A stretch of DNA of 64,000 nt from Verrucomicrobium spinosum DSM 4136 = JCM 18804. GTDB taxonomy: Bacteria > Verrucomicrobiota > Verrucomicrobiia > Verrucomicrobiales > Verrucomicrobiaceae. Of this stretch, positions 1 to 64,000 are shown piece by piece. Under the pieces are notes generated by a model, which had not been told where the DNA came from, did not search any database, and worked only from the letters and a program-made list of their open reading frames with translations. Each line of letters begins with the position of its first letter. The stretch's first letter is position 1. The position numbers and the translations under genes are program-made. The DNA lies in NCBI RefSeq assembly GCF_000172155.1, contig NZ_ABIZ01000001.1:1798001-1862000 (forward strand), read 5' to 3'.

Positions 1-4
1 TGGG

Positions 5-832
5 GTGGCCCAGCTCTTGGGGGAGAAGGAGTTCCCCAGCTATTTCAATCGAGCCGCACTGCTGGCGGCCCTGATCGGGCTGCCCTTCTTGCTCAAAGCG
101 TTGCACATGCCGTTCCGCGAGATCGTGGGCAATGTGCCCTTTGCCCGCGGCATCAGGCAGTTTGGCACCACCTTCCTGGTCGCGCTCCTCTCCGTGGGCG
201 TGCTGGCCTGGGTGTGTCTCACCTTCGGAGTCTCCCGGCTCAAGCCAGCGCCAGACTATCTGGACTTTGGCTCCGCCCTTGCCTCCGGGCTCACGGTCGG
301 CATTCTGGAGGAGTTCCTCTTTCGCGGGGTCATCCTGGTCATTCTCTGCCGCTCCTTGGGGAGCCGTTCCGGCCTGTTCTGGACCACCGCCTTCTTTTCC
401 ATCCTGCACTTCCTCAAGCCTCCGCTGGATGGAGCGCTGCCCAATGATCAGGTCACCTGGTTCAGCGGCTTCTGGGTCATCACCCAGCTCTTCCGGGGCT
501 TTGGCCTCTGGCAGAATGTCGTGGGCGAGTTCCTGGTGCTGGCCGCCGTCGGCTGGGCCCTGGGGCGCGCCCGGCTCGGCAGTGGCGGGCTCTGGTACAG
601 CATCGGCCTTCACGCCGGCTGGGTCTTTGGCATGAAGTACTTCAGCAGCCTGGTCTTCACCACCCGGATCCTCCGCAACGGGGAACTCGACCCCTGGCTG
701 GTGCGGAACACCTGCCGCGCCATCGTCAGCCCCGTAGTGGGCATCGTACCGCTCCTCATCATCTTCTCCACCGGCATGGTGGCCGTCTGGATCGCCTCGC
801 GGAAGAAGGAGGAGAAGGTGCTTGGTGCTTAG
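5..832 (+). CDS. CPBP family intramembrane metalloprotease (possibly 5' truncated)
   Basis: A polytopic membrane protein of the CPBP (Abi/Rce1-like) family, predicted to cleave peptides within the membrane. The three family motifs are visible: EExxxR as EEFLFR at about residues 102-107, FxxxH as FSILH about 25 residues later, and a third conserved His in GLHAGW near residue 205. Several hydrophobic stretches lie between them. The reading frame opens with GTG at base 5 and is still open to the window edge, so the true start may lie upstream and the N-terminus given here is provisional. The substrate is unknown; bacterial members range from bacteriocin self-immunity to protein maturation. The stop codon is embedded in a short tandem word (GTGCTT repeats) that recurs at other gene ends in this window. 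Confidence 0.85.
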   Translation: MAQLLGEKEFPSYFNRAALLAALIGLPFLLKALHMPFREIVGNVPFARGIRQFGTTFLVALLSVGVLAWVCLTFGVSRLKPAPDYLDFGSALASGLTVGILEEFLFRGVILVILCRSLGSRSGLFWTTAFFSILHFLKPPLDGALPNDQVTWFSGFWVITQLFRGFGLWQNVVGEFLVLAAVGWALGRARLGSGGLWYSIGLHAGWVFGMKYFSSLVFTTRILRNGELDPWLVRNTCRAIVSPVVGIVPLLIIFSTGMVAVWIASRKKEEKVLGA

Positions 833-1005
833 TGCTTGGTTCGGCGGGGTCGTCTCCAGTGGCGGAACGGCAAGCCACTGGCGGCTCAGGTCTTGTGTCT
901 TTCGTCTTCCCGTCTTGTGTCTCCGCCGCAGGCGGCAAAAGATCCGCAAAAACCCGTTGCCACATCCGCAGGTAGCCCCTTAAATCGCCGCTCTTATTCC
1001 CGTAC
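833..1005. repeat. Intergenic spacer with short tandem words
   Basis: No gene is seen. The stretch begins with GTGCTTGG/GTGCTTAG words running out of the protease stop codon. It then holds repeated TCTTGTGTC-like words around 890-923 and a short GC-rich hairpin before the tRNA. It looks like part of the gene-end repeat class seen throughout the window. Confidence 0.4.
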
Positions 1006-1087
1006 GCCAGAGTGGCGGAATTGGTAGACGCGCCAGACTTAGGATCTGGTTTGGAAACAAGTGCAGGTTCGAGTCCTGTCTCTGGTA
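1006..1087 (+). tRNA. tRNA-Leu (anticodon UAG)
   Basis: A complete cloverleaf is readable. The acceptor arms GCCAGAG (1006-1012) and CTCTGGT (1080-1086) pair, with discriminator A at 1087. The D-arm contains TTGGTAGAC. The anticodon stem CCAGA/TCTGG encloses the loop CTTAGGA with anticodon TAG at 1040-1042, reading CUA leucine codons. A T-arm with GGTTCGAGTCC is present. The variable arm is compact for a class II tRNA and the whole gene is 82 nt. CCA is not encoded. Confidence 0.95.
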
Positions 1088-1143
1088 CGGGGTTGAGGTT
1101 CGGTCTCTTGAGGGCAGTCGAGAAGTGGTCCCTTTTGTCAGCC

Positions 1144-1560
1144 TCAATGGTCCCCTGCCGGGGCCGCAGCATGACCCGCCCGATGGAAGATGGCGGCTTC
1201 CAGAATGGAGTCGAGTTGTTCAAGCCCAAAGGGCTTGGGCAGGTGGTGACATCCGTCGATGAGGGCGCTTTCGACATCGCGATCCGTGGCGGCCCCGCTC
1301 ATGGCCACGCGATACGGTGGGGCAGGGGCGTGTGGGCCCACGAAGAGCAGGTCCCATCCGTCTCCGTCAGGGAGATGTTTGTCGCAGATCAGCAGGTCCC
1401 ATTTACCTTCAGGGAAGGTCCTCCGGGCATGGTCCATGTCACAGGCCGAAACCACGGTGTGACCCTTGGCCCTCAAGTAAAACGACAAGAGCCTGAGGAT
1501 GGCTTCTTGGTCCTCCACAATAAAAATGCGAAGGCTATCCTCGGGGGTGACAGGCTTCAT
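1144..1560 (-). CDS. Stand-alone response-regulator receiver protein
   Basis: A 138-residue protein consisting essentially of one CheY-like receiver domain with no output domain. The acidic pocket is E16-D17, the phospho-acceptor is D60 in LLICD, the conserved Ser follows in AMSG, and the conserved Lys sits in the LPKPF motif near residue 108. Such proteins relay phosphate by protein-protein contact within phosphorelays or chemosensory pathways. No cognate kinase is adjacent; the nearest kinases are 13 kb away. The gene is convergent with the tRNA-Leu gene and ends about 57 bp from it. Confidence 0.85.
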   Translation of the reverse strand: MKPVTPEDSLRIFIVEDQEAILRLLSFYLRAKGHTVVSACDMDHARRTFPEGKWDLLICDKHLPDGDGWDLLFVGPHAPAPPYRVAMSGAATDRDVESALIDGCHHLPKPFGLEQLDSILEAAIFHRAGHAAAPAGDH

Positions 1561-1640
1561 GATACCCTATCGTAGGCCCCTGTTGGATCTGCACAACCCC
1601 TTCATTGCCACTCAATTGAGGGGAAGGAAAGTGCTTAGTG

Positions 1641-1679
1641 CTTGGTTCTTGGTTCTTGGTTCTTGGTTCTTGGTTCTTG
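1641..1679 (+). repeat. 7-bp tandem repeat (TTGGTTC)
   Basis: The 7-base word TTGGTTC is repeated about five times in a row, directly preceded by GTGCTTAGTGC. It lies at the edge of the large mosaic repeat block upstream of the receiver gene. Confidence 0.9.
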
Positions 1680-1699
1680 GGGCGGCGCAGGCGCGGGCG

Positions 1700-2290
1700 A
1701 TAGGGCTGTGTCCTGGATTCAGCCCAATGCCATCAGGGAAAAGCTGGTGAGGTCGATGATTCGCCTTTGGCGAACGAGCTGAGGGCTGAAAGCCCGGCAT
1801 GATAGCAGCCTTGGGCAACGCCCAAGGTTGGCGTTGGTTTTAGAGGTTGAGGGCTGTAGGCCCGGGGTCATTCAGGGATGCTCGTCGTGGGCAGGATGGA
1901 TGAGGCCGGGCCTTCAGCCCTCCGATTCTCTTTCAACCCCTAACCTGGGGCGCTGCCCCAGGCTGGTATGACACCGGACCGTTGGTCCTCAGTTTCATCA
2001 TGCAACGGCGTTGATCGCTCTGCCCAACCTTTTTCCCTGATGGCATTGGGCTTCAGCCAGTGAGAAGCTTTTCTGAGCCGTCTCGCATACGGGACCTCTG
2101 CCATCAGGGAAGCAAGTCGTCGCTCGTCCTCGTAGCACCTCCTTGGGGTGCAAGTGGAGGGCTGAAAGCCCGAAACAACTCCAGACGCTTGGGCAGTCGC
2201 CCATGGCTGCAACGAGTCCGGACCTTCGGTCCTTTTGGAACCTGTGATCTCACCAACTGGAACCTCAATGAGCCAGCCATGCACCCCGCA
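1700..2290. repeat. Mosaic hairpin repeat block (copy 1)
   Basis: Non-coding block built from short self-complementary modules: GGGCTGAAAGCCC-like, CCTTGGGC-AAC-GCCCAAGG-like, and GGACCTTCGGTCC-like words. The part around 1726-2050 is almost identical to bases around 49298-49625, including the module order and the TTCGCC/GGCGAA hairpin. Open frames crossing it are not credible genes: their sequence changes character with each repeat module and no family is recognised. Confidence 0.8.
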
Positions 2291-2316
2291 CCCCTCGCCG
2301 CACCAAGCACTAAGCA

Positions 2317-5148
2317 CTAAGCCCCCACCCTCACCACGACCACGATTTCCTCCGTGAGCCGCACCACGACGGGGTGCCCTGGTGCGGGGAGGGTCCCTTC
2401 TTTCGTGAGGACCTTGAAGATGGGCCGTTGCACGGAGACAGCGGTGCGTTTGGTAGTTTCCTCTTCCTGCCAGGGGAACTCGTAGCGCACGTTTTGAAAG
2501 GTGTCGGTCACCACTTGGGGAGGGGACAGGTCGCGGGTGAGCGTCCACTTTTCCTCGTTCACTTCGAGGCGGGTGCCCACGATCCGGTTCTGCAGGTTGA
2601 TCTGATCGTCGTACTCGGAGTCCGGTGGCATCACGGCTGGGGCGTTGATGAGGGCGGCTTGATCCTCCGTGTAGGGATGGGTGCGGCCGTTGGTGAAGTA
2701 GTAGTCGGTGCCGGAGGTGAGGGTCGCGGTGTAGTCCCGGGTGCCCAGTCGCAGCACGGTGGACACATCCAGCACGGCCCGGGTGCCGGCGGCGGCCTCC
2801 GCCAGCAGTCGCTCCGCCAGGGCCCTGCTGTCACCGGGGATGGTTTCCGATTTGGGCAGGGGCAGGATCACGGCCTGGACCAGGGAACTGCGGGCGGGTG
2901 CCGGGGGCTCGACGGGCTGCACGAGAGCGGGCTGATCCTCCTTGTTCACTCCTATGACCCACCAGCGCAGACGGGATCCCGTTGCACCCGGAGTGGTGGC
3001 ATCCGGCGCTGTGGACACGGCGACCACCTGCGGCTGCCTGGGCGGGAGCTTTGCGCTCAGGTGGAGCAGATCGGTGGGGAAGGCTGGGCGCCTGATTCCG
3101 GAATTGGCGGCGTTGGTTCCTGAAACTGAGGGCTGCCAGATGCCCCAGTGTCGCCAGGCGGGCGTCCCGATGGCGATCAGCTCGGCATTCACCACCGCCA
3201 GACCTGACTGCGCATCCACGGTGATGTCCATCCGTTCCTTTGCCCCCGTCGCCATCTGCTCCAGGTGGCGCATGTTGAAGTAGATGCCTTTGGCATGCGG
3301 GGCGGTGTTCACATAGGGACCGCCGTAAAAGTTCACGGGTTGGGTCGCATTCCATCGTGAGGTGTTGTCTGCGATCTGGCGGCGCGTGTTCATTGCCACC
3401 ACCGTGGCCTGACCCTGTTGGGTGGCGCCCAGGAGTTGGTTGGCCAGGCTGCCGGCCTGATCGGGGGCCAGGGCCAGGGCTTTCACCATCCAGTCCAGCG
3501 GCGTGTCGATCTGCCAGACGGTGGTGTGAAGAAGAGGCGGGGCTGCTGCGGGGCCATTGTCGGGACCAAAGGGATCGCGAATCACGGGTGTCCGCGGCGG
3601 TTCTGTCGCGGGCGATTGCGGTGCCTGAGGCGGTGGGGTGCCGTCCATCACCCGCGCAAACGTGGCCAGCATCCGCTTCCCCTGTTGGCTGGTGCTGAGG
3701 AGCACCGCTTTCCCAGGCGGGAATGCCGACAGAGTCTCCAGCGAGAAGCCCTCCTCCTCGCGGTAGGGGGCGTCGGCCAGCTCCAGGTTGCCTTCGTCCT
3801 GCTCCGTTCCTTCCATCGCGTGCTTCCACCGCCTCCACACCAGGGGAGCAGAGGGCTGGGAATGGCCCAACAGGGCGAGTTGCCAAGGGATGCCGCCACC
3901 GGGAGGGAGGACTATGCCGGAGGTTTGCAAGTTTAACTCGTAGCGGCGGCTGAACTCGTCGTCCTCCGCCTCACAGGGACGGAAAATGCGGTCATTGTGT
4001 GTGGGCTCGAACCCGGTGGAGTCATTCCATTTCACCACACTCCGGACAAAGAGATCGTTGTTGTCTGTGAGGCGGCTGGATTTGCCCAGAGTGGAGGACC
4101 CGCTCATCACTGATCGGAGCCGGACTTCGCCTCCGGGTTGTGCCTTGGCCAGCCACTGCCGCAGCCTCAGGCCGTCGTCCGCATCAGAACGGCGGGTCCG
4201 CAGCCAGCCCTGAGCGGCCTGTGCTGGCAGGTCCAAGGACCAGGCTTGCCAGGCTCCTGCCGCTGTTTCCAGCGGAGGGGCGTCTCCAGTCCGCTCTGCC
4301 ACATCGGGTGACAGCGTCAGTTTGCCAAACAAGACCCACACGTGCGTTGGGCTCGTCTCGGTATCCGGCTCACCCGCAGTGGCGAGCGGTTCCATCTGGG
4401 CGGCCAGCAGAAAGGGCTCGCTCAAGGGGGCAAGCAGGTGGCCCTGAAACTCCCAAGTGGGAAAGAGGAGTTTGGGCGCGGGGAAATGGGGGTGCACCCA
4501 GGCTGGCGACGGCCGCTTCACGGGCCGGGCGGCGCAGGTGACGTTGAGTTTGATCTCAACGCCGCCTTGATCGGGCTCCAAGGTCATTTCGCCCGTGGCG
4601 ATTGAGCCCACCGGGGATTGGTCCAGGTTGTCCAGCATCCTGTCCCAGATCTCCGGATTGAGCTGGGGGGCATTCTCCTGCATGATCCGCGACCAAAGTT
4701 GAGAAGACTCTCCTTGGCGGATGTAGTGCTGGGGACGCTGATAGCCGGACTTGAAGGCCTCCCGCGGCCCGGCCTCCGCCCGGAAGCTCTCCACTAGCAC
4801 GAGCTTCCCCGCAGCCTTCGCCTGAAGGAGCCAGCGATGCCACGAGAGGCTGCCTGCCTCATGATCCTGCTCCAGCGCTTTGGCGAACTCCACCGCTGGC
4901 ACCCGCAGCATCGCCATACTCAGGCGCATCTTCTTTTCATCCACCGGGTCTCCGGGCAGGAGAAATTCCAGCGGATCCGGCACGGGCGCTCCGGGGTAGG
5001 AACGAGACAGCAGGTGACCCTGCGCCTGAGCCTCCGTCACCCAGGGAGCATGCGGAACGGCCAGGCACGCCGCCAGGGCCACGGGGATGGTCCAGCTGGG
5101 CAGATGCGAGAGCAGAAAGCGGGCAGCGTGAGCCGGTTGAGGGGTCAT
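2317..5148 (-). CDS. Large secreted protein of unknown function (943 aa)
   Basis: I do not recognise a named family. The N-terminus has a signal-peptide-like segment (hydrophobic stretch about residues 20-35, Ala-rich end near VTEAQAQG about 38-44), so the protein is probably exported. Proline-rich linkers separate at least two or three similar modules in which a helix is followed by a G-x-A/V-x-V-L/V strand pattern (around residues 85-120, 455-490, 550-600 and 740-790). The last 150 residues (GTRLEVN..., then a beta-rich tail) faintly resemble the modified-residue-rich ends of verrucomicrobial secretin-like proteins. That resemblance is weak and is inference only. The stop lies in the GCACTAAGCACTAAGC word seen at other gene ends. 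Confidence 0.75.
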   Translation of the reverse strand: MTPQPAHAARFLLSHLPSWTIPVALAACLAVPHAPWVTEAQAQGHLLSRSYPGAPVPDPLEFLLPGDPVDEKKMRLSMAMLRVPAVEFAKALEQDHEAGSLSWHRWLLQAKAAGKLVLVESFRAEAGPREAFKSGYQRPQHYIRQGESSQLWSRIMQENAPQLNPEIWDRMLDNLDQSPVGSIATGEMTLEPDQGGVEIKLNVTCAARPVKRPSPAWVHPHFPAPKLLFPTWEFQGHLLAPLSEPFLLAAQMEPLATAGEPDTETSPTHVWVLFGKLTLSPDVAERTGDAPPLETAAGAWQAWSLDLPAQAAQGWLRTRRSDADDGLRLRQWLAKAQPGGEVRLRSVMSGSSTLGKSSRLTDNNDLFVRSVVKWNDSTGFEPTHNDRIFRPCEAEDDEFSRRYELNLQTSGIVLPPGGGIPWQLALLGHSQPSAPLVWRRWKHAMEGTEQDEGNLELADAPYREEEGFSLETLSAFPPGKAVLLSTSQQGKRMLATFARVMDGTPPPQAPQSPATEPPRTPVIRDPFGPDNGPAAAPPLLHTTVWQIDTPLDWMVKALALAPDQAGSLANQLLGATQQGQATVVAMNTRRQIADNTSRWNATQPVNFYGGPYVNTAPHAKGIYFNMRHLEQMATGAKERMDITVDAQSGLAVVNAELIAIGTPAWRHWGIWQPSVSGTNAANSGIRRPAFPTDLLHLSAKLPPRQPQVVAVSTAPDATTPGATGSRLRWWVIGVNKEDQPALVQPVEPPAPARSSLVQAVILPLPKSETIPGDSRALAERLLAEAAAGTRAVLDVSTVLRLGTRDYTATLTSGTDYYFTNGRTHPYTEDQAALINAPAVMPPDSEYDDQINLQNRIVGTRLEVNEEKWTLTRDLSPPQVVTDTFQNVRYEFPWQEEETTKRTAVSVQRPIFKVLTKEGTLPAPGHPVVVRLTEEIVVVVRVGA

Positions 5149-5186
5149 GCTGGCGAAGCGTATGGATTTATTCGATGGCTGTCAAG

Positions 5187-5290
5187 GAGTGATGGAGTGA
5201 TGGAGTGATGGAGTGATGGAGTGATGGAGTGATGGAGTGATGGAGTGATGGAGCGATGGAGCGATGGAGCGATGGAGCGATGGAGCGATG
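5187..5290. repeat. 8-bp minisatellite: 8 x GAGTGATG then 5 x GAGCGATG
   Basis: Thirteen perfect 8-base units lie upstream of the large secreted-protein gene. The first eight carry T at position 4 (5187-5250) and the last five carry C (5251-5290). The clean split into two homogeneous runs suggests recent slippage expansion of two variants. The rest of 5149-5484 contains no gene. Confidence 0.95.
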
Positions 5291-5484
5291 GATGGGGGGC
5301 GCGGTGATGCCATTGGTTAAAGGTAAGTACTTCGCCAGGTGAGAGGGGCGTGCTGGGAGGTTTGGCCGGTGAGCCGACTAAAGTCGGTACTCCAACCCGC
5401 TTCGTTGGAGCTCAAAGGCGGGGAGTGATCAACAAAGCTTGCGCTTTGCAGGTCCCCCGCGCCCGAAACTTCAAGCACCAAGCA

Positions 5485-6102
5485 CTAATCCCCCCCCCTC
5501 CCCACCAACCGTTCCACATGCTCCCTCACGCCCTCCGGCCAGTCGGCCATGAGTTCCGTCATGCGGGAGATGTCGCCGGCATGGAAGGCGCGTGTCACTT
5601 CCTCGAACTGGGGCAGGTCGCCGGCCAGCGCATGGAGGAAGCGGTGCACGGCCTCGGCGGCCTGGCGTTTCCGGTCGCGGTCGGCGTGGGTCTTGCGGGC
5701 GTCTTCCACCAGTTTCCGCAGGGCCACGGAGGCTCCGCCGGACTGTTGATTGAGCCATTCCCAGTGGCGGGGCAGGAGGGTCACCTCGCGGGCCACGACC
5801 CCCATCTTGGGCCGGCCGGGGCCGCGTTTCTCAGCGGTGCTTTCCTCTCCCGCAACTTCGGAGGGAGTTTCGGGAGATACACTGGCCGGGAGGAGACGGT
5901 TGGCGGCATCGGCGGCACTGCCGCGAAAGTCCACCTCCACGATCTGGCTCGTGACATCGTCGAACACCAAAACGGGGCCGACATCGAGACGCGAGGTCCA
6001 GGGGTGGGCTTCCAGGACAACTTCGGAAAGCGGGCCGGTGGCGATGCGTTGATGGCCGGCAAAGGCGATGACGGGTGATTGGGAGTGGAAGCGAGGATCC
6101 AT
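5485..6102 (-). CDS. DUF2239 family protein
   Basis: A 205-residue cytoplasmic protein matching the DUF2239 layout. A beta-rich N-terminal part (about residues 1-70) is followed by a variable linker. Then comes the highly conserved block beginning GRPKMGVVAREVTLLPRHW near residue 95, followed by a Gly-Gly-Ala-Ser-Val-Ala-Leu-Arg motif and a helical C-terminus. The function of the family is not established. The gene is divergent from the FIST-domain gene, and the shared 140-bp upstream region holds two palindromic motifs that could be operator sites. Confidence 0.9.
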   Translation of the reverse strand: MDPRFHSQSPVIAFAGHQRIATGPLSEVVLEAHPWTSRLDVGPVLVFDDVTSQIVEVDFRGSAADAANRLLPASVSPETPSEVAGEESTAEKRGPGRPKMGVVAREVTLLPRHWEWLNQQSGGASVALRKLVEDARKTHADRDRKRQAAEAVHRFLHALAGDLPQFEEVTRAFHAGDISRMTELMADWPEGVREHVERLVGRGGD

Positions 6103-6110
6103 GATGCTTA

Positions 6111-6154
6111 TTTAACCCGGGTGAAATGGGTGTCAATAATTTATCCGGGTAAAA
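6111..6154. promoter_or_regulatory. Candidate double operator between DUF2239 and FIST genes
   Basis: Two near-palindromic copies of a TTTA-N-CCGGGT-N-AAA motif lie just upstream of the DUF2239 start codon, at 6111-6126 and 6140-6154. Their starts are 29 bp apart, close to three helical turns. This arrangement is typical of a dimeric repressor bound twice. No regulator gene is adjacent. Confidence 0.55.
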
Positions 6155-6242
6155 TTGCGAGAGTAAAACCAGGCCCTGCCTCCCCCGGTTGCGGGATGCT
6201 TCCTCACTTGCCTTTGTGCCCCCATCTCTTAAGCTCCCGCAC

Positions 6243-7439
6243 ATGCCGATGGATAGCGCGATGGATGAAGCCCTTAACAGCACGGCTTTTGCAGAGTTGG
6301 TGTTGGGTGGTTTTGACGAAAAAGCCGTCCAAGCCGCGGGGGAGCGTGGCCGGGAGCGACTGGGAGGGAACGCCACGCTCGCCTTTATTTTTTGTACCTG
6401 CGATTATGCCGGTTCGCTGAAGGATCTCATTGAGCTCGTCCAGATCCATGCGCGGTGCCCCCACGTGGTGGGCATGTCGGCGAGCGGACTGGTGGGGGTG
6501 GGTCGGGAAGAGGAGGGGGAGCAGGGCTTTTCCCTGCTGCTGCTACGTCTGCCTCATGCAGAGGTCATGACCGCCTCCCTGGACTCTGATGAAGACTCCA
6601 GCGGCGAATGGTTGAGGACACGGCAGTGGAATGAGGGCGGCTGCACGGGCTGGGTGGTGCTGGGAAACCCGCTGAGCCTGGGGGAGGACTGGATGAGCGA
6701 GTGGAACACTCACGTGGGCCGCACCGCCACCTATGGCGGGCTGGCCAGTGGCAGCTTCCGTGCCGAGGATCTCTTTGTGTTCAACGAGCACGGTATTCAG
6801 AATGCGACTGCCGTGGCCGTGGGGTTTCGAGGAAACGTACGCCTCAGCGGGCTCGTCAGCCAGGGCTGTCGCCCCATTGGGGAGCCCCTCACCATCACGC
6901 GGGCCGAGCAGAACCTCATTCATCAACTGGCGTCCAAGAGCGCGTATGACCAGCTCCAGGCCGCCTTTCACAGCCTGCCGGAGACAGATCGTGAACATGC
7001 CCAGGGCAACATTCTCGTCGGTCTGGCCATGACGGAGTATCGGGAGGATTTTCACACAGGTGATTTCCTCGTACGCTCCATCCTCGGTGGCGATCCGAAC
7101 CTGGGTATTCTTGCCGTGGGTGCCACTCCGCGCACCGGGCAGACGCTGCAGTTTCAACTGCGCGACCATGAGGCCGCAGACACCGAGTTGCGCGAGCTCC
7201 TGCTGCTCAAGCGGCGCGAGCTGGCCCAATCTCCCTTTGCCGGCCTGCTCTTCACCTGCGGCGGCCGCGGCGAGCAGCTCTTTGGGAAACCGCATCACGA
7301 TGCCGGTCTCTTCCGCGACGCCTTTGGCTCCGTCCCCATGGCTGGGCTCTTCTGCAACGGTGAAATCGGGACCGTTGGTGAACGCGCCTATCTGCATGGC
7401 TTCACCGCCGCAGGCGTGATGTTGGTGGAGGGGGGGTAG
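6243..7439 (+). CDS. FIST N- and C-domain signal-transduction protein
   Basis: FIST domains are sensory modules that occur with or instead of PAS-type sensors in bacterial signalling and probably bind small ligands. The N-terminal FIST half carries the typical Gly-Met-Ser-Ala-Ser-Gly-Leu pattern (PHVVGMSASG, about residue 80). The C-terminal FIST_C half ends in the typical GLLFTCGGRG...F...GLFCNGEIG...LHGFTA series. No kinase or cyclase output domain is attached. The ATG at 6243 is chosen because the family begins close to it; an in-frame ATG at 6189 would add 18 residues of uncharacteristic sequence. Confidence 0.88.
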   Translation: MPMDSAMDEALNSTAFAELVLGGFDEKAVQAAGERGRERLGGNATLAFIFCTCDYAGSLKDLIELVQIHARCPHVVGMSASGLVGVGREEEGEQGFSLLLLRLPHAEVMTASLDSDEDSSGEWLRTRQWNEGGCTGWVVLGNPLSLGEDWMSEWNTHVGRTATYGGLASGSFRAEDLFVFNEHGIQNATAVAVGFRGNVRLSGLVSQGCRPIGEPLTITRAEQNLIHQLASKSAYDQLQAAFHSLPETDREHAQGNILVGLAMTEYREDFHTGDFLVRSILGGDPNLGILAVGATPRTGQTLQFQLRDHEAADTELRELLLLKRRELAQSPFAGLLFTCGGRGEQLFGKPHHDAGLFRDAFGSVPMAGLFCNGEIGTVGERAYLHGFTAAGVMLVEGG

Positions 7440-7594
7440 TGAAGGGGAAGGGGTTGGGTTCTAAGGATTAACCACAGAGGCACCGAGAACACAGAGGAAT
7501 GACTTTTAGACGGGTTTTCAGAATTGGGATTTGCGCCTTGAGCCTTCCTTGAAGTTTGGCGTTTGATATTTGAAGTTTGGATCCCCCAGTGGCA

Positions 7595-8026
7595 CTACTG
7601 GACCTTGGCGTGGCGGACTTTGTGTTTGGAGAGTTCGTCTGGAGTCAGGGCTGGAGCGGTGACTTCCACCGTTTCCCATTGCAAGATTTCCAACGGCTGT
7701 TCGCCATATCTCACCTGTGGCCAGGGGCGGCCGTATCTGCTTTCTACTGCTCCGGTGATGCCGTTGACGAAGTGCCGGGCGATGGAGGATTCAGGTTCGT
7801 CCCATGAGGTATCGCCGAAATCATACCAGTCGCCGATCACGGACTGAACTCTTTCGCCCCGTTGGCCAAGGCTCTTCAGGCGCCTTTCTGCCGCAATCCC
7901 TCGCAGTCGAGGTTCATGAGCCTTCGCGGAGACGGGATGCTGACACTCGAACCCGGAGGGTTCACCATGCATAGCCACGGGTCGACCGAGTGGAGCGAGG
8001 GCTACCCGTGGTTGGCAACGGTTCAC
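7595..8026 (-). pseudogene. Possible gene remnant fused to repeat sequence
   Basis: The C-terminal 80 residues of this frame (about 7840 down to 7595, starting near GDWYDFGDTSWDEPES) have composition and pattern like real protein. The N-terminal third runs into the inverted-repeat element at 7949-8214. I do not recognise the family. It may be the tail of a gene whose front was replaced by a repeat insertion, or a small real gene starting further in. Confidence is low either way. Confidence 0.3.
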
Positions 8027-8214
8027 ATTCTACCGCGGAGCGGTAGGCCCATCGTATTGCGAAACCCCAGACGCCAATCCCGCGAAGCATCCCATTCGCC
8101 GTTTGGCCCCGATTGGCCTACCGCTCCGCGGTAGAATTCCTGCCTCGTCTTCCATGGGTAGTCCTCGCTCCGCTCGGCCGACCCATGGCTACTCGTGGCG
8201 AACCCTCCGGGTTC
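7949..8214. repeat. 266-bp inverted-repeat element
   Basis: Two imperfect arms of about 100 bp (7949-8048 and 8114-8214) are reverse complements. The outer ends read GAACCCGGAGGGTTC and GAACCCTCCGGGTTC, and the inner ends CCGCGGAGCGGTAGG and CCTACCGCTCCGCGG. A fragment of the outer-end word recurs at about 44357-44373. No ORF of its own is present, so it resembles a non-autonomous mobile or structured repeat. Confidence 0.75.
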
Positions 8215-8245
8215 ATGACGTAACACGCCAACCAAGAGCCAGGCA

Positions 8246-9265
8246 CTAGGCACCAAGCACTAAAACAACCATCGGCAACGCCACAGCGACATCCGCCAGG
8301 ACATGGCTCAGTTCGGGGGAAAACTTTCTAGCCAGGTAGTGCACGACGCCCAGAAGGGCGAGGCTGGAGAGGACGGCCAGAATGTAGGGCAGCATGCCCT
8401 GGGGAGCGTCGCGGGAGACGCCGAGAGCGAGGGCGACGAAGAACCCCACGAGCAAGGCGGGATAGAGTTGCACCATCACAGGCCAGGTGTGGGTGATCGC
8501 GTTTTTGTCCCCCAGGCGGTCGGGTTCTTTCTCGTAGGAGGCGATGGCCACGCAGTTCAGCATGCAGAGCAGCCCGAGCAGCAGCGTCTCCATGGAGAGC
8601 GGGCCGGCCAGACGGTCCAGACTGTAGAAGTGGACGCTAAGTGACACCCCCAGCGCAAAGAGGTAGCCGCAGATGGCCTCCTTGGGCAGGAGCCGCAGTC
8701 CTTGGTTCGAGCGACCTACCACGGTGAGCACCGCCAGCCCCACCAGCAGAACGGTGAAGAAGAAGCGAAACAAGGGAGGGATCGGCAGCGTCCATAGGAA
8801 GAAGCTGCCCACCGCACTGGCGACGAGATTCCCCAACAGATAGATCGTGGAGTGCCCGCGTGCCGCATAGTGCAGCAGATACATACCCACAATGAAGGCC
8901 AGGCCCACCCCGCGCCACAAGATGCCCTCCGGCACTGCGGTGAGTGCCGTCCAGCCCAGCGCGGCCGTGGCGGCGGGGATCACCCCCACCAGAAAGAGCA
9001 CCCGGTGCCGACGGTAGAAGGCGTGCCGCACCGTGGTCACCGATTGCGCGGCGTTGGAGAAGCTGTCCAGCACCCGGTCCAGCATGTAGATGATCCACAC
9101 TGCCAGCCCCAGGGCCCAGTAGCAGCCCTCAGGCAGGATGAGCCGGCACACCCGTGCCAGAGCTGCCTGCCACAGCACCGCCACCAGAGGAGCGTCCAGG
9201 CTCAGGACATTGAGCCACAACCACCAGGGGATGCGGGGAGAGGTCGAAGAAGGCGGCTGCGGCAT
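8246..9265 (-). CDS. Polytopic membrane protein, UbiA-prenyltransferase-like
   Basis: About eight to nine predicted membrane helices. Two Asp-containing loops sit where UbiA-superfamily enzymes carry their Mg/diphosphate motifs: IYMLDRVLDS in the first third and YEKEPDRLGDKNA in the second third. The first motif is shortened compared with the canonical NDxxDxxxD. A role in prenyl transfer is therefore only inferred; it could be a non-enzymatic relative. The ATG at 9265 is preferred over an upstream GTG at 9337 because the extra 24 residues are polar and unlike a family N-terminus. The gene stands alone and its 3' end abuts a GCACTAGGCACCAAGCACTA word. Confidence 0.6.
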   Translation of the reverse strand: MPQPPSSTSPRIPWWLWLNVLSLDAPLVAVLWQAALARVCRLILPEGCYWALGLAVWIIYMLDRVLDSFSNAAQSVTTVRHAFYRRHRVLFLVGVIPAATAALGWTALTAVPEGILWRGVGLAFIVGMYLLHYAARGHSTIYLLGNLVASAVGSFFLWTLPIPPLFRFFFTVLLVGLAVLTVVGRSNQGLRLLPKEAICGYLFALGVSLSVHFYSLDRLAGPLSMETLLLGLLCMLNCVAIASYEKEPDRLGDKNAITHTWPVMVQLYPALLVGFFVALALGVSRDAPQGMLPYILAVLSSLALLGVVHYLARKFSPELSHVLADVAVALPMVVLVLGA

Positions 9266-9495
9266 CGGGGAATCTGCCCTACCTAAGACGGCACCCCCCC
9301 TTCCTGTCCAGCGCTTTGCGTTATTGGACGCCACCACTCAGCGGTGGTTATCCGATGTTGCCGTGTGGGGTACGGATTCACGCTAGATTGTTTGACCTGG
9401 GCACGGTCGTTGCTTAAATCGCGCGCGAATTTGAATCCCCGGATCTGCTCATCAGATGTTCTGATCTGTCCGCACGTGCCTCTTCAGAGCCAACA

Positions 9496-10107
9496 ATGAT
9501 GAAGTATCTCACCCTGATCCGTCACGCCAAGTCAAGTTGGGATCAAGCCGGTCTCGCCGATCACGACCGCCCGCTGAATGAGCGGGGGGTGCGCAATGCT
9601 CCCGTGGTGGCGCGGTTTCTGGCGCGCACGTATCTGGGTGCCAACGGCATCCCGGCGATCATCCCGCAGCCGGATCGTCTGGTGAGCAGCACCGCCTTGC
9701 GGGCCCGGTCCACGGCCGAGCTAATGCTGACGGACTTGGGAGTGGATGCAGGCCGCCTACTGCTGGACGGCCGGGTGTACCATGCCGAGCCCCGGGCGCT
9801 GCTCCAGGTGGTGCGCGAGTTCGACGACGCCTGGAATCACGTCATCATGTTCGGGCACAATCCAGGCATGAGCGACTTTGCCGACCAGCTTCTACGGCGT
9901 CGGGCCATTGATGAGATGCCGACCTGCGCCGCCGCCGTGATCGAGCTGCCCTGGGAGACCTGGGGGGCTGCCACGTGGAATCAGGCCCGCCTCATCGGCT
10001 ACGTCACCCCCAAGCTCATCGAGAAGCGCTTTCCGGATGGCCATGAGCCCCGCCCGATGGAGCCACCGCCGGATTTTCGCGTCAACGATCCCCGGGAGGG
10101 CTTGTAA
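9496..10107 (+). CDS. sixA: SixA-type histidine phosphatase
   Basis: A 203-residue phosphoglycerate-mutase-fold protein. The RHAKSSW catalytic signature places the nucleophilic His at residue 10, the second catalytic His is in the GHNPGM motif, and the SSTALRARSTAE segment supplies the conserved Arg. SixA proteins dephosphorylate phosphohistidine residues of signalling or phosphotransfer proteins; the actual target here is unknown. A C-terminal tail of about 35 residues rich in Pro and Arg extends past the core. The 158 bp upstream contain no gene. Confidence 0.88.
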   Translation: MMKYLTLIRHAKSSWDQAGLADHDRPLNERGVRNAPVVARFLARTYLGANGIPAIIPQPDRLVSSTALRARSTAELMLTDLGVDAGRLLLDGRVYHAEPRALLQVVREFDDAWNHVIMFGHNPGMSDFADQLLRRRAIDEMPTCAAAVIELPWETWGAATWNQARLIGYVTPKLIEKRFPDGHEPRPMEPPPDFRVNDPREGL

Positions 10108-10397
10108 CCAGTGCGTCGGTGCGTCAGGGGGCAGTGCCTCAAGGTATTGGGGCTGAAACTGTAAGGAGTAGAGGCTTCAACCTGAGGGAGTTGGTTCTCG
10201 GCGCGATTCGGTCGCGCGACTCCCGATGCCTGGAACTCAGGATCATGTCTGGTGTCTGGTGTCTGGTGTCTTAAAGTCGTCTGTCTCCGGCGAAGCCGGG
10301 TGCAATTTCGTTTGACGCTTGCGCCAATGGGACTAAGTTCCATGCTCGTTTTCCAGAAATCCGTAATCCCCGCAATCCCAAACCAAGTCAGAGTCCC
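10108..10397. repeat. Intergenic spacer with gene-end tandem words
   Basis: No gene is seen. Just after the sixA stop lies a GTGCGTCAGG/CAGTGCCTCAAGG word (about 10110-10155) that is also found at 41291-41322 and, inverted, at 41612-41645. At about 10246-10271 the word GTCTGGT is repeated three to four times. The promoter of rpsU must lie in the final 100 bp. Confidence 0.5.
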
Positions 10398-10646
10398 ATG
10401 CCAGAAATTCAGGTCAAAAAAGGTGAACCCGTTGATCGCGCCCTGAAGCGCCTCAAGACCAAGCTCGAATCTGAAGGGATTCTGGACGAAGTGCGCCGCC
10501 TTCGTGCTTTCGAAACGCCGAAGGAAAAGACCCGCCGCAAAGCTCGCGCCGCCGCGAAGCGTGGCAAGATCCGTTTCCGCTTCTCCATGCACAAGCCTGC
10601 TGACAAGGCCGCTGCTGCTGCTGAAGCTTCTGCTCCTGCTGCCTAA
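10398..10646 (+). CDS. rpsU: 30S ribosomal protein S21
   Basis: An 82-residue basic protein beginning with the S21 signature: short strand PEIQVKKGEP, then a helix DRALKRLKTKLESEGIL, then an Arg/Lys-rich stretch KEKTRRKARAAAKR. It joins the small subunit platform near the 3' end of 16S rRNA and affects initiation. The Ala-rich C-terminal tail after about residue 65 extends beyond the common S21 core. The gene is monocistronic and followed by a clear intrinsic terminator. Confidence 0.95.
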   Translation: MPEIQVKKGEPVDRALKRLKTKLESEGILDEVRRLRAFETPKEKTRRKARAAAKRGKIRFRFSMHKPADKAAAAAEASAPAA

Positions 10647-10736
10647 GGAATCTCCGGATTCGTTTCGAATTCTCCGATTCCCAGTGACTGGCCCTGTGCT
10701 GTCCTGGGGGGGGAGTTCTGAAACTCTTTGATTTCA

Positions 10737-10770
10737 AGACCTCTCTGCCCTGTGCGGAGGGGTCTTTTTT
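10737..10770 (+). terminator. Rho-independent terminator of rpsU
   Basis: A stem of AAGACCTCTC pairing with GGAGGGGTCTT across a short loop is followed directly by a run of T. It lies about 90 bp after the rpsU stop codon. Confidence 0.85.
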
Positions 10771-10848
10771 GTGGGTCGATAAATGGGGGGGGGTAGGCGG
10801 CGCGTGCGAGATGGGTGTGGATCGACTCGTAACGACCTTTCGTCCGCC

Positions 10849-11406
10849 ATGTCACACTCTGATGCCGTGATCTCCGCAGCCACATTCACCTCACAAACAG
10901 CCGACGCGTCCTTCCGGCTCCGTTCCGCCGTTTGCGGGGATGAAGCCGCAGTGCAGGCTCTCGTGTTTGGCGTCCTGCGATCTTACGGGCTGAGTCCTGA
11001 TCCTGAACTGACGGATGCGGACCTGGCCGATCTTGAAGCTGCGTATGCCCTCCAAGGGGGCAGGTTTACCGTGTTGGAAGCTGCCTTCGGAGGGGCAGGT
11101 CAGAACGGCTGGCAGATCATTGGCACTGTCGGCTTGCTGCCTCTGCCCGGGCACCCGGCTGTGGGTGAACTACGCAAGATGTATCTGCATCCTGATTGGC
11201 GGGGGCGTGGACTGGGGAAAAGGCTGCTGGAGCGGGCGCTGGCAGATGCGCCGGAGCTTGGGTTTCAGGAAATCGTTTTGGAGACCGCCTCCGTCCTGGC
11301 TGAGGCGGTGGCCCTGTACCGGCGCTACGGCTTTGAGCCCCTTGATGTCTTGCCTGGCCATGCCCCGGCGGCGCGATGTGACATGGTGTTGGGGAGGAAG
11401 GTCTAG
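10849..11406 (+). CDS. GNAT family N-acetyltransferase
   Basis: A 185-residue acetyl-CoA-dependent acyltransferase. The acetyl-CoA pyrophosphate-binding motif is visible as MYLHPDWRGRGLGKRLL, followed by the ALYRRYGFEPLD motif near the C-terminus. The substrate cannot be told from sequence. The ATG at 10849 is selected because the preceding in-frame sequence is Arg/Gly-rich and lies right after the rpsU terminator. Confidence 0.85.
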   Translation: MSHSDAVISAATFTSQTADASFRLRSAVCGDEAAVQALVFGVLRSYGLSPDPELTDADLADLEAAYALQGGRFTVLEAAFGGAGQNGWQIIGTVGLLPLPGHPAVGELRKMYLHPDWRGRGLGKRLLERALADAPELGFQEIVLETASVLAEAVALYRRYGFEPLDVLPGHAPAARCDMVLGRKV

Positions 11407-11469
11407 GGCGGGGTCCGGTGACCTTGTTTCCTTTACCCCATGGCGGGACCGGAGCGGGTTGGAGTAGCG

Positions 11470-12530
11470 GTCTCAAGCCTGCCCTGGGGCAACGTCCAAG
11501 GAATAGATGACTCCTTGAACCTTGAGAGCTGAAGATCCGGCCTCATCAAATCTGCCCACGACGAGCCTCCCTGAATGGCCCCGGGCCTACAGCCCTCAAC
11601 ATCTAAAACCAATGCCCACCTTGGGCGTTGCCCAAGGCTGCCATCACTCCGGGCTTTCAGCCCTCAGCCCCTGCGTTGCAGAGAGATCATCGGCCTCACC
11701 AGCTTTTCCCTGATGATTGGTCCCGCATGCGGGACAATGCATCAGGAAAACGCATCGTCTTGCTGTTTTGCCTTGGCGCGCCTCGGAGCCGCGATGGTGC
11801 AACCGCCACGACTGTAACTGGTGAGCGCCTTTCAGAAGGGCCGAAGGTCCGGGTTCATACCAGCCTGGGCAACGCCCCAGGGATAGATGGCCAAACTACC
11901 CATGAGGGCTGTAGGCCCGGTGTCATCAAGTCTGCCTATGACGAGCATCCACGAATGACGTCGGCCTACAGCCCTCAACCTCTAAAACGAGCGCCTACCT
12001 TGGCGTTGCCCAAGGCTGCAATGATGGCGGACCTTCGGCCCTCAATACTTTCACAAAAGGGAGATGCTCGACCTCTCCACTTTTCCCTGATGGCATTGGC
12101 CTTTAGGCGGCTCAGTCGCCGGAGGAAAAACGCCCTTCCACGAACAGCGCACACACGGCCCCATTACAACCTCCGCCTTAAGGCCAATGACATCAGGGAA
12201 ACGGAGAGTCCTGCCGCTGAGTCCTGGAGTCCCTGAATCGCGATGTTGTCTCCTCGTTCTGTAGGAGGCAGCCATGCCACTTCAGGAGCGCCGAAGGTCC
12301 GGCCTCATCAAATCTGCCCACGACGAGCCTCCCTGAATGGCCCCGGGCTTTCCCTTCAGCCCGAACGCTGCAGGGAGATCATCGGCCTCACCAGCTTTCC
12401 CCCGATGGCCTTGGCCCAAAAAGCGGCCCTCCAACCCTGTGGCGGGGCATGAGGAGTAGTCCGACGGTCCCCGTCGGTTGCGGGAGCGAAGAGTGAAGCG
12501 CAATTCAAGCGCTGATTGTTCTCGCCCCTT
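11470..12530. repeat. Mosaic hairpin repeat block (copy 2)
   Basis: About 1 kb without a credible gene, built of the same hairpin modules as the block at 1.7-2.3 kb. The portion about 11738-12113 is nearly identical to about 20262-20638, including a stretch TTTGCCTTGGCGCGCCTCGG and the following modules. Open frames crossing it have no recognisable protein features. Confidence 0.8.
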
Positions 12531-12633
12531 GCGGTGTCAGTCGGCTCAAGTCACAGCGCACCCATCGGGTTCAAGCCCCTCACCATGGCCCCCCCCGAGC
12601 CCACTGAATTACTGGGTTACCGAATTACCGAAT

Positions 12634-13668
12634 TCACCGGCTTTCCGGCGCAGGGGCGGGCTTGCTGGAGGCCATGTCTTGTGGGGGCACGCGGAAGAGC
12701 TTGCCGGTGTATGGGCATTTCACTTCCATGCCTACAGGCAGGCCGGTCACATCCACGAGCTGGTGGGCGGCGGCGTAGGGGCTGTTCACATAGCCCGGGC
12801 GGCCTTGAATGGGGCTGCCATAGGGAATCTCAGGCGCTGATGCGGGGGCGGCTGTCGCTGATGCCGGTGCTGGTGAAGTCGGGCTGGCCGGCGCAGAGGG
12901 ATTGGCTGGCCCGCCTGCGGTGGATTGAGGAGAGGGGCCCTTGTTCGTGCTGGTGCCAGAAGCCTGGTTCGAGGCGGAAACGGAGTTCGAGGAAGGACCG
13001 CTGGCGGGGCCGGCCATGTCCTTCAGCGGGAGAGGGGCGGGTTTGGCGTCTTCTGTTTTGGCAGGGCTGGGCTTTGGGCGTGCCAGCGGGGGCTCTGGAG
13101 TCGCGGGAGCATTGCGGGTGCGATCCACCAGTTCCGTTTCCGGGGTGGCCTTGGGCTCGATACCAGCACCGGCGGGGATGATGAAGGGTTTGTTCGTGTA
13201 CGGGCAGACCATGGTGCTGCCCGGAGTGCTGCGCTTCACATCGATGAGCCGCGGCGGATTGGTATAGGGGGAGCGCACATAACCCGGCAGCCCCGGCACC
13301 GCATGAGCGGTCAAAATGCCTTCGGGCGGAGCTGTGAGGGTGTTGGCGGACCCACGGCCTTCCGGCCGTGTGGTGCTTGTCTTCTGGGAGTTCGCCGCCG
13401 CTTCCGGCGTCTGGGCCATGAGCGGGCGCGGTTGGGAAGGCGTGTTGACGATCGGCTTGGACGCCGGGCCCAGGGGTTTCACCGGCCCGGGTGCATCCAG
13501 CGGACGACGCGGAGTGCGCATTTCATACGAGATATAGGCGAACAGACCGTCGTGGCGGATCTTCTGCCACGCCTGCTTGGGCGGCAGCGCGCAGGAGGAG
13601 AGGGTCAACAGGGCGGTGATGGCGCACCCGACTGGGGCCATGTTGCGAAGGCGGTGGGCGCTGCTCAT
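12634..13668 (-). CDS. Lipoprotein with a duplicated short module
   Basis: The N-terminus has a lipoprotein signal: basic start, hydrophobic stretch, then LTLSSC with the lipobox Cys near residue 27, so it is probably anchored to a membrane. A long Pro/Ala/Ser/Thr-rich linker joins two copies of a module of about 40 residues. The first (near residues 125-165) runs GLPGYVRSPYTNPPRLIDV to CPYTNKPFIIP. The second, close to the C-terminus, runs GRPGYVNSPYAAAHQLVDV to CPYTGKLFRVP. The Gly-Tyr-Val-x-Ser-Pro-Tyr and Cys-Pro-Tyr-Thr anchors are kept in both. I know no function for this module; the low-complexity linker suggests a surface or periplasmic scaffold. Confidence 0.75.
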   Translation of the reverse strand: MSSAHRLRNMAPVGCAITALLTLSSCALPPKQAWQKIRHDGLFAYISYEMRTPRRPLDAPGPVKPLGPASKPIVNTPSQPRPLMAQTPEAAANSQKTSTTRPEGRGSANTLTAPPEGILTAHAVPGLPGYVRSPYTNPPRLIDVKRSTPGSTMVCPYTNKPFIIPAGAGIEPKATPETELVDRTRNAPATPEPPLARPKPSPAKTEDAKPAPLPLKDMAGPASGPSSNSVSASNQASGTSTNKGPSPQSTAGGPANPSAPASPTSPAPASATAAPASAPEIPYGSPIQGRPGYVNSPYAAAHQLVDVTGLPVGMEVKCPYTGKLFRVPPQDMASSKPAPAPESR

Positions 13669-13798
13669 GATGACGCGATTGACTCGATGGCGGTGCTAGG
13701 CAACTGATTGTAAAAACCCGGCACCCTATTTGCAAGCCCGGCAGTTGAGAGTAATTCAAGTTTTTTTTAAAAATTGCAGTGAGCGGGTCTTTTTGTGG

Positions 13799-14239
13799 AT
13801 GAAATGGCAAATCATATCAGTGGGCAAGCCAGCTCTTCCCTGGGCCAGGGCGGGTGTGGAAGAATATTCCAAGCGTTTACGGCGCATGGCGCAGGTGGAC
13901 ATGGTCACGCTCAAGGAGGGGACGCCGGAACAGGTGGGGGATCGTGCGCTGGAAGCGGCCAAGGACAGCTGGTGCATCGTGCTGGATGAAAAAGGTCGTC
14001 ATCTCACGAGCATGGAGCTCGCCAAGTGGATCGAGAAACAGGAGCTCTCCGGCAGGAAGCGGGTGTCCTTTCTCATCGGGGGGGCGGACGGACATGCGCC
14101 CAAGGTCAAGGCGGCTGCCAATGAGCTGTGGTGCCTCTCTGCCATGACCCTGCAACACGAAGTAGCACTCGTCTTGCTTTTGGAACAAATTTATCGTGGT
14201 TATTCGATCCTCAGGGGGGATCCTTATCACCGGGAATGA
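13799..14239 (+). CDS. rlmH: 23S rRNA (pseudouridine1915-N3)-methyltransferase RlmH
   Basis: A 146-residue SPOUT-class methyltransferase that methylates pseudouridine 1915 in helix 69 of 23S rRNA. The start MKWQIISVGK is typical, LDEKGRHLTSMELA is the family's central motif, FLIGGADGH is the SAM-binding knot segment, and the ending EQIYRGYSILRGDPYHRE is the canonical RlmH C-terminus. Length equals the usual family size when the ATG at 13799 is used. An upstream in-frame extension would cross an AT-rich T-tract region and is not credible. Confidence 0.96.
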   Translation: MKWQIISVGKPALPWARAGVEEYSKRLRRMAQVDMVTLKEGTPEQVGDRALEAAKDSWCIVLDEKGRHLTSMELAKWIEKQELSGRKRVSFLIGGADGHAPKVKAAANELWCLSAMTLQHEVALVLLLEQIYRGYSILRGDPYHRE

Positions 14240-14344
14240 AGCGGTGGATTTTTAAAATTTTCTCACGGTCTGGCCAATTAGATCTTGCTTGAGAAGGTTC
14301 GCAAAATTACTATCCGGGGCTGAACTTTCAGGTGGCGTTAATTT

Positions 14345-17300
14345 ATGGGGAATCCGCAAGCATCCATTCTTCGGCAGGTGATCGAAGGTCACTCTCAGCT
14401 CACGTCGGATGCCCCAGAATCATTCCGCGAGGCCGCTCCGGGGGCGGAGGCCAGCCCCTCTGCCGCTGTGAGTGCCGCGTCTGGATCGGCAACACCTCCC
14501 GCGGGCAAGGCCCCGGCTGTGCATGCGGGGCACATGAAGCTCCTTTTTGAAAATGCGCCGGTGGCCATGGCGATGTTTGATCAGCAGATGCGCTATCTCC
14601 TGGCCAACCGCCGCTGGCTGGAGGACTTCAAGCTTACTCAGGTGGATGTGGTGGGGAGGAGCCAGTATGAGTTGTTTCCCGCGCTTCATGCGGGCTGGCG
14701 TCACGTGTATGAGCGGGCTCTGGGCGGGCAGGTGGTGCGCAGTGACCGGGACGCGATGACCCAGGACGGCCGCCCCGTGGTGTACCGCTGGGAGGTGCGG
14801 CCCTGGCGGCACATCGACACCAGCATTGGCGGTGTGATGATCAGCTGTGAGCATCTCTACGCCAGCCCTGGCGGTGGCGAGAGGAGCACCCAGGAGGATG
14901 CCGCGCGTGTTGACTCCTCAGACCCAGGGGCCGCGCTCTGGCAGGCCAGTCTGCCGCTCATGGCCCTGGACGCCGAGGGGCGCATCCTGCGCATGAGCCG
15001 AGGTATTTCCAGCCAGCTGCTCTCTGAGGGCGTCGTGGCCGGGCGGACTCCCATGTGGGAGGCCTTTGGCGAAAAGATGGAGCGCGGGCCGCTGCAGCAG
15101 CATGTGCTGGCCACCATCAGATCTGTGCTGGAGGGCGATCATCCGCACGCGGTGATCAATGTCTATGGCGATGCTCCCGGCGCGCCGCAGAACGACGATG
15201 CGCCGCCGGATCGGTGGCTGGTGTCCCGTGCCCCGGGCGGTCCCCTCGGCATGGAGGGGGATGCTGTGCTGGCCGTCGGGCTGGCTGGTCTGTCGGGCCT
15301 GGAGCCCCGTGGGTTGCAATCCTCTGTTGTGCCGCCTCCCGCCTCCGTGATCTTTGGCGAGACCAAGTTGCCTCCCCGTCCTGCGGCGGTGGTGCCAGCC
15401 GTGGCTCCCGCTCCGCCTGCGCCCACCCCACCGCCGCAGAGCCAGGTGGTGGCTGCGGTGGATGAGGCCGTGCAACGCCGCCTCGCGGAGGAAGTGGCCC
15501 GCATGCGCATGGCCCTGAAAGAGGCTACCGATTCCGAAGGCGTGTCCCGCCAGCGCGAGGCCCGCCTGCGTGCCGTGCTGGAACTCGCCCCGTGCGGTCT
15601 TCTCGTGCTCGACGAGCGCGCCCGTCCCCTCTACTGCAACGCCCATCTTCACCTGCTGCTGGGCCGCCCCCTGGCGGACGGTCGCACCATGGAGGAGTGG
15701 CTGGCTGAGGCCTGCCGGGATGAGGCCCACCGTGAGCAGGTGCTGCGACAGTGGCGCGAGGGCATCTGGCGCAAGCAGCTCACGCTCGCCATGGCTCTGG
15801 TCAGTGCCGAGGGCGTGGTCAAGGACATCGAGATCCGGCCCGTTTCCCTGCCGGGCGGTGGGTTGCTGGCCATGCTACAGGATGTGACGGATACCCGGAG
15901 GAGTGAGGAAATGCTGCGCTCCACGGAGGCCAAGTTCCGCACGCTCGTGCACGAAAATCCCCTGCCGGTACTGCTGGCGGACCGCTTGGGTGCGGTGTTC
16001 GATGCCAACCCTGCTGTGGAGTCTCTGCTGGGCTACACCCGTGCGGAGCTGCGGCGCATGCGGCTGGATCGCTGGCTGGATTCCGAAAGCCTCACCCGTC
16101 GCGCCTCCACCCTGCGGGATCTGCTGGAGCGCGGGGAGCGCTCTGCCTGGACCACGGTCACCGTGGTGCCGCGGGAGGGGGATGCTCAGAAGGTGGACCT
16201 GCGTCTCGCCATTGTGCCGGATGCGCTCGGCCAGCCTCTTTTCACCATCCATTTCTTCCAGCCCAAAGTGGAGCCGCCCGCCGCGCTGGACCCGGTCCCT
16301 GCCATGGACTGGACGCACCCGCTTTTCATCAACGCCCTGTCGGCTCCTGCCGCCCCCGGTGTCCAGCCAGAGTACGCCCCGGCCCCGCCCGCTCCGGTGG
16401 AGTATCGCCCGCTGGTGCTGCTTACCACAGACCTGCATGGGCGTATCTCGGACTGGAGCCCAGAGGCTGTGGAACAGTTCGGATTCGAGGAGACGGAAAT
16501 CACCGGGCGAGGCCTGCACTGCCTCTTCCGCCCCTCAGACGCCACCGGTTTCTATGGCGAACTCGCTGGCCTGCCCAGTGATCCTGATGGGGAAGGGCAC
16601 CTCTGGGCCTTCTACCATCGCGACCGTGGCCGCCAGGAAGGAGTGTTCAAGATCCAGAAGCATCCGGAGGACGGTGACCTTGCCGTCTCTCTCCTGAAGG
16701 ACCTGCCTGTTCCTGCGCCAGGGGTGGCCAGTGCCGCCGGGCTCTTCACGGCTCATCCCGGGCATGCCGGTGCCTTGGGGGATGGCAGCATCACCACGAC
16801 GGCATCCCCCGGAGACCGTGTTCATGGGCAGGCGGGGACTGCCGGCGTGGCCATTCCCAAGGTCCGCATCCCCGCCTCGGCCTTTACCCCGCGGGCGGAA
16901 TCGCCGCCGGAACCTCCTGCACCTCCCGCCGCTCCGGCGAAGCCCAATGCAGCGGAGTTGAAGCGGGAACGCATCATCCTTGGGGAATCCTACCGGCGGG
17001 TGAAAAACCACCTGCAGATCATCACCTCCATGCTCAACCTCCAGTTGAGCACCTTGCGCAATGAAGAAGCCCGCGTTGCCCTGCGCTCCAGTCAGAACCG
17101 CGTGCGCTCTCTTGCCGCCCTGCACCAGCACCTCTATGCCCTGGCCAGTGGTGAATCCAGCGGCTTCCACGCTTTTGCGGAGGGGCTCATCTCCCACCTC
17201 CGGGACTGTTACGAGGTGACGGTGGAGCAGGTGCGGCTGAATTTGCGCGTGCAGGATGAGCTCCTGCCGGAAGACTGGCTCATGCCTCTGGCCCTCTCAC

Positions 17301-17587
17301 TTAATGAGATGGTCTCCAACGCCTTCCAGCATGCCTATGGCGATGGACGGAGCGGACAGATGACGGTCGAGCTCTACTGGGATGAGCAAAAGGCTCATCT
17401 TCTGGTGAAAGACGACGGGGCCGGTATGTCGCCTGACTTTGACGATCATCGTGGCAATGGGTTGGGTATGAAGATCTTGCGCGTCTTTGCCGGCCAGCTC
17501 GGCGGCGAGGTGAAGGTGCAGGGACAACCGGGTGAGGGGGTTAGTTTTCACTTGGAGTTTCCGGTGTCAGACGCGCGCGGTTCCTAG
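14345..17587 (+). CDS. Multi-PAS sensor histidine kinase (HisKA_2 type)
   Basis: A 1080-residue cytosolic kinase with no predicted membrane segment. After a disordered Ala/Ser-rich start come about five PAS-like domains (roughly residues 60-165, 195-310, 410-520, 525-640 and 690-800), with a Pro-rich linker near 340-370. The dimerisation domain is HisKA_2 (ESYRRVKNHLQIITSMLNLQ) with the phospho-accepting His at residue 889. A HATPase_c domain follows with N-box NEMVSNAFQHAYGD, G1 box DDGAGM and G2 box GNGLGM. There is no receiver domain, so phosphate must pass to another protein. The next gene is a hybrid kinase only 88 bp downstream on the same strand, so the two may form one pathway. Confidence 0.88.
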   Translation: MGNPQASILRQVIEGHSQLTSDAPESFREAAPGAEASPSAAVSAASGSATPPAGKAPAVHAGHMKLLFENAPVAMAMFDQQMRYLLANRRWLEDFKLTQVDVVGRSQYELFPALHAGWRHVYERALGGQVVRSDRDAMTQDGRPVVYRWEVRPWRHIDTSIGGVMISCEHLYASPGGGERSTQEDAARVDSSDPGAALWQASLPLMALDAEGRILRMSRGISSQLLSEGVVAGRTPMWEAFGEKMERGPLQQHVLATIRSVLEGDHPHAVINVYGDAPGAPQNDDAPPDRWLVSRAPGGPLGMEGDAVLAVGLAGLSGLEPRGLQSSVVPPPASVIFGETKLPPRPAAVVPAVAPAPPAPTPPPQSQVVAAVDEAVQRRLAEEVARMRMALKEATDSEGVSRQREARLRAVLELAPCGLLVLDERARPLYCNAHLHLLLGRPLADGRTMEEWLAEACRDEAHREQVLRQWREGIWRKQLTLAMALVSAEGVVKDIEIRPVSLPGGGLLAMLQDVTDTRRSEEMLRSTEAKFRTLVHENPLPVLLADRLGAVFDANPAVESLLGYTRAELRRMRLDRWLDSESLTRRASTLRDLLERGERSAWTTVTVVPREGDAQKVDLRLAIVPDALGQPLFTIHFFQPKVEPPAALDPVPAMDWTHPLFINALSAPAAPGVQPEYAPAPPAPVEYRPLVLLTTDLHGRISDWSPEAVEQFGFEETEITGRGLHCLFRPSDATGFYGELAGLPSDPDGEGHLWAFYHRDRGRQEGVFKIQKHPEDGDLAVSLLKDLPVPAPGVASAAGLFTAHPGHAGALGDGSITTTASPGDRVHGQAGTAGVAIPKVRIPASAFTPRAESPPEPPAPPAAPAKPNAAELKRERIILGESYRRVKNHLQIITSMLNLQLSTLRNEEARVALRSSQNRVRSLAALHQHLYALASGESSGFHAFAEGLISHLRDCYEVTVEQVRLNLRVQDELLPEDWLMPLALSLNEMVSNAFQHAYGDGRSGQMTVELYWDEQKAHLLVKDDGAGMSPDFDDHRGNGLGMKILRVFAGQLGGEVKVQGQPGEGVSFHLEFPVSDARGS

Positions 17588-17675
17588 TGCCAAGCGGCAC
17601 GGAAGTGCTCAGGGGGGTGCGTTTTCAGTTGCAACAGGGGACAAATTACAGTGATATTAACTATCGCTGGAAACT

Positions 17676-20018
17676 ATGGTCCCCTCTGCCCCTATCCGTG
17701 TTCTTCTCTTGGACGAAAGACTCCAGTCCGGTGGCGGTGTGGCGGGGGAACTTCGCGCCCTTGGGCATGAAGTCGTGGGAGTGACGTCGGCCGAGACGGC
17801 GGTAGGTCCCGAGCCCATGAAGCTGGCGGAGGAAACCTCACCCGATGCGGTGGTGGCCTCGCTTTCGGCCGCGACGGCAGAGCGCACGCTCCAGGTGACC
17901 GGTGATCTGGCGCTGAGCCGCCGACTGGCCGTGGTGCTGGTGGTCGCGCCGGAAGTAGATGTTAGCCTGCTCGTGGCGGCTCAGGATTTACCCTTCTGCC
18001 AGATCGCCTGGGAGCCGCTCCGCACGGGTGAGCTGCGTACCGCGCTGGATCTGGCTGTGGCCCGGCAGCAGAGGGCTCTGCTCAATGAGCGGCGGGAGCA
18101 CCTCGTGGTGCAGGCGTTTGAGAGTTTGAACGAAGCCGTCATCGGCACTGACTTTACCGGCCGCATCCGGTTTATGAATGACGAGGCCGAGCGCCTCACG
18201 GGTTGGGAGGAGGCGGCTGCCTGGGGCTGCGCTCTGGATGAAGTTTACCAGGCCACCGTGAAGACAGGTGGGGAAGTGCCTTCACCCCTGATGCGCCGTG
18301 TCGATCTCCGTCACCGCAGAGGCGGGGCCACACTCTGTGAAGAGCGCATGTCCCCAGTGCGGGATGAGCACGGCAGCATCAATGGCATGATCATCACCCT
18401 GCGCCAGCTCAGCGCCCGCAGCTCCGCTGTGACAGGCGTGGGTGAGGGAGCGGGCAAGGGCCGCCCGGCGGGCCCGGTCACCGGCGGGGAGCAGCCCGCT
18501 CCGCTGGCGGACATTGTCGAGAGCATCTCCGATCCCCTCGCGGCTCTGGACGGCCGCTGGACCTTCACCTACGTGAACAGCAGCGCCGCCCGTCTCTTTG
18601 GCCGGGAGAAAGCGCAGCTCGTGGGCCAGAGCCTCTGGGAAGTGCTGCCGCCCAGTGTGAAGGCCGCTCATGAGGAGGAGCTGGACAAGTCCCTGCACCA
18701 ACGGGTGACCGCCACCCGGGAGATCTTTCTGGAGGAGACCCAGACGTGGTTTGAGGCTCGAACTTACCCCTTCGGCAGTGGATCCCTGCTGCTGCTCAAG
18801 GACATCACCTCCCGCAAGCTGGAACTGGAGCGCAACCACCGCATGGACCGGCTCGAGTCCCTTGGCCTGCTGGCCCGCGGGTTTGCGCACGATTTCAACA
18901 ATCTGCTCACCGTGCTGCTGGGCAATCTCTCCCTGGCGGAGATGCGCTTTGCCTCCTCTGGCGAGAAGCTCATGGAGCTGGCCACGGCCAAGCAGGCCAC
19001 CTTCCAAGCCCAGAGCCTGGTGCAGCAGCTTCTCACCTTTGCCCGCGGCGGGGCACCCATCAAGCGCATGGTCTCCCTGGCAGATCTGGTGCGCGCTTTC
19101 TTCTACAACCACCAGCGGGTGGATCGCGTGAACTACTTCGTGGAAGTGCAGGAGGACATGCCTGAGGTGGCCCTGGATCCCAACCAGTTCCGCCGTTTGC
19201 TCTCGAACTTGGTGCGGAACTCGGAGCAGGCTGTGCGCGCCACCGGAGGCGACATTCGCGTGCGCTGTGAGGCGGCGGATGCCGCACGCATGTTCCCCAA
19301 GGAAACGCTTTCCGATGAGCCTGGCTCCCTGGCAGGTGTGACGCTGGAGATTCACGACAATGGCGAGGGCATCCCTGCCAAGAATCTGGGCCGCATCTTT
19401 GAGCCGTATTTCACCACCCGCACGGACGAGAACGCCACCGGCCTGGGACTGACCGTTTGTGAATCCATCGCCAAGGCTCACGGTGGGGCGATCTCCGTGA
19501 GCTCGCATGTGAACACCGGCACGATGGTGCGTTTCTTCCTGCCGGTGGATTCCGAGGCCGAGGTGGAGGAGAACGAGGCCGTGGACCTCACCGCCTGCTT
19601 CCTGCCCGGCCCGCCCGCCACACCGCGTATCCTGCTGCTGGAGGATGATCACCTGGTCCGCACGCTGATTCTGCGCGGCCTCGAGCGTGAAGGGTATCAG
19701 GTTGAGGAAACGCTCGATGGCAATGAGACCGTGCGGCTGTACCAGCAGGCGCTCTCGGATGGCAAGCCCTTCGACCTCGTGGTGTTGGACCTCAGCATTC
19801 CCAATGGGATGGGGGGCCTCCGCACCATGGAGAAACTACGCGCCCTGGACCCTGGCGTGCTCGCCATCGTCAGCAGCGGGTATTCGGATGACCCCGTCAT
19901 GGCCCAGCCCGCCTCCGCCGGTTTCGCCGCCGTGCTGCCCAAGCCCTATGAACCCCTCGAACTGCTCCGGATCGTGAGGTCTGTACTCTCCACGCGACAG
20001 GGCGGGATGGGACGGTAG
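17676..20018 (+). CDS. Hybrid sensor histidine kinase with N-terminal pseudo-receiver
   Basis: A 780-residue cytosolic kinase. Residues 1-125 look like a receiver domain (IRVLLLDE start, alternating strands and helices), but the usual phospho-acceptor Asp position reads AVVASLS, so it is probably a pseudo-receiver. Two PAS domains follow (about 145-255 and 285-390). The HisKA motif GFAHDFNNLLT has its His at residue 405. The HATPase_c domain has NLVRNSEQA, DNGEGI, and GLGLTVCESIAKAHGG. A C-terminal canonical receiver has LLLEDD, D705 in VVLDLS, SSGYSDD and LPKPYEP. It follows the multi-PAS kinase by 88 bp. No DNA-binding output protein is adjacent. Confidence 0.88.
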   Translation: MVPSAPIRVLLLDERLQSGGGVAGELRALGHEVVGVTSAETAVGPEPMKLAEETSPDAVVASLSAATAERTLQVTGDLALSRRLAVVLVVAPEVDVSLLVAAQDLPFCQIAWEPLRTGELRTALDLAVARQQRALLNERREHLVVQAFESLNEAVIGTDFTGRIRFMNDEAERLTGWEEAAAWGCALDEVYQATVKTGGEVPSPLMRRVDLRHRRGGATLCEERMSPVRDEHGSINGMIITLRQLSARSSAVTGVGEGAGKGRPAGPVTGGEQPAPLADIVESISDPLAALDGRWTFTYVNSSAARLFGREKAQLVGQSLWEVLPPSVKAAHEEELDKSLHQRVTATREIFLEETQTWFEARTYPFGSGSLLLLKDITSRKLELERNHRMDRLESLGLLARGFAHDFNNLLTVLLGNLSLAEMRFASSGEKLMELATAKQATFQAQSLVQQLLTFARGGAPIKRMVSLADLVRAFFYNHQRVDRVNYFVEVQEDMPEVALDPNQFRRLLSNLVRNSEQAVRATGGDIRVRCEAADAARMFPKETLSDEPGSLAGVTLEIHDNGEGIPAKNLGRIFEPYFTTRTDENATGLGLTVCESIAKAHGGAISVSSHVNTGTMVRFFLPVDSEAEVEENEAVDLTACFLPGPPATPRILLLEDDHLVRTLILRGLEREGYQVEETLDGNETVRLYQQALSDGKPFDLVVLDLSIPNGMGGLRTMEKLRALDPGVLAIVSSGYSDDPVMAQPASAGFAAVLPKPYEPLELLRIVRSVLSTRQGGMGR

Positions 20019-20828
20019 GTCGGTAAATTAGTAATTCGGTGATTCGGTAAATCAGTGGGGCTGCGTGCGGTGGTCCGGTATCGAGGTGGAAGTCTCTCGA
20101 ATCGCCCATCAACCGTGCGATGGGAAGCCAGCTGCACCGCTTGAAAGCGGAATTCACACCCTCTCCGTTCCACATGCGGGACGGTCAGGGCACAAATTCC
20201 CAGCGCGTCCCTCTCGCGATGGGCTTCAGTGTTGGAGTTCCGTCCCGCATGCGGGACCAATGCCATCAGGGAAAACGCATCGTCTTGCTGTTTTGCCTTG
20301 GCGCGCCTCGGAGCCGCGATGGTGCAACCGCCACGACTGTAACTGGTGAGCCCCATTCAGAAGGGCCGAAGGTCCGGGTTCATACCAGCGTGGGGCAACG
20401 CCCCAGGGATAGATGGCCAAACTACCCATGAGGGCTGTAGGCCCGGTGTCATCAAGTCTGCCTATGACGAGCATCCCTGAATGACCCCGGGCCTACAGCC
20501 CTCAACATTTAAAACGAGCGCCTACCTTGGGCGTTGCCCAAGGCTGCAATGATGCCGGACCTTCGGCCCTCAATGCTTTCACAAAAGGGAGATGCTCGAC
20601 CTCTCCACTTTTCCCTGATGGCATTGGCCTTTAGGCGGTCAGGGCACAAATTCCCAGCGCGTCCCTCTCGCGATGGACTTCAGTGTTGGAGTACCGACTT
20701 CAGTCGGCCGAAGCTCCTCAATCGCGCCCTGAGCCGACTGGAGATACTCCAACCCCGGTGCGGAGCGGAGGCGCGCCATCCCACCACCCACTGGTACCGA
20801 ATCACTGAACCACTGAATTACCGGATCA
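20019..20828. repeat. Mosaic hairpin repeat block (copy 3) flanked by gene-end words
   Basis: No gene. Immediately after the kinase stop are degenerate repeats of a CGGTAAATCAGT-like word (20019-20057). A similar word (CACTGAATTACCGGATCAC) stands just before the ruvB stop. The core from about 20262 to 20638 is nearly identical to 11738-12113. The word of about 35 bp with CAAATTCCCAGCGCGTCC occurs twice inside the block (about 20190 and 20647). Confidence 0.8.
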
Positions 20829-21863
20829 CTAAAAGAGATCTCCTTGCGTATCCCGCGTGGCAGACAGCGGTACGGGCAGTCCCAGCTTCTTGTAAGCGCT
20901 GGGCATGGCCACGCGGCCGCGCGGGGTCCGTTTCACATAGCCCTGCATGACCAGATAGGGCTCATGCACATCTTCCAGGGTGCTGGCGTCTTCATGCACA
21001 GCCACGGCGATGGAGTTCAACCCGACGGGGCCGCCGGCGAACTTGTTGATGAGCGCGTCGAGGATGCGCTTGTCCATTTCATCCAGGCCGTCTTCATCGA
21101 TGTCCAGCATGGAGAGGGCGGCGGCAGCGACCTGGCCGCTCACGGCCTGATTGGCGGCGCGGACCTGCGCGTAGTCCCGCACCCAGCGCAGGAGGTGGTT
21201 GGCCACGCGAGGGGTGCCGCGGGAGCGCTTGGCCACCTCCCGGGCACCGTCCGACTCCATCTGCACCTGAATGAGGCCGGCGGAGCGCAGCAGGATCTTT
21301 TGCAACTCATCCACGGTGTAGTAGTCCAGGCGGTTGGGGATGCCGAAACGGCCTCGCATGGGCGCGGTGAGCATGCCCGCACGGGTGGTGGCCCCCACGA
21401 GGGTGAAAGGGGGGAGGTCGATTCGGATGGTGCGGGCCTTTGGCCCCTGGTCAATGATGATGTCCAGCCGGAAGTCCTCCATGGCCGGGTAGAGGTACTC
21501 CTCAATACTGGGATGCAGACGGTGGATCTCATCGATGAAGAGGATGTCACGCTCTTGCAGGTTCGTCAGGATGCCAGCCAGGTCCCCGGCGCGCTCAATC
21601 TGCGGGCCGCTCGTGGAGTGGAGCTTGGAGCCCACGGCCGTGGCCACGATGTTTGCCAGGGTCGTCTTTCCCAGACCGGGCGGTCCGCAGAGCAGCACAT
21701 GGTCCAGCGTGTCCCCGCGTTGCCGTGCCGCCTCCACCATCAGTACCAGCCGTTCTTTCACCCGCTCTTGCCCCGTAAATTCGGAAAAGTCCGGTGGGCG
21801 CAGGGCCACATCGTACGGAGATTCCGGTGCCGTGGTGGTCTGGTCGTAAAAGGTCTGGCTCAA
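20829..21863 (-). CDS. ruvB: Holliday junction branch-migration ATPase RuvB
   Basis: A 344-residue AAA+ motor that, with RuvA, drives Holliday junction branch migration. Visible elements are the N-terminal [12 protein letters not shown] segment, Walker [13 protein letters not shown], Walker [11 protein letters not shown], sensor 1 in LVGATTRAG, and the C-terminal winged-helix part with [12 protein letters not shown] and the motif beginning [17 protein letters not shown]. Length and order match the family. RuvA and RuvC are not next to it. The 204-bp spacer to the divergent bamA gene should hold both promoters. Confidence 0.97.
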
Positions 21864-22067
21864 GCGGCGGGCAAGTTGATGGGACGGGGCTCGGGCACGG
21901 GAAGTGCTGTCAGGTACAGGAATAGGGCAAAACCGGGCCAGGCACGAAGCTGGTTCCGCGTGACGAAGACTTAACCGACAACCCTCCCATTTTCCACCAT
22001 CAATAGTTTAAAGCAGCCTTCTGATTCCTGCATTTCCGGCTTGACGACGCGGGCTCTTCTAAGCGAT

Positions 22068-24431
22068 ATGCGAGTCTCTCTCAACATCCTCAAAGGCAAC
22101 CTCCCGTCTGGTATGACACTCAACAAGTTGATTCGATGCACGCACACCGCAGTTTTGGCGGGTGCTCTCTCCGCGATTCCGGCGTACGCGCAAGTCCCGG
22201 GGGCTGGTCCTAAGAAGCTGGTCAAGGAGGTGCAGATCATCTCGGTGGGAGGCGCCAAGATTGATTCCAGCCGTATCATCGCCAACATGGCCACCCGCGA
22301 AGGCACGACCTTCGAAGAGGAAGCCGTGGATCGCGACATCAAAAACCTCTACACGACAGGTCTGGTTGAGAGCGTGGATATCTCCACGGTGGACGTGGGT
22401 GGTGGGGTAAAGGTTGTCGTCAAAGTGACTGGCCGCGGTGCGATCGGTGAAGTGGCCTTCGTGGGCAACTCCGTGATCGACAGCGAGAAGCTGCGCAAGT
22501 CCGTCGAAGTGAAGGTCAACGAGCCCGTGGACGAAGCCAAGCTCTTCGCCGGTGCCACGAAGATCCGTGAGAGCTACGCCAAGAAAGGCTTCGCTGATGT
22601 GGGCGTGGAGTACAAGATCGAGTCTCTGCCCACCGCAGGCTTTGTGCGTGTGGTGTACAGCATTGCTGAAGGCCAGCGCGGCATCATCAATGACATCCGT
22701 TTCGAAGGCCTGACCGCGGTGAAGGAGAGCACCCTGCGCTCCAAGCTGCAACTCAAGGAAAAGCGCCCCTGGCACCTCTGGGGCAAGAGCGGCAAGCTCA
22801 ACAACGACGGTCTGCAGGAAGACATCCGCACCGTGGAGCGTGCTGTGCAGGACGAAGGCTATGTTTACGCCAAGGTGGTGCAGGTCCGCCGCGAGCCCGT
22901 CAAGGATGACCGCGTGGACCTCGTTTTCGTCCTCGACGAAGGCAAGCAGTACAATGTTTCCGAAGTGGCCATTGAGGGGAACACCGTCTTCACCCACGAC
23001 GAGTTGACCCCGGCACTCACCCTTGAGACCGGAGCGGCCTACTCCGCCACGGACATCTCCAACGACGAGAAAATGCTCGGCGAGTACTACGGCTCCCGTG
23101 GCTACGCTGACGCTCGCATCGACACCAGCGTGGTGCCTGCCGGCCCCTCCTCGGTGAAGATCCTCTACCGCATCGCGGAAGGGGAGAAGTCCTACATCAA
23201 CAAGATCAACATCGAAGGCAATACCAAGACGAAGGACAACGTCATCCGTCGTGAGCTTGCCTTCGCTCCGGGCGAAGAGTTCAACACCGTCCGCATCGAG
23301 AAGAGCCGCAGCCGTCTGTCCAACATGGGCTACTTCAGCCAGGTGGACTTCCGCAACAACCCGACGGGCACCCCCGGCTACAAGGACATTGACATCAGCG
23401 TCACGGAGCAGTCCACCGGTTCCATCAACATCGGTGCGGGCTTCAGCTCCATCGACAGCCTGGTCGGCTTCTTCTCCCTCACTCAGACGAACTTCGACAT
23501 CACCAACTGGCCGAACTTCACCGGTGGTGGCCAGCGCTTCAACCTGGACGTCCGTTACGGTGACAAGCGCCGTGACTTCAGCTTGAGCGTGGTGGAGCCC
23601 TGGTTCCTCGGCCAGCGCCTCTCGCTCGGTGGTGAAATCTTCTACCGCGACCTCTACTACCTCAGCGACGAGTATGATCAGCAGAACTACGGTGCTGCGA
23701 TCAACCTCCGCAAACCGCTGGGTGAGCACGCCTACGCTGAAATCTCCTACACGATTCAGAACGTCACGATCGACAACATCGACGAAGAAGCTTCCCAGGC
23801 GATCAAGGATGAAGAAGGGGAGTACCTCCAGAGCAAGATCGACCTTTCCCTGGTCCATGACACCCGTGACTCGGTGTACATCACCCGCAAAGGTCACAAG
23901 ATCTCCGGTGGTGCCCTTGTATCCGGTGACTTCCTCGGTGGAGATGTCGGCGTGTATGGCCTCAGCTTGGAAGCTGCGCAGTACGTCAGCCTCCCGATGG
24001 ACATGATCTTCAGCGTGGAAGGTGCTGTGCGCACGGTTGACACCCTCGGTGGTGGCGAAGACGGCGTGCCGATCTTCGAGCGTCTCTTCCTGGGTGGTGC
24101 CAACAACTTGCGCGGCTTTGACTACCGCGATGTGGGTCCGAAGGACGAGAACGGTGAGCCCCTGGGCGGCAAGACCTCCGCTTATGCCACGTTTGAACTC
24201 AGCTTCCCCATCATTGAGAAGGTCCGCGGTGCGGTCTTCTATGATGTGGGTGTCGTCAGCGGCGACAGCTACGACTGGGGTGGCGATGTGAACTCCGACG
24301 TGGGTGTCGGTCTCCGTCTTTTCTTCCTGCCTACCGGCCCAATCCGCCTCGACTTCGGTGTGCCCATGCAGGCTGACGAAGAGAACGACTCCGGCGGCAA
24401 GTTCAACTTCAACCTCGGCTACCGCTTCTAA
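22068..24431 (+). CDS. bamA: Outer membrane protein assembly factor BamA
   Basis: The Omp85 protein that folds and inserts beta-barrel proteins into the outer membrane. A signal peptide ends at AYAQ. POTRA repeats fill roughly residues 40-400, with recurring Gly-Asn-Thr motifs such as IEGNTVF and IEGNTKTKDNVIRREL. The surface-antigen beta barrel follows, with the conserved LRGFDYRDVGP (loop-6 RGF motif) and the terminal Phe of GYRF required for barrel recognition. Starts at 22068 (ATG) or 22113 (ATG, giving MTLNKLIRC) are both possible; the latter gives the more typical signal peptide. The gene is followed by a strong terminator, then by the OmpH/Skp-like gene and lpxD, the usual envelope-biogenesis order. 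Confidence 0.95.
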   Translation: MRVSLNILKGNLPSGMTLNKLIRCTHTAVLAGALSAIPAYAQVPGAGPKKLVKEVQIISVGGAKIDSSRIIANMATREGTTFEEEAVDRDIKNLYTTGLVESVDISTVDVGGGVKVVVKVTGRGAIGEVAFVGNSVIDSEKLRKSVEVKVNEPVDEAKLFAGATKIRESYAKKGFADVGVEYKIESLPTAGFVRVVYSIAEGQRGIINDIRFEGLTAVKESTLRSKLQLKEKRPWHLWGKSGKLNNDGLQEDIRTVERAVQDEGYVYAKVVQVRREPVKDDRVDLVFVLDEGKQYNVSEVAIEGNTVFTHDELTPALTLETGAAYSATDISNDEKMLGEYYGSRGYADARIDTSVVPAGPSSVKILYRIAEGEKSYINKINIEGNTKTKDNVIRRELAFAPGEEFNTVRIEKSRSRLSNMGYFSQVDFRNNPTGTPGYKDIDISVTEQSTGSINIGAGFSSIDSLVGFFSLTQTNFDITNWPNFTGGGQRFNLDVRYGDKRRDFSLSVVEPWFLGQRLSLGGEIFYRDLYYLSDEYDQQNYGAAINLRKPLGEHAYAEISYTIQNVTIDNIDEEASQAIKDEEGEYLQSKIDLSLVHDTRDSVYITRKGHKISGGALVSGDFLGGDVGVYGLSLEAAQYVSLPMDMIFSVEGAVRTVDTLGGGEDGVPIFERLFLGGANNLRGFDYRDVGPKDENGEPLGGKTSAYATFELSFPIIEKVRGAVFYDVGVVSGDSYDWGGDVNSDVGVGLRLFFLPTGPIRLDFGVPMQADEENDSGGKFNFNLGYRF

Positions 24432-24452
24432 GAAACACTTATCACTGATGAA

Positions 24453-24479
24453 GGGGCCGCTGCGCAGGCGGCCCCTTTT
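24453..24479 (+). terminator. Intrinsic terminator after bamA
   Basis: Stem GGGGCCGC/GCGGCCCC with a 7-base loop is followed by TTTT. It stands between bamA and the OmpH-like gene, so read-through to the next gene is probably partial or the latter has its own promoter. Confidence 0.85.
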
Positions 24480-24511
24480 GCTCTCCGCCTCCACACTTGC
24501 CAGCTAGTATC

Positions 24512-25156
24512 ATGAAATACCTCCGTATCATTGCCGTCATCTGTTCCCTTGCCGCCCTGGCTCCCGCCGCCGAACTCAAAATCGGTGTGGTGGACCTCAG
24601 CAAGGCCTTCGCTGAATACTACAAGACCAAGGGTGCCCAGTCCCAGCTCAAGGAAAATGCCGACAAGGCCAAAGAGCAACTGGCTGACCGTTTCGCCACG
24701 CTGAAGAAGCTGGCTGACGACATCGAGAAGATCAAAAAGGAAGCCCAGGACCCCGTTCTCAGCGAATCCATCCGCGCCAAAAAGCGCTCTGAGTTCGAGA
24801 GCAAAGCTCAGGAGATCCGCTCCCTGGAGCGCGACATCAATGAGTTCCGCCAGCTCCGCGAGCAGCAGCTTCAGACGGAAGGCATGCAGCAGCGCAAGGG
24901 CCTCTATGAAGAGATCCTGAAGGTGGTGAACGACAAGGCCAAGGCCGACCAGTATGACCTCGTGTTTGACAAGAGTGGCATGGGTGCCATGGGTCTGCCC
25001 TTCCTCATCCACGCCAAAGAGGGTACCACCCAGGATTTCACCGCCGAGGTGATTGTGGAGCTCAACAAGGATGCCCCTGCTGGCGGTGCCGCAGCTCCTG
25101 CTGCAGAAGAGAAGCCCGCCGCGGCTCCGACCAAACCCAGCACCAAGAAGAAGTAA
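24512..25156 (+). CDS. OmpH/Skp family periplasmic chaperone
   Basis: A 214-residue exported protein. The signal peptide ends at LAPAAE near residue 20. The family-typical opening ELKIGVVDLSKAFAEYYKTK follows, then a long charged coiled coil (about residues 40-140) and a return strand motif DLVFDKSGMG. A disordered Ala/Pro/Lys tail closes the protein. Skp-type proteins form jellyfish-like trimers that hold unfolded outer-membrane proteins for BamA, which is encoded just upstream. The ATG at 24512 is chosen over an in-frame TTG at 24497. Confidence 0.9.
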   Translation: MKYLRIIAVICSLAALAPAAELKIGVVDLSKAFAEYYKTKGAQSQLKENADKAKEQLADRFATLKKLADDIEKIKKEAQDPVLSESIRAKKRSEFESKAQEIRSLERDINEFRQLREQQLQTEGMQQRKGLYEEILKVVNDKAKADQYDLVFDKSGMGAMGLPFLIHAKEGTTQDFTAEVIVELNKDAPAGGAAAPAAEEKPAAAPTKPSTKKK

Positions 25157-25209
25157 TCTACCGCGCCTCCCGCAGGCAGGAGAGCTTCTCCGGTAAAACC
25201 TACTTCCGC

Positions 25210-25249
25210 CCTGCTTTGAACTTGCGTTCAAAGCAGGGTTTTGCTTTTT
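25210..25249 (+). terminator. Intrinsic terminator after the OmpH-like gene
   Basis: A perfect 12-bp stem, CCTGCTTTGAAC pairing with GTTCAAAGCAGG across the loop TTGC, is followed by TTTTGCTTTTT. It is the strongest terminator in the window and lies 40 bp before lpxD. Confidence 0.92.
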
Positions 25250-25288
25250 AAGCGCATCGTTACCCCAAACCGTTTGTCTTCCCTCCCC

Positions 25289-26347
25289 ATGAACATTTCG
25301 CTCCAGGAACTGGCCACGCTGCTCGAAGGCAAGATCACCCACGGCGATCCCTATCTGCTGGTGACTGGCTTTGGCTCGATCCAGGAAGCGGAGCCGGGGC
25401 ACATCACCTTTCTGGGTAATCCGCGGTACGCTCCGGCGCTCAAAAAATCCCGTGCCAGCGTGCTGCTGACGGGCGAGGATTTTCAGGACATTCCGGAATC
25501 CATGGCCGTTATCCGCGTGGCGAACCCGACGTTGCAGTTCTCCATTGTGATCCAGAAGTTTGGCCCGCCCAAGCGGGAGATCCAGACCGGCGTTCACCCC
25601 ACAGCAGTCATCAGCGAGACAGCAAAGCTCAACCCTGAGCGAGTTTACATCGGCCCCCATGTAGTGATCGAGGACGATGTGGAGATCGGCGATGGAACGG
25701 CCATCTACGCGGGTTCCTTTATCGGCCACGGTTCCCGTCTAGGGGAGGGGTGCTTGCTTCATGCCCATGCCGTGATCAAGGACCGCTGCATCCTCGGTGA
25801 CAGGGTCATTATTCACAGCGGGGCCATGATTGGTACGGACGGTTTCGGTTACGAGTTCAGCAATGGCCGTCACCTCAAGATCGACCAGGTGGGCATTGTG
25901 CAGCTGGATGACGACGTGGAAGTCGGATCCTGCACCACCATTGACCGTGCGCGCTTCGGTCGCACCTGGATCGGTGAGGGGAGCAAGATCGACAACCTGG
26001 TCCAGATCGCCCACAACGTGATTACGGGGAAGCATTGCCTTATTGTCTCCCAGGTCGGCATCTCCGGGAGCACCCGCCTGGGCGACTATGTCACCATGGC
26101 GGGACAGGTGGGAGTGGCCGGGCATCTGAAAATTGGCGACAAGATCACGGTGATGGCCAAGTCAGGGATCACCAAGGATCTCTCGGAGTCCGGCGTCTAT
26201 ACGGGATACCCCGCCAAGCCTCTCATGGAGGGGCGTCGTGCTCTCACCTACCCCGGCCGCGTGCCGGAGATCCTGGACCGCCTGAAAGCGATGGAAAAAA
26301 GAGTCCAGGAGCTTGAGGCCAGACTGGGGGCTGGCCAGGAGGCGTGA
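25289..26347 (+). CDS. lpxD: UDP-3-O-(3-hydroxyacyl)glucosamine N-acyltransferase
   Basis: The third enzyme of lipid A synthesis: it transfers a 3-hydroxyacyl chain from ACP to the 2-amino group of UDP-3-O-acylglucosamine. A uridine-binding N-terminal domain (about residues 1-100, including HITFLGNPRYAPAL) precedes a left-handed beta helix of hexapeptide repeats. The helix contains HSGAMIGTDGFGYEF, TTIDRARFG and NLVQIAHNV, where the catalytic His of the family lies. A C-terminal helix ends the protein. The ATG at 25289 is used; the upstream in-frame extension overlaps the terminator. Presence of lpxD implies an LPS-type outer membrane. Confidence 0.96.
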   Translation: MNISLQELATLLEGKITHGDPYLLVTGFGSIQEAEPGHITFLGNPRYAPALKKSRASVLLTGEDFQDIPESMAVIRVANPTLQFSIVIQKFGPPKREIQTGVHPTAVISETAKLNPERVYIGPHVVIEDDVEIGDGTAIYAGSFIGHGSRLGEGCLLHAHAVIKDRCILGDRVIIHSGAMIGTDGFGYEFSNGRHLKIDQVGIVQLDDDVEVGSCTTIDRARFGRTWIGEGSKIDNLVQIAHNVITGKHCLIVSQVGISGSTRLGDYVTMAGQVGVAGHLKIGDKITVMAKSGITKDLSESGVYTGYPAKPLMEGRRALTYPGRVPEILDRLKAMEKRVQELEARLGAGQEA

Positions 26348-26857
26348 TCTTGGAAGGTGGAAGTGAGTTTTCGGAAATAGCGAACTGTCTTTGACCTCAC
26401 ACAAAGGCACGACGGCACAAAGAAAGGGCAGCCAAGGAACGTCCGCAGTGCAGATGCTCGGTCGAAGCTCTTCCTTGAAGAGGATCGGGCTATGAGCCCT
26501 GCCTTGACGAGGCTCAAGCGAGTCAACCCTGGGTGCCTCCGCAGAGGAGGATCAGGTGGGAAAGCTGACAATATCCGCTCTCTCCATCGCTACCTCCATG
26601 TCTGCAAGTTTCGCCTGCCCAGCTGATTTCACTCAATTTCGACAGTCTCCGGTTATCCCCGGGTTCGCCGCGACATTCTGCCGCAGTGCGGCTTGTGAGG
26701 TGGCGCCGTTCTGTTCTCTCCTGTACCGCAGATCGGCTCCCGGCAGCCTTCCTCCGCTGTTTCCCCATCCTTTGTGCCATCCTGCTCGGCTGGGAGAAAA
26801 CGGCCCTCCCTGCCTCTTGCCCTTACTTTTTACCGTTTCCTGCGCTAAACTCCCACT
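26348..26857. other. Intergenic region between lpxD and hflK
   Basis: No convincing gene. It contains a CACAAAGGCACGACGGCAC word, resembling other accumulated non-coding words near 7470 and 62090, and a dispersed repeat at 26506-26569. The last 200 bases should contain the hflKC promoter. Confidence 0.4.
26506..26569 (-). repeat. Dispersed 64-bp repeat (copy A)
   Basis: Reverse complement of bases 61692-61755 with only about seven differences. It shares the core CTCAAGCGAGTCAACCCTGG. The second copy lies just downstream of the broken arsC. Confidence 0.85.
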
Positions 26858-27904
26858 ATGACTCGATCCAACCAACCTCCCCAGCTGCCGCAGTTCCCGC
26901 AGATGCCCCAGATAAAGGTCAGTCTTCGCACCCTTGGTCTTGGGGCGGTAGGGCTGTTCCTCGTGATCGGCGTGCTGACCAGCTTCTACACGGTGCCGGC
27001 GGAGTCCGTGGGCGTGGTGCAACGGTTCGGCCGCTACCTGGAAACGAGCGGTCCCGGCCTGCGCTTCCGCATACCCTTCGGCGTCGATCGCGTCACGGAG
27101 GTGCCGGTTCAGCGCCAGCTCAAGATGGAGTTTGGTTTTTCCACTGGCTACACCACGAATGAGTACCAGAGCTCCAGGGAGTCCGAGGCGGAGAAGAACA
27201 TGGTCACGGGTGACCTGAACGCCGCAGAGGTGGAGTGGGTGGTGCAGTACGGTGTGACTGACGCGCGCGCCTACCTCTTCCATCTCCGTACGCCGGAGGC
27301 CACCCTTCGTGATGTGGCGGAGAGCGTGATGCGTGAGGTGGTGGGGGATCGCACGGTGGATGAGGTGCTCACCTTCGGACGTGAGGACATCCAGATGGAG
27401 GTGCGCAAGCAGCTGGTGACCGTGGTGGACCGCCTGGGCATGGGCCTGCGCGTGGAGCAGGTGCAACTGACCAACGTGCGCCCCCCGCGCCCGGTGCAGC
27501 GCTCGTTTGATGAAGTGAGCCGTGCCCAGCAGGAGCGGGAGCAGTTGATCAACCAGGCCAATGGGGAATACAACAAGGTGGTGCCCCGGGCTCGTGGCGA
27601 GGCCGAGCAGAAGGTCAGCGAGGCAGAGGGCTACGCCGTGAAACGCGTGAACGAAGCCGAGGGCGACGTCGCCCGCTTCAATGCCCTGCTGACCCAGTAT
27701 GAAAAGGCTCCTGAGGTGACCCGTCAGCGCATCTACCTGGAAACCATGGCCGAAGTCATTCCCAAGTTGGGCGGCAAGATCATCCTGGATGACGCGGCCA
27801 AACAGTTCCTGCCCCTCATGCACCTCCAGCAGCCGCAACCCCAGGTGCCGGTGCCTTACCAGCAGCCCGCTCCCCAGCGTCAGGTCACCCAGCCGGTGCG
27901 TTGA
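26858..27904 (+). CDS. hflK: FtsH protease modulator HflK
   Basis: A 348-residue SPFH/band-7 protein anchored by one N-terminal membrane helix (about residues 25-45, LGAVGLFLVIGVL) with a Pro/Gln-rich cytoplasmic start. The SPFH opening VPAESVGVVQRFGRYLETSGPG is typical, followed by the band-7 domain and a coiled coil rich in Glu and Ala (about residues 220-280). The protein ends in a Gln/Pro tail. With HflC it forms a large membrane cage around FtsH and tunes its proteolysis. The spacing of 51 bp to hflC and common orientation indicate an operon. Confidence 0.93.
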   Translation: MTRSNQPPQLPQFPQMPQIKVSLRTLGLGAVGLFLVIGVLTSFYTVPAESVGVVQRFGRYLETSGPGLRFRIPFGVDRVTEVPVQRQLKMEFGFSTGYTTNEYQSSRESEAEKNMVTGDLNAAEVEWVVQYGVTDARAYLFHLRTPEATLRDVAESVMREVVGDRTVDEVLTFGREDIQMEVRKQLVTVVDRLGMGLRVEQVQLTNVRPPRPVQRSFDEVSRAQQEREQLINQANGEYNKVVPRARGEAEQKVSEAEGYAVKRVNEAEGDVARFNALLTQYEKAPEVTRQRIYLETMAEVIPKLGGKIILDDAAKQFLPLMHLQQPQPQVPVPYQQPAPQRQVTQPVR

Positions 27905-27955
27905 TCCTGAAACCTCCGGCAACTTTTCATCCGTTTTGTCCCCCATCTTTTTCTC

Positions 27956-29074
27956 ATGAAAGCTTCCATTTACCTCCTGTCCCTGGCAGGTGCCGTGCTG
28001 CTGCTCTTTCTCTTCTCCGTCAGCGCCTACACCGTGGGTGAGACCGAGCAAATCATCATCACCCAGTTCGGCGAGCCCGTGGGTGGTGCCATCAACAACC
28101 GGCTTGAGAAGAATGAGGCCGGTCTTCACTTCAAGGCACCTTTCATTCAGCAGGTACACCGTTTCGAGAAGCGCATCCTCGAGTGGGACGGTCCTTCTGA
28201 CTCCATGTCCACCCGTGAGAAGCTCACCGTCGTGGTGAATGCCTTCGCCCGATGGCGCATCGCCGATCCCCTCCGCTACTACCAGAGCCTTCGTGACGAG
28301 CGCAGCGCGCTTTCCCGCATCACCGACATCGTCGGCAGCGCCACCCGCGGTGTCGTGGCCAAGCACGACCTTGTAGAGGTGGTGCGCAGCGACAAGACGC
28401 GCAAGGTGGAGGTGGAGAAACTCTCGGTGCAGGGCATCGCTGTGGTGACGCAGCTCCCGGCCATCCAGTACGGTCGCTCTGTTCTGGAGAAGGAAGTCCT
28501 GGCTGCCGCCGCGGAGAGCGCCAAGGCCTGGGGCATCGAGATCCTGGAGGTGCAGTTCAAGCGCATCAACTACAACCCGGCCGTGAGCGACAAGATCTAT
28601 GACCGCATGACCTCTGAGCGCATGCAGATTGCCGAACGTTTTCGCTCTGAAGGCGAGGGTGAGGCCGCCAAGATCATTGGTCGCAAGGAGAAGGACCTCC
28701 GCGAGATCGAATCCAGCGCCTACCGCAAGGTTCAGGAAATTCAGGGTGAGGCCGACGCCAAAGCCACCGAGATCTACGCCCAGGCTTACAACACCAGCAC
28801 CTCCGCCGCCCAGCTCTACCAGTTCGTCAAGACCCTGGAGACCTACAAAACCACCCTCGGCCGCGACAGCACCCTCATCCTCACGACGGACAGCGACTTC
28901 TTCAAGTACCTGAAGTCCATGAACCCGGAAGGGAAGACGGAACCGGTGGTGACACCCGCAGCGAAGCCAACGCAAGCCAAAGCGTCGCCTGCACCCGCCG
29001 TAATGCCAGCACCTGCCCCAGTGCCAACCCCTGCGCCTGCGTCAGCGCCTGTGCCGACTCCGGTGGCGCAGTGA
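27956..29074 (+). CDS. hflC: FtsH protease modulator HflC
   Basis: A 372-residue partner of HflK: an N-terminal membrane helix (about residues 5-25) precedes the SPFH domain opening TVGETEQIIITQFGEPVG. The HflC-specific pattern MSTREKLTVVVNAFARWRI and the helical part with RSEGEGEAAKIIGRKEKDL and EADAKATEIYAQAYN are present. A Pro/Ala-rich tail of about 50 residues extends beyond the usual end. It is the second gene of the hflKC operon. Confidence 0.94.
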   Translation: MKASIYLLSLAGAVLLLFLFSVSAYTVGETEQIIITQFGEPVGGAINNRLEKNEAGLHFKAPFIQQVHRFEKRILEWDGPSDSMSTREKLTVVVNAFARWRIADPLRYYQSLRDERSALSRITDIVGSATRGVVAKHDLVEVVRSDKTRKVEVEKLSVQGIAVVTQLPAIQYGRSVLEKEVLAAAAESAKAWGIEILEVQFKRINYNPAVSDKIYDRMTSERMQIAERFRSEGEGEAAKIIGRKEKDLREIESSAYRKVQEIQGEADAKATEIYAQAYNTSTSAAQLYQFVKTLETYKTTLGRDSTLILTTDSDFFKYLKSMNPEGKTEPVVTPAAKPTQAKASPAPAVMPAPAPVPTPAPASAPVPTPVAQ

Positions 29075-29206
29075 TTTGGTGAAACAGCTCCTGGTGGTCT
29101 TTGAACCACCGGGGGCAGTGGAGGAACGGGGGGTGTTGTGTATTTCATGGAACCCACGAAGTTGTTTCTTGGCGAGCGCCGGAGCCCCGCTGGCGCATCC
29201 ACAAAC

Positions 29207-29520
29207 CGGTGGCGGGAGTGCCACTTCAGGAGGGCCGAAGGTCCGGCGTGATACCAGCCTTGGGCAACGCCCAAGGAAAAGATGCCTAACCAACCCCATG
29301 AGGGCTGAAGGCCCGGCCTCATCAAACCTGCCCACGACGAGCATCCCTGAATGACCCCGGGCCTACAGCCCTCAACATCTAAAGCTAACGCCAACCTTGG
29401 GCGTTGCCCAAGGCTGGGTATCACCCCGGGCTTTCAGCCCTCAGCTCGTTCGCAAAAAGGAGATCATCGGCCCCGCCGCATTTTCCCTTATGGCATTCGC
29501 CTTCAGGCGGGACGGCTCAG
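29207..29520. repeat. Mosaic hairpin repeat block (copy 4)
   Basis: Same module set as the other blocks: GGCCGAAGGTCCGG, GCCTTGGGCAACGCCCAAGG, GGGCTGAAGGCCCGG and GGGCCTACAGCCC. It is a shorter copy located downstream of hflC. Before it, at about 29090-29115, is a small hairpin GGTGG/CCACC. Confidence 0.8.
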
Positions 29521-29641
29521 TGACCAGGAGATCTATGAACACCTGCTGGCCAAAGCCCCAGCCTGGGAAATGGAGTCGCCCGCACTGACCCTTCGCATTG
29601 TCCGATTCATGTGGATGTATGTCGATGCCTATACGGAGTAG
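29517..29641 (+). pseudogene. Possible C-terminal gene remnant
   Basis: The last 40 codons of a frame running out of the repeat block (SDQEIYEHLLAKAPAWEMES onward, ending at the stop at 29639-29641) read like real protein, while everything before them is repeat sequence. It is best explained as the tail of a gene cut by the repeat. No family is recognised. Confidence 0.25.
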
Positions 29642-29678
29642 TCAGGTTCCTCAAACACGACCTGCGCCACTGAAGTGA

Positions 29679-29720
29679 CACAGCCGTCCCGGCTGTGCGT
29701 GCTACCGGCGTCCCGCCGGT
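29679..29720. repeat. Twin hairpins with shared GTCCC loop
   Basis: Two consecutive hairpins share the loop sequence GTCCC: CACAGCC/GGCTGTG (29679-29697) and ACCGGC/GCCGGT (29704-29720). The second is followed by TTTT and could act as a terminator for the hflKC side. Confidence 0.6.
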
Positions 29721-30024
29721 TTTGTCCGCCGCTCCCGCTAGCACATTTCATGAGCGAGCTGAATTAGTTAGTAGTGCAAGCTTCCGCGTGATTCAGGTGG
29801 GCCTATAAGTAAAAAAGGGATTTTGAGTGGCTAGGGTAAAGAGTCAATTCGTGGATAAACCTCTTCAGGGTTTGGGAGGTCTTATCTACAGGGTTGCAAT
29901 ATCAATATGCTACAAAAAAACTAAACAGCGCAAAAAGTGTTCGTTTTCCTCATGCGTAAAAAAGTTCTGCGACAAGTTGAAAAAAGACAATCTTACGCTA
30001 GCGATTCACAAAGGAACCTTAGAT
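29721..30024. other. AT-rich boundary of the accessory region
   Basis: No gene is accepted here although the frame of the next gene is open. Base composition is visibly richer in A/T than the flanking kilobases, with several A-runs. The in-frame translation is Lys/Cys-rich and unlike the downstream zinc-ribbon protein. Confidence 0.45.
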
Positions 30025-30570
30025 ATGGCGAGGACAAAAAGAGCGCAGAATAGGTGTAAGGATTGCGGTTACACCTGGTACCCCAAAGGCAAGAATCTCT
30101 CTCGTCGATGCCCAAGTTGTGGTGGTAGCAACGTTACGTATGCTGGATGTGGATGTCTGGGGCTTGTCGTTGTCGGCATTGGTATCGCATTTTTTGCTTC
30201 TATGCTTTCAGGCCCCCGTGAGAGTGCTCCCCCGGCTCAACTTCCGGAATCTCTGTCTCCCTCAAATCCAAGTACTGCTGTTCCAACATCTGGTCATGAT
30301 TTTGCAGTTGGTACAAAGACTATGGGAACGACAGGAAGCTCGACGGCGACCGCCTTGCAGGCGACATTGGCAGTTCCGACTGACACGCGTACCTGGCGCA
30401 GCATCGATGGGCGCGAATTGATCGGAAAGGTTACAGGAATCGACCTTGAGAAAGGGGAAATTACCATCGTCCGTGCAGATGGTCAGGTGTACTCATCCTA
30501 TCCATTGTCTAAATTGCATCCGGATGATGTTCAATTGATCGCTCCACAATACAGTGTTCCGAAGAAATAG
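30025..30570 (+). CDS. Zinc-ribbon membrane protein with SHD1-like domain
   Basis: A 181-residue protein. Residues about 1-45 form a zinc ribbon with paired Cys (CKDCGYTW and CPSCGGSN). One membrane helix follows (about 45-65, GCLGLVVVGIGIAFFASML), then a Ser/Pro/Thr linker. The C-terminal 50 residues resemble the SHD1 fold common in Planctomycetes and Verrucomicrobia: RTWRSIDGRELIGKVTGI, then a strand pair ending in LSKLHPDDVQLI. Topology suggests a cytoplasmic ribbon and an exported domain. The ATG at 30025 is selected because the domain starts there; upstream sequence in frame is AT-rich filler. It is the first gene of the accessory array. Confidence 0.65.
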   Translation: MARTKRAQNRCKDCGYTWYPKGKNLSRRCPSCGGSNVTYAGCGCLGLVVVGIGIAFFASMLSGPRESAPPAQLPESLSPSNPSTAVPTSGHDFAVGTKTMGTTGSSTATALQATLAVPTDTRTWRSIDGRELIGKVTGIDLEKGEITIVRADGQVYSSYPLSKLHPDDVQLIAPQYSVPKK

Positions 30571-30638
30571 TGGGAACGGTCTATTTATAAGCCCCTTCCT
30601 CGGCTTGCCTGTATCAGGCAATTCGCCTACAATAGGAA

Positions 30639-31016
30639 ATGCCCACGGAGAATCAGATACTCGAGTGCATGCCCGTATGGGAAGCGTTGTCAGAGCTCTT
30701 CCTGGATGACGAACTGTCTCAGGAGGATTGCCAACGCACGGCGTCGGTTCTTGCGGGGAGCAGATACAGCGTCAAAGAGCTTCAGGAAATACTCCTGCAT
30801 GAGGTCTATCCGGCCTGCGCTCTGAATTTGATTTGCGTGGCGGGCGCCTGGGGAGCTTGGGGTGAAGATTGGATTCGGGAGCACATCGCTCCGCGATACA
30901 ACCAGCGGCCCCTTGTTCATCTTCCAGCTTTCCAATGGGGTGCCATTGAAGGGCCGTGGGGCGTCGTGAAAACCCTGCTGAGCGAGCAACGCCAAGAAAC
31001 AATTTGCGCCAGTTGA
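30639..31016 (+). CDS. DUF7079 family small protein
   Basis: A 125-residue soluble protein. The opening MPVWEALSELFLDDELSQED, the middle YSVKELQEILLHEVYPACALN and the part VAGAWGAWGEDWI follow the DUF7079 pattern as I remember it. Function is unknown; related proteins occur in clusters of small accessory genes of immunity type, which fits the surroundings. The next gene follows 27 bp later. Confidence 0.65.
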   Translation: MPTENQILECMPVWEALSELFLDDELSQEDCQRTASVLAGSRYSVKELQEILLHEVYPACALNLICVAGAWGAWGEDWIREHIAPRYNQRPLVHLPAFQWGAIEGPWGVVKTLLSEQRQETICAS

Positions 31017-31043
31017 CGCCCCCAAGCCTCTTGCCTGAAAACG

Positions 31044-31337
31044 ATGCCCCAGCAAGTTCGCCCACATCAGCTCTCCACTTCGTCTCCAGCTTCATCGTGG
31101 GAGCTGATAGTGTGGCTGGTTGCCGGAGGCTTCTGCCTGTTGGGCTTTTGCCTGGGTGCGCTCATGTTGTACGTGGCTTGGGATCACAACCCTCAGGGAG
31201 AGTTTCGCGACGAAACAGGTGTTCACTGGCTGGCCTGGCTCGGCATCGGTTTCAGCTGGTTCATTGCCGTCGCGGGTATTCCCTGTCTCATGCCCGCTTC
31301 CGTTTCGTGCATCTTGTTTCTGGTCAGACGGAGATGA
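31044..31337 (+). CDS. Small two-helix membrane protein
   Basis: A 97-residue protein with two clear hydrophobic helices (about residues 20-45, IVWLVAGGFCLLGFCLGALML, and 65-92) joined by a charged loop DHNPQGEFRDETGVHW. It ends in Arg residues. I do not recognise a family. It stands 27 bp behind the DUF7079 gene and may be co-transcribed with it. Confidence 0.55.
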   Translation: MPQQVRPHQLSTSSPASSWELIVWLVAGGFCLLGFCLGALMLYVAWDHNPQGEFRDETGVHWLAWLGIGFSWFIAVAGIPCLMPASVSCILFLVRRR

Positions 31338-31387
31338 TCTGAGTTTGACGAGATGCCGAAGCTGCACCAAGGGCGGTGATTGAAGCA

Positions 31388-32095
31388 ATGCTGAACCCAT
31401 CCGTCGTCACCATCGCCAATGCCTACTTGGCTTCTCATCTGGGTTGCTCGCCGCACAGTCTGTTTGCTGCTCCATTGAGTATCCAGATCCACGGTGGTGA
31501 CCTTGCAGACTACTGGGGTGCCTTTGCCATGTTCCGGCATGGGGCGGCGATCGTCTCGTTGCCATCGACCTGTGCGGACAAACTCAAAGGGCTGCTGGCA
31601 AAGGTGGTTTCCGATTGCTCACCCGCGAGCTTTGCCAAGGCGCTCGCATCCGTCGCTTCGGTGGTCATCGGTCCTGCGTCCATCGGCTATGCAACCGCCG
31701 TCATTCCACCGGAACATCCCGTCAGGTCACTCGTTCCGGGCGACGTTGTTGCCTTTCACGCTTTGCAGCAGGGCTGCGATGCCACGGAGTGGGAACACGG
31801 AGGCTGCGTCGCCGGCTCTCCTGCGTCGGGCGTATTCACCAAGGACCAACTGGTGGCCGTGGCGAGTTATGAAGTGTGGGGCGGCACGATCGCCCACATC
31901 TCGGTCATCACCCACCCGGATTTCAGAGGGCAGGGCCTCGGCCGCAGTGCGGTGGCGCATGTCGCCCGGCGCGCGATCCTCAGCGGCCTGCTTCCGCAGT
32001 ATCGCACCCTGGAGTCCAACGCGGGTTCCATTCGTATTGCGGAATCCCTCGGCTTCCAGCAATATGCTACGTCTATGGCGGTACGGTTGAAGTAG
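31388..32095 (+). CDS. GNAT family N-acetyltransferase
   Basis: A 235-residue protein whose C-terminal half is a GNAT domain: the acetyl-CoA motif VITHPDFRGQGLGRSAVAH is followed by the TLESNAGSIRIAESLGFQ motif. The N-terminal 100 residues (GDLADYWGAFAMFR and following) are of the GNAT-associated type that covers the substrate site. An upstream GTG at 31376 would add four residues. The substrate is unknown. Confidence 0.85.
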   Translation: MLNPSVVTIANAYLASHLGCSPHSLFAAPLSIQIHGGDLADYWGAFAMFRHGAAIVSLPSTCADKLKGLLAKVVSDCSPASFAKALASVASVVIGPASIGYATAVIPPEHPVRSLVPGDVVAFHALQQGCDATEWEHGGCVAGSPASGVFTKDQLVAVASYEVWGGTIAHISVITHPDFRGQGLGRSAVAHVARRAILSGLLPQYRTLESNAGSIRIAESLGFQQYATSMAVRLK

Positions 32096-32211
32096 TTGAT
32101 TCTAAGGTTCGAGGCAACGTCTTTGTGGGCGATCCTGCCTGGGGCAGCATTTGGACTGGCTTTGACGCCAAGGGCGGTTATGGTAGTGCGGTGGTACGGT
32201 ATGGCGAGTGA
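32068..32211 (+). pseudogene. C-terminal fragment of an unknown gene
   Basis: In a frame different from the acetyltransferase and overlapping its last codons, about 45 codons read like real coding sequence (GGTVEVVDSKVRGNVFVGDP to a stop at 32209-32211). There is no start codon or N-terminal half. It may be a tail left by recombination within the accessory array. Confidence 0.3.
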
Positions 32212-32338
32212 TCGGGGCACGAATTTTGCCCAGTCCAATAACAGGCACTGGGCATGTGCTTTTCCGCGCCAGCAGCCCAGAGTGGTGGTAGGCTTTAGCC
32301 TTCCTGCGAGCGACGAGAGTCGTGCGAATGAACGATCC

Positions 32339-32599
32339 ATGCAAGAAAACAGCAGCCCAATGCCCCCTCAAGACAAGCGGTACTACTCTGGAGAGGCGGT
32401 GCACGCTGGTGATGTAGTTCGCTTCAACGGCGTGCCGACCATTGTCGTGTTTGTGAATGACAATCGGGAATATCAACCGGGGTTCAGCGCGGAGGAGTGG
32501 GCCCACTTGGGTTCTGGGTTCATGTTGCAGGTGGAGAATGGTGCTTTGGTCTTTCTGGAGGAGGCGGACGAAGATCTTGATTTTGTTTGTCGGGCTTGA
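32339..32599 (+). CDS. Small immunity-like protein of unknown function
   Basis: An 86-residue acidic protein. Pattern: KRYYSGEAVHAGDVVRFNG, then a hydrophobic strand IVVFV, EEWAHLGSGFMLQ, and an acidic end EEADEDLDF. This arrangement is like a family of small proteins often found next to polymorphic-toxin immunity genes; the match is from memory and the function is not known. The ATG at 32339 fits the domain start. The ISAs1 element begins 20 bp after its stop. Confidence 0.5.
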   Translation: MQENSSPMPPQDKRYYSGEAVHAGDVVRFNGVPTIVVFVNDNREYQPGFSAEEWAHLGSGFMLQVENGALVFLEEADEDLDFVCRA

Positions 32600-32618
32600 T
32601 GGCGTAAACTGAACGGAC

Positions 32619-33859
32619 CAGGGCTTACGCATCTAAATTTACTCCAAGCAAGGTTTGGAGATAGTCTGTACTGAGTCCGGCTTCGAATCTGCGTTGGTTG
32701 ACCGATTTTTTGGAGTTTGGGTTCTCTCGCTTGATCATTGCATGAGTCAGGCGTCGAAGGGTGGCCAGATTCTCCGCGCTGTAACCTCTTCTAGACCGGC
32801 TCTCATCTTCGCCAAAGGTCACATCTAGAACCCAGTGCAGCGAGTTTTCAATCCCCCAGTGAGCGCGTACTGAGGCTGCAATGAGCGCGGCATCGGCTTT
32901 CAAACTGCTGATGAAGTAACGCCTTTGCACCGTGGTCTGACCCGCCACGGTGCGCTCGCATTCCACCGCAGCCACGCTGCGCAGTCCCGCCCACTTTTCT
33001 GCCCCCTGCAGCCAGCATTCCACTTCCTCACTCACCCAACAGCGACGCACTTCATGCCGGCCGTGCCCATCGCTTTCCTCTTGATGAAAGTTGCCTTCTG
33101 CCCTGGCCAGGTCCTCCCCCGTGTCCAAATAGTGGCTGACCTGTTGATGGAGGCTTTCCTGGTTGCTTTTGAGGGCCAGGATGTAGTCCCCCTTTTGCTG
33201 GATGATTTTCCTGGCCACCTCCCTCTGGCAGCCCATGGCGTCGATGGTCACGATGCAGCCTTTCAACGCCAGCATTTCCAACAACTCCGGCATCGCGCCA
33301 ATCTCATTGCTCTTGTCAGCAACCTTGACCTGTCCAAGGCACAGGCTCAATTCACTGGCCCAAGCCCCCACGATGACCGCAGGTGCCTGCCCTTTGTCGA
33401 CGGCCCCGCGCAGTGCCTTTCCATCAATGGCGATCACCCCTTTGAGACCGCTCTCAAGCCCCTCGCTGGAGAGTTGGCGCAATACACCTTGGGTCCAGAG
33501 ACTGAAGGCTTCCATGAAGCGCTTGGGATCAAGCAGGCTGAAGACTTTACGGAACGTGTCGTGACTGGGAATGCCGTTGGGCAGGGCAAGAAAGCTCTCC
33601 AACCAAGTGCGCTTCAGATTGCCGAAGGCTTCCATATGGGTGTAATGCCCCTGACCGCACAGCATGGCGCAGGTGGCAATCACCAGGATGTCGGCCAGAT
33701 CATGTCGCTGGGTACGCTGCACCCTCCAGTCATCAATGCTCTGAAAAACTTCACGAAGGTTGCTGTCAGGAGATGCAGAGGCGGAAGACATGCCCCACTT
33801 CATTCACACATCTTAACTAATTTCCACGTGCTTTGTAAAAACTAGATGCGTAAGCCCTG
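32619..33859 (-). mobile_element. Complete ISAs1-family insertion sequence (1241 bp)
   Basis: The ends are perfect 17-bp inverted repeats: CAGGGCTTACGCATCTA at 32619-32635 and its complement at 33843-33859. They are flanked by a perfect 10-bp target duplication CTGAACGGAC at 32609-32618 and 33860-33869, in the size range usual for the family. One full-length transposase gene fills it, and its stop codon lies inside the left inverted repeat. Intact ends and duplication mean a fairly recent single insertion between two small accessory genes. Confidence 0.96.
32625..33803 (-). CDS. ISAs1 family transposase
   Basis: A 392-residue DDE transposase (H-repeat-associated protein type). The N-terminal part has DWRVQRTQRHDLADILVIA. 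The catalytic region contains GVIAIDGKALRGA (first Asp), GCIVTIDAMGCQ (second Asp), and HWGIENSLHWVLDVTFGEDESR, which carries the Glu. The C-terminus has ENLATLRRLTHAMIKRE. No frameshift or stop interrupts it, so it is probably functional. Confidence 0.95.
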   Translation of the reverse strand: MKWGMSSASASPDSNLREVFQSIDDWRVQRTQRHDLADILVIATCAMLCGQGHYTHMEAFGNLKRTWLESFLALPNGIPSHDTFRKVFSLLDPKRFMEAFSLWTQGVLRQLSSEGLESGLKGVIAIDGKALRGAVDKGQAPAVIVGAWASELSLCLGQVKVADKSNEIGAMPELLEMLALKGCIVTIDAMGCQREVARKIIQQKGDYILALKSNQESLHQQVSHYLDTGEDLARAEGNFHQEESDGHGRHEVRRCWVSEEVECWLQGAEKWAGLRSVAAVECERTVAGQTTVQRRYFISSLKADAALIAASVRAHWGIENSLHWVLDVTFGEDESRSRRGYSAENLATLRRLTHAMIKRENPNSKKSVNQRRFEAGLSTDYLQTLLGVNLDA

Positions 33860-33958
33860 CTGAACGGACGCTTTATGCGTTGAAGTCATTAACGACGCGC
33901 AATCAATCTCCCTGAGATCCCGCAGATTCAAGATTCCTACCGCCAACCTTTCGTATTG

Positions 33959-34402
33959 ATGCAACCCATCGAGTTCCACCATGCCTCCGAAGAAGAAATT
34001 GAGAAACTCGCCTCAGCTTTTTGTGACCAGCACGGAGATGAAGCGAACGGCATCATTCCTGATGAAGAGTACGACAAGCTGTTTGATCACCTGGCTGCCA
34101 CACTTCGTAAACATGCCACCTTCACCGAAAGCAGTCTGGATGCCGATGCAGCCTTCAGCGGCTACCGCTATGTGGATCAGATCCCTTGGATCACCATCGT
34201 TCCTCGGAAGGCGGCCGGTCCATCCGTAGCCTTGGCGGCAGCACTAGAGGCCGTCAGCGCTGCCTATCGTCCTTTGGCAGTTTCGTTCGACTTCGCTTCA
34301 GGGGCGTTGCTTGTACTGCCGCCCAATCGCGTTTACACGACCTTCGCCGCATCTGTACTTGCCCCGATAGTTGAAAGTAGTTCCCAACCATCGCACTCAT
34401 GA
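33959..34402 (+). CDS. Hypothetical protein of the accessory array
   Basis: A 147-residue soluble acidic protein not recognised. It begins MQPIEFHHASEEEIEKLASA, has a predicted helical first half with a Tyr-Asp-Lys-Leu segment, and a second half with IPWITIVPRKA and a long helix LAAALEAVSAAYRPLAV. Its stop overlaps the ATG of the following gene by four bases (ATGA at 34399), which implies translational coupling with that membrane protein. Confidence 0.55.
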   Translation: MQPIEFHHASEEEIEKLASAFCDQHGDEANGIIPDEEYDKLFDHLAATLRKHATFTESSLDADAAFSGYRYVDQIPWITIVPRKAAGPSVALAAALEAVSAAYRPLAVSFDFASGALLVLPPNRVYTTFAASVLAPIVESSSQPSHS

Positions 34403-34728
34403 CGCTCACCAAACTCCAATTGCGGTCGCTGAAAGTCTATTTGGGCTGGCACACTCAGCCACCCACTTTCTGGGTTCTTGCTCGATCAAGTCTTCGGTCC
34501 TGGTTGGCATTGGCCGTCGTCGCGGGGCTGGGGTATCTGGTCGTAGAATCGGGCTATCCAGAGGCGGGTTGGTTGGTCATTGGCATCATGGGTGGAGCTT
34601 TCTTGCGCGACATCGGGCGTTACCGAGTTTTGCTAAAGGTGTGGCCAGCTCACGATGACGTTACAGACTGGGAACGGGTGAAATCTGTGCTCGAGGAACA
34701 GGCTGGAACAACGAAGAACCACGGCTAG
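34399..34728 (+). CDS. Small membrane protein of the accessory array
   Basis: A 109-residue protein with two hydrophobic segments (about 32-50, SWLALAVVAGLGYLVV, and 55-70, GWLVIGIMGGAFL) followed by a charged helical tail with WERVKSVLEEQAG. Not recognised. Coupled to the preceding gene by an ATGA overlap. Confidence 0.5.
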   Translation: MTLTKLQLRSLKVYLGWHTQPPTFWVLARSSLRSWLALAVVAGLGYLVVESGYPEAGWLVIGIMGGAFLRDIGRYRVLLKVWPAHDDVTDWERVKSVLEEQAGTTKNHG

Positions 34729-34826
34729 CCGCAGCGCCGGGTTTGAACGTTTTGGCAGGCTGACTCCAGCCGGTGCGATTGGGCTCAACTACGTGGAACG
34801 ATCTCCTGACTAGCAATAGATACCCG

Positions 34827-35093
34827 ATGAACTCACCGCAGGCACGGCTCGAAAGCGCCCTTCGCGAAGCTGACCCGGCTCGAGCAGTGCTCGTCTTGGC
34901 GCGCTGCTTTCGTGATGAAGGGATGAGTCAGCTCGAACTTTATCGCTTGTACGACTCGTTTCGTGCCCTTCATGAAAACGACAAGAATGAAAGGCTGTAT
35001 GATGCCATACTGGATATGATGGATTGCATCTCTGGATGGTGCAGTCCCGGCAATCGCCTCTATGAGACGGACCTATCGGCTGGCGAATTTTGA
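34827..35093 (+). CDS. Small hypothetical protein, immunity-like
   Basis: An 88-residue, mostly helical protein: ARLESALREADPARAVLVLA, then DEGMSQLELYRLYDSFRAL, DAILDMMDCISGWCSP and a Leu-rich acidic end. The Gly-Trp-Cys-Ser-Pro motif recurs in a family of small hypothetical proteins that I associate with toxin-immunity loci, but I cannot name it. The ATG at 34827 gives the compact domain. Confidence 0.5.
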   Translation: MNSPQARLESALREADPARAVLVLARCFRDEGMSQLELYRLYDSFRALHENDKNERLYDAILDMMDCISGWCSPGNRLYETDLSAGEF

Positions 35094-35150
35094 AAGGGAG
35101 ACTCCTGGCGCTGCCGCCCATCTATCCGCTAATATGCTGTTTGAAAAATA

Positions 35151-35837
35151 ATGCCCCGCCTTTGCATCAGCGCCGACACCCACGGCAAGCACAGGGATTT
35201 GACCATCCCTGAATGCGACTTGCTGATTCATTGCGGAGACTTCTGCAACATCGGACAGCAAGAACAGGAGACGTTCGAAGACGTTGACGCCTGGTTTGCC
35301 GAGATTCCCGCTGGTCAGATCATTTGTATCGGTGGAAATCACGATGCCCTGCTGCAAAACCGGGAGTTTCGCTTTTCTCAAGCCATCTACCTTGAAGATG
35401 AAGGCATTGAGGTGGGAGGGTTGAAGGTCTATGGATCACCCTGGTGTCCCGACCTCGCAGGATTTGCATTTTATGCTAAAGAGCAGGACTTGATGACGAG
35501 ATGGAGTCAGATCCCTGAAGGCATCGACATCTTGTTGACGCACACGCCCCCGTTTGGAGTATTGGATGTGGCCAGTGCAGGCGATGTCCATCTCGGCTGT
35601 CTGCACTTGCGGAGGGAGGTGGATCGCATTCGCCCGCAGATTCATGCGTTCGGCCACGTGCATGCCAGCAGCGGTGTTTTGACGGAAGGCGGGATCCATT
35701 TTGTGAATGCTGCCGTGGTAGGTGGTCCAGCTGGCAAGGTTAGGAGCAAGCCGGTGAGTGTCGATGTCGTGTGTGCTCGGGGTAGTGTTCAGCTCTCGAA
35801 TCTCCTGCTCGAGAGAGGAGGCGAGGGGAACCGGTGA
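35151..35837 (+). CDS. Calcineurin-like metallophosphoesterase
   Basis: A 228-residue phosphoesterase with all dinuclear metal motifs in order: ADTHG near residue 10, HCGDF near 29, GGNHD near 64, LLTHTPP near 126 and FGHVHAS near 168. Proteins of this short type hydrolyse phosphodiesters or nucleotides; the substrate is not predictable. The TGA stop shares bases with the ATG of the next gene (ATGA at 35837). Confidence 0.9.
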   Translation: MPRLCISADTHGKHRDLTIPECDLLIHCGDFCNIGQQEQETFEDVDAWFAEIPAGQIICIGGNHDALLQNREFRFSQAIYLEDEGIEVGGLKVYGSPWCPDLAGFAFYAKEQDLMTRWSQIPEGIDILLTHTPPFGVLDVASAGDVHLGCLHLRREVDRIRPQIHAFGHVHASSGVLTEGGIHFVNAAVVGGPAGKVRSKPVSVDVVCARGSVQLSNLLLERGGEGNR

Positions 35838-36139
35838 TGTCGATAACGCCTACTCTGGCTACCAACTACGGCAACTTCTACGCATTCCTGACAGGTGTGC
35901 CTGTCATGCTTCTGGTATGCAGCTTGGGTGTTATTGCTCTGGTGTGGAGGCTTCGTGCCTTGGCCGTCATATCGAGGTTGCTGTTTTTTGCGATGACAGT
36001 GTGGTTCCTGGCTTCGCTTGAGGATGCGCGCGAAGTTGACGTGAACGCTACGATTATGGTGGCAATTGTGGCAGCAGGGATGGGATTGACGCTGCTGGTT
36101 TGGAAACGTGCGTCGTCACGAGCAGGCGGCGGAGATTGA
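35837..36139 (+). CDS. Small three-helix membrane protein
   Basis: A 100-residue hydrophobic protein with segments at about 14-35 (FYAFLTGVPVMLLVCSLGVI), 43-60 and 72-90, and a basic C-terminus. Not recognised. The start codon overlaps the metallophosphoesterase stop, so the two are translationally coupled. Its 3' end is 5 bp before the first REP-like doublet. Confidence 0.5.
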   Translation: MSITPTLATNYGNFYAFLTGVPVMLLVCSLGVIALVWRLRALAVISRLLFFAMTVWFLASLEDAREVDVNATIMVAIVAAGMGLTLLVWKRASSRAGGGD

Positions 36140-36143
36140 GCAT

Positions 36144-36250
36144 GTGGCTGCGTTCGTGAGAACGCGGTCAGGCTGGGTGAGTTGGAGGGGCGTGGCGAAA
36201 CATGTCCCTGGATGGCTTGAACGATTCCGCATTCTCACGAATGCAGCCAC
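36144..36250. repeat. REP-like hairpin doublet A
   Basis: Two inverted REP-like units. The left unit has head GTGG and an 8-bp stem CTGCGTTC/GAACGCGG (one wobble pair) with loop GTGA (36144-36167). The right unit, read on the minus strand, has head GTGG and stem CTGCATTC/GAATGCGG (36227-36250). The central 59 bp differ from the later copies B-D. Confidence 0.85.
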
Positions 36251-36669
36251 GACGTCCTCGCTTGTCACCTCTATCCCACCGACAGGCGCTGGGGACGGTG
36301 CCGCTCGAAGGTGGTCACATTGAGGTCGTGAAAGTGGGTTCTCGCGCTCCCTATACGAGGAACGTAGGAAGCAAGTCTTGCTGACCGCCGTGAGTGCGGC
36401 ACAGAGAAGGACAATGCTCTGGCAAAAGAGGCTCGGGTGCAGATTGGCGAGTTGCTGGCTTTACATGAGGGGAGGTCAAGCAACGGTTGGTTGGACGTGA
36501 ATTGACACCGGACGGTGCAGCTCCTCTTTGGTCAGAACAACACAGCCGCAGTTTGAAAAGTTGGAGTATTCCGCGACGGTTACGGTTAAGTTCGAGCTCA
36601 AATAGTCCGGCACATTGCTTGATCCCGGATTCGATTGTTCCGATAAACCTGATGGTGACACGAAGACCA
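36251..36669. other. Intergenic region upstream of the cupin gene
   Basis: No convincing gene. Open frames here lack a recognisable fold and have no plausible start. It may contain degraded array genes and the cupin promoter. Confidence 0.35.
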
Positions 36670-37119
36670 ATGAATTCCATCCAAGGATACCACCTCATTA
36701 CCCCCGCAGACCTCGCCTGGCGTCCTTCCAACCTGATGCGGATTCCGAATGCCGACTACCTGGAACGCACGGGCAGCGAGAACTTGGGAGCGCGGCTCTG
36801 GCGTCTGCCTCCCCAAAGCGCCAACACTCTGCACAAACACGTGCGGACCGAGGAGTTCTACTTTGTGCTGGAGGGAACCGGTCGTATTCGGGTCGGTGAG
36901 GACACTCTCACTGTGCCGAAGCACGGTGGCGTGCTCGTAGGACCAGAAATGCTACGGCAAGTGTTCAATGACACGGACGAAGAGGTGTTGTGGCTCATCG
37001 TAGGCGCGCCTGAACTCGAGCTGGAACCTGATCAGGTGGGCGACATGAGTCTCTATTACCCAGTGGAACCCACCCAGTTGCCTCCTGAACTCGACGGGGT
37101 AAACTGGCCGCCGAAGTAA
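36670..37119 (+). CDS. Cupin domain protein
   Basis: A 149-residue single-domain cupin. The metal-binding motif 1 is readable as LHKHVRTEEFYFVLEGTGRIR, with His, His and Glu in the expected spacing. Motif 2 is LVGPEMLRQVFNDTDEEV, where the usual final His is replaced, so metal binding may be altered. The ATG at 36670 fits; a longer in-frame extension upstream has no domain character. Confidence 0.82.
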   Translation: MNSIQGYHLITPADLAWRPSNLMRIPNADYLERTGSENLGARLWRLPPQSANTLHKHVRTEEFYFVLEGTGRIRVGEDTLTVPKHGGVLVGPEMLRQVFNDTDEEVLWLIVGAPELELEPDQVGDMSLYYPVEPTQLPPELDGVNWPPK

Positions 37120-37216
37120 TTAGCTTGCTACGCTCCCCATCCAGATAACGGCTCCGCCATCGAATTTCTGGATCAGCCATCCGGCTTTCCAATAAGTTGT
37201 ATCTCCTTCCGAGCCC

Positions 37217-37450
37217 ATGAAACCCGATCCACGATCTGTGTATGGCAAAGTCCGCTTCGTCGCGTTTGGCGAGGACTACAAGGTGCGCGTGGTGAGGGTG
37301 GGTGGAGATCTCAGTGTGCGAAGGGTCAGCATGGGGGCTTTTAGCCCTGGCCTGTGGGAGGAGGTGAAACTGGGGGAAGACTTCAGGATTCGTATCGTAA
37401 AGATGGGTGAGGATTTCACGGTGCGCTATGTGCGGCTGGAGGGCGCGTGA
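37217..37450 (+). CDS. Small beta-repeat protein of unknown function
   Basis: A 77-residue basic protein made of short repeating strands: VRFVAFGEDYKVRVVRVGGD and VKLGEDFRIRIVKMGEDFTV repeat a Phe/Leu-Gly-Glu-Asp-x-x-(K/R)-(V/I)-R pattern three to four times. This is reminiscent of short beta-solenoid or DUF6150-like proteins. Not recognised further. It is the last small gene before the REP-like array. Confidence 0.5.
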   Translation: MKPDPRSVYGKVRFVAFGEDYKVRVVRVGGDLSVRRVSMGAFSPGLWEEVKLGEDFRIRIVKMGEDFTVRYVRLEGA

Positions 37451-37491
37451 AGTGCGGGAGGGGGCGGTTGCCAAGACACGGGTGGAACCTT

Positions 37492-37911
37492 GTGGCTGCG
37501 TTCGTGAGAACGCGGTCCGGGAGGGGGAGAGGATGCTATGGCGATGAATAACATTGCGGGGTCGCTTGGGCGATTCCGCATTCTTACGAATGCAGCTACG
37601 AGCAACAAGTTGCGACCTCAGGGGGGCATAGGCGTGGGAGGAAGCTTGTGGCTGCGTTCGTGAGAACGCGGTCCGGGAGGGGAAGAGGATGCCATGGCGA
37701 TGAATAACATTGCGGGGTTGCTTGGGCGATTCCGCATTCTTACGAATGCAGCTACGAGCAACAAGTTGCGACCTCAGGGGGGCATAGGCGTGGGAGGAAG
37801 CTTGTGGCTGCGTTCGTGAGAACGCGGTCCGGGAGGGTGAGAGGATGCCATGGCGCTGAATAACATTGCGGGGTTGCTTGGGCGATTCCGCATTCTTACG
37901 AATGCAACCAC
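37492..37911. repeat. Tandem array of three REP-like doublets (B, C, D; period 156 bp)
   Basis: Doublets at 37492-37599, 37648-37755 and 37804-37911 are nearly identical to each other. Each starts with head GTGG plus an 8-bp stem with GTGA loop. Each ends with the inverted unit (head GTAG in B and C, GTGG in D; stem CTGCATTC/GAATGCGG in B and C, TTGCATTC/GAATGCGG in D; loop GTAA). The spacer between B and C is repeated between C and D, so the true unit is 156 bp. The heads GTAG/GTGG followed by a hairpin are the hallmark of REP sequences mobilised by REP-associated tyrosine transposases. Confidence 0.9.
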
Positions 37912-38051
37912 GAGCTACGAGCTACGAGGTGCGAGCATCAGGCCACGAGCAACCTGCCACAAATCTCGCTCCTCATTGAGCCCGCCGGGAACTTCAAGCT
38001 ACGACACGCCGACCAAACGAAACTTCAAAAACCACCAAGAACCAAGAACCT

Positions 38052-38939
38052 CTAAGCCGCCTTCCCCGTGAGAGGCACCACCTCTTGGTGCTTTCCTAAA
38101 ACCCAGCCGCTCGCGCGATAAGTTTTCAGGAGACGGGCGGAGTCCTCTGCGCGGGCGAACCATGCCACTTTGGTGAGGGCATCGGCCAGCATGGCGGTGG
38201 GAGCGGCGACGGTGACGCTGCGGCTGCCGGGATTGGCGCGGCGGGTGTGGGGATGAATGAGCGGGGCCACCCAGGCCCCTTCGGGCAACTTTTTGCGGCT
38301 GAAGTAACTGCCGGTGGTGGCCAAGGCACCATCCTTGAGCTGGATGGCGTGGTGGGAGGTGCCGGGTTCCGACGGATCACGCAGGTTCACCAGCTGCGAC
38401 TTGGCACCAAACACCCGCAGATCGCCGCCCGCGTTGACAATGCCGCTTAGACCACCGATGCCGCGGAGGATGTCCACGGCCTTGTCCACAGCGAAGCCTT
38501 TGGCAATGCCGCCCACGTCCACATAGGCACCGCCGTAGAGCCGGGCCTGGTGATTGTCGTAGAGCTTGATGATGCCGAAGCGGCACAGTGGCGGCACCTT
38601 GGTGCCCTGCCCGGGGAGATAACCCAGATGCAGCAGCGAGCCGGCAATGCACACGTCAAAAAGTCCTGCCGTGTCGTTCTTCAAATTTTCAGCGCAGCGC
38701 AGCACCTCGATGGTCCACGGGTGCAGCGGCACGGGGCGGCCGCGACCGTCTGTATTGAGACGGGAGATGTCGCTGTGCGGATCGTGAAAGCTCATGAGCC
38801 TGTGCACCCGTTCGATCTCGGTGAAGGCGGCTCCCGCCAGGGTGTGCAGCGTTTTTTCGTCCCGCTTGCCCTCCAGCGTGATCTCCACCAGCGTCCCCAG
38901 CAGAGGGCGGGCGCGTTTGATGCGGTTGTACTCCGGCAT
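38052..38939 (-). CDS. apbE: FAD:protein FMN transferase
   Basis: A 295-residue ApbE/NosX-type flavin transferase, which uses FAD to attach FMN covalently to a Thr or Ser of target proteins in the periplasm. Typical motifs are LLGTLVEITLEG near the start, MSFHDPHSDISRLN, the metal and FAD-binding YVDVGGIAKGFAVDKAV, VNAGGDLRVFG, and ATTGSYF. No clear signal peptide is seen with the ATG at 38939. A GTG at 38990 overlaps the stop region of the upstream FMN-binding gene and would lengthen it by 17 residues. The partner gene directly upstream is its likely substrate. Confidence 0.93.
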   Translation of the reverse strand: MPEYNRIKRARPLLGTLVEITLEGKRDEKTLHTLAGAAFTEIERVHRLMSFHDPHSDISRLNTDGRGRPVPLHPWTIEVLRCAENLKNDTAGLFDVCIAGSLLHLGYLPGQGTKVPPLCRFGIIKLYDNHQARLYGGAYVDVGGIAKGFAVDKAVDILRGIGGLSGIVNAGGDLRVFGAKSQLVNLRDPSEPGTSHHAIQLKDGALATTGSYFSRKKLPEGAWVAPLIHPHTRRANPGSRSVTVAAPTAMLADALTKVAWFARAEDSARLLKTYRASGWVLGKHQEVVPLTGKAA

Positions 38940-38983
38940 GGCAGTGAGAGAAGAGGGGAGGCGGGAAGGACGGTGACGAAGTC

Positions 38984-39541
38984 TCAGCACACCGTGAATG
39001 CGGTGGCCGGCACAGGCGAGGGGCTCGAGAAGGCAATCGCGTGCGTGTGCAGCAGGCGGCGCACGCCGTCGGTGATGCTGCCACAGGAGAAGGTGGCACC
39101 ACTCAGGTGGCGGATGTCCCCGCCCACCGTGAGATCAGAGTGCACCGTGGCCCCCACGAACTGCTTGCGCCAGGAGGCGTTGCGCACCTGCTGGCCGTAG
39201 GCCTCGCGGTACGCCATCACCTCGATCTGCTTCACCTGCCCGCTGGTGGCGATGCCGCAGGCATAGGTGATCTCCTCGTGTTTACCTGTCACCGTATCGA
39301 GGAGAAACAATCCTCCACCCGGGGTGCGCCAGGCGCGGACATGGCGGTCCCTCACCTTCACCCCAGAGGCCTGTTCCACTTGGCGCTTCTGGCGTTCGGT
39401 GAGGATGAGGGATGCTTCCGCAAGCGTCTCTCCGGGAAATATCAGCCGCTGGGCCTGTTCCAGGCTCAGGAACACCTCGGCATGGCAGACCAACGGGGCC
39501 GCGGGCAGGCTGGCGACGCTGGCGATAAAGCGGACAGTCAT
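38984..39541 (-). CDS. FMN-binding domain protein, likely flavinylated
   Basis: A 185-residue exported protein. A short signal peptide (SVASLPAAPLVCHA) is followed by an FMN-binding domain of the NqrC/RnfG type. The flavinylation motif near the C-terminus reads D142-IRHL-SGAT with Thr150 as the expected FMN acceptor. It resembles the small single-domain carriers that shuttle electrons at or beyond the cytoplasmic membrane. The gene is the first of a two-gene unit with apbE, a pairing that strongly supports covalent FMN attachment. Confidence 0.88.
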   Translation of the reverse strand: MTVRFIASVASLPAAPLVCHAEVFLSLEQAQRLIFPGETLAEASLILTERQKRQVEQASGVKVRDRHVRAWRTPGGGLFLLDTVTGKHEEITYACGIATSGQVKQIEVMAYREAYGQQVRNASWRKQFVGATVHSDLTVGGDIRHLSGATFSCGSITDGVRRLLHTHAIAFSSPSPVPATAFTVC

Positions 39542-39883
39542 GACGGAGGGGGAACGCTCGAACGCTGAAGTGGAGGGCAGGTTATTTATTGAGATGGAAT
39601 CGCAAGAGTAGTGCGCGAAATCGAAGCTGCAGTCAACTGTTATTTGCGAACAAGTCTCAACAGCGCGCGATTTAAAGCGACAGGGCCGGGGATTTCCATG
39701 GGGGAAGTGCCGCTAGTCGATAATTCCAGCATCCAAGCGCAACCTTTCCGCGCAAAAAGTTGTGTGACCGCGCCAACCCTGCTAACGATGTCTCTCGCCA
39801 CTTACGGCGGCGTGGTCACGAGGCGTGACTGGGCCGGGTGGCCTGCCAGCGGGGACCGGGATGTCCCCTTGTTTGAGTGTCCC

Positions 39884-40444
39884 ATGGATCAGGAATCGGA
39901 TGAAAACCTCATGCTACGTGTTGCCGCGCGGGATCAAGCCGCGTTCGGAGCACTGTACGACCGGTTTTCTGGCTCTCTTCACGCGTTGGTGAGGCGCATT
40001 TTGGAGGACGATCAGGAGGCGGTGGAAGTACTACAGGAGGGGTTTCTCTACCTGTGGGAGCACGCGCCGTCCTACGACCCCACTCGCAGCAAAGCCTTCA
40101 CCTGGGCTGTGGTTGTTTTCCGGCACAAGGCCATCGACCGCCTGCGGGCTCTGCGTCGTCGCAGCCGTGTGGCGGACAAGGCGGCAGAACTGCTGCCTCC
40201 TCTGGATGATAGCGCGGAGCGCTCGGATCAGGCTGCAGACCGCCAGGAGCGTGCGGAACTGGTGCGTCAGGCCCTGCTGGCCCTGCCTGAAGACCAGCGC
40301 AAATACATTGAATGGGCCTTCCTTAAAGGTTACACCCATCATCAATTGGCAGAACTTTTCGGAGCCCCCTTGGGCACAGTGAAAACCCACATCCGCCGCG
40401 GTCTGGTGCGACTGCGCGACTTGCTGAAAGGAGGTCTGTCATGA
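39884..40444 (+). CDS. ECF-family RNA polymerase sigma factor
   Basis: A 186-residue group 4 sigma factor. Region 2 runs from about residue 12 to 80 (DQAAFGALYDRFSGSLHALV and AFTWAVVVFRHKAIDRLRALRRR). Region 4 is at 125-180 (LPEDQRKYIEWAFLKGYTHH and GAPLGTVKTHIRRGLVRLRDLL). It resembles SigK-type factors regulated by an RskA-like anti-sigma, and that protein is encoded next with a four-base overlap (ATGA). The ATG at 39884 is preferred to an earlier in-frame start because the family begins there. The 340 bp upstream contain no other gene. Confidence 0.92.
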   Translation: MDQESDENLMLRVAARDQAAFGALYDRFSGSLHALVRRILEDDQEAVEVLQEGFLYLWEHAPSYDPTRSKAFTWAVVVFRHKAIDRLRALRRRSRVADKAAELLPPLDDSAERSDQAADRQERAELVRQALLALPEDQRKYIEWAFLKGYTHHQLAELFGAPLGTVKTHIRRGLVRLRDLLKGGLS

Positions 40445-41283
40445 CAGATCGTCAGGAAGAACAGGCCGCCATGTACTCGCTGCATGTGCTGGACGAGCAT
40501 GACAAGCGCATCTTGCGCAGTGAGATGAAGGTGGACGCCCGCCTCCGCGAAGCCGTGGCCGAGTTTGAGGAAACGGCCGCCGAAATCGCCCACCTGCTGC
40601 CAGAAGAAGCCCCTCCACCGGAGTTGCGTGCACGTCTCCTTGCAGAGATCCGCCGTTCCAAGCGCTCGAACATCGTTACCGGGGTCGTCTTTGGGTTCAT
40701 TCGCAGTCCGTGGGTGGCATGGGCTGCTGCGGCGGGACTTGCCTTTGGTGCCTTCCGCCTGTGGGAGGAAAAGCAGCAGATCGCCGCCCAGATTCCGGCT
40801 CTTCAGGCGAGTGAAGTGCGGGCCAAGGAGGAGACTCAACTGGCCGAGCAGGCCAAGACAGAGCTTGAGCAGAGACTGGTTGCTGCCACGTCCAACACCG
40901 CGGCTCTCACGGCTGAGGTGTCCCGGCTCAAGCAGGCCAATGCCGTCTCCAGCATGGAGATCGCGACGCTGCGCTCCGGGATCAAGCGCTATGAAGAAGG
41001 CGTGGCCGTGGTGGTCTGGGACAGCAACGCCCAGCAGGGCCAGCTGAAAATGGACAAGATGCCGCCTGTGCAGCCCAACAAGGATTACCAGCTCTGGGTC
41101 ATCGACAAGGCCAAGACCAAGCCTGTGGATGCCGGGGTGGTGAAGGTGAACGACCGTGGGCGAGCCACCATCACCTTCAAGCCTGTGCAACCCATCACCG
41201 ACGCCTCCCGCTTCGCCCTAAGTGTGGAGAAGGAAGGCGGCGTGCCTGAAGGGGAAGGCAGCATCATCATGATCAGCCCTTAG
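40441..41283 (+). CDS. RskA-type anti-sigma factor
   Basis: A 280-residue membrane protein. The cytoplasmic N-terminal part (about residues 1-75) is a zinc-free anti-sigma domain with ELRARLLAEIRRS. One membrane helix lies at about 85-102 (WVAWAAAAGLAFGAFRLW), then a coiled coil (about 105-165). The C-terminal RskA domain is recognisable by KMPPVQPNKDYQLWVIDKA. It should hold the overlapping upstream ECF sigma factor at the membrane and release it on a periplasmic signal, probably by proteolysis. Confidence 0.88.
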   Translation: MTDRQEEQAAMYSLHVLDEHDKRILRSEMKVDARLREAVAEFEETAAEIAHLLPEEAPPPELRARLLAEIRRSKRSNIVTGVVFGFIRSPWVAWAAAAGLAFGAFRLWEEKQQIAAQIPALQASEVRAKEETQLAEQAKTELEQRLVAATSNTAALTAEVSRLKQANAVSSMEIATLRSGIKRYEEGVAVVVWDSNAQQGQLKMDKMPPVQPNKDYQLWVIDKAKTKPVDAGVVKVNDRGRATITFKPVQPITDASRFALSVEKEGGVPEGEGSIIMISP

Positions 41284-41284
41284 G

Positions 41285-41704
41285 TCCAGTGCGCCAGTGG
41301 GCGGTGCGTCAAGGTGTTGGGGCTGGAGTCGTACTTGGTGCGGGTTCCAGCTTCCACAGTGCTGGAGCGGTCAGTATAAGGAGCGAGGGACATTCCTGTC
41401 CCGGGCCCTGAACGTCCTGTCTTGCCTGAATGGTTGTCCGCCCTTTCCAACACCAACGGAGAGGGTTGGAGTTCCGCGTTTACGCGGTGAGGCCGCGCCC
41501 CATCGCATGACTCTACTCGCTGGGGCGGCATTCAGAGGGCGCACGGCAACGCTGAAACTTCAACGACCAACAACTTCCGCAAGCTGTCCGACATACCAAG
41601 TACTCGGGTGCCCCCCCCAACACCTTGACGCACTGCCCACTGACACACTGACGTACTGGCTCAGACGCACCGACGCACTGGCTCAGACGCACCGACGCAC
41701 TGGC
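41285..41704. repeat. Intergenic repeat region with inverted word pair
   Basis: No gene. Bases 41291-41322 and 41612-41645 are inverted copies of the same word (core GTGCGTCAAGGTGTTGGGG), also present near 10124-10155. At 41654-41704 the 21-bp phrase CAGACGCACCGACGCACTGGC is repeated in tandem. Inside lies an AGGGTTGGAGTTCCGCG word shared with the 49.2-kb block. Confidence 0.7.
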
Positions 41705-42652
41705 TCAACCAAGCTTCCGCTTCAGCAGGTAATACAGCGTCTCCAGCCTCCCCACCTCGGCTCCGGCGTTGGCCGCACGGCGGAGGGGCTCACCCCAGAT
41801 GGCGTCGAGCTCGACTTCACGACCTTCTTCGTAGTCGATGAGGCTGCTGGTGCGGTAGCCGCCCATGGCCTTGGTGGATTTGATCATGTCATCCGCCAGG
41901 GAGGAGGGGATCTCGCAGCCCAGCTTGCGCGCGGCTCCGATCACCTCGTGCATGAGGGCGCGGACGAGGTAGGTGAGGGAGTCGTCGGCGAGCATCTGGG
42001 CGGTATCCAGGCCGGTCCGGCCTTCCCCCCCAACGATGGAGAGGCCGTTGAAAGGGATGTTCCACACCAGCTTGCGCCAGCGGGCGGTGGCCAGGCTCTC
42101 CTCCACGTTGCAGACGATGCCGCACCGCTTGAACTCGGAGGCGATCTCATGCGTGCGCGGTTGGGGCCAGCCGGAGTGCTCGCCCAGGGCAATCAGGCCC
42201 TGCGCGAGGTGCTGGATCACCCCTGGCGCGGTGCGGTTGATGCACACGTGGCAGAGGCCGCCCAGCACCCTTTCTGCTCCGTAGTGCCCGGCCAGCAGTT
42301 CCTCGTTTCCCAGGCCGTTTTGCAGCGTGAGCAGCATGGACTTTTCATGCAGGAGCGGCGGGATGATCTCGAGCAGCGCCTCGTTTGAGGTGGTCTTGAG
42401 CGCGATGATGACCAGGTCACACGGGCCGATCTCATCCGCGGTGCGGTGCACCTTGACCCCCTGGAGATGGGCGTCGCCCTGCTTGCTCAGGATCTTTAGG
42501 CCATGGCGTTTCACCTGGTCATAGTCGCTGCGCATGAGGAAGTGCACGTCCCGCCCGTACTGGGCCAGACGACCGCCGTAGTAGCAGCCAACAGCGCCGC
42601 TTCCGACGATGGCGATGCGGTAGTCGGGCAGATGATGATTGAAAAGCGCCAT
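41705..42652 (-). CDS. panE: 2-dehydropantoate 2-reductase
   Basis: A 315-residue ketopantoate reductase (NADPH-dependent step of pantothenate and CoA synthesis). The Rossmann signature IAIVGSGAVGCYYGGRLA is at the N-terminus. The catalytic Lys lies in ARWRKLVWNIPFNGLS, and the motif EGREVELDAIWGEPL closes the C-terminal helical domain. The ATG at 42652 is chosen because an earlier in-frame start adds unlikely sequence. Divergent from the following unknown gene. Other ketoacid reductases of the family are possible. Confidence 0.88.
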   Translation of the reverse strand: MALFNHHLPDYRIAIVGSGAVGCYYGGRLAQYGRDVHFLMRSDYDQVKRHGLKILSKQGDAHLQGVKVHRTADEIGPCDLVIIALKTTSNEALLEIIPPLLHEKSMLLTLQNGLGNEELLAGHYGAERVLGGLCHVCINRTAPGVIQHLAQGLIALGEHSGWPQPRTHEIASEFKRCGIVCNVEESLATARWRKLVWNIPFNGLSIVGGEGRTGLDTAQMLADDSLTYLVRALMHEVIGAARKLGCEIPSSLADDMIKSTKAMGGYRTSSLIDYEEGREVELDAIWGEPLRRAANAGAEVGRLETLYYLLKRKLG

Positions 42653-42781
42653 GGGGGAACTGGGGAAAAGGGCGAAAGGGATGGGGTGACGACCCATCCG
42701 GGGATGAAGCCGCCATTTTGCCTACGCCTCAAGCGGTTCCCACGTTGCACCCGCGCCGGGGCGTGGCATGATCCAGTGCAA

Positions 42782-44269
42782 ATGTCGGAGCCACCCCGCC
42801 GCCGTCGTCGCAATCCTGTACCCGAGCATCGCTGGTTCGATGAGGACGAGGAGCAGGACGTCGTGGTGCCACGCCGTCGTGGGCGCGCTCGCGATGAGGA
42901 AGGCGAGAGGGACCCGCCCCGTGAGCGGGGTCGGCCCCGCAAGGAGCCCTCGCCGTCCGACAATGAGCCACGGCAGGAGAGCCAGACCGGCTGGGGCCCG
43001 CCTTCCAAGTTGACCTGGTTGCTCTTTGCCCTGCTGGCCACCGTGCTGGGGGTCTTTGCGTATCTGCGGGATGAATCTCCCCCGTTCGACAGCGATGTCA
43101 TGCCCGGGCCGGCGGAAGGCAGCCCCCCCTCAGACATGGCGGCTGTACGTCGCCTGAAGGCCATGCTCTCTGCGGCGCAGTCCGTGCGCCGGGAGGGCCT
43201 GCCGCAGACTCCTGTGTGGCAGTGGGACACGCCCACCCTTTCCGCCCTGCTGGAGCAGCACAGCGCGGTGCTGGATAACTTCCGCGATCTCCTGGAGGAA
43301 AAGGATCTGGAGTGGCAGCCGCGCTCTGTGGAGTGGAAAAAGGCCGACTTCGGCGCGGACCGGGCCTGGCCTGCCGTGGTGCTCATGAAACAGGTGGAGA
43401 GCGCCTACCTCTCCCGTCGTGGGCAGGAGGAGGCGTCGTTCCTTGCCGCCATCGACTTGGCCGTGCTCGGCGGGCTGCTGGAGCAGCTCGATGCCTGGCC
43501 CTCCCTGATGGACCGCTCCCTGGCATTTCACGAGGCGTCAACCGCCTCCCTGGCCGAACTCCTGCGCAACACCCAACTGGATGCGGGCCGGCTTAAGCGG
43601 CTGCAGGAGGTGGAGTTCAAGCCCTTCACGCCCTCCATGGAGCGGTTGCGCGCCGCCATGAAGGGCTTCTATGCGTACGAGCGGAAGCTCCTCATCGGTC
43701 CCGCGCAGGATGAACCCCCACTGCCGCCCTATTACCTGCCTGCGCGCACCGGGTGGATTTTCTTCAAGCCTCACGCCACGCTCCGCCAGTTCGCTGACAG
43801 CTTCCGCGAACTCCAGAAAGAGCCCGTGCTGGCGGCCTATGCGCGGGGTGGCAAGATGTCCTCCCGCCTGGAGCACCGCCTGCCCACCCGGCGCCCGCTT
43901 TTTGACCCCAACTGGTCCGGCACGGAGTACTACCAGTCCCGCATTGGGTTCTATGAAACGCTGCCTGACCGCGTGCATCTGGCCCGTTTCCGCCATGAGG
44001 CGGTGATGACTCTCTTTGCCATCCGGCGCTATGTCATCACCGAGGCCCGCCTGCCCGCTACTCTGGACGCGCTGAAAGGCAGCTACATCGACTCCGTGGG
44101 CATCGACCCCTACACAGGCGAAGCCCTCCGCTACAATCCCGAGAAAGGCTGCCTCTACTCCATCGGCAGCGACTACCGCGACGAGGGCGGCAAACCCGGC
44201 CCCGTCGCCTTTGCCGACGCCACAGAGCCCACCGTGGCGATTGGCATTGGCATGGCCCGGGCGGGGTGA
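42782..44269 (+). CDS. Membrane-anchored protein of unknown function
   Basis: A 495-residue protein. The first 75 residues are highly charged and disordered (many Arg, Glu, Pro), then one membrane helix (about residues 77-95, KLTWLLFALLATVLGVFAYL), then a large helical exported domain with many Leu and Arg. Its last 90 residues contain LPATLDALKGSYIDSVGIDPYTGEAL and a Gly/Asp-rich strand end that resemble the substrate-facing tail of type II pseudopilin-like or DUF1559-type proteins. That resemblance is tentative and no family is named. The 3' end abuts an 8-bp tandem repeat. Confidence 0.7.
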   Translation: MSEPPRRRRRNPVPEHRWFDEDEEQDVVVPRRRGRARDEEGERDPPRERGRPRKEPSPSDNEPRQESQTGWGPPSKLTWLLFALLATVLGVFAYLRDESPPFDSDVMPGPAEGSPPSDMAAVRRLKAMLSAAQSVRREGLPQTPVWQWDTPTLSALLEQHSAVLDNFRDLLEEKDLEWQPRSVEWKKADFGADRAWPAVVLMKQVESAYLSRRGQEEASFLAAIDLAVLGGLLEQLDAWPSLMDRSLAFHEASTASLAELLRNTQLDAGRLKRLQEVEFKPFTPSMERLRAAMKGFYAYERKLLIGPAQDEPPLPPYYLPARTGWIFFKPHATLRQFADSFRELQKEPVLAAYARGGKMSSRLEHRLPTRRPLFDPNWSGTEYYQSRIGFYETLPDRVHLARFRHEAVMTLFAIRRYVITEARLPATLDALKGSYIDSVGIDPYTGEALRYNPEKGCLYSIGSDYRDEGGKPGPVAFADATEPTVAIGIGMARAG

Positions 44270-44280
44270 GGACGGTGAAT

Positions 44281-44336
44281 CAGTGCGTCAGTGCGTCAGT
44301 GCGTCAGTGCGTCAGTGCGTCAGTGCGTCAGTGCGT
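44281..44336. repeat. 8-bp minisatellite (CAGTGCGT, seven units)
   Basis: Seven perfect copies of CAGTGCGT follow 11 bp behind the preceding stop codon. The same word with variants occurs at 10110-10130 and 41285-41300. Just after it (about 44357-44373) lies a CCCGGAGGGTTC fragment of the 266-bp inverted-repeat element. Confidence 0.95.
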
Positions 44337-44439
44337 CAGTGTTGCACGTTATGTCATGAACCCGGAGGGTTCGCCATGGGTGCTCCACGCCAACCAACTC
44401 CGTCCCTGATGCTCTCCCAAGGTCCACTGGTTTACCGTT

Positions 44440-45378
44440 TTACTGAATTACTGAACTACCGATTCTCCGGATCGCCTCGCGCCCGCCCACATGCTTGGCC
44501 GTCTCCGCCGCCATCTCACTGGCCACGCGGGCGCAGCGGCGGGCGGGCCACTGCTGCATCCAGCCGTGCAAAAAGGCTCCATGGTACACATCCCCGCAGC
44601 CCGTGGTGTCCACCACGTTCTCGACCTTTACCGCGGGTTCATGAAATGATGGCTCCCCCCGTGGCCAGATCCAAGAGCCCTTCACGCCATCGGTGATGAC
44701 CAGCAGCTCCGGATCATCCTTGCGCAATATCTCCGCGGCGGACTCAAGGCTGCCCGCCCCGGTGAAGGCGCAGGCAAACTTGCTCGCCAGGATGCGCAGG
44801 CCGCTGCCCAACACCAGATCGCGAATGGATTCGCGATATCTCCCGGCCCCGCCGTCGAAGGACACCGGCACCCCGGCCTCCTGCGCCCACGTCAGGGCCT
44901 GTCGCGCCGCCGTTTCATGCCGGCCGTTGAGATGCACCAGACCCACTTTGCCAAAGGATTTGCTTAGGATCACCTCAGCATCAGGTTCGGGGCAGTTCGC
45001 AGGGTGGAAAAAGATGTGACGGGCCCCGTCGCGCTGTCGCACGAGGATGTGGGCCAGGGCCGAACGAGCGCCCGGGTGGATGGCGATCGACTCGGTTCGC
45101 ACTCCCAACATTCGCAGCTCCTCCAGGATCGCCTGTCCGACGGCATCGTCCCCCTGAGTGTCCAGCAGCCGTGCGGGCGTTCCAAGGGCCGCCATCACAC
45201 ACAAAGCCGTGGCCACCGGTCCGCCGCCCTGTTCGTGCAACTCCAGAGCCTGGGTGACGCCATCCCCCTGGGGGAACTCTGGAACCACCACAAATCGATC
45301 CCAGGTGGCAGCGCCCACGCCCAGCACCTCTTTTGCGGGAAGTTCCGGGCTGGCAAGGGGGGCGGGAACGTAAAACAT
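44440..45378 (-). CDS. PfkB-family sugar or nucleoside kinase
   Basis: A 312-residue ribokinase-fold enzyme. Gly-rich substrate motif GGGPVATALCVMAALG is near residue 55 and the anion-hole/ATP signature VDTTGCGDVYHGAFLHG with catalytic Asp is near residue 260. It phosphorylates a hydroxymethyl group of a sugar or nucleoside; which one cannot be told. It is followed on the other strand by an MFS transporter that starts 109 bp from its start codon, so the two diverge and could share regulation. Confidence 0.88.
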   Translation of the reverse strand: MFYVPAPLASPELPAKEVLGVGAATWDRFVVVPEFPQGDGVTQALELHEQGGGPVATALCVMAALGTPARLLDTQGDDAVGQAILEELRMLGVRTESIAIHPGARSALAHILVRQRDGARHIFFHPANCPEPDAEVILSKSFGKVGLVHLNGRHETAARQALTWAQEAGVPVSFDGGAGRYRESIRDLVLGSGLRILASKFACAFTGAGSLESAAEILRKDDPELLVITDGVKGSWIWPRGEPSFHEPAVKVENVVDTTGCGDVYHGAFLHGWMQQWPARRCARVASEMAAETAKHVGGREAIRRIGSSVIQ

Positions 45379-45487
45379 GCCCTGGATCTTAAGTCGAAAA
45401 GTGAAAAATGATAGCCCGCCGGAATTGCAGCCGTAGCCCTCAATTCTTGGTTGTCATCCTACTTCACCTCTCCCAAACTCCGCGCCC

Positions 45488-46867
45488 ATGAGTCAAAGTC
45501 CTGTATTAACTTCAGATAACACCCCATGGTGGAAGGGCCTCACGAGCTACCACTGGTTCGTCTTCGCCATGGCATCCCTCGCTTGGATGTTCGACTGCCT
45601 TGACCAGCAGCTCTTCATTCTGGCCCGTGGATCGGCGATGAAAACCCTGCTGCCTGAGGGGTATGACGCCAGCCTTTATGGTGGCTATGCGACATCCATC
45701 TTTGTGGCAGGTTGGGCGACAGGGGGGCTGATCTTCGGTTCTGTGGGCGATCGCATTGGTCGCGCCAAGACGCTCACCATCACGGTGCTCATGTACTCCG
45801 TTTTCACAGGTCTCTCGGCTTTGTCCAAAGGCTGGATTGACTTTGCCATCTACCGTTTCATCACGGGTCTCGGAGTAGGCGGCGTCTTCGGCCTTGCCGT
45901 GGCTCTCACCGCTGACGCTCTTCCTGACCACGCCCGTGCGGGTGCTCTCGGCACGCTACAGGCACTTTCCGCGGTGGGGAACGTCGCCGCAGGTCTCATT
46001 AGCATGTGGGTGGGCGGCCTGGTGGAATCCAAAGCCATCAGCCCTGATTTCTCCTGGAAATTGATGTTCCTTGTCGGGGCCGCGCCAGCGTTCCTGGTGG
46101 TGTTCATTCAGCTGAAGCTGAAGGAGCCTGAAAAGTGGGTTAAGGCCCGTGAAGCTGGTCGCGTGGCCGGGGTGGCCTTTGGGTCGTATGCTTCTCTCTT
46201 TGGCGTCGCTCGCTGGCGTCGCTCCGCCCTCTTGGGCATGGTGCTCTGCGTAGCCGGAGTGATTGGCCTTTGGGGTATCGGGTTCTTCAGCCCGGAGCTG
46301 GTCGGCGGGGTGATCGAGAAGTCCCTGGTCGAGGCCAATGTGCCAGCCAATGAGATCGCTGGTGCCAAGGCTCGCTGGATTGGGATCAACTCCATTGTCC
46401 AGAACATCGGTGCATTTATCGGCATGATCCTCATGACGAAACTGGCACAGAAGATGGGGCGCAAGCCGGCCTTTGCCATCGCCTTTGTGGCAGCCTTGCT
46501 GGCCACGGTTGGCTTCTTCCAGTTCTTCGGTGGCAAGGGTGATGTGTGGATGAGCGCCATCATGGGCGGGTGCCAGCTTGCGCTGTTTGCCGGCTTCGCC
46601 ATTTATCTCCCGGAACTCTTTCCCACCCGTCTGCGTAGTACTGGTGTCAGCTTCTGTTACAACGTCGGTCGTTTCGTGGCGGCAAGTGGTCCCTTCACGC
46701 TGGGTGCCCTTCAGGCGCACCTCAAGGCCGGGGCGACCACGACGGAAGCAAAGCTGGATGCCTTCCGCAATGCGGCAACCTACATGAGCGGCATCTTCCT
46801 CCTTGGATTGATCGTGCTCTTGTTCCTTCCCGAGACCAAAGGCAAACCCCTGCCGGAAGACTCCTAG
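45488..46867 (+). CDS. MFS transporter, sugar/organic-acid type
   Basis: A 459-residue secondary transporter with about 12 membrane helices. The loop 2-3 motif GSVGDRIGRAK and the family-typical YLPELFPTRLRSTG near helix 10-11 place it with sugar-acid or aromatic-acid symporters. A central cytoplasmic loop is followed by a periplasmic loop rich in Glu/Ala (VIEKSLVEANVPANEIAGAK). The substrate is unknown; the divergent PfkB kinase gene suggests a carbohydrate-like compound. A terminator follows. Confidence 0.88.
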   Translation: MSQSPVLTSDNTPWWKGLTSYHWFVFAMASLAWMFDCLDQQLFILARGSAMKTLLPEGYDASLYGGYATSIFVAGWATGGLIFGSVGDRIGRAKTLTITVLMYSVFTGLSALSKGWIDFAIYRFITGLGVGGVFGLAVALTADALPDHARAGALGTLQALSAVGNVAAGLISMWVGGLVESKAISPDFSWKLMFLVGAAPAFLVVFIQLKLKEPEKWVKAREAGRVAGVAFGSYASLFGVARWRRSALLGMVLCVAGVIGLWGIGFFSPELVGGVIEKSLVEANVPANEIAGAKARWIGINSIVQNIGAFIGMILMTKLAQKMGRKPAFAIAFVAALLATVGFFQFFGGKGDVWMSAIMGGCQLALFAGFAIYLPELFPTRLRSTGVSFCYNVGRFVAASGPFTLGALQAHLKAGATTTEAKLDAFRNAATYMSGIFLLGLIVLLFLPETKGKPLPEDS

Positions 46868-46894
46868 TCCTTATTCCTGTTTCTGAATTTTAAG

Positions 46895-46930
46895 GGGAGA
46901 AGGTCTCACGGCCTTCTCCCTTTTCTTTTT
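46895..46930 (+). terminator. Intrinsic terminator after the MFS gene
   Basis: A 9-bp stem GGGAGAAGG/CCTTCTCCC with an 8-base loop is followed by TTTTCTTTTTTTT. Confidence 0.9.
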
Positions 46931-46990
46931 TTTGCAATCCACCGGGTGATCACACTCGCAGAACGAGGCGGGATACGCTAGCCTGCCGCC

Positions 46991-47287
46991 ATGACTGCCC
47001 AAGAACTTGCCGCCTCCGCCAAGAGCGATCCAGCTCCGGCGGAAGATCTCTCGGAAGAGGCCAAGGCCCTCTGGTTCGCCAAAAAAGGGGACTGGCACGA
47101 GGCTCACGAGATTGCCCAGGAGATTCACACCCCCATGGGCTCATGGATCCATGCGCTCTTGCACCTCATTGAGGGAGACATCAGCAACGCCGGCTATTGG
47201 TACGCCAAGGCCCGCAAGCCCAGCAAACGTCCGGCGGAGATCGATGCCGAGTGGAACACCATCGCACGGGAGGTGCTGGGATCATGA
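46991..47287 (+). CDS. Conserved hypothetical protein (98 aa)
   Basis: A small soluble protein of a widespread uncharacterised family, recognised by WHEAHEIAQEI, then WIHALLHLIEGDISNAGYWYAKA. The His-rich helical pair (WxxAHxxxQ and HxxLHxxEGD) suggests possible metal or ligand binding but no activity is known. Its TGA stop overlaps the ATG of the next gene (ATGA), so the two are co-translated. Confidence 0.8.
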   Translation: MTAQELAASAKSDPAPAEDLSEEAKALWFAKKGDWHEAHEIAQEIHTPMGSWIHALLHLIEGDISNAGYWYAKARKPSKRPAEIDAEWNTIAREVLGS

Positions 47288-47661
47288 GCGCCGGTGAAAT
47301 TTCTCCTCCACCCATGCCGCCACCCTCCGGCGGGGGGCCGCCGCTGCTGCCCGGGCACGTGCCCATGAAGTCCCGCTGGATCACCTGGGTGCTGGTCTCG
47401 GTGCTCCTGCCAGGTCTGCCGTGGCTCTTTGCGGATGAAGACAAGGACGGGTCCATTCTCTTCGGACTCACGGCTATTGCGCTGCTTTCCCAGCTTGCCG
47501 CCTCCATCTGGGTGGCGGTGGGCCTCTCGCGAAACCGCGGCATGGGGGTCGGCGCCGCGATTGGCTTCTCCATCGTCTTCATGCTTGCCAGTGTGGCCAT
47601 CGGCACCGCTGTCTGGTTCGTCGCCTGCATTGGGTTCCTCTCCACGCAGAACTGGCACTAG
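47284..47661 (+). CDS. Small membrane protein
   Basis: A 125-residue protein with a Pro/Gly-rich N-terminus and three hydrophobic segments (about 33-48, 60-77, 90-118). Not recognised. Coupled to the preceding gene by overlap, and 34 bp ahead of the radical SAM gene, so probably one transcription unit. Confidence 0.6.
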   Translation: MSAGEISPPPMPPPSGGGPPLLPGHVPMKSRWITWVLVSVLLPGLPWLFADEDKDGSILFGLTAIALLSQLAASIWVAVGLSRNRGMGVGAAIGFSIVFMLASVAIGTAVWFVACIGFLSTQNWH

Positions 47662-47695
47662 TCCTCCCCCCCGCCCTTTTTCCTCATTCCCTCCC

Positions 47696-49126
47696 ATGTC
47701 ATCCCGGACTCCTGCGGGCTCCAGCATCCTGCTGAAGGAAACCACCTCCCGTTGCCCGGTCTGCGGGATCAAGTGCCCTGCCCGCGTGGTGAAGCGGGCT
47801 GGCCAGGTGCACATGGAGCGCACCTGTGCCCTGCACGGTGACTTCAGTGCCTGCCTGGCCAGTGACGAGCGCTTCTACTGGCTGGCCCAGGGCAGTGATG
47901 AAAACCGGGGTGGTGCCTGCTGCTCCGGCGGGGCCTGTTGCTCGGCAGAGGGGGCACCCGCAGGCACGCTGGGGCGCAATGCCGCCGGCCGGGAGGAGGG
48001 CCCCTTTGAGGTGCTCTCCACCTGTCTGGCGCTCATCGAGATCGTTAACTCCTGCAACCTGGCCTGCCCCACCTGCTATGCAGACTCGCCCATCGGCACC
48101 GGCATGAAGGTGGATGCGGTACCGCTGGAGGAGATCCAGGCCCGCGTACAGGGGGTGGTGGACCGGAAGGGCGGCATTGAGATTCTCCAGCTCAGCGGAG
48201 GGGAGCCCACCCTGCACCCGCAGCTTTTTGAGCTTTGCGCCTGGCTCAAAGCTCACCCTAAAATCGACTTCACGCTGATCAACACCAACGGCGTCCTTCT
48301 GGCGAAGGACCCGGATTTTGCGAAGCGGCTCAACTCAGCCTTCCAGGGCACAGGGGTGCAGCTCTACCTCCAGTTTGATGGCGTGCAGAGCGCCGGTCAG
48401 AAGGCCTTGCGCGGCGGGGACCTGCGCGCCATGCGGGAGCAGGCCCTGGCCCACTGTGCCGCCGCGGACCTGCCTGTCACGCTGGCCATGGCCGTGACGC
48501 CGGACAACCTGCCCAACCTTTGGGACGCCGTCAGCTACGGACTGGGCCAGACCTCCGTCCACGGCATCACGTTTCAGCCCGTGTTCGAGAGCGGTCGTGG
48601 GTTCGCCGCCTCGGCCCGGGGGCATGCGACGGGCGTTCCAGCCTCCCCCTTCCAAAAGACCGTCCGGTCCAGGACGGACCGGCTCAACACGGCAGACATC
48701 CTTCTCAACGTCGTCGCCCAGTCGGGCGGAAAACTCAAGTTCGAGGACTTTACACCGCTGCCGTGTGGCGATCCCAACTGCGCCACCATCGGCTACCTCA
48801 TCCGCCAGGGGGCCAACGTCTGGCCGGTGAGCCAGTTTCTGGATTTCACCCAGCTTCAGGGCTTTCTGCAGGACAAGATGCACTACACCCTGGACGACCT
48901 GGCGAAATGTGGATGCGACAACACCGAGCTGGGCGAACTCCTGAAACTCATGGAGCGCACCCGCAGCATGGCCTTCCGCATCATGGTCAAGCCCTTCATG
49001 GATGCCTGGACCTGGGATGAGGACCGCATCGACCGCTGCTGCACCCATGTCATCCGCCCGGATGGGAAGCTGGATTCGTTTTGCCGGTACTACTCGGGAT
49101 TCCCGGATGCCAAGCCAGCACCGTGA
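47696..49126 (+). CDS. Radical SAM enzyme, Tes/MJ0619-like
   Basis: A 476-residue radical SAM protein. The iron-sulfur motif CNLACPTC gives C120, C124 and C127 with aromatic context CYADSP. The Gly-rich strand ILQLSGGEPTLHP is the next SAM-binding element. An N-terminal Cys-rich segment (C20, C23, C27, C44; ETTSRCPVCGIKCPARV and ERTCALHGDF) and more Cys near residue 406 onward (CGCDN, DRCCTHV) resemble the multi-cluster enzymes related to archaeal tetraether synthase. An unusual insert GGACCSGGACCSAEG at about 72-86 adds four Cys. Its substrate is unknown; a membrane-lipid or peptide coupling reaction is possible. The ATG at 47696 places the Cys-rich part at the start. Confidence 0.82.
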   Translation: MSSRTPAGSSILLKETTSRCPVCGIKCPARVVKRAGQVHMERTCALHGDFSACLASDERFYWLAQGSDENRGGACCSGGACCSAEGAPAGTLGRNAAGREEGPFEVLSTCLALIEIVNSCNLACPTCYADSPIGTGMKVDAVPLEEIQARVQGVVDRKGGIEILQLSGGEPTLHPQLFELCAWLKAHPKIDFTLINTNGVLLAKDPDFAKRLNSAFQGTGVQLYLQFDGVQSAGQKALRGGDLRAMREQALAHCAAADLPVTLAMAVTPDNLPNLWDAVSYGLGQTSVHGITFQPVFESGRGFAASARGHATGVPASPFQKTVRSRTDRLNTADILLNVVAQSGGKLKFEDFTPLPCGDPNCATIGYLIRQGANVWPVSQFLDFTQLQGFLQDKMHYTLDDLAKCGCDNTELGELLKLMERTRSMAFRIMVKPFMDAWTWDEDRIDRCCTHVIRPDGKLDSFCRYYSGFPDAKPAP

Positions 49127-49898
49127 GGCCCGCTGCGCGGGAGACAAAAGACTGCCAGACACCAGACGCAAGACTTGAGGCCTGGGTAGTCTGGAGATCA
49201 GGGATGCGGTGAACGAAGAGCCTGACCGATCAAAAGCGGAACTCCAACCTCTCCGTTTCGCCAGCAGGGTTGGAGTTCCGTCCCGCATGCGGGACCAATG
49301 CCATCAGGGAAAAGCTGGTGAGGTCGATGATTCGCCTTTGGCGAACGAGCTGAGGGCTGAAAGCCCGGCATGATAGCAGCCTTGGGCAACGCCCAAGGTT
49401 GGCGTTGGTTTTAGAGGTTGAGGGCTGTAGGCCCGGGGTCATTCAGGAATGCTCGTCGTGGGCGGGATTGATGAGGCCGGGCTTTCTGCCCTCCGATTCT
49501 CTTTCAACCCCTAACCTGGGGCGCTGCCCCAGGCTGGTATGACTCCGGACCGTTGGTTCTCAGTATCATCATGCAACGGCGTTGGTCGCTCTGCCCAACC
49601 TTTTCCCTGATGGCATTGGCCTTTAGGCGGTCAGGACACAAGGACCCAGTGCGTCTCTCTCACAACCGTCCTCAGTGTTGGAGTACCGATCTTCAGTCGG
49701 CTCACGGTCCGCATGATCCAGCGTGGTGCATTTCAGATGAGATTCGGTTTCCCCGTGTTATCGCGACGTCAGATCACCGCCACCGCGCGGCATAGGAAAG
49801 AACTCAATCCCGCCCATGTTCATAAAATGATCATTTGGCGGTTCTAATTCATCATATTCTCCTCCCAAGATTTCCCCTGCCAGAGCCGTAGATCGTAA
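49127..49898. repeat. Mosaic hairpin repeat block (copy 5)
   Basis: No gene. Short words ACCAGACGC/GACACCAGACG open it. A hairpin GGAACTCCAACC/GGTTGGAGTTCC lies at about 49239-49275. From about 49298 to 49625 the sequence is nearly identical to 1726-2050. After it about 170 bp lead to the next gene and may include its promoter. Confidence 0.82.
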
Positions 49899-51314
49899 AT
49901 GAAACGGCGCACACTCATTTCCTTGGCCTTGGGGGCGTCGGCTTTGTCGGCGGCGGAGCCTGACGCGGACTTCTTCATCGAAGGGTACGCCGGAAAGCTC
50001 AGCGTGGCTCAGGGGGAGGAGGTGCCGTTGCACATCACCACCAGCGAGGCCGCCTGTGAGATCGAGGTGGCCCGGCTCGGGGCCAAGCGTGAGGTGGTCT
50101 GGCAGAAGTCCGGCGTTGCTGGCAAGCGGCAGATCGTGCCGGAGGATGCCTCTGCTAAAGGCTGCGGCTGGTCGGAATCGATCCGTGTGCCGGTGGGGGC
50201 GGAGTGGAAGTCTGGCTACTATGAGGTCCGCTTGAAGATCGCGGACGCCGGGGGCAAGTGGACCCTGCACAACCGCCGCACCGCGGAGTCGTCTGCCTTC
50301 TTCATTGTGCGGCAGGCCCGCCCCGGCAGCACCTCCAAGATCCTGCTGCAACTGGCCACCAATACTTACAACGCCTACAATAACTGGGGCGGCTTCAGCA
50401 TCTACGCCTACAACAGCCTCTCCAACAATGCAGGTCACCGGGTGAGTTTTCAGCGCCCGGCCGCTTCGCAGTATTCCCGCTGGGAGCTGCCTTTTGTGCA
50501 GTGGGCGGAGGCGAATGGTTATGTTCTGGAGTTTGCGGCCAATAGTGATCTGGAGCATCACCCGGAGATGCTCGCCAGCTATCAGCTCGTGCTGAGCGTG
50601 GGCCATGACGAGTATTGGTCCACCCCCATGCGGGATCATCTGGAGGCATGGATCGGGAAGGGGGGTAACGTCGCCTTCTTCAGCGGGAACACGTGCTGCT
50701 GGCAGGTGCGCAATGAGGATGGCGGCGATGCCTTCACCTGTTGGAAGCAGAATTATCACCTCGATCCCGTCTTCGCCTCGCGGGAGTTCAAGACCCTCAG
50801 CACGCTGTGGAGCCACCATCTGGTGCAGCGCCCGGAGAATCAACTCACCGGTGTGGGCTTCCTGTGGGGCGGATACCGGCGCAGCCACGGCCAGTTCATG
50901 GAGGAGCCTGCGGCCTACAAGGTGCATCGCCCGGACCACTGGATCTTTGCCGGCACCGGCCTGCGTCGCGATGATGATCTGGGCGGCAAGGACACCATCG
51001 TGGGTTATGAGTGCGATGGCTGCGAGCTGGAGTGGAAAGACGGTCTGCCGTTTGCCACCAGTCGCGATGGCACACCCAAGGACTTCGAGGTGCTGGCCAC
51101 CTGCCCGGTGCGCTGGCATCCGGATGATGCAGAGTGGTATGAACGTTGGGAGAAGGGGCGCATCGGTGCGGCCTGCATGGGGCTCTACACCCGCGGTGGC
51201 ACCGTCTTCACTGCGGGCACCACGGACTGGGCTCATGGCCTGCAGGGTGGGGATGTGGCGGTGCAGCGCATCACTCGAAACCTCCTGGATCGCCTTTCGC
51301 AGACAGCTGGCTAA
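49899..51314 (+). CDS. Secreted N,N-dimethylformamidase-like protein
   Basis: A 471-residue exported protein with a short signal peptide (RRTLISLALGASALSAAEP). The main part matches the C-terminal domain of N,N-dimethylformamidase large subunits: NTYNAYNNWGG, YDLE-like VLEFAANSDLEHHPEML, VLSVGHDEYWSTPMRDHLE, and GGNVAFFSGNTCCWQVR. An Ig-like beta domain (about residues 25-130) precedes it. The true substrate is unknown; related proteins are often secreted carbohydrate- or amide-processing candidates. The start of the next gene lies 15 bp after the stop, so they are an operon. Confidence 0.82.
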   Translation: MKRRTLISLALGASALSAAEPDADFFIEGYAGKLSVAQGEEVPLHITTSEAACEIEVARLGAKREVVWQKSGVAGKRQIVPEDASAKGCGWSESIRVPVGAEWKSGYYEVRLKIADAGGKWTLHNRRTAESSAFFIVRQARPGSTSKILLQLATNTYNAYNNWGGFSIYAYNSLSNNAGHRVSFQRPAASQYSRWELPFVQWAEANGYVLEFAANSDLEHHPEMLASYQLVLSVGHDEYWSTPMRDHLEAWIGKGGNVAFFSGNTCCWQVRNEDGGDAFTCWKQNYHLDPVFASREFKTLSTLWSHHLVQRPENQLTGVGFLWGGYRRSHGQFMEEPAAYKVHRPDHWIFAGTGLRRDDDLGGKDTIVGYECDGCELEWKDGLPFATSRDGTPKDFEVLATCPVRWHPDDAEWYERWEKGRIGAACMGLYTRGGTVFTAGTTDWAHGLQGGDVAVQRITRNLLDRLSQTAG

Positions 51315-51328
51315 ACCTCTCGCGGGCC

Positions 51329-53749
51329 GTGAAACACTACATTGCACTCTTCATCACCGGACTGGGTTTCGCCATGTCTGTGGCCGCGCTCACTCCTGAG
51401 CAGGCATCAAAGATCGCCCCGCTGCCTGAGTCGGCTAAACAGGGCGGCCTGCTCTTTGCCGATCTCAATGACGATGGTCATGAGGATCTCATCGTCTCCA
51501 ATCCCCGGCGGTATGGTGTTTACCTCTATAACCCGGTGGAGAAGAAGAATGTGCAGTGGAGCCGGGGCTGGACGGAAGTGCTGCGCGAAGGCGCGGCGGG
51601 GGATCCCCTCAGCCTGCCGCTGCTGGTGGATGGCGAGGGCAAGGCCACCGGCGTGGTGCTCGACACGGGCGGTCTGAAAAATGCCCAGGGCAAGGTGCTC
51701 CTGACCCGCCAGGAACTGCTGCGCGTGCCGGGTCCGTCGCCCCTGTCTGCGGAAGAATCGCTCAAGAAGCTCCTGCTCCGCGCCGGCTACACGGTGGCTC
51801 TGGCGGCGAAGGAGCCTCTCGTGCAGGACCCGGTCTTTGTGGACTGGGATGAGAAAGGTCGCATGTGGGTGGTGGAGATGGGCGACTATCCCTTTGCCCC
51901 CGGGGAAAAGACCACCGATGGGCGGGGGGATGGGGGCACGGTGTCGCCCATGCAATCTGGCCGCATCAAGATCCTGGAGGATACGGACGGGGATCATGTG
52001 TACGATCAGGCCACGCTCTTCCTGGACGGATTGCGTCACCCCACGGGGCTGGCCTTCTGGAAAGGCGGCGTCTTCATCTCCGCCATCCCCGATATCGTCT
52101 ATGCGCGGGACACGGATGGGGATGGCAGGTGCGACCAGCGCGAGTCGTGGTTCAAGGGTTTTACAGCAGGCAATCCCCAGCATCTGGTCAACGGCTTTGC
52201 CTGGGGGCTGGACGGCTGGCTCTATGGAGCCAATGGTGACAGCGGGGGTGAGGTCACCAGTGTGAAGTCCGGCCGTAAGGTCAACCTGGGCACCTATGAT
52301 TTTCGCTTTCATCCGGACACAGGCGAGTTCCGGCTGGAAACGGGCCGGTCCCAATATGGCAAGTGGCGGGACGACTACGGCAACTGGTACGGCAACAACA
52401 ACAGCACCTTGGGCTGGCACTATCACATTCCCATGAGCTACATGGAGGCGCATCCGGAAAAGGTGCCCGCTTCCATCCGTACCACGCTCAATCCGGATGT
52501 GAAGGTCTTCACCATCAGCCCGCCGGTGAAGCGCTTCAACCATGCAGGCGCCACCCATGTGCTCACTGCTGCGTGCTCGCCCATGCCGTGGCATGATGGC
52601 GCATATGACGCCCTGCTCATCTGTGAGCCGGCCAACAATCTCATCCGGCGGGACGTGTTGGACTACGAGGCGTTTCCGCTCACCAGCCGCCGCCACCCGG
52701 ATGATGCGGAGTCAGAGTTTCTCGCCAGCAGGGACAACTGGTTTCGCCCCACGCAGGTGCGGGAAGGGCCGGATGGCGCGCTCTATGTGGTGGACATGTA
52801 TCGCATGGTCCTGGAACATCCGGAGTGGATCCCGGCTGGTATCACGCGGGGCATCGATCTGCGGGCGGGCGAGGAACTCGGGCGCATCTATCGCATCAGC
52901 GGTCCCGCCGTGAAGCCGGGCGCGCCTGCACGCGCTCTGGAACCCCAGGCCGCCATGCGCTCCAGCATCCGCTGGCAGCGGGACACGGCGCAGCGGCTGC
53001 TGCTGGAGAAGCGGGATCTTGCCGCCTTGCCCTGGTTAGAGGAAATGGCTGACGATCAGGCGCTGACTCTGCCGTGCCGCTTGCAGGCGGCCTGGACTGC
53101 CGCCTTGCTGGATGAATCGCAGCGGCCCGCGTTGATCCGTCTGCTGGAGTCCGCTCATCCCAAGGTGCGCGGAGCAGCCCGGCTGGCCGCGGGCAGCCAG
53201 AATGTTCATCCTGATGAACTCGCGGCCTGGTTCCCGGCCCGGCGGGTGCATGATGCGGCTTCCTCGAACCTGCCCGTCCTCACTCGCAGCAATCCTGATC
53301 GTGCCAGGGTGGTGAAGGAGTATCTGGCAAAGGTTGCCGGGCTGGAGGGCAATGCCGACCGCGGAGAAAAGGTCTATCAGAAAGCCTGCATCGCCTGTCA
53401 CCAGCTCGGCCTTGCCGGTGTGGAAGTGGGCCCGAATCTCGCCACGGTGGCGGCCAAGCCTGTGGAGCAGCTCATGGAGGCCATCCTGGATCCCAACCGG
53501 GCGGTGGAACAGCGCAATGCGACCACCCAGGTCACCAAGAAGGACGGCAGCATCCTGGCCGGGCTGATCGCCGCCGAGACACCAGGAGCCATCAGCCTCC
53601 GCCTCCCCGGCGGCGTGGATCTGCCCGTGCCAAGGAGTGAGATCGGTTCGATAAAAACCCTGCCAGTCTCATTGATGCCCGATGGCCTGGAGAGCATCGT
53701 GTCGCCCCAGGACATGGCGGATTTGCTGGCGCGGTTGAGGAAGTTGTGA
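51329..53749 (+). CDS. Planctomycete/verrucomicrobial-type dehydrogenase-like c-type cytochrome
   Basis: An 806-residue exported protein (GTG start; signal peptide ALFITGLGFAMSVAAL). Domains in order: an FG-GAP-like first segment (LLFADLNDDGHEDLIV), a beta-propeller of the putative membrane-bound dehydrogenase type (about residues 165-500, with DEKGRMWVVEMGDYP, GLRHPTGLAFWKGG and EGPDGALYVVDMYRM), a helical HEAT-like stretch (about 530-640), and a C-terminal haem-binding domain with one CxxCH motif (ACIACHQLG near residue 690). A single haem c and periplasmic location suggest oxidation of a substrate with electron transfer. It follows the dimethylformamidase-like gene by 15 bp and probably acts on the same compound. 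Confidence 0.85.
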   Translation: MKHYIALFITGLGFAMSVAALTPEQASKIAPLPESAKQGGLLFADLNDDGHEDLIVSNPRRYGVYLYNPVEKKNVQWSRGWTEVLREGAAGDPLSLPLLVDGEGKATGVVLDTGGLKNAQGKVLLTRQELLRVPGPSPLSAEESLKKLLLRAGYTVALAAKEPLVQDPVFVDWDEKGRMWVVEMGDYPFAPGEKTTDGRGDGGTVSPMQSGRIKILEDTDGDHVYDQATLFLDGLRHPTGLAFWKGGVFISAIPDIVYARDTDGDGRCDQRESWFKGFTAGNPQHLVNGFAWGLDGWLYGANGDSGGEVTSVKSGRKVNLGTYDFRFHPDTGEFRLETGRSQYGKWRDDYGNWYGNNNSTLGWHYHIPMSYMEAHPEKVPASIRTTLNPDVKVFTISPPVKRFNHAGATHVLTAACSPMPWHDGAYDALLICEPANNLIRRDVLDYEAFPLTSRRHPDDAESEFLASRDNWFRPTQVREGPDGALYVVDMYRMVLEHPEWIPAGITRGIDLRAGEELGRIYRISGPAVKPGAPARALEPQAAMRSSIRWQRDTAQRLLLEKRDLAALPWLEEMADDQALTLPCRLQAAWTAALLDESQRPALIRLLESAHPKVRGAARLAAGSQNVHPDELAAWFPARRVHDAASSNLPVLTRSNPDRARVVKEYLAKVAGLEGNADRGEKVYQKACIACHQLGLAGVEVGPNLATVAAKPVEQLMEAILDPNRAVEQRNATTQVTKKDGSILAGLIAAETPGAISLRLPGGVDLPVPRSEIGSIKTLPVSLMPDGLESIVSPQDMADLLARLRKL

Positions 53750-54193
53750 GTGAGCCGCCGGGAACTCTGCATCGGAGCGAAGGTGTGTGCATTCTCCTGA
53801 ACTTAAGCTTCGGGCGAGCCGCCCTCGCAGCAGGCGAGCCGCCTGCGCTCCCCAAGCTTCCCATCGCGTCCACCCAGCCACCAACTCCCGCCGCAGGAAA
53901 GGTAGAAGAGCCGTCCCGGATCTTGGACTCCATATGCAAATGGCCGATTGCATGTTGCGGTCCGGTTGACGTGCCTGCCGACCACATTGCTTCCTCGGTC
54001 CCAAGACCGGCTGCTCCAGCCGCAACCAAGAGCCGAGACGGCTCTTCTACCTTCCCCCAAGCGTGCGCTCCCCACTGAAAAATCCCAAGACACATCCAAC
54101 GAATGCGCGAACATTCGCCCGAATAACGCCCACTCACGCTCCCCATTCCTAATTCAACATTCCCAATTCCTAATTCCTAAGTCCTAAGTCCCC
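53750..54193. repeat. Intergenic region with MITE-like inverted repeat and gene-end words
   Basis: No gene. A 15-bp perfect inverted repeat (GGTAGAAGAGCCGTC at 53901-53915; complement at 54037-54051) bounds a 151-bp segment. Outside it lie short palindromic words (GGCGAGCCGCC). The end, about 54150-54190, is a run of AATTCCTAA/TCCTAAGTCC words leading into the lgt start. Confidence 0.75.
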
Positions 54194-54922
54194 GTGCACT
54201 GGTCCGACTCCCTCAGCGCCTCACCTCCCTATCGCTGGACACTGCTGGCAGCGTTGGCGCTGAGTGCGACGTACTGGTGGATCCGCTCCCGGAAAAACCC
54301 TGCCATGTTGCCGGTGTATATCGGTGCCCTGGGGGGCGCGTTTTTGGGGGCGAAGGTGCTCTACCTCCTGGCGGAGGGCTGGCGGGACTGGGACATGGCC
54401 GACCGGTGGTTCCGTCTGGCAACAGGCAAGACGGTGGTGGGCGGCCTGCTGGGTGGGTACGCCGGGGTGGAGTTCATGAAGTGGGCCATCGGCTACCGAA
54501 AGTCCACGGGGGATGCCTTTGCGCTGATCGCCCCGTTGGGGATCGCGCTGGGGCGGGTGGGGTGTGTGCTCCAGGGCTGTTGCCTGGGGCAGCCCACCAC
54601 GAACCGCCTGCTGGCCATGCGCGATCCCGAGGGCGTGCCCCGCTGGCCCTCCGCTCCGGTGGAGTTGGTGTTTCAGCTGGTGATGTTTGGCCTGCTCTTC
54701 GTGCTGCGGAAGCGGCCGGAGTGGCAGGGGCGGCTCTTTTTTCTGTATCTGCTGTGCTACGGCGTGTTCCGGTTCCTGCATGAGTGGATGCGGGTCACCC
54801 CCAAGTTGGCAGGGGTGATCAGTGTCTATCAAATCGCCGCGCTCGTGATGGCCGGGCTGGGAGCTTTAATGTTAGTGCGTCGGAGGAACGCTGAAGGCAT
54901 GGCACCAGCGGAGAGCCGGTGA
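54194..54922 (+). CDS. Prolipoprotein diacylglyceryl transferase family protein
   Basis: A 242-residue polytopic membrane protein of the Lgt family, which attaches diacylglycerol to the lipobox Cys of prelipoproteins. Several membrane helices are visible with the motifs GKTVVGGLLGGY, GRVGCVLQGCCLG and RFLHEWMRV. It is shorter than typical Lgt and opens with an uncharacteristic segment; the GTG at 54194 is the only nearby start. It could be a second or diverged Lgt-like enzyme, so no gene symbol is assigned. Confidence 0.8.
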   Translation: MHWSDSLSASPPYRWTLLAALALSATYWWIRSRKNPAMLPVYIGALGGAFLGAKVLYLLAEGWRDWDMADRWFRLATGKTVVGGLLGGYAGVEFMKWAIGYRKSTGDAFALIAPLGIALGRVGCVLQGCCLGQPTTNRLLAMRDPEGVPRWPSAPVELVFQLVMFGLLFVLRKRPEWQGRLFFLYLLCYGVFRFLHEWMRVTPKLAGVISVYQIAALVMAGLGALMLVRRRNAEGMAPAESR

Positions 54923-55060
54923 GTCCTGGAGCCGCGTGAACGGCCGTCTATTGCCAGACCGCTCGGCACTATCGGGCTGGAAGGGGGCTTGGGTGGATGT
55001 GCGGGCGAGGTCTGCATTGTGACGAAATCGGCACTTGAGCTAACGGGTGGGCCAGTTCAT
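54923..55060. other. Spacer upstream of the arsenic island
   Basis: No gene is seen. The composition changes near 55020 to a lower GC stretch that ends in the arsR operator. Confidence 0.4.
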
Positions 55061-55084
55061 ATCGTCATAGCCCGATATGACGAT
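55061..55084. promoter_or_regulatory. ArsR operator overlapping the arsR start codon
   Basis: Perfect 9-bp inverted repeat ATCGTCATA-N6-TATGACGAT. Its right half contains the ATG at 55077 of the first arsR gene, so repressor binding would block both transcription and initiation. Confidence 0.75.
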
Positions 55085-55502
55085 GCAAACACTCTTGATT
55101 CTCGGAAAAGCTTTTTCAGAACCCGTGCGCGTGCGGATCATCAACTTGCTGAAGCATGGGGAGCTGTGTGTCTGTGAACTTTGCGATGTCCTGGACCTGA
55201 GGCAATCCACGCTGTCCACGCATCTGCAGTTCCTTCGGCAGTCGGGATTGGTAAACACGCGACAGGAGGGCAAGTGGGTTTACTACACCCTGGCGAAGCC
55301 CATGATGGCGGCCACGCGGGCGATGTTCCGCCTTCAGGAGCGGGAACTCTCTGAGGATGCCGTGCTCAAGGCGGATGCCAGGCAGCTGAAGCTCCGTCTG
55401 GCCAAACGCGGCAATGACGGGAGCTGCTGCGTGGGCTTTGTGAAACCTGCTGTAGCGGGCGGCAAGCGCCCGGTAAAGCGCCGCACCTGCTGCGCCTCCT
55501 GA
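55077..55502 (+). CDS. arsR: ArsR family arsenite-responsive repressor (copy 1)
   Basis: A 141-residue winged-helix repressor. The DNA-binding helix is in [18 protein letters not shown]. The metalloid-sensing ELCVCEL motif places Cys at 31, 33 and 36. A C-terminal tail adds further Cys pairs (GSCCVGF and RRTCCAS) that may strengthen arsenite binding. The gene opens a four-gene arsenate module: gap-like, arsJ and pstS follow on the same strand. An in-frame ATG at 55083 is an equally possible start. Confidence 0.92.
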
Positions 55503-55551
55503 AAAGACATCACGGAAGCCCGCGAACCCTTTCATTTTCAACCACACCACC

Positions 55552-56565
55552 ATGGCAATTAGAATCGGCATCAACGGATTTGGCAGAATGGGCAGGCTGG
55601 CCTTTCGCGCGGCTTGGGGCTGCGACGAACTCGAGTTTGTGCACATCAATGAAACCGGGGGCGATGCAGCGGTCTCCGCCCATCTGCTGTATTTTGACAG
55701 TGTGCACGGCCGGTGGAACCGGGAGACCAGCGGCAGTGGCACCACCCTGACGGTGGACGGCCAAACGCTCTCTCACTCCAGCAACAAGGAGCTGGGTGCG
55801 ACCCCGTGGGGTGACATGGGGGTGGACATCGTGTTGGAGGCCAGCGGCAAGTTTCGCACCCCCGAGCAGCTTGATGCTTACTTCAGAGCAGGGGTGAAAA
55901 AGGTCATCGTGGCTGCACCGGTGAAAACCGGGGCGCTCAATGTGGTCATGGGGGTCAATGACCATCTGTATGATCCTGAGACGCATCACTTGCTCACTGC
56001 TGCCTCCTGCACCACCAACTGCCTCGCTCCCGTGGTCAAGGTGATTCACGAGGGGCTGGGCATCAAGCATGGCATGATCACCACGATTCATGACATGACC
56101 AATACTCAGTCCATCCTGGACACTCCGCACAAGGATCTCCGTAGGGCCCGGGCTTCCAGCCTCTCCCTGATCCCCACCAGCACGGGCTCGGCGACGGCCA
56201 TCGGCCTCATCTTCCCTGAGCTGCAAGGCCGGCTCGACGGTGTGGCGGTGCGGGTGCCGCTGCTCAATGCCTCTCTGACGGATGCGGTGTTTGAGGTCAA
56301 CCGTCCCACGACGGTGGAGGAGGTGAATTCGCTTTTGCAAACTTCAGCACACGGCCCGCTGGCCGGGATCCTGGGCTTTGAGACCCGGCCCCTTGTATCC
56401 GTGGACTACAAGGATGATCCCCGGTCATCCATTGTGGACGCCCTTTCCACCATGGTGACGAATGGCACGCAGGTGAAGATCCTGGCGTGGTATGACAACG
56501 AATGGGGCTATGCCAACCGCTACGCAGAGCTGGCGCGGAAGGTGGCTCGCAGCCTGCAACCCTGA
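55552..56565 (+). CDS. ArsJ-associated glyceraldehyde-3-phosphate dehydrogenase
   Basis: A 337-residue GAPDH. The NAD motif [14 protein letters not shown] is at the start, the catalytic Cys153 lies in [10 protein letters not shown], and the end has [15 protein letters not shown]. When a GAPDH gene sits directly upstream of arsJ, it uses arsenate in place of phosphate and forms 1-arseno-3-phosphoglycerate, which ArsJ exports; that arrangement is exactly what is seen (16 bp to arsJ). This is an accessory copy rather than the glycolytic gene by context. Confidence 0.93.
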
Positions 56566-56581
56566 GTTCGAGGAGACAGAC

Positions 56582-57847
56582 ATGAGCTCAGCCCGCACCA
56601 GTCAGTCCTCCGTCCGCAACTACGCGGTGGTCACCCTCGCGTATTGGGCAGACACGCTGGCGGACGGTGCCATCCGCACGCTCGTTCTGTTCTACTTCTA
56701 CAATCTCGGCTACAGCGCCTGGCAGGTTGCGTCATTGTTTCTTCTTTACGAGTTCTTTGGCATTGTCACGAACCTGCTGGGGGGCTACCTCGGGGCGAGG
56801 TTTGGGCTCAAGTCCACGCTTTTTCTGGGATTGGGTACTCAACTGGCTGCCTTGGCCATGCTGGGGGCCATGCCGGCCGCCGGCCTCACCGTCGTGTGGG
56901 TCATGGCCTCCCAGGCGCTCTCGGGCATTGCCAAGGACATGACCAAGATGAGCAGCAAAAGTGCTGTGAAACTTGTTGCCGGTGACGGGGAGGGGAGGCT
57001 TTACAAATGGGTGGCAGTCCTCACGGGCAGCAAGAACGCGCTCAAAGGTGTGGGGTTCTTTCTCGGAGGATTGCTGTTGTCACTGATTGGGTTCCAAGCC
57101 TCGGTCTGGACGCTCTTTGGCGTGGTGGCGGCTGCATTGGTGGCCGCAGCGGTTCTGATGAAGGGAGGTTTGGGCGCGGCCAACAAGAAGGCAAAGTTCT
57201 CCCATCTCTTCTCCAACCAGCGTTCCATCAACCTGCTCTCCCTCGCCCGTCTCTTCCTCTTTGGCGCGCGGGATGTCTGGTTCGTGGTCGCGCTGCCAGT
57301 CTTCCTGCGCGGCGTGCTCGGGTGGCCGTTCTGGCAGGCGGGTGGTTTCCTCGCCCTCTGGGTCATTGGCTACGGGTTTGTCCAGGCTTCAGCTCCAGCC
57401 CTGATGCGTGGGGGGCGGGAGAACTCTTCTGGAAGCGGTCCAGACGGTCGCACTGCCCTGTGGCTGGCGATCGTGCTGGCGGTGGTGCCCGCCACCATTG
57501 CCCTGTGTCTGCGGCAGGGCGGCGATGCTTCCCTGGTGATTGTGTCTGGCCTGATCCTCTTTGGGGTGGTTTTTGCATTGAACAGCGCCGTTCATTCCTA
57601 CTTGATTCTCTCGTACGCGGATCACGACAAGGTTGCCATGAATGTAGGGCTGTACTACATGGCCAATGCTGGAGGCCGTCTCGCTGGCACGGTTCTCTCG
57701 GGCTGGCTCTACGAGGTCGGGCTCCGCCAGGGTGAGCGCGGCGGCATGATTTTGTGTCTCCTTGCCTCCAGTGTCCTCGTGGCCGTGACAGTGGGACTCT
57801 CTTTGGCGCTTCCGCGTCGCACCCTCTTGCGGGAGGCCGCATCCTAG
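56582..57847 (+). CDS. arsJ: Organoarsenical efflux MFS transporter ArsJ
   Basis: A 421-residue major-facilitator protein with about 12 helices. The family-typical opening is YAVVTLAYWADTLADGAIR, followed by VLFYFYNLGYSAWQVASLF and SGIAKDMTKMSSKSAVK. It exports 1-arseno-3-phosphoglycerate formed by the upstream GAPDH; the product then breaks down to arsenate outside the cell. The ATG at 56582 follows the dehydrogenase stop by 16 bp. Confidence 0.92.
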   Translation: MSSARTSQSSVRNYAVVTLAYWADTLADGAIRTLVLFYFYNLGYSAWQVASLFLLYEFFGIVTNLLGGYLGARFGLKSTLFLGLGTQLAALAMLGAMPAAGLTVVWVMASQALSGIAKDMTKMSSKSAVKLVAGDGEGRLYKWVAVLTGSKNALKGVGFFLGGLLLSLIGFQASVWTLFGVVAAALVAAAVLMKGGLGAANKKAKFSHLFSNQRSINLLSLARLFLFGARDVWFVVALPVFLRGVLGWPFWQAGGFLALWVIGYGFVQASAPALMRGGRENSSGSGPDGRTALWLAIVLAVVPATIALCLRQGGDASLVIVSGLILFGVVFALNSAVHSYLILSYADHDKVAMNVGLYYMANAGGRLAGTVLSGWLYEVGLRQGERGGMILCLLASSVLVAVTVGLSLALPRRTLLREAAS

Positions 57848-57927
57848 GTGCGGTCAGCGCACGCCGTCATGCGCTTTCCATGTTCAGTGCCTTCCCGTTG
57901 CAGAAGATCAACCCGATAAGTTATACC

Positions 57928-58962
57928 ATGAACCACGCATTCCCACGCAATATTCCTGCCATCGGTGCGCTTGCCGTCCTGGCCATTTTTGCCACGCCAT
58001 CTTTGGTCACAGCCCAGGTCATGCTCAAAGGAGCCGGTGCCACGTTCCCGTACCCCGTGTATTCTCGATGGTTCAGCGAGTACCAGAAGCACGACGTGAG
58101 CGTGAGCTTCGAGTATGGCTACATCGGGTCCGGGGGAGGCCAGAAGGAGATCCTCGCCCGGAATGTTGACTTCGGTGCCTCGGACGCGCCGCTTTCAGAT
58201 GAGCAGCTGGCCAAAGCTGATGGCAAGATCCTGCACATCCCCACTGTGGCCGGGGCCGTGGTGGTGGCGTGCAATGTGCCCGGTGGGGATGCCATCGTAT
58301 TGAATGGAGACGCCGTCGCGGCGTTGTTCTTGGGAAACATCACCCGCTGGAATGACCCGCGCATTGCCCAGCTCAATCCCAAACTCAATCTTCCAGACCT
58401 GCCGGTGACTGTGGTGCATCGGTCGGATGACAGCGGTACCACCGCCATTTTCACCGAGTACCTCGCCAAAGTGAGCCCTGAGTGGAAGGACAAGCTGGGG
58501 CATGGCAAGTCCGTTGCCTGGCCAACCGGACAAAAGGGTAAAGGAAACAAAGGAGTGGCCGAGGTTGTCAAGGCCACACCGGGTGCCGTGGGCTACGTGG
58601 AACTGGCCGCCGCCCTGCAGGAGAAGCTGCCCCATGCCGCCTTGATCAACAGCGAGGGCAACCCCGTCAGGGCCAGTGTGGAGACCATCCTGGCGGCCCT
58701 GACCACCGCCAGGGTCGCTGAAGATTTCCGCTTCAGTGTGACCAACGCCCCCGGGGAGTCGGCTTACCCGATTGTGGGGGCCACCTGGCTCCTGGTTTAC
58801 CGTGATGGGAAGGACCTCGCCAGAAACCGCAAGCTGGTCCAGTTCATCCGGTGGGCGCTGACCCGTGGAGATGACCTGGCCATCAACATGCACTACGCGC
58901 CCCTGCCGACGCCGCTGGAGCAGCAGGTGTTGACCGCGCTGAAGAAAGTCAAGGTTCCCTGA
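57928..58962 (+). CDS. pstS: Phosphate ABC transporter substrate-binding protein PstS
   Basis: A 344-residue periplasmic phosphate binder. The signal peptide ends near SLVTAQ. Phosphate-site motifs are LKGAGATFPYPVYSRW, YGYIGSGGGQKEIL, DFGASDAPL and HRSDDSGTTAIFTEYL. No pstC, pstA or pstB genes are adjacent. In arsenic islands such a PstS is thought to favour phosphate over arsenate at the import step. The ATG at 57928 gives the correct signal peptide. Confidence 0.92.
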   Translation: MNHAFPRNIPAIGALAVLAIFATPSLVTAQVMLKGAGATFPYPVYSRWFSEYQKHDVSVSFEYGYIGSGGGQKEILARNVDFGASDAPLSDEQLAKADGKILHIPTVAGAVVVACNVPGGDAIVLNGDAVAALFLGNITRWNDPRIAQLNPKLNLPDLPVTVVHRSDDSGTTAIFTEYLAKVSPEWKDKLGHGKSVAWPTGQKGKGNKGVAEVVKATPGAVGYVELAAALQEKLPHAALINSEGNPVRASVETILAALTTARVAEDFRFSVTNAPGESAYPIVGATWLLVYRDGKDLARNRKLVQFIRWALTRGDDLAINMHYAPLPTPLEQQVLTALKKVKVP

Positions 58963-59036
58963 TCCGGAGGCCAATGAGCCGGCAAAATAGAGGTGCCGCA
59001 GCAGGGCCGCTGGACAATATGAAAAAAGACGATTGA

Positions 59037-59058
59037 CGTAACGAAAAAACTCGTTACG
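59037..59058. promoter_or_regulatory. Operator for the second arsR
   Basis: Perfect 8-bp inverted repeat CGTAACGA-N6-TCGTTACG, 13 bp before the start of the second arsR gene. It differs in sequence from the operator at 55061-55084, so the two regulators probably have separate sites. Confidence 0.75.
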
Positions 59059-59070
59059 ATTAAAGTCGTC

Positions 59071-59469
59071 ATGAAGGCCCTCGTCGCATTTGCCCATGCG
59101 CTGGCGGATGAAACCCGCCTGCGCATTGTTCACCTGATCCTGAATGAGGCCCTTTGCGTATGCGAGATCGCAGACATTCTGGAGATGCCCCAGTCGTCTG
59201 TTTCAAGTCACGTACAAGTCATCAGGAAGGCCGGCCTTCTGAACAGCGAAAGGCGGGGGAAATGGGTCTATTACAGGATGGAGTCCCGCCATCGCAAGCT
59301 GGTGCAATCCCTGGACACGTTTTTTTCAGTCTCAAACACCCTGGATTCCGTGCTTCGGGCGGACGCAGCCAGTGCCGTTGCCCGTCTTGCTCTTCGTGAG
59401 CAGGATTGCTGCCCTGCTCCCCTTGAACTCGCCACGCGAAAACCGGCGGGCGCTCTGAGCAAATGTTAA
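59071..59469 (+). CDS. ArsR family repressor (copy 2)
   Basis: A 132-residue winged-helix regulator, related to but clearly different from copy 1. The Cys motif ALCVCEIADIL (C29, C31) and recognition helix QSSVSSHVQVIRKAGLL are present. A C-terminal tail contains DCCPAPLE and a final Cys. It leads the second half of the island (DUF6428, acr3, arsC) and the coding order suggests an operon. Confidence 0.9.
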   Translation: MKALVAFAHALADETRLRIVHLILNEALCVCEIADILEMPQSSVSSHVQVIRKAGLLNSERRGKWVYYRMESRHRKLVQSLDTFFSVSNTLDSVLRADAASAVARLALREQDCCPAPLELATRKPAGALSKC

Positions 59470-59483
59470 CCCCACTGAATGTC

Positions 59484-59951
59484 ATGAACCTGCTCGAACT
59501 TAAAACCCTGCTGAAGAGCCACTCCGACAAGCTCTTTCAAATCCAGCTCCCCAACGGTACCGCCGTGCCAGTCTCCTTCCATGTCACGGAGGTGGGGCGC
59601 GTGCAAAAGACCTTCCTCGACTGCGGTGGCACGCTCCGGGAAACCCTGGCCTGCCAGCTCCAGGTGTGGGTGGGTGAGGATTACCATCACCGCATTGAGA
59701 CGGGGAAGATGGCCGCCATTCTGGAGAAAGCCCGCCCTTATCTGCCAGATGAGAGCATCCCGGTGGAGGTGGAGTATGAAGATGAAGTTATTTCCCAGTA
59801 CGTCATCGAAGACCACGACGTGCGGGCCGATGCGGTGGTGCTGATCCTGGATCACAAACACACTGCCTGCCTGGCCATGGAGCTCTGCGGATTGCCGGCC
59901 GCGGGAAGCGGGGACAAAGAGGCCTGCTGCGCGGGCACTGGGTGCTGCTAA
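59484..59951 (+). CDS. DUF6428 family protein
   Basis: A 155-residue soluble protein of a family regularly found in arsenic-resistance gene sets, with unknown role. It begins MNLLELKTLLKSHSDKLFQI, has the motif VGRVQKTFLDCGGTLRE, and a middle segment with EDYHHRIETGKMAAIL. It ends in a Cys-rich tail ACCAGTGCC, which could bind arsenite. The ATG at 59484 overlaps nothing and starts the family; it begins about 15 bp after the arsR copy 2 stop. Confidence 0.85.
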   Translation: MNLLELKTLLKSHSDKLFQIQLPNGTAVPVSFHVTEVGRVQKTFLDCGGTLRETLACQLQVWVGEDYHHRIETGKMAAILEKARPYLPDESIPVEVEYEDEVISQYVIEDHDVRADAVVLILDHKHTACLAMELCGLPAAGSGDKEACCAGTGCC

Positions 59952-60017
59952 GTTCGTTCTGCCGGTGGGGGCAGATGCAGAGGATGGTGCATTGGACGTC
60001 AATTCAGTCTTGGAGCC

Positions 60018-61067
60018 ATGGAAAGTGTTGCTAAAAAAATGTCCTTCCTGGACAGGTACCTCACGGTCTGGATCTTCGCCGCCATGGGGGCGGGGATCTT
60101 GATCGGGAGCTTCGGAATCCGTGATGCAAAAACCTTTTTCGAACCCCTGACGGTGGGAACCACCAATCTGCCGCTGGCGGTCGGTTTGATTCTCATGATG
60201 TACCCTCCCCTGGCGAAGGTGCGGTACCATGAACTAGGGAAGGTTTTTGCCAACACCCGGATCCTGATCCTGTCTCTGGTGCAAAACTGGGTGATTGGTC
60301 CGGTGTTAATGTGGGGGCTGGCGGTGCTGTTGCTGCGTGACCACCCGGACTACATGGTCGGCTTGATCCTCGTCGGCCTCGCACGTTGTATCGCCATGGT
60401 TCTGGTGTGGAACGATCTGGCCAAAGGAAGTGCCGAGTACGCCGCAGGGCTGGTAGCGCTCAACAGCATTGCGCAGATCTTTTTCTACAGCGGGTACGCC
60501 TGGCTGTTCATCACCGTCTTGCCAGAGTGGGTGGGCATCAAGGGGGTCGCCGTGAATGTGGCGATGTCGGACATCTTCTGGAGCGTGATGGTCTATCTGG
60601 GCATTCCTTTCGCGGCCGGCTTGTTGAGCCGGATCTTTCTGGTGCGCTGGAAGGGGGCGGCATGGTATGAGGGAACATTCCTGCCTAAAATCTCGCCGCT
60701 GACGTTGGCTGCGCTGCTGTTCACCATTGTGGTGATGTTCACCTACAAAGGTGACACCATCGTACGGCTGCCCTTCGACGTGGTCAGGATCGCCATCCCA
60801 CTCGTGATCTATTTCGCAGTGATGTTTCTGGTGAGTTTTGTCATGGCGTCTCGTCTGGGGGCGGATTATCCGCGCACCGCCAGCATCGCATTCACTTCAT
60901 CCGGCAACAATTTTGAGCTCGCCATTGCGGTGGCCATTGCCGTGTTTGGAGTGGAGTCTGGCGTGGCCTTTGCCGCCGTGGTTGGCCCTTTGATCGAGGT
61001 CCCCGCATTAATTGGCCTTGTGCACGTGGCGTTCTGGTTGCGAAAAAGGGTGTTTGGCCTCAATTGA
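60018..61067 (+). CDS. acr3: Arsenite efflux transporter Acr3
   Basis: A 349-residue carrier with about ten membrane helices. The family motif [12 protein letters not shown] contains the essential Cys (residue 124) and [19 protein letters not shown] lies in a later helix. Acr3 exports arsenite using the proton gradient. It lies directly before arsC, whose product makes arsenite, with a 23-bp gap to the arsC ATG. Confidence 0.95.
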
Positions 61068-61090
61068 ACCTCCGCGCCATGGGCCCCATC

Positions 61091-61534
61091 ATGTCTGAAC
61101 CCCTCATTCTCGTCCTCTGCACCGGCAACAGCTGCCGCTCCCACCTTGCCGAGGGCATACTGCGCCAGGCGCTCGGTGAAGGCTATCAAGTGGCCAGCGC
61201 CGGCTCCAAGCCCGCCGGCTATGTGCATCCTCTCGCCATCAAGGCCATGGCCGAGATCGGGCTCGACATCTCCGCACACGAGTCCAAACACCTGGATGGT
61301 TTCCTGAACCAGCCGGTGGAGACCGTCATCACCGTCTGCGGCGGGGCCGACCAGGTCTGCCCCATGTTTCCCGGCAGGGTGAACCGGCACCATTTCCCCT
61401 TTGATGACCCTGCCCATGCCACCGGCACCGAGGAGGAGCAACTGGCCGTGTTCCGTCGCGTGCGGGATGAGATTCGCGCCGTGTTTGAGGCGTATGCTGC
61501 GGGGCGCAAAGATGAAATGCGCCGATCAGCTTGA
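61091..61534 (+). CDS. arsC: Arsenate reductase, thioredoxin-coupled type
   Basis: A 147-residue low-molecular-weight phosphatase-fold reductase. The P-loop CTGNSCRS has nucleophilic C10 and R16. Further Cys at 15, 83 and 90 match the redox relay of thioredoxin-dependent ArsC enzymes, with C83 and C90 in TVCGGADQVCPMF. It reduces arsenate to arsenite for Acr3. The ATG at 61091 is preferred over a TTG at 61064 that overlaps the acr3 stop. Confidence 0.95.
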   Translation: MSEPLILVLCTGNSCRSHLAEGILRQALGEGYQVASAGSKPAGYVHPLAIKAMAEIGLDISAHESKHLDGFLNQPVETVITVCGGADQVCPMFPGRVNRHHFPFDDPAHATGTEEEQLAVFRRVRDEIRAVFEAYAAGRKDEMRRSA

Positions 61535-61561
61535 TCATCCACCACCAGAAGCTCACTCCCT

Positions 61562-61666
61562 ATGAATTCCAGAAAGCTGAAAGTTCTCTTTGTTTGTGTG
61601 CACAACAGCGCTCGCAGCCAGTTAGTGCCTGCCAAGGAACCTGCGAGACCGACGTGGGGGTGTTGA
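61562..61666 (+). pseudogene. Truncated second arsC-like gene
   Basis: A 34-codon frame begins NSRKLKVLFVCVHNSARSQ, which is the N-terminus of an arsenate reductase with the CxxxxxR loop, and then turns into unrelated sequence ending at a TGA. The catalytic loop is intact but the rest of the enzyme is missing. The sequence downstream contains the 64-bp dispersed repeat at 61692-61755, so the gene was probably cut by insertion or recombination. Non-functional. Confidence 0.82.
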
Positions 61667-61691
61667 TGGCGGTGGGGAGAAAGCAGATGCA

Positions 61692-61755
61692 GTCGGCCTT
61701 CCCACCTGATCGTCCTCCGCGGAGGTACCCAGGGTTGACTCGCTTGAGGCTCGTC
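61692..61755 (+). repeat. Dispersed 64-bp repeat (copy B)
   Basis: Inverted homologue of 26506-26569. It lies 26 bp after the end of the truncated arsC frame and is a candidate for the cause of that truncation. Confidence 0.85.
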
Positions 61756-61860
61756 CAACCCTGGGCTGTGTTAGAAATCCCCTTCGGGGATTGGCTCTGC
61801 GGACTGAGCCGGGATCGGTTCCTTGGCGGCCACCCCAAAAACGCGCGCGATTGGTTCGTT

Positions 61861-62026
61861 CTCCTTACGTCGACAACTACGGCCGGTATTGTTGATCAGT
61901 CGACAGAAGGCAGGATGAAACACCCTCTGTATCCGCACATACGCTGATGGCTCACGCCCAAAACACCCACCCACGGGTGTTTGACCACCATCCGCCCAGC
62001 GCCAGTGTAGTTGTCGACGTAAGGAG
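61861..62026. repeat. 166-bp element bounded by perfect 20-bp inverted repeats
   Basis: CTCCTTACGTCGACAACTAC at 61861-61880 is matched exactly in reverse at 62007-62026. Inside is a second hairpin AAACACCC/GGGTGTTT. No gene is contained and no target duplication is obvious. Resembles a MITE or a recombination/attachment site. The rest of 61756-62164 shows no gene. Confidence 0.85.
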
Positions 62027-62164
62027 GCACTAACTGAAGCGTCTTCCAGCCCACCTTCGCCCCTCATCTCCAAGTCCCAACAGACCTTTGTGCCTTCGTG
62101 TGAGCAATCCTTCATCTCACCCCGCCCTTGCATTGTCTCCACCGTCCCCTTAGAATAGCTGTAC

Positions 62165-62617
62165 ATGGCGCGCCGCGTTCGAGCACTGATCTTGCTGCTG
62201 CTCTCCACCATGCTCTTTGCATTGCAGGGGCAGACGGTGGTGCAGTGCCTGTGCTCTGGAGCCATTGCCTTGGGCCAGGCCCCGGAGGCCTGCTGCGGCG
62301 AATGCCCGGATGAGTCTGCCGGGGCGCAGATGACTGCAACCTCTCCAGAATCGCCTCAACAAGCTGTCTCCGCCATCCTGTTCACCACGGAGGATTGTTG
62401 GCGCATGGCCTCCACCGAAAGCGATCAGGCCTTCCCAGCCACGCCTCATGTGGATGCTCCGCTGCCGACCGTGGCGTTGCTCGCGGAAGACCCCTTTATC
62501 ATTGATCGCGCAGCTTTAGGCGATGCGCCCACCCCGGCATGGACCCGGGACAGTTCGCATCACCCTGAACCTACAGGGCCGCCCTGCGCCATCCTCTATG
62601 GTGCGCTTTTGATTTGA
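62165..62617 (+). CDS. Small exported Cys-rich protein
   Basis: A 150-residue protein with an N-terminal hydrophobic segment (ALILLLLSTMLFALQG, about residues 7-22), so membrane-targeted or exported. Cys residues cluster at VVQCLCSG and EACCGECPDE (about 25-48), then a low-complexity tail. Not recognised. It lies 126 bp upstream of an RND/HlyD-type adaptor on the same strand, and similar small Cys-containing proteins precede metal-efflux systems, so a role in metal efflux is a possibility only. Confidence 0.5.
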   Translation: MARRVRALILLLLSTMLFALQGQTVVQCLCSGAIALGQAPEACCGECPDESAGAQMTATSPESPQQAVSAILFTTEDCWRMASTESDQAFPATPHVDAPLPTVALLAEDPFIIDRAALGDAPTPAWTRDSSHHPEPTGPPCAILYGALLI

Positions 62618-62742
62618 GAAGAGACTGGCCTTCCCTGTGAAGCTGGTGCGCTGCGCTGCGGAGATTGCAGCCGGCACCTGACCGTGGTTGTTCGCGTTGC
62701 ATGCATGCTGCGTGACGCGCCCCATTTCAGATCTCTCATCCC

Positions 62743-64000
62743 GTGTCTTTATCCGAACTTTATCAATCGTCAGGCCCCGCTGCCTCTGTCGATCTCTCCG
62801 CCGCTGCCCCCGTCGCGTCTTCATCACCAGAATCGCGAAGCCTCTGGCGACGTCTGCTCCGTCTTCCCGCATGGCTCCTGCCATTGAGCCTGATCGCGGC
62901 CTTCGGAACGGTTTTCGCCGTGGTCTATCGCGATCAGTTGCTGCCTGCGCCAGTCGTGAAGGTGAGCCGCGCCGTGCTGTTGGCAGATCTGGATGCCGTC
63001 CCGCCGACCGCCGCTGGCCATACCTCCGACCATGCTGCGGTGGCTCCGCGCACCTCTTCCGTTCCTTCGCCATCGCTTCCAGTTGCTGGTACTGCCAAGA
63101 TGCTCTTTCAGGCTGGCGGTTGGGTGGAGCCGGATCCGTTGCCTATTCATGCGGTCGCATTGACAGATGGTGTCATCGAGAAGGTGAACGTCCTGGAAGG
63201 GCAGGAGGTGAAAAAAGGCCAGGTCATTGCCGAGCTCATTTCAGAAGACATCCGGCTCACTCTCAAGGCTGCGGAACGCACGCTCGCGGAGACCGAGGCG
63301 GCGGTGTCTCTGCAGACCGTGCAAGTGGAGGTGGCGATTGCCGAGGCCCGGGCTCTGCAAGATCAGGTGACCGTGGCAGAGGCCAGGCTGGCAGAGGAGA
63401 AGGACAACCTCGCTCGACTGGAGCGCATCCCCACCGGTTCGGTTTCAGAACAAGACAGGGCTCGGGCGCGTTTTGTGGTGCAGGGGCAGGTGGCTGAAGT
63501 TGCTGCACGGCAATCCCAGCATTTTGCCGCCGTGGCCAAGGTGCAGGCCGCGCGCGCCCAGACCCAGGTGCTCACTGCCGCGGTGGCCTCCGCCCGCGTC
63601 ATGGTGGAGAAGCAGCAACTCGCGCTCACCCGCATCCAGATTGTCTCCCCGGTGGACGGGGTCATCCTCGCGCTGAAGGCCGCGCCCGGGCAGAAGAAGG
63701 TGATGAACATGGATGAGCATGACTCCTCCGTGGTCGCCACGCTGTTTGAGAAAGGGCACCTGCAGGTGCGGGTGGACGTGCCCCTCTCTGAGGCCCGTGG
63801 GCTCACCGTGGGCCAGCCAGCCATCATCACGTCCGACTTCCTGCCGCAGGTGGAATTTAAGGGGGTGGTCACCCGCATCGTTGGTGCCGCGGATCTGCAG
63901 CGCAACACCCTCCAGGCCAAGGTGCAGGTGCAGAGCCCTGACGCACGCCTCCGACCGGAGATGCTGTGCCGTGTGAAGTTCCTCGAACCCGCTTCCGGTG
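62743..64000 (+). CDS. RND/HlyD-type efflux periplasmic adaptor subunit (3' truncated by window)
   Basis: At least 419 residues, running past the window edge. One N-terminal membrane helix (about residues 48-64, WLLPLSLIAAFGTVFAVVY) is followed by the lipoyl/barrel-sandwich half motif TDGVIEKVNVLEGQEVKKGQ, a long coiled-coil hairpin (about residues 170-290), the returning lipoyl half IVSPVDGVILALKAAPGQ, and a beta-barrel segment VRVDVPLSEARGLTVGQPA. Adaptors of this class link an inner-membrane pump to an outer-membrane channel. The GTG at 62743 is the earliest start giving the full helix. Partner pump genes should lie downstream. Confidence 0.85.
   Translation, partial: MSLSELYQSSGPAASVDLSAAAPVASSSPESRSLWRRLLRLPAWLLPLSLIAAFGTVFAVVYRDQLLPAPVVKVSRAVLLADLDAVPPTAAGHTSDHAAVAPRTSSVPSPSLPVAGTAKMLFQAGGWVEPDPLPIHAVALTDGVIEKVNVLEGQEVKKGQVIAELISEDIRLTLKAAERTLAETEAAVSLQTVQVEVAIAEARALQDQVTVAEARLAEEKDNLARLERIPTGSVSEQDRARARFVVQGQVAEVAARQSQHFAAVAKVQAARAQTQVLTAAVASARVMVEKQQLALTRIQIVSPVDGVILALKAAPGQKKVMNMDEHDSSVVATLFEKGHLQVRVDVPLSEARGLTVGQPAIITSDFLPQVEFKGVVTRIVGAADLQRNTLQAKVQVQSPDARLRPEMLCRVKFLEPASG

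Follow-up and report, generated by a model that had tools for sequence, protein, structure and literature searches.

A superfamily of GTAG-tagged REP sequences has been described which includes GTAG-20 of the verrucomicrobium Opitutus terrae, most units of which bear GTGG (Di Nocera et al. 2013, PMC3733652). In Pseudomonas fluorescens SBW25, 457 of the doublet clusters tabulated consist of one doublet each, and no ordered cluster contains more than four REPINs (Bertels and Rainey 2011, PMC3116915). Cleavage by TnpA-REP enzymes takes place at CT next to the REP (PMC8266576). Against this background we analysed a stretch of 64,000 nucleotides of Verrucomicrobium spinosum, hereafter the window (C1:1798001-1862000 of the source genome G000, 8,220,857 bp in a single contig). 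The four hairpin doublets found in it are very probably REPINs, that is, inverted pairs of GTRG-headed REP units which were spread by a RAYT and then grew in tandem in place.

The features of the window, with positions counted from its first letter, are the following.

36144-36250, no strand: REPIN doublet A, units 36144-36167 (+) and 36227-36250 (-), heads outward
36144-36167, plus strand: left REP unit of doublet A, GTGG-CTGCGTTC-GTGA-GAACGCGG
36227-36250, minus strand: right REP unit of doublet A, GTGG-CTGCATTC-GTGA-GAATGCGG
37480-37947, no strand: tandem array of three 156-bp units (doublet plus 48-nt spacer), in neither congener G001 nor G003
37492-37599, no strand: REPIN doublet B, units 37492-37515 (+) and 37576-37599 (-)
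37600-37647, no strand: spacer B-C, 48 nt, locus-specific, probably captured flanking DNA
37648-37755, no strand: REPIN doublet C, units 37648-37671 (+) and 37732-37755 (-)
37756-37803, no strand: spacer C-D, 48 nt, same sequence as spacer B-C
37804-37911, no strand: REPIN doublet D, units 37804-37827 (+) and 37888-37911 (-)
5186-5292, 44280-44341 and 41627-41707: other tandem repeats of the window, two of octamers (GGAGTGAT, 13 copies; TCAGTGCG, 8 copies) and one of 22 bp
32625-33803, minus strand: 392-aa ORF, by eye from its sequence like an ISAs1-type transposase

The initial annotation had placed the ends of all four doublets exactly to the base, and the layout that it described, inverted pairs of units with a GTRG head, an imperfect 8-bp stem and a GTGA or GTAA loop, is seen in each of them. 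A window unit consists of GTRG, an 8-nt stem, a GTRA loop and a further 8-nt stem, the stem being imperfect because it contains a T-G pair, and a doublet is formed by two facing units with heads outward, about 107-108 bp from end to end. Doublet A starts 4 nt past the stop codon of the ORF at 35834-36139. The last three doublets follow one another with a period of exactly 156 bp, as had been noted; array copies are 97% and 83% identical to the first copy in a repeat search of the window, and TRF gives 2.8 copies with 96% matches. The window has 21 matches to the core GTRG-N8-GTRA where 4.3 are expected (at most 10 in 100 shuffles), and 8 of these 21 matches are the units of doublets A-D. Folded as single-stranded DNA, a single unit gives an 8-bp hairpin and the doublets give one long hairpin (z = -5.1, -5.9 and -2.5); the arrangement that characterizes REPINs, two inverted REPs in one single-stranded hairpin, is found in the folds and in the 123 doublets mapped in the genome.

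The units are dispersed in high copy number, as in GTAG-type REPs. The pattern of the left-type unit (up to 3 mismatches) has 224 matches in the genome and none in the reversed control, and the right-type unit has 278 against 0, in a set that overlaps the former. The 123 doublets were mapped by pattern searches and in 27 regions, and their number is a lower bound, with further right-type loci outside these regions; 116 of them stand in tandem arrays (loci with at least two doublets), whose periods are locus-specific and mostly about 129-156 bp. The largest array, at 4554 kb, has 17 doublets. Adjoining it is a stretch of about 115 bp (about G000 C1:4556930-4557060; locus L104, about 5430-5560), dozens of copies of which, about 76-83% identical, occur in G000, G001 and G003; this dispersed repeat has no Rfam match, and its RNA fold is not unusual.

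In a set of 61 distinct units picked without a pairing filter, 95% of stem cells are paired, with compensatory changes, and stem pairs 1, 4, 5, 6 and 8 covary, the observed pairing exceeding the maximum of 1000 column shuffles. An unpaired GTAG/GTRG tag stands at one end of the palindrome; with GT-N-G required at selection, the heads are GTGG in 44 units, GTAG in 15 and GTCG in 2. In most doublets, one unit is of the GCGTT type and the other of the GCAYT type. The bases before the head are also conserved across unrelated loci, with T at position -2 in 60 of 70 locus-side contexts and C or T at -1 in 66, so that a short flank ending in TC or TT (typically GCTC, GCTT or CAGTC) belongs to the unit, and the element extends past the head at which its boundary had been drawn. 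Inspection by eye showed no covariation of the third head base with the two bases before it, of the kind that the guide model of PMC8266576 has.

It had been proposed that no transposase of the REP-associated kind is encoded in the window and that the source lies elsewhere in the genome. None of the Y1-transposase matches of the genome falls inside C1:1798001-1862000, and a 201-aa RAYT-like gene with HUH and Tyr motifs is found at C1:4876698-4877303, embedded in doublets of the same family. Arrays lie on both sides of it, with five doublets and one unit upstream and three doublets downstream, and it is the only one among 30 Y1 loci (1.5-kb flanks) to lie amid these units; it is thereby flanked by cognate REPs, as is typical of a RAYT. 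Its best NCBIfam model is NF047646 REP_Tyr_transpos (1.8e-16); the score of 60 bits is below the 80-bit cut-off, which counts against the main explanation and points to a divergent member. The gene matches PF01797 above the cut-off, the nearest PDB structure to the profile of the RAYT and its relatives is E. coli TnpArep (4er8, 2e-9), and neither the HxH nor the Tyr motif varies, which together place it in the Y1 HUH REP-associated class. Also counted against the main explanation is that the units flanking the RAYT are a sister variant, with CTGCGTTT/ATGCATTC stems versus CTGCGTTC/CTGCATTC in the window. GTAG hairpins, with stems of their own, are also a recurrent neighbour of the relatives of the RAYT in other Verrucomicrobia and in neighbouring phyla.

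A second RAYT-like gene of the same genome, at C1:1666909-1667259, is surrounded by arrays (C1:1666071-1668303) of a second REP family (GTAGGGCAAGCG...; GTAGGGCAAGCGCCCCGCTTGCC), which has 168 matches (84 + 84, up to 3 mismatches) against 0 in the control. Both window loci look intergenic and the REPtron lies between two genes, a statement that covers these loci only.

The proposal that the doublets are REP/BIME-type sequences is supported by the hundreds of copies and by the RAYT amid units of the same family; the units have copies far beyond the window locus. Mobilization by the RAYT at C1:4876698-4877303 is what we infer from these associations. REPINs would then be non-autonomous single-strand elements: the RAYT would recognize head and hairpin on single-stranded DNA and cut beside the hairpin, the doublet would be copied to intergenic sites, and the landed doublet, with a bit of flanking DNA, would develop into a tandem array in place, most simply via slippage or unequal recombination between copies.

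Comparison with the two congeners reveals lineage-specific presence of the doublets and growth of their number in place. Doublet A is an old insertion that is decaying in the relatives: G001 has an orthologous doublet whose right arm has decayed, and G003 retains a remnant. At nine other loci, the rough counts of doublets in G000/G001/G003 are 4/4/0, 5/2/0, 4/0/0, 4/1/0, 9/0/0, 7/1/0, 17/2/0, 6/2/0 and 3/0/0. Some sites are filled in G000 and empty in G003 or G001, and at 3075 kb G003 retains an apparent decayed unit. At two sites G001 carries a single doublet and G000 four and seven respectively, which indicates growth in place; doublets would thus appear to insert singly and then to multiply in place into tandem arrays. 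It should be noted that the automatic three-way alignment at 2221 kb is poor, and exact target sites or target duplications are not claimed. The REPtron site measures about 115 bp in G003, which has no REPtron, versus about 2 kb in G000, and in G001 both contigs end inside arrays. The G001 assembly contains many REPs but no RAYT, its contigs breaking in the REPtron-site arrays, and this we count against the main explanation.

At the site of the window array, G001 and G003 have a common segment of about 400 bp instead of the array. A clean empty site was sought in these two genomes, and the segment hides the insertion junction, which is likewise counted against. Outside itself, the array is matched best in the genome by doublet A, which lies at a distance of 1.3 kb (78%, E = 4.7e-17; next 5e-10), and doublet A of G001 is about 77-79% identical to the array copies, which makes a local origin from the A type likely; the array is likely a lineage-specific derivative.

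The cause of tandem growth can be approached from the spacers and flanks. Spacers are mostly private to one locus, the window array included. The outer flanks of several arrays match spacer ends, in 17 of 17 nt on the left at 2221 kb and in 13 of 13 and 18 of 18 nt at 3644 kb, as expected if flanking DNA was duplicated along with the doublet, and at 2221 kb a piece of the spacer-matching flank already borders the single G001 copy. Within an array, the interiors of the doublets have 93% identity, and from one array to another 61% (58% for shuffled sequence). One could suppose that the RAYT itself makes the tandems, by excising single-stranded circles or multimers of doublet plus spacer and reinserting them beside a copy or at new sites, so that arrays move as arrays. 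The arrays at 1276, 1360, 4875/4877 and 5122 kb speak for this: they have interior and spacer in common, so more than the bare doublet has moved at least sometimes, and BLAST matches between them cover several whole repeats. Of 231 spacer pairs, 20 lie above the 99.9% shuffle level. Dispersal of several units at once, the RAYT arrays included, therefore seems also to occur. As a general account, however, it has against it the private spacers of most arrays, the flank-spacer matches, which fit a duplicated host flank, and the flank piece beside the G001 copy, and we consider it rather unlikely. The stronger version, in which the mobile unit is the array itself (doublet plus spacer), which the RAYT would cut out and insert in multimeric form, with arrays seeding arrays at new sites rather than single doublets spreading and slipping later, deserves still less credence. 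We favour growth by slippage or unequal recombination, with RAYT-made multimers as the principal alternative.

The hairpins might instead be mainly intrinsic terminators or RNA stabilizers selected after genes, their mobility being past and of little current effect; the position of doublet A just behind a stop codon and the insertions that adjoin terminator-like hairpins, as at 3644 kb, would fit. This is improbable, since the number of doublets at one site varies from 0 to about 17 between congeners, up to 17 doublets per array exceed any terminator need, the GTRG head is conserved though needless for a terminator, and an Rfam search of the window locus matched no family; a terminator-only reading is rejected on the heads and copy numbers. 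As for an ordinary local inverted or tandem repeat unrelated to REPs, or chance, the local 156-bp tandem would fit and nothing more, and the hundreds of genome copies against none in the control, the compensatory stems and the RAYT association leave it practically no probability. The 3644-kb site has, in both congeners, a terminator-like hairpin (L294 448-471 in G003; L295 reversed 499-522 in G001); its core, CGCGTTCGTGAGAGCGCGG, is similar to the stem and loop of a REP but lacks the GTRG head.

With regard to significance, the V. spinosum system is a REPIN-RAYT pair from outside Proteobacteria that seems not to have been described before. Three congeneric genomes with zero, one or many doublets at the same sites make the stages of single insertion, amplification in place and decay directly readable, and two RAYTs in one genome, each amid its own REP family, offer a natural test of RAYT-REP specificity.

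Tandem REPIN clusters with flanks, RAYT-adjacent clusters and GTGG-tagged REPs of Verrucomicrobia are already described (PMC3116915, PMC3733652), so that the kind is known and only the member is new. As in the GTAG-REP superfamily and GTAG-20, in the accessible part of PMC3733652, the units combine an unpaired GTAG/GTGG tag with a short palindrome, occur in Verrucomicrobia, and form head-outward dimers 20-100 bp apart and tandems with segments of flanking DNA; they may differ from GTAG-20 in that their stem and GNNA-type loop sequences appear to be their own. The word "spinosum" has no occurrence in the same part of the text. The SBW25 REPINs (PMC3116915) are likewise inverted REP pairs that form one long hairpin, with ordered tandem clusters that include flanking sequence and with clusters beside RAYT genes, but here 116 of 123 mapped doublets are in tandem arrays, one of them of 17 doublets. 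The E. coli TnpA-REP/BIME system is similar in the HUH-Tyr transposase (profile match to 4er8) and in REP pairs of alternating orientation, and the CT or TC directly before many heads would be compatible with TnpA-REP cleavage at CT (PMC8266576). E. coli REPs require a stem bulge, whereas the units described here have a nearly perfect 8-bp stem and are nearer to group 3 REPs (PMC8266576). Taken together, the V. spinosum units are a further case of the GTAG-REP/REPIN-RAYT system, with an unusually strong bias towards tandem arrays.
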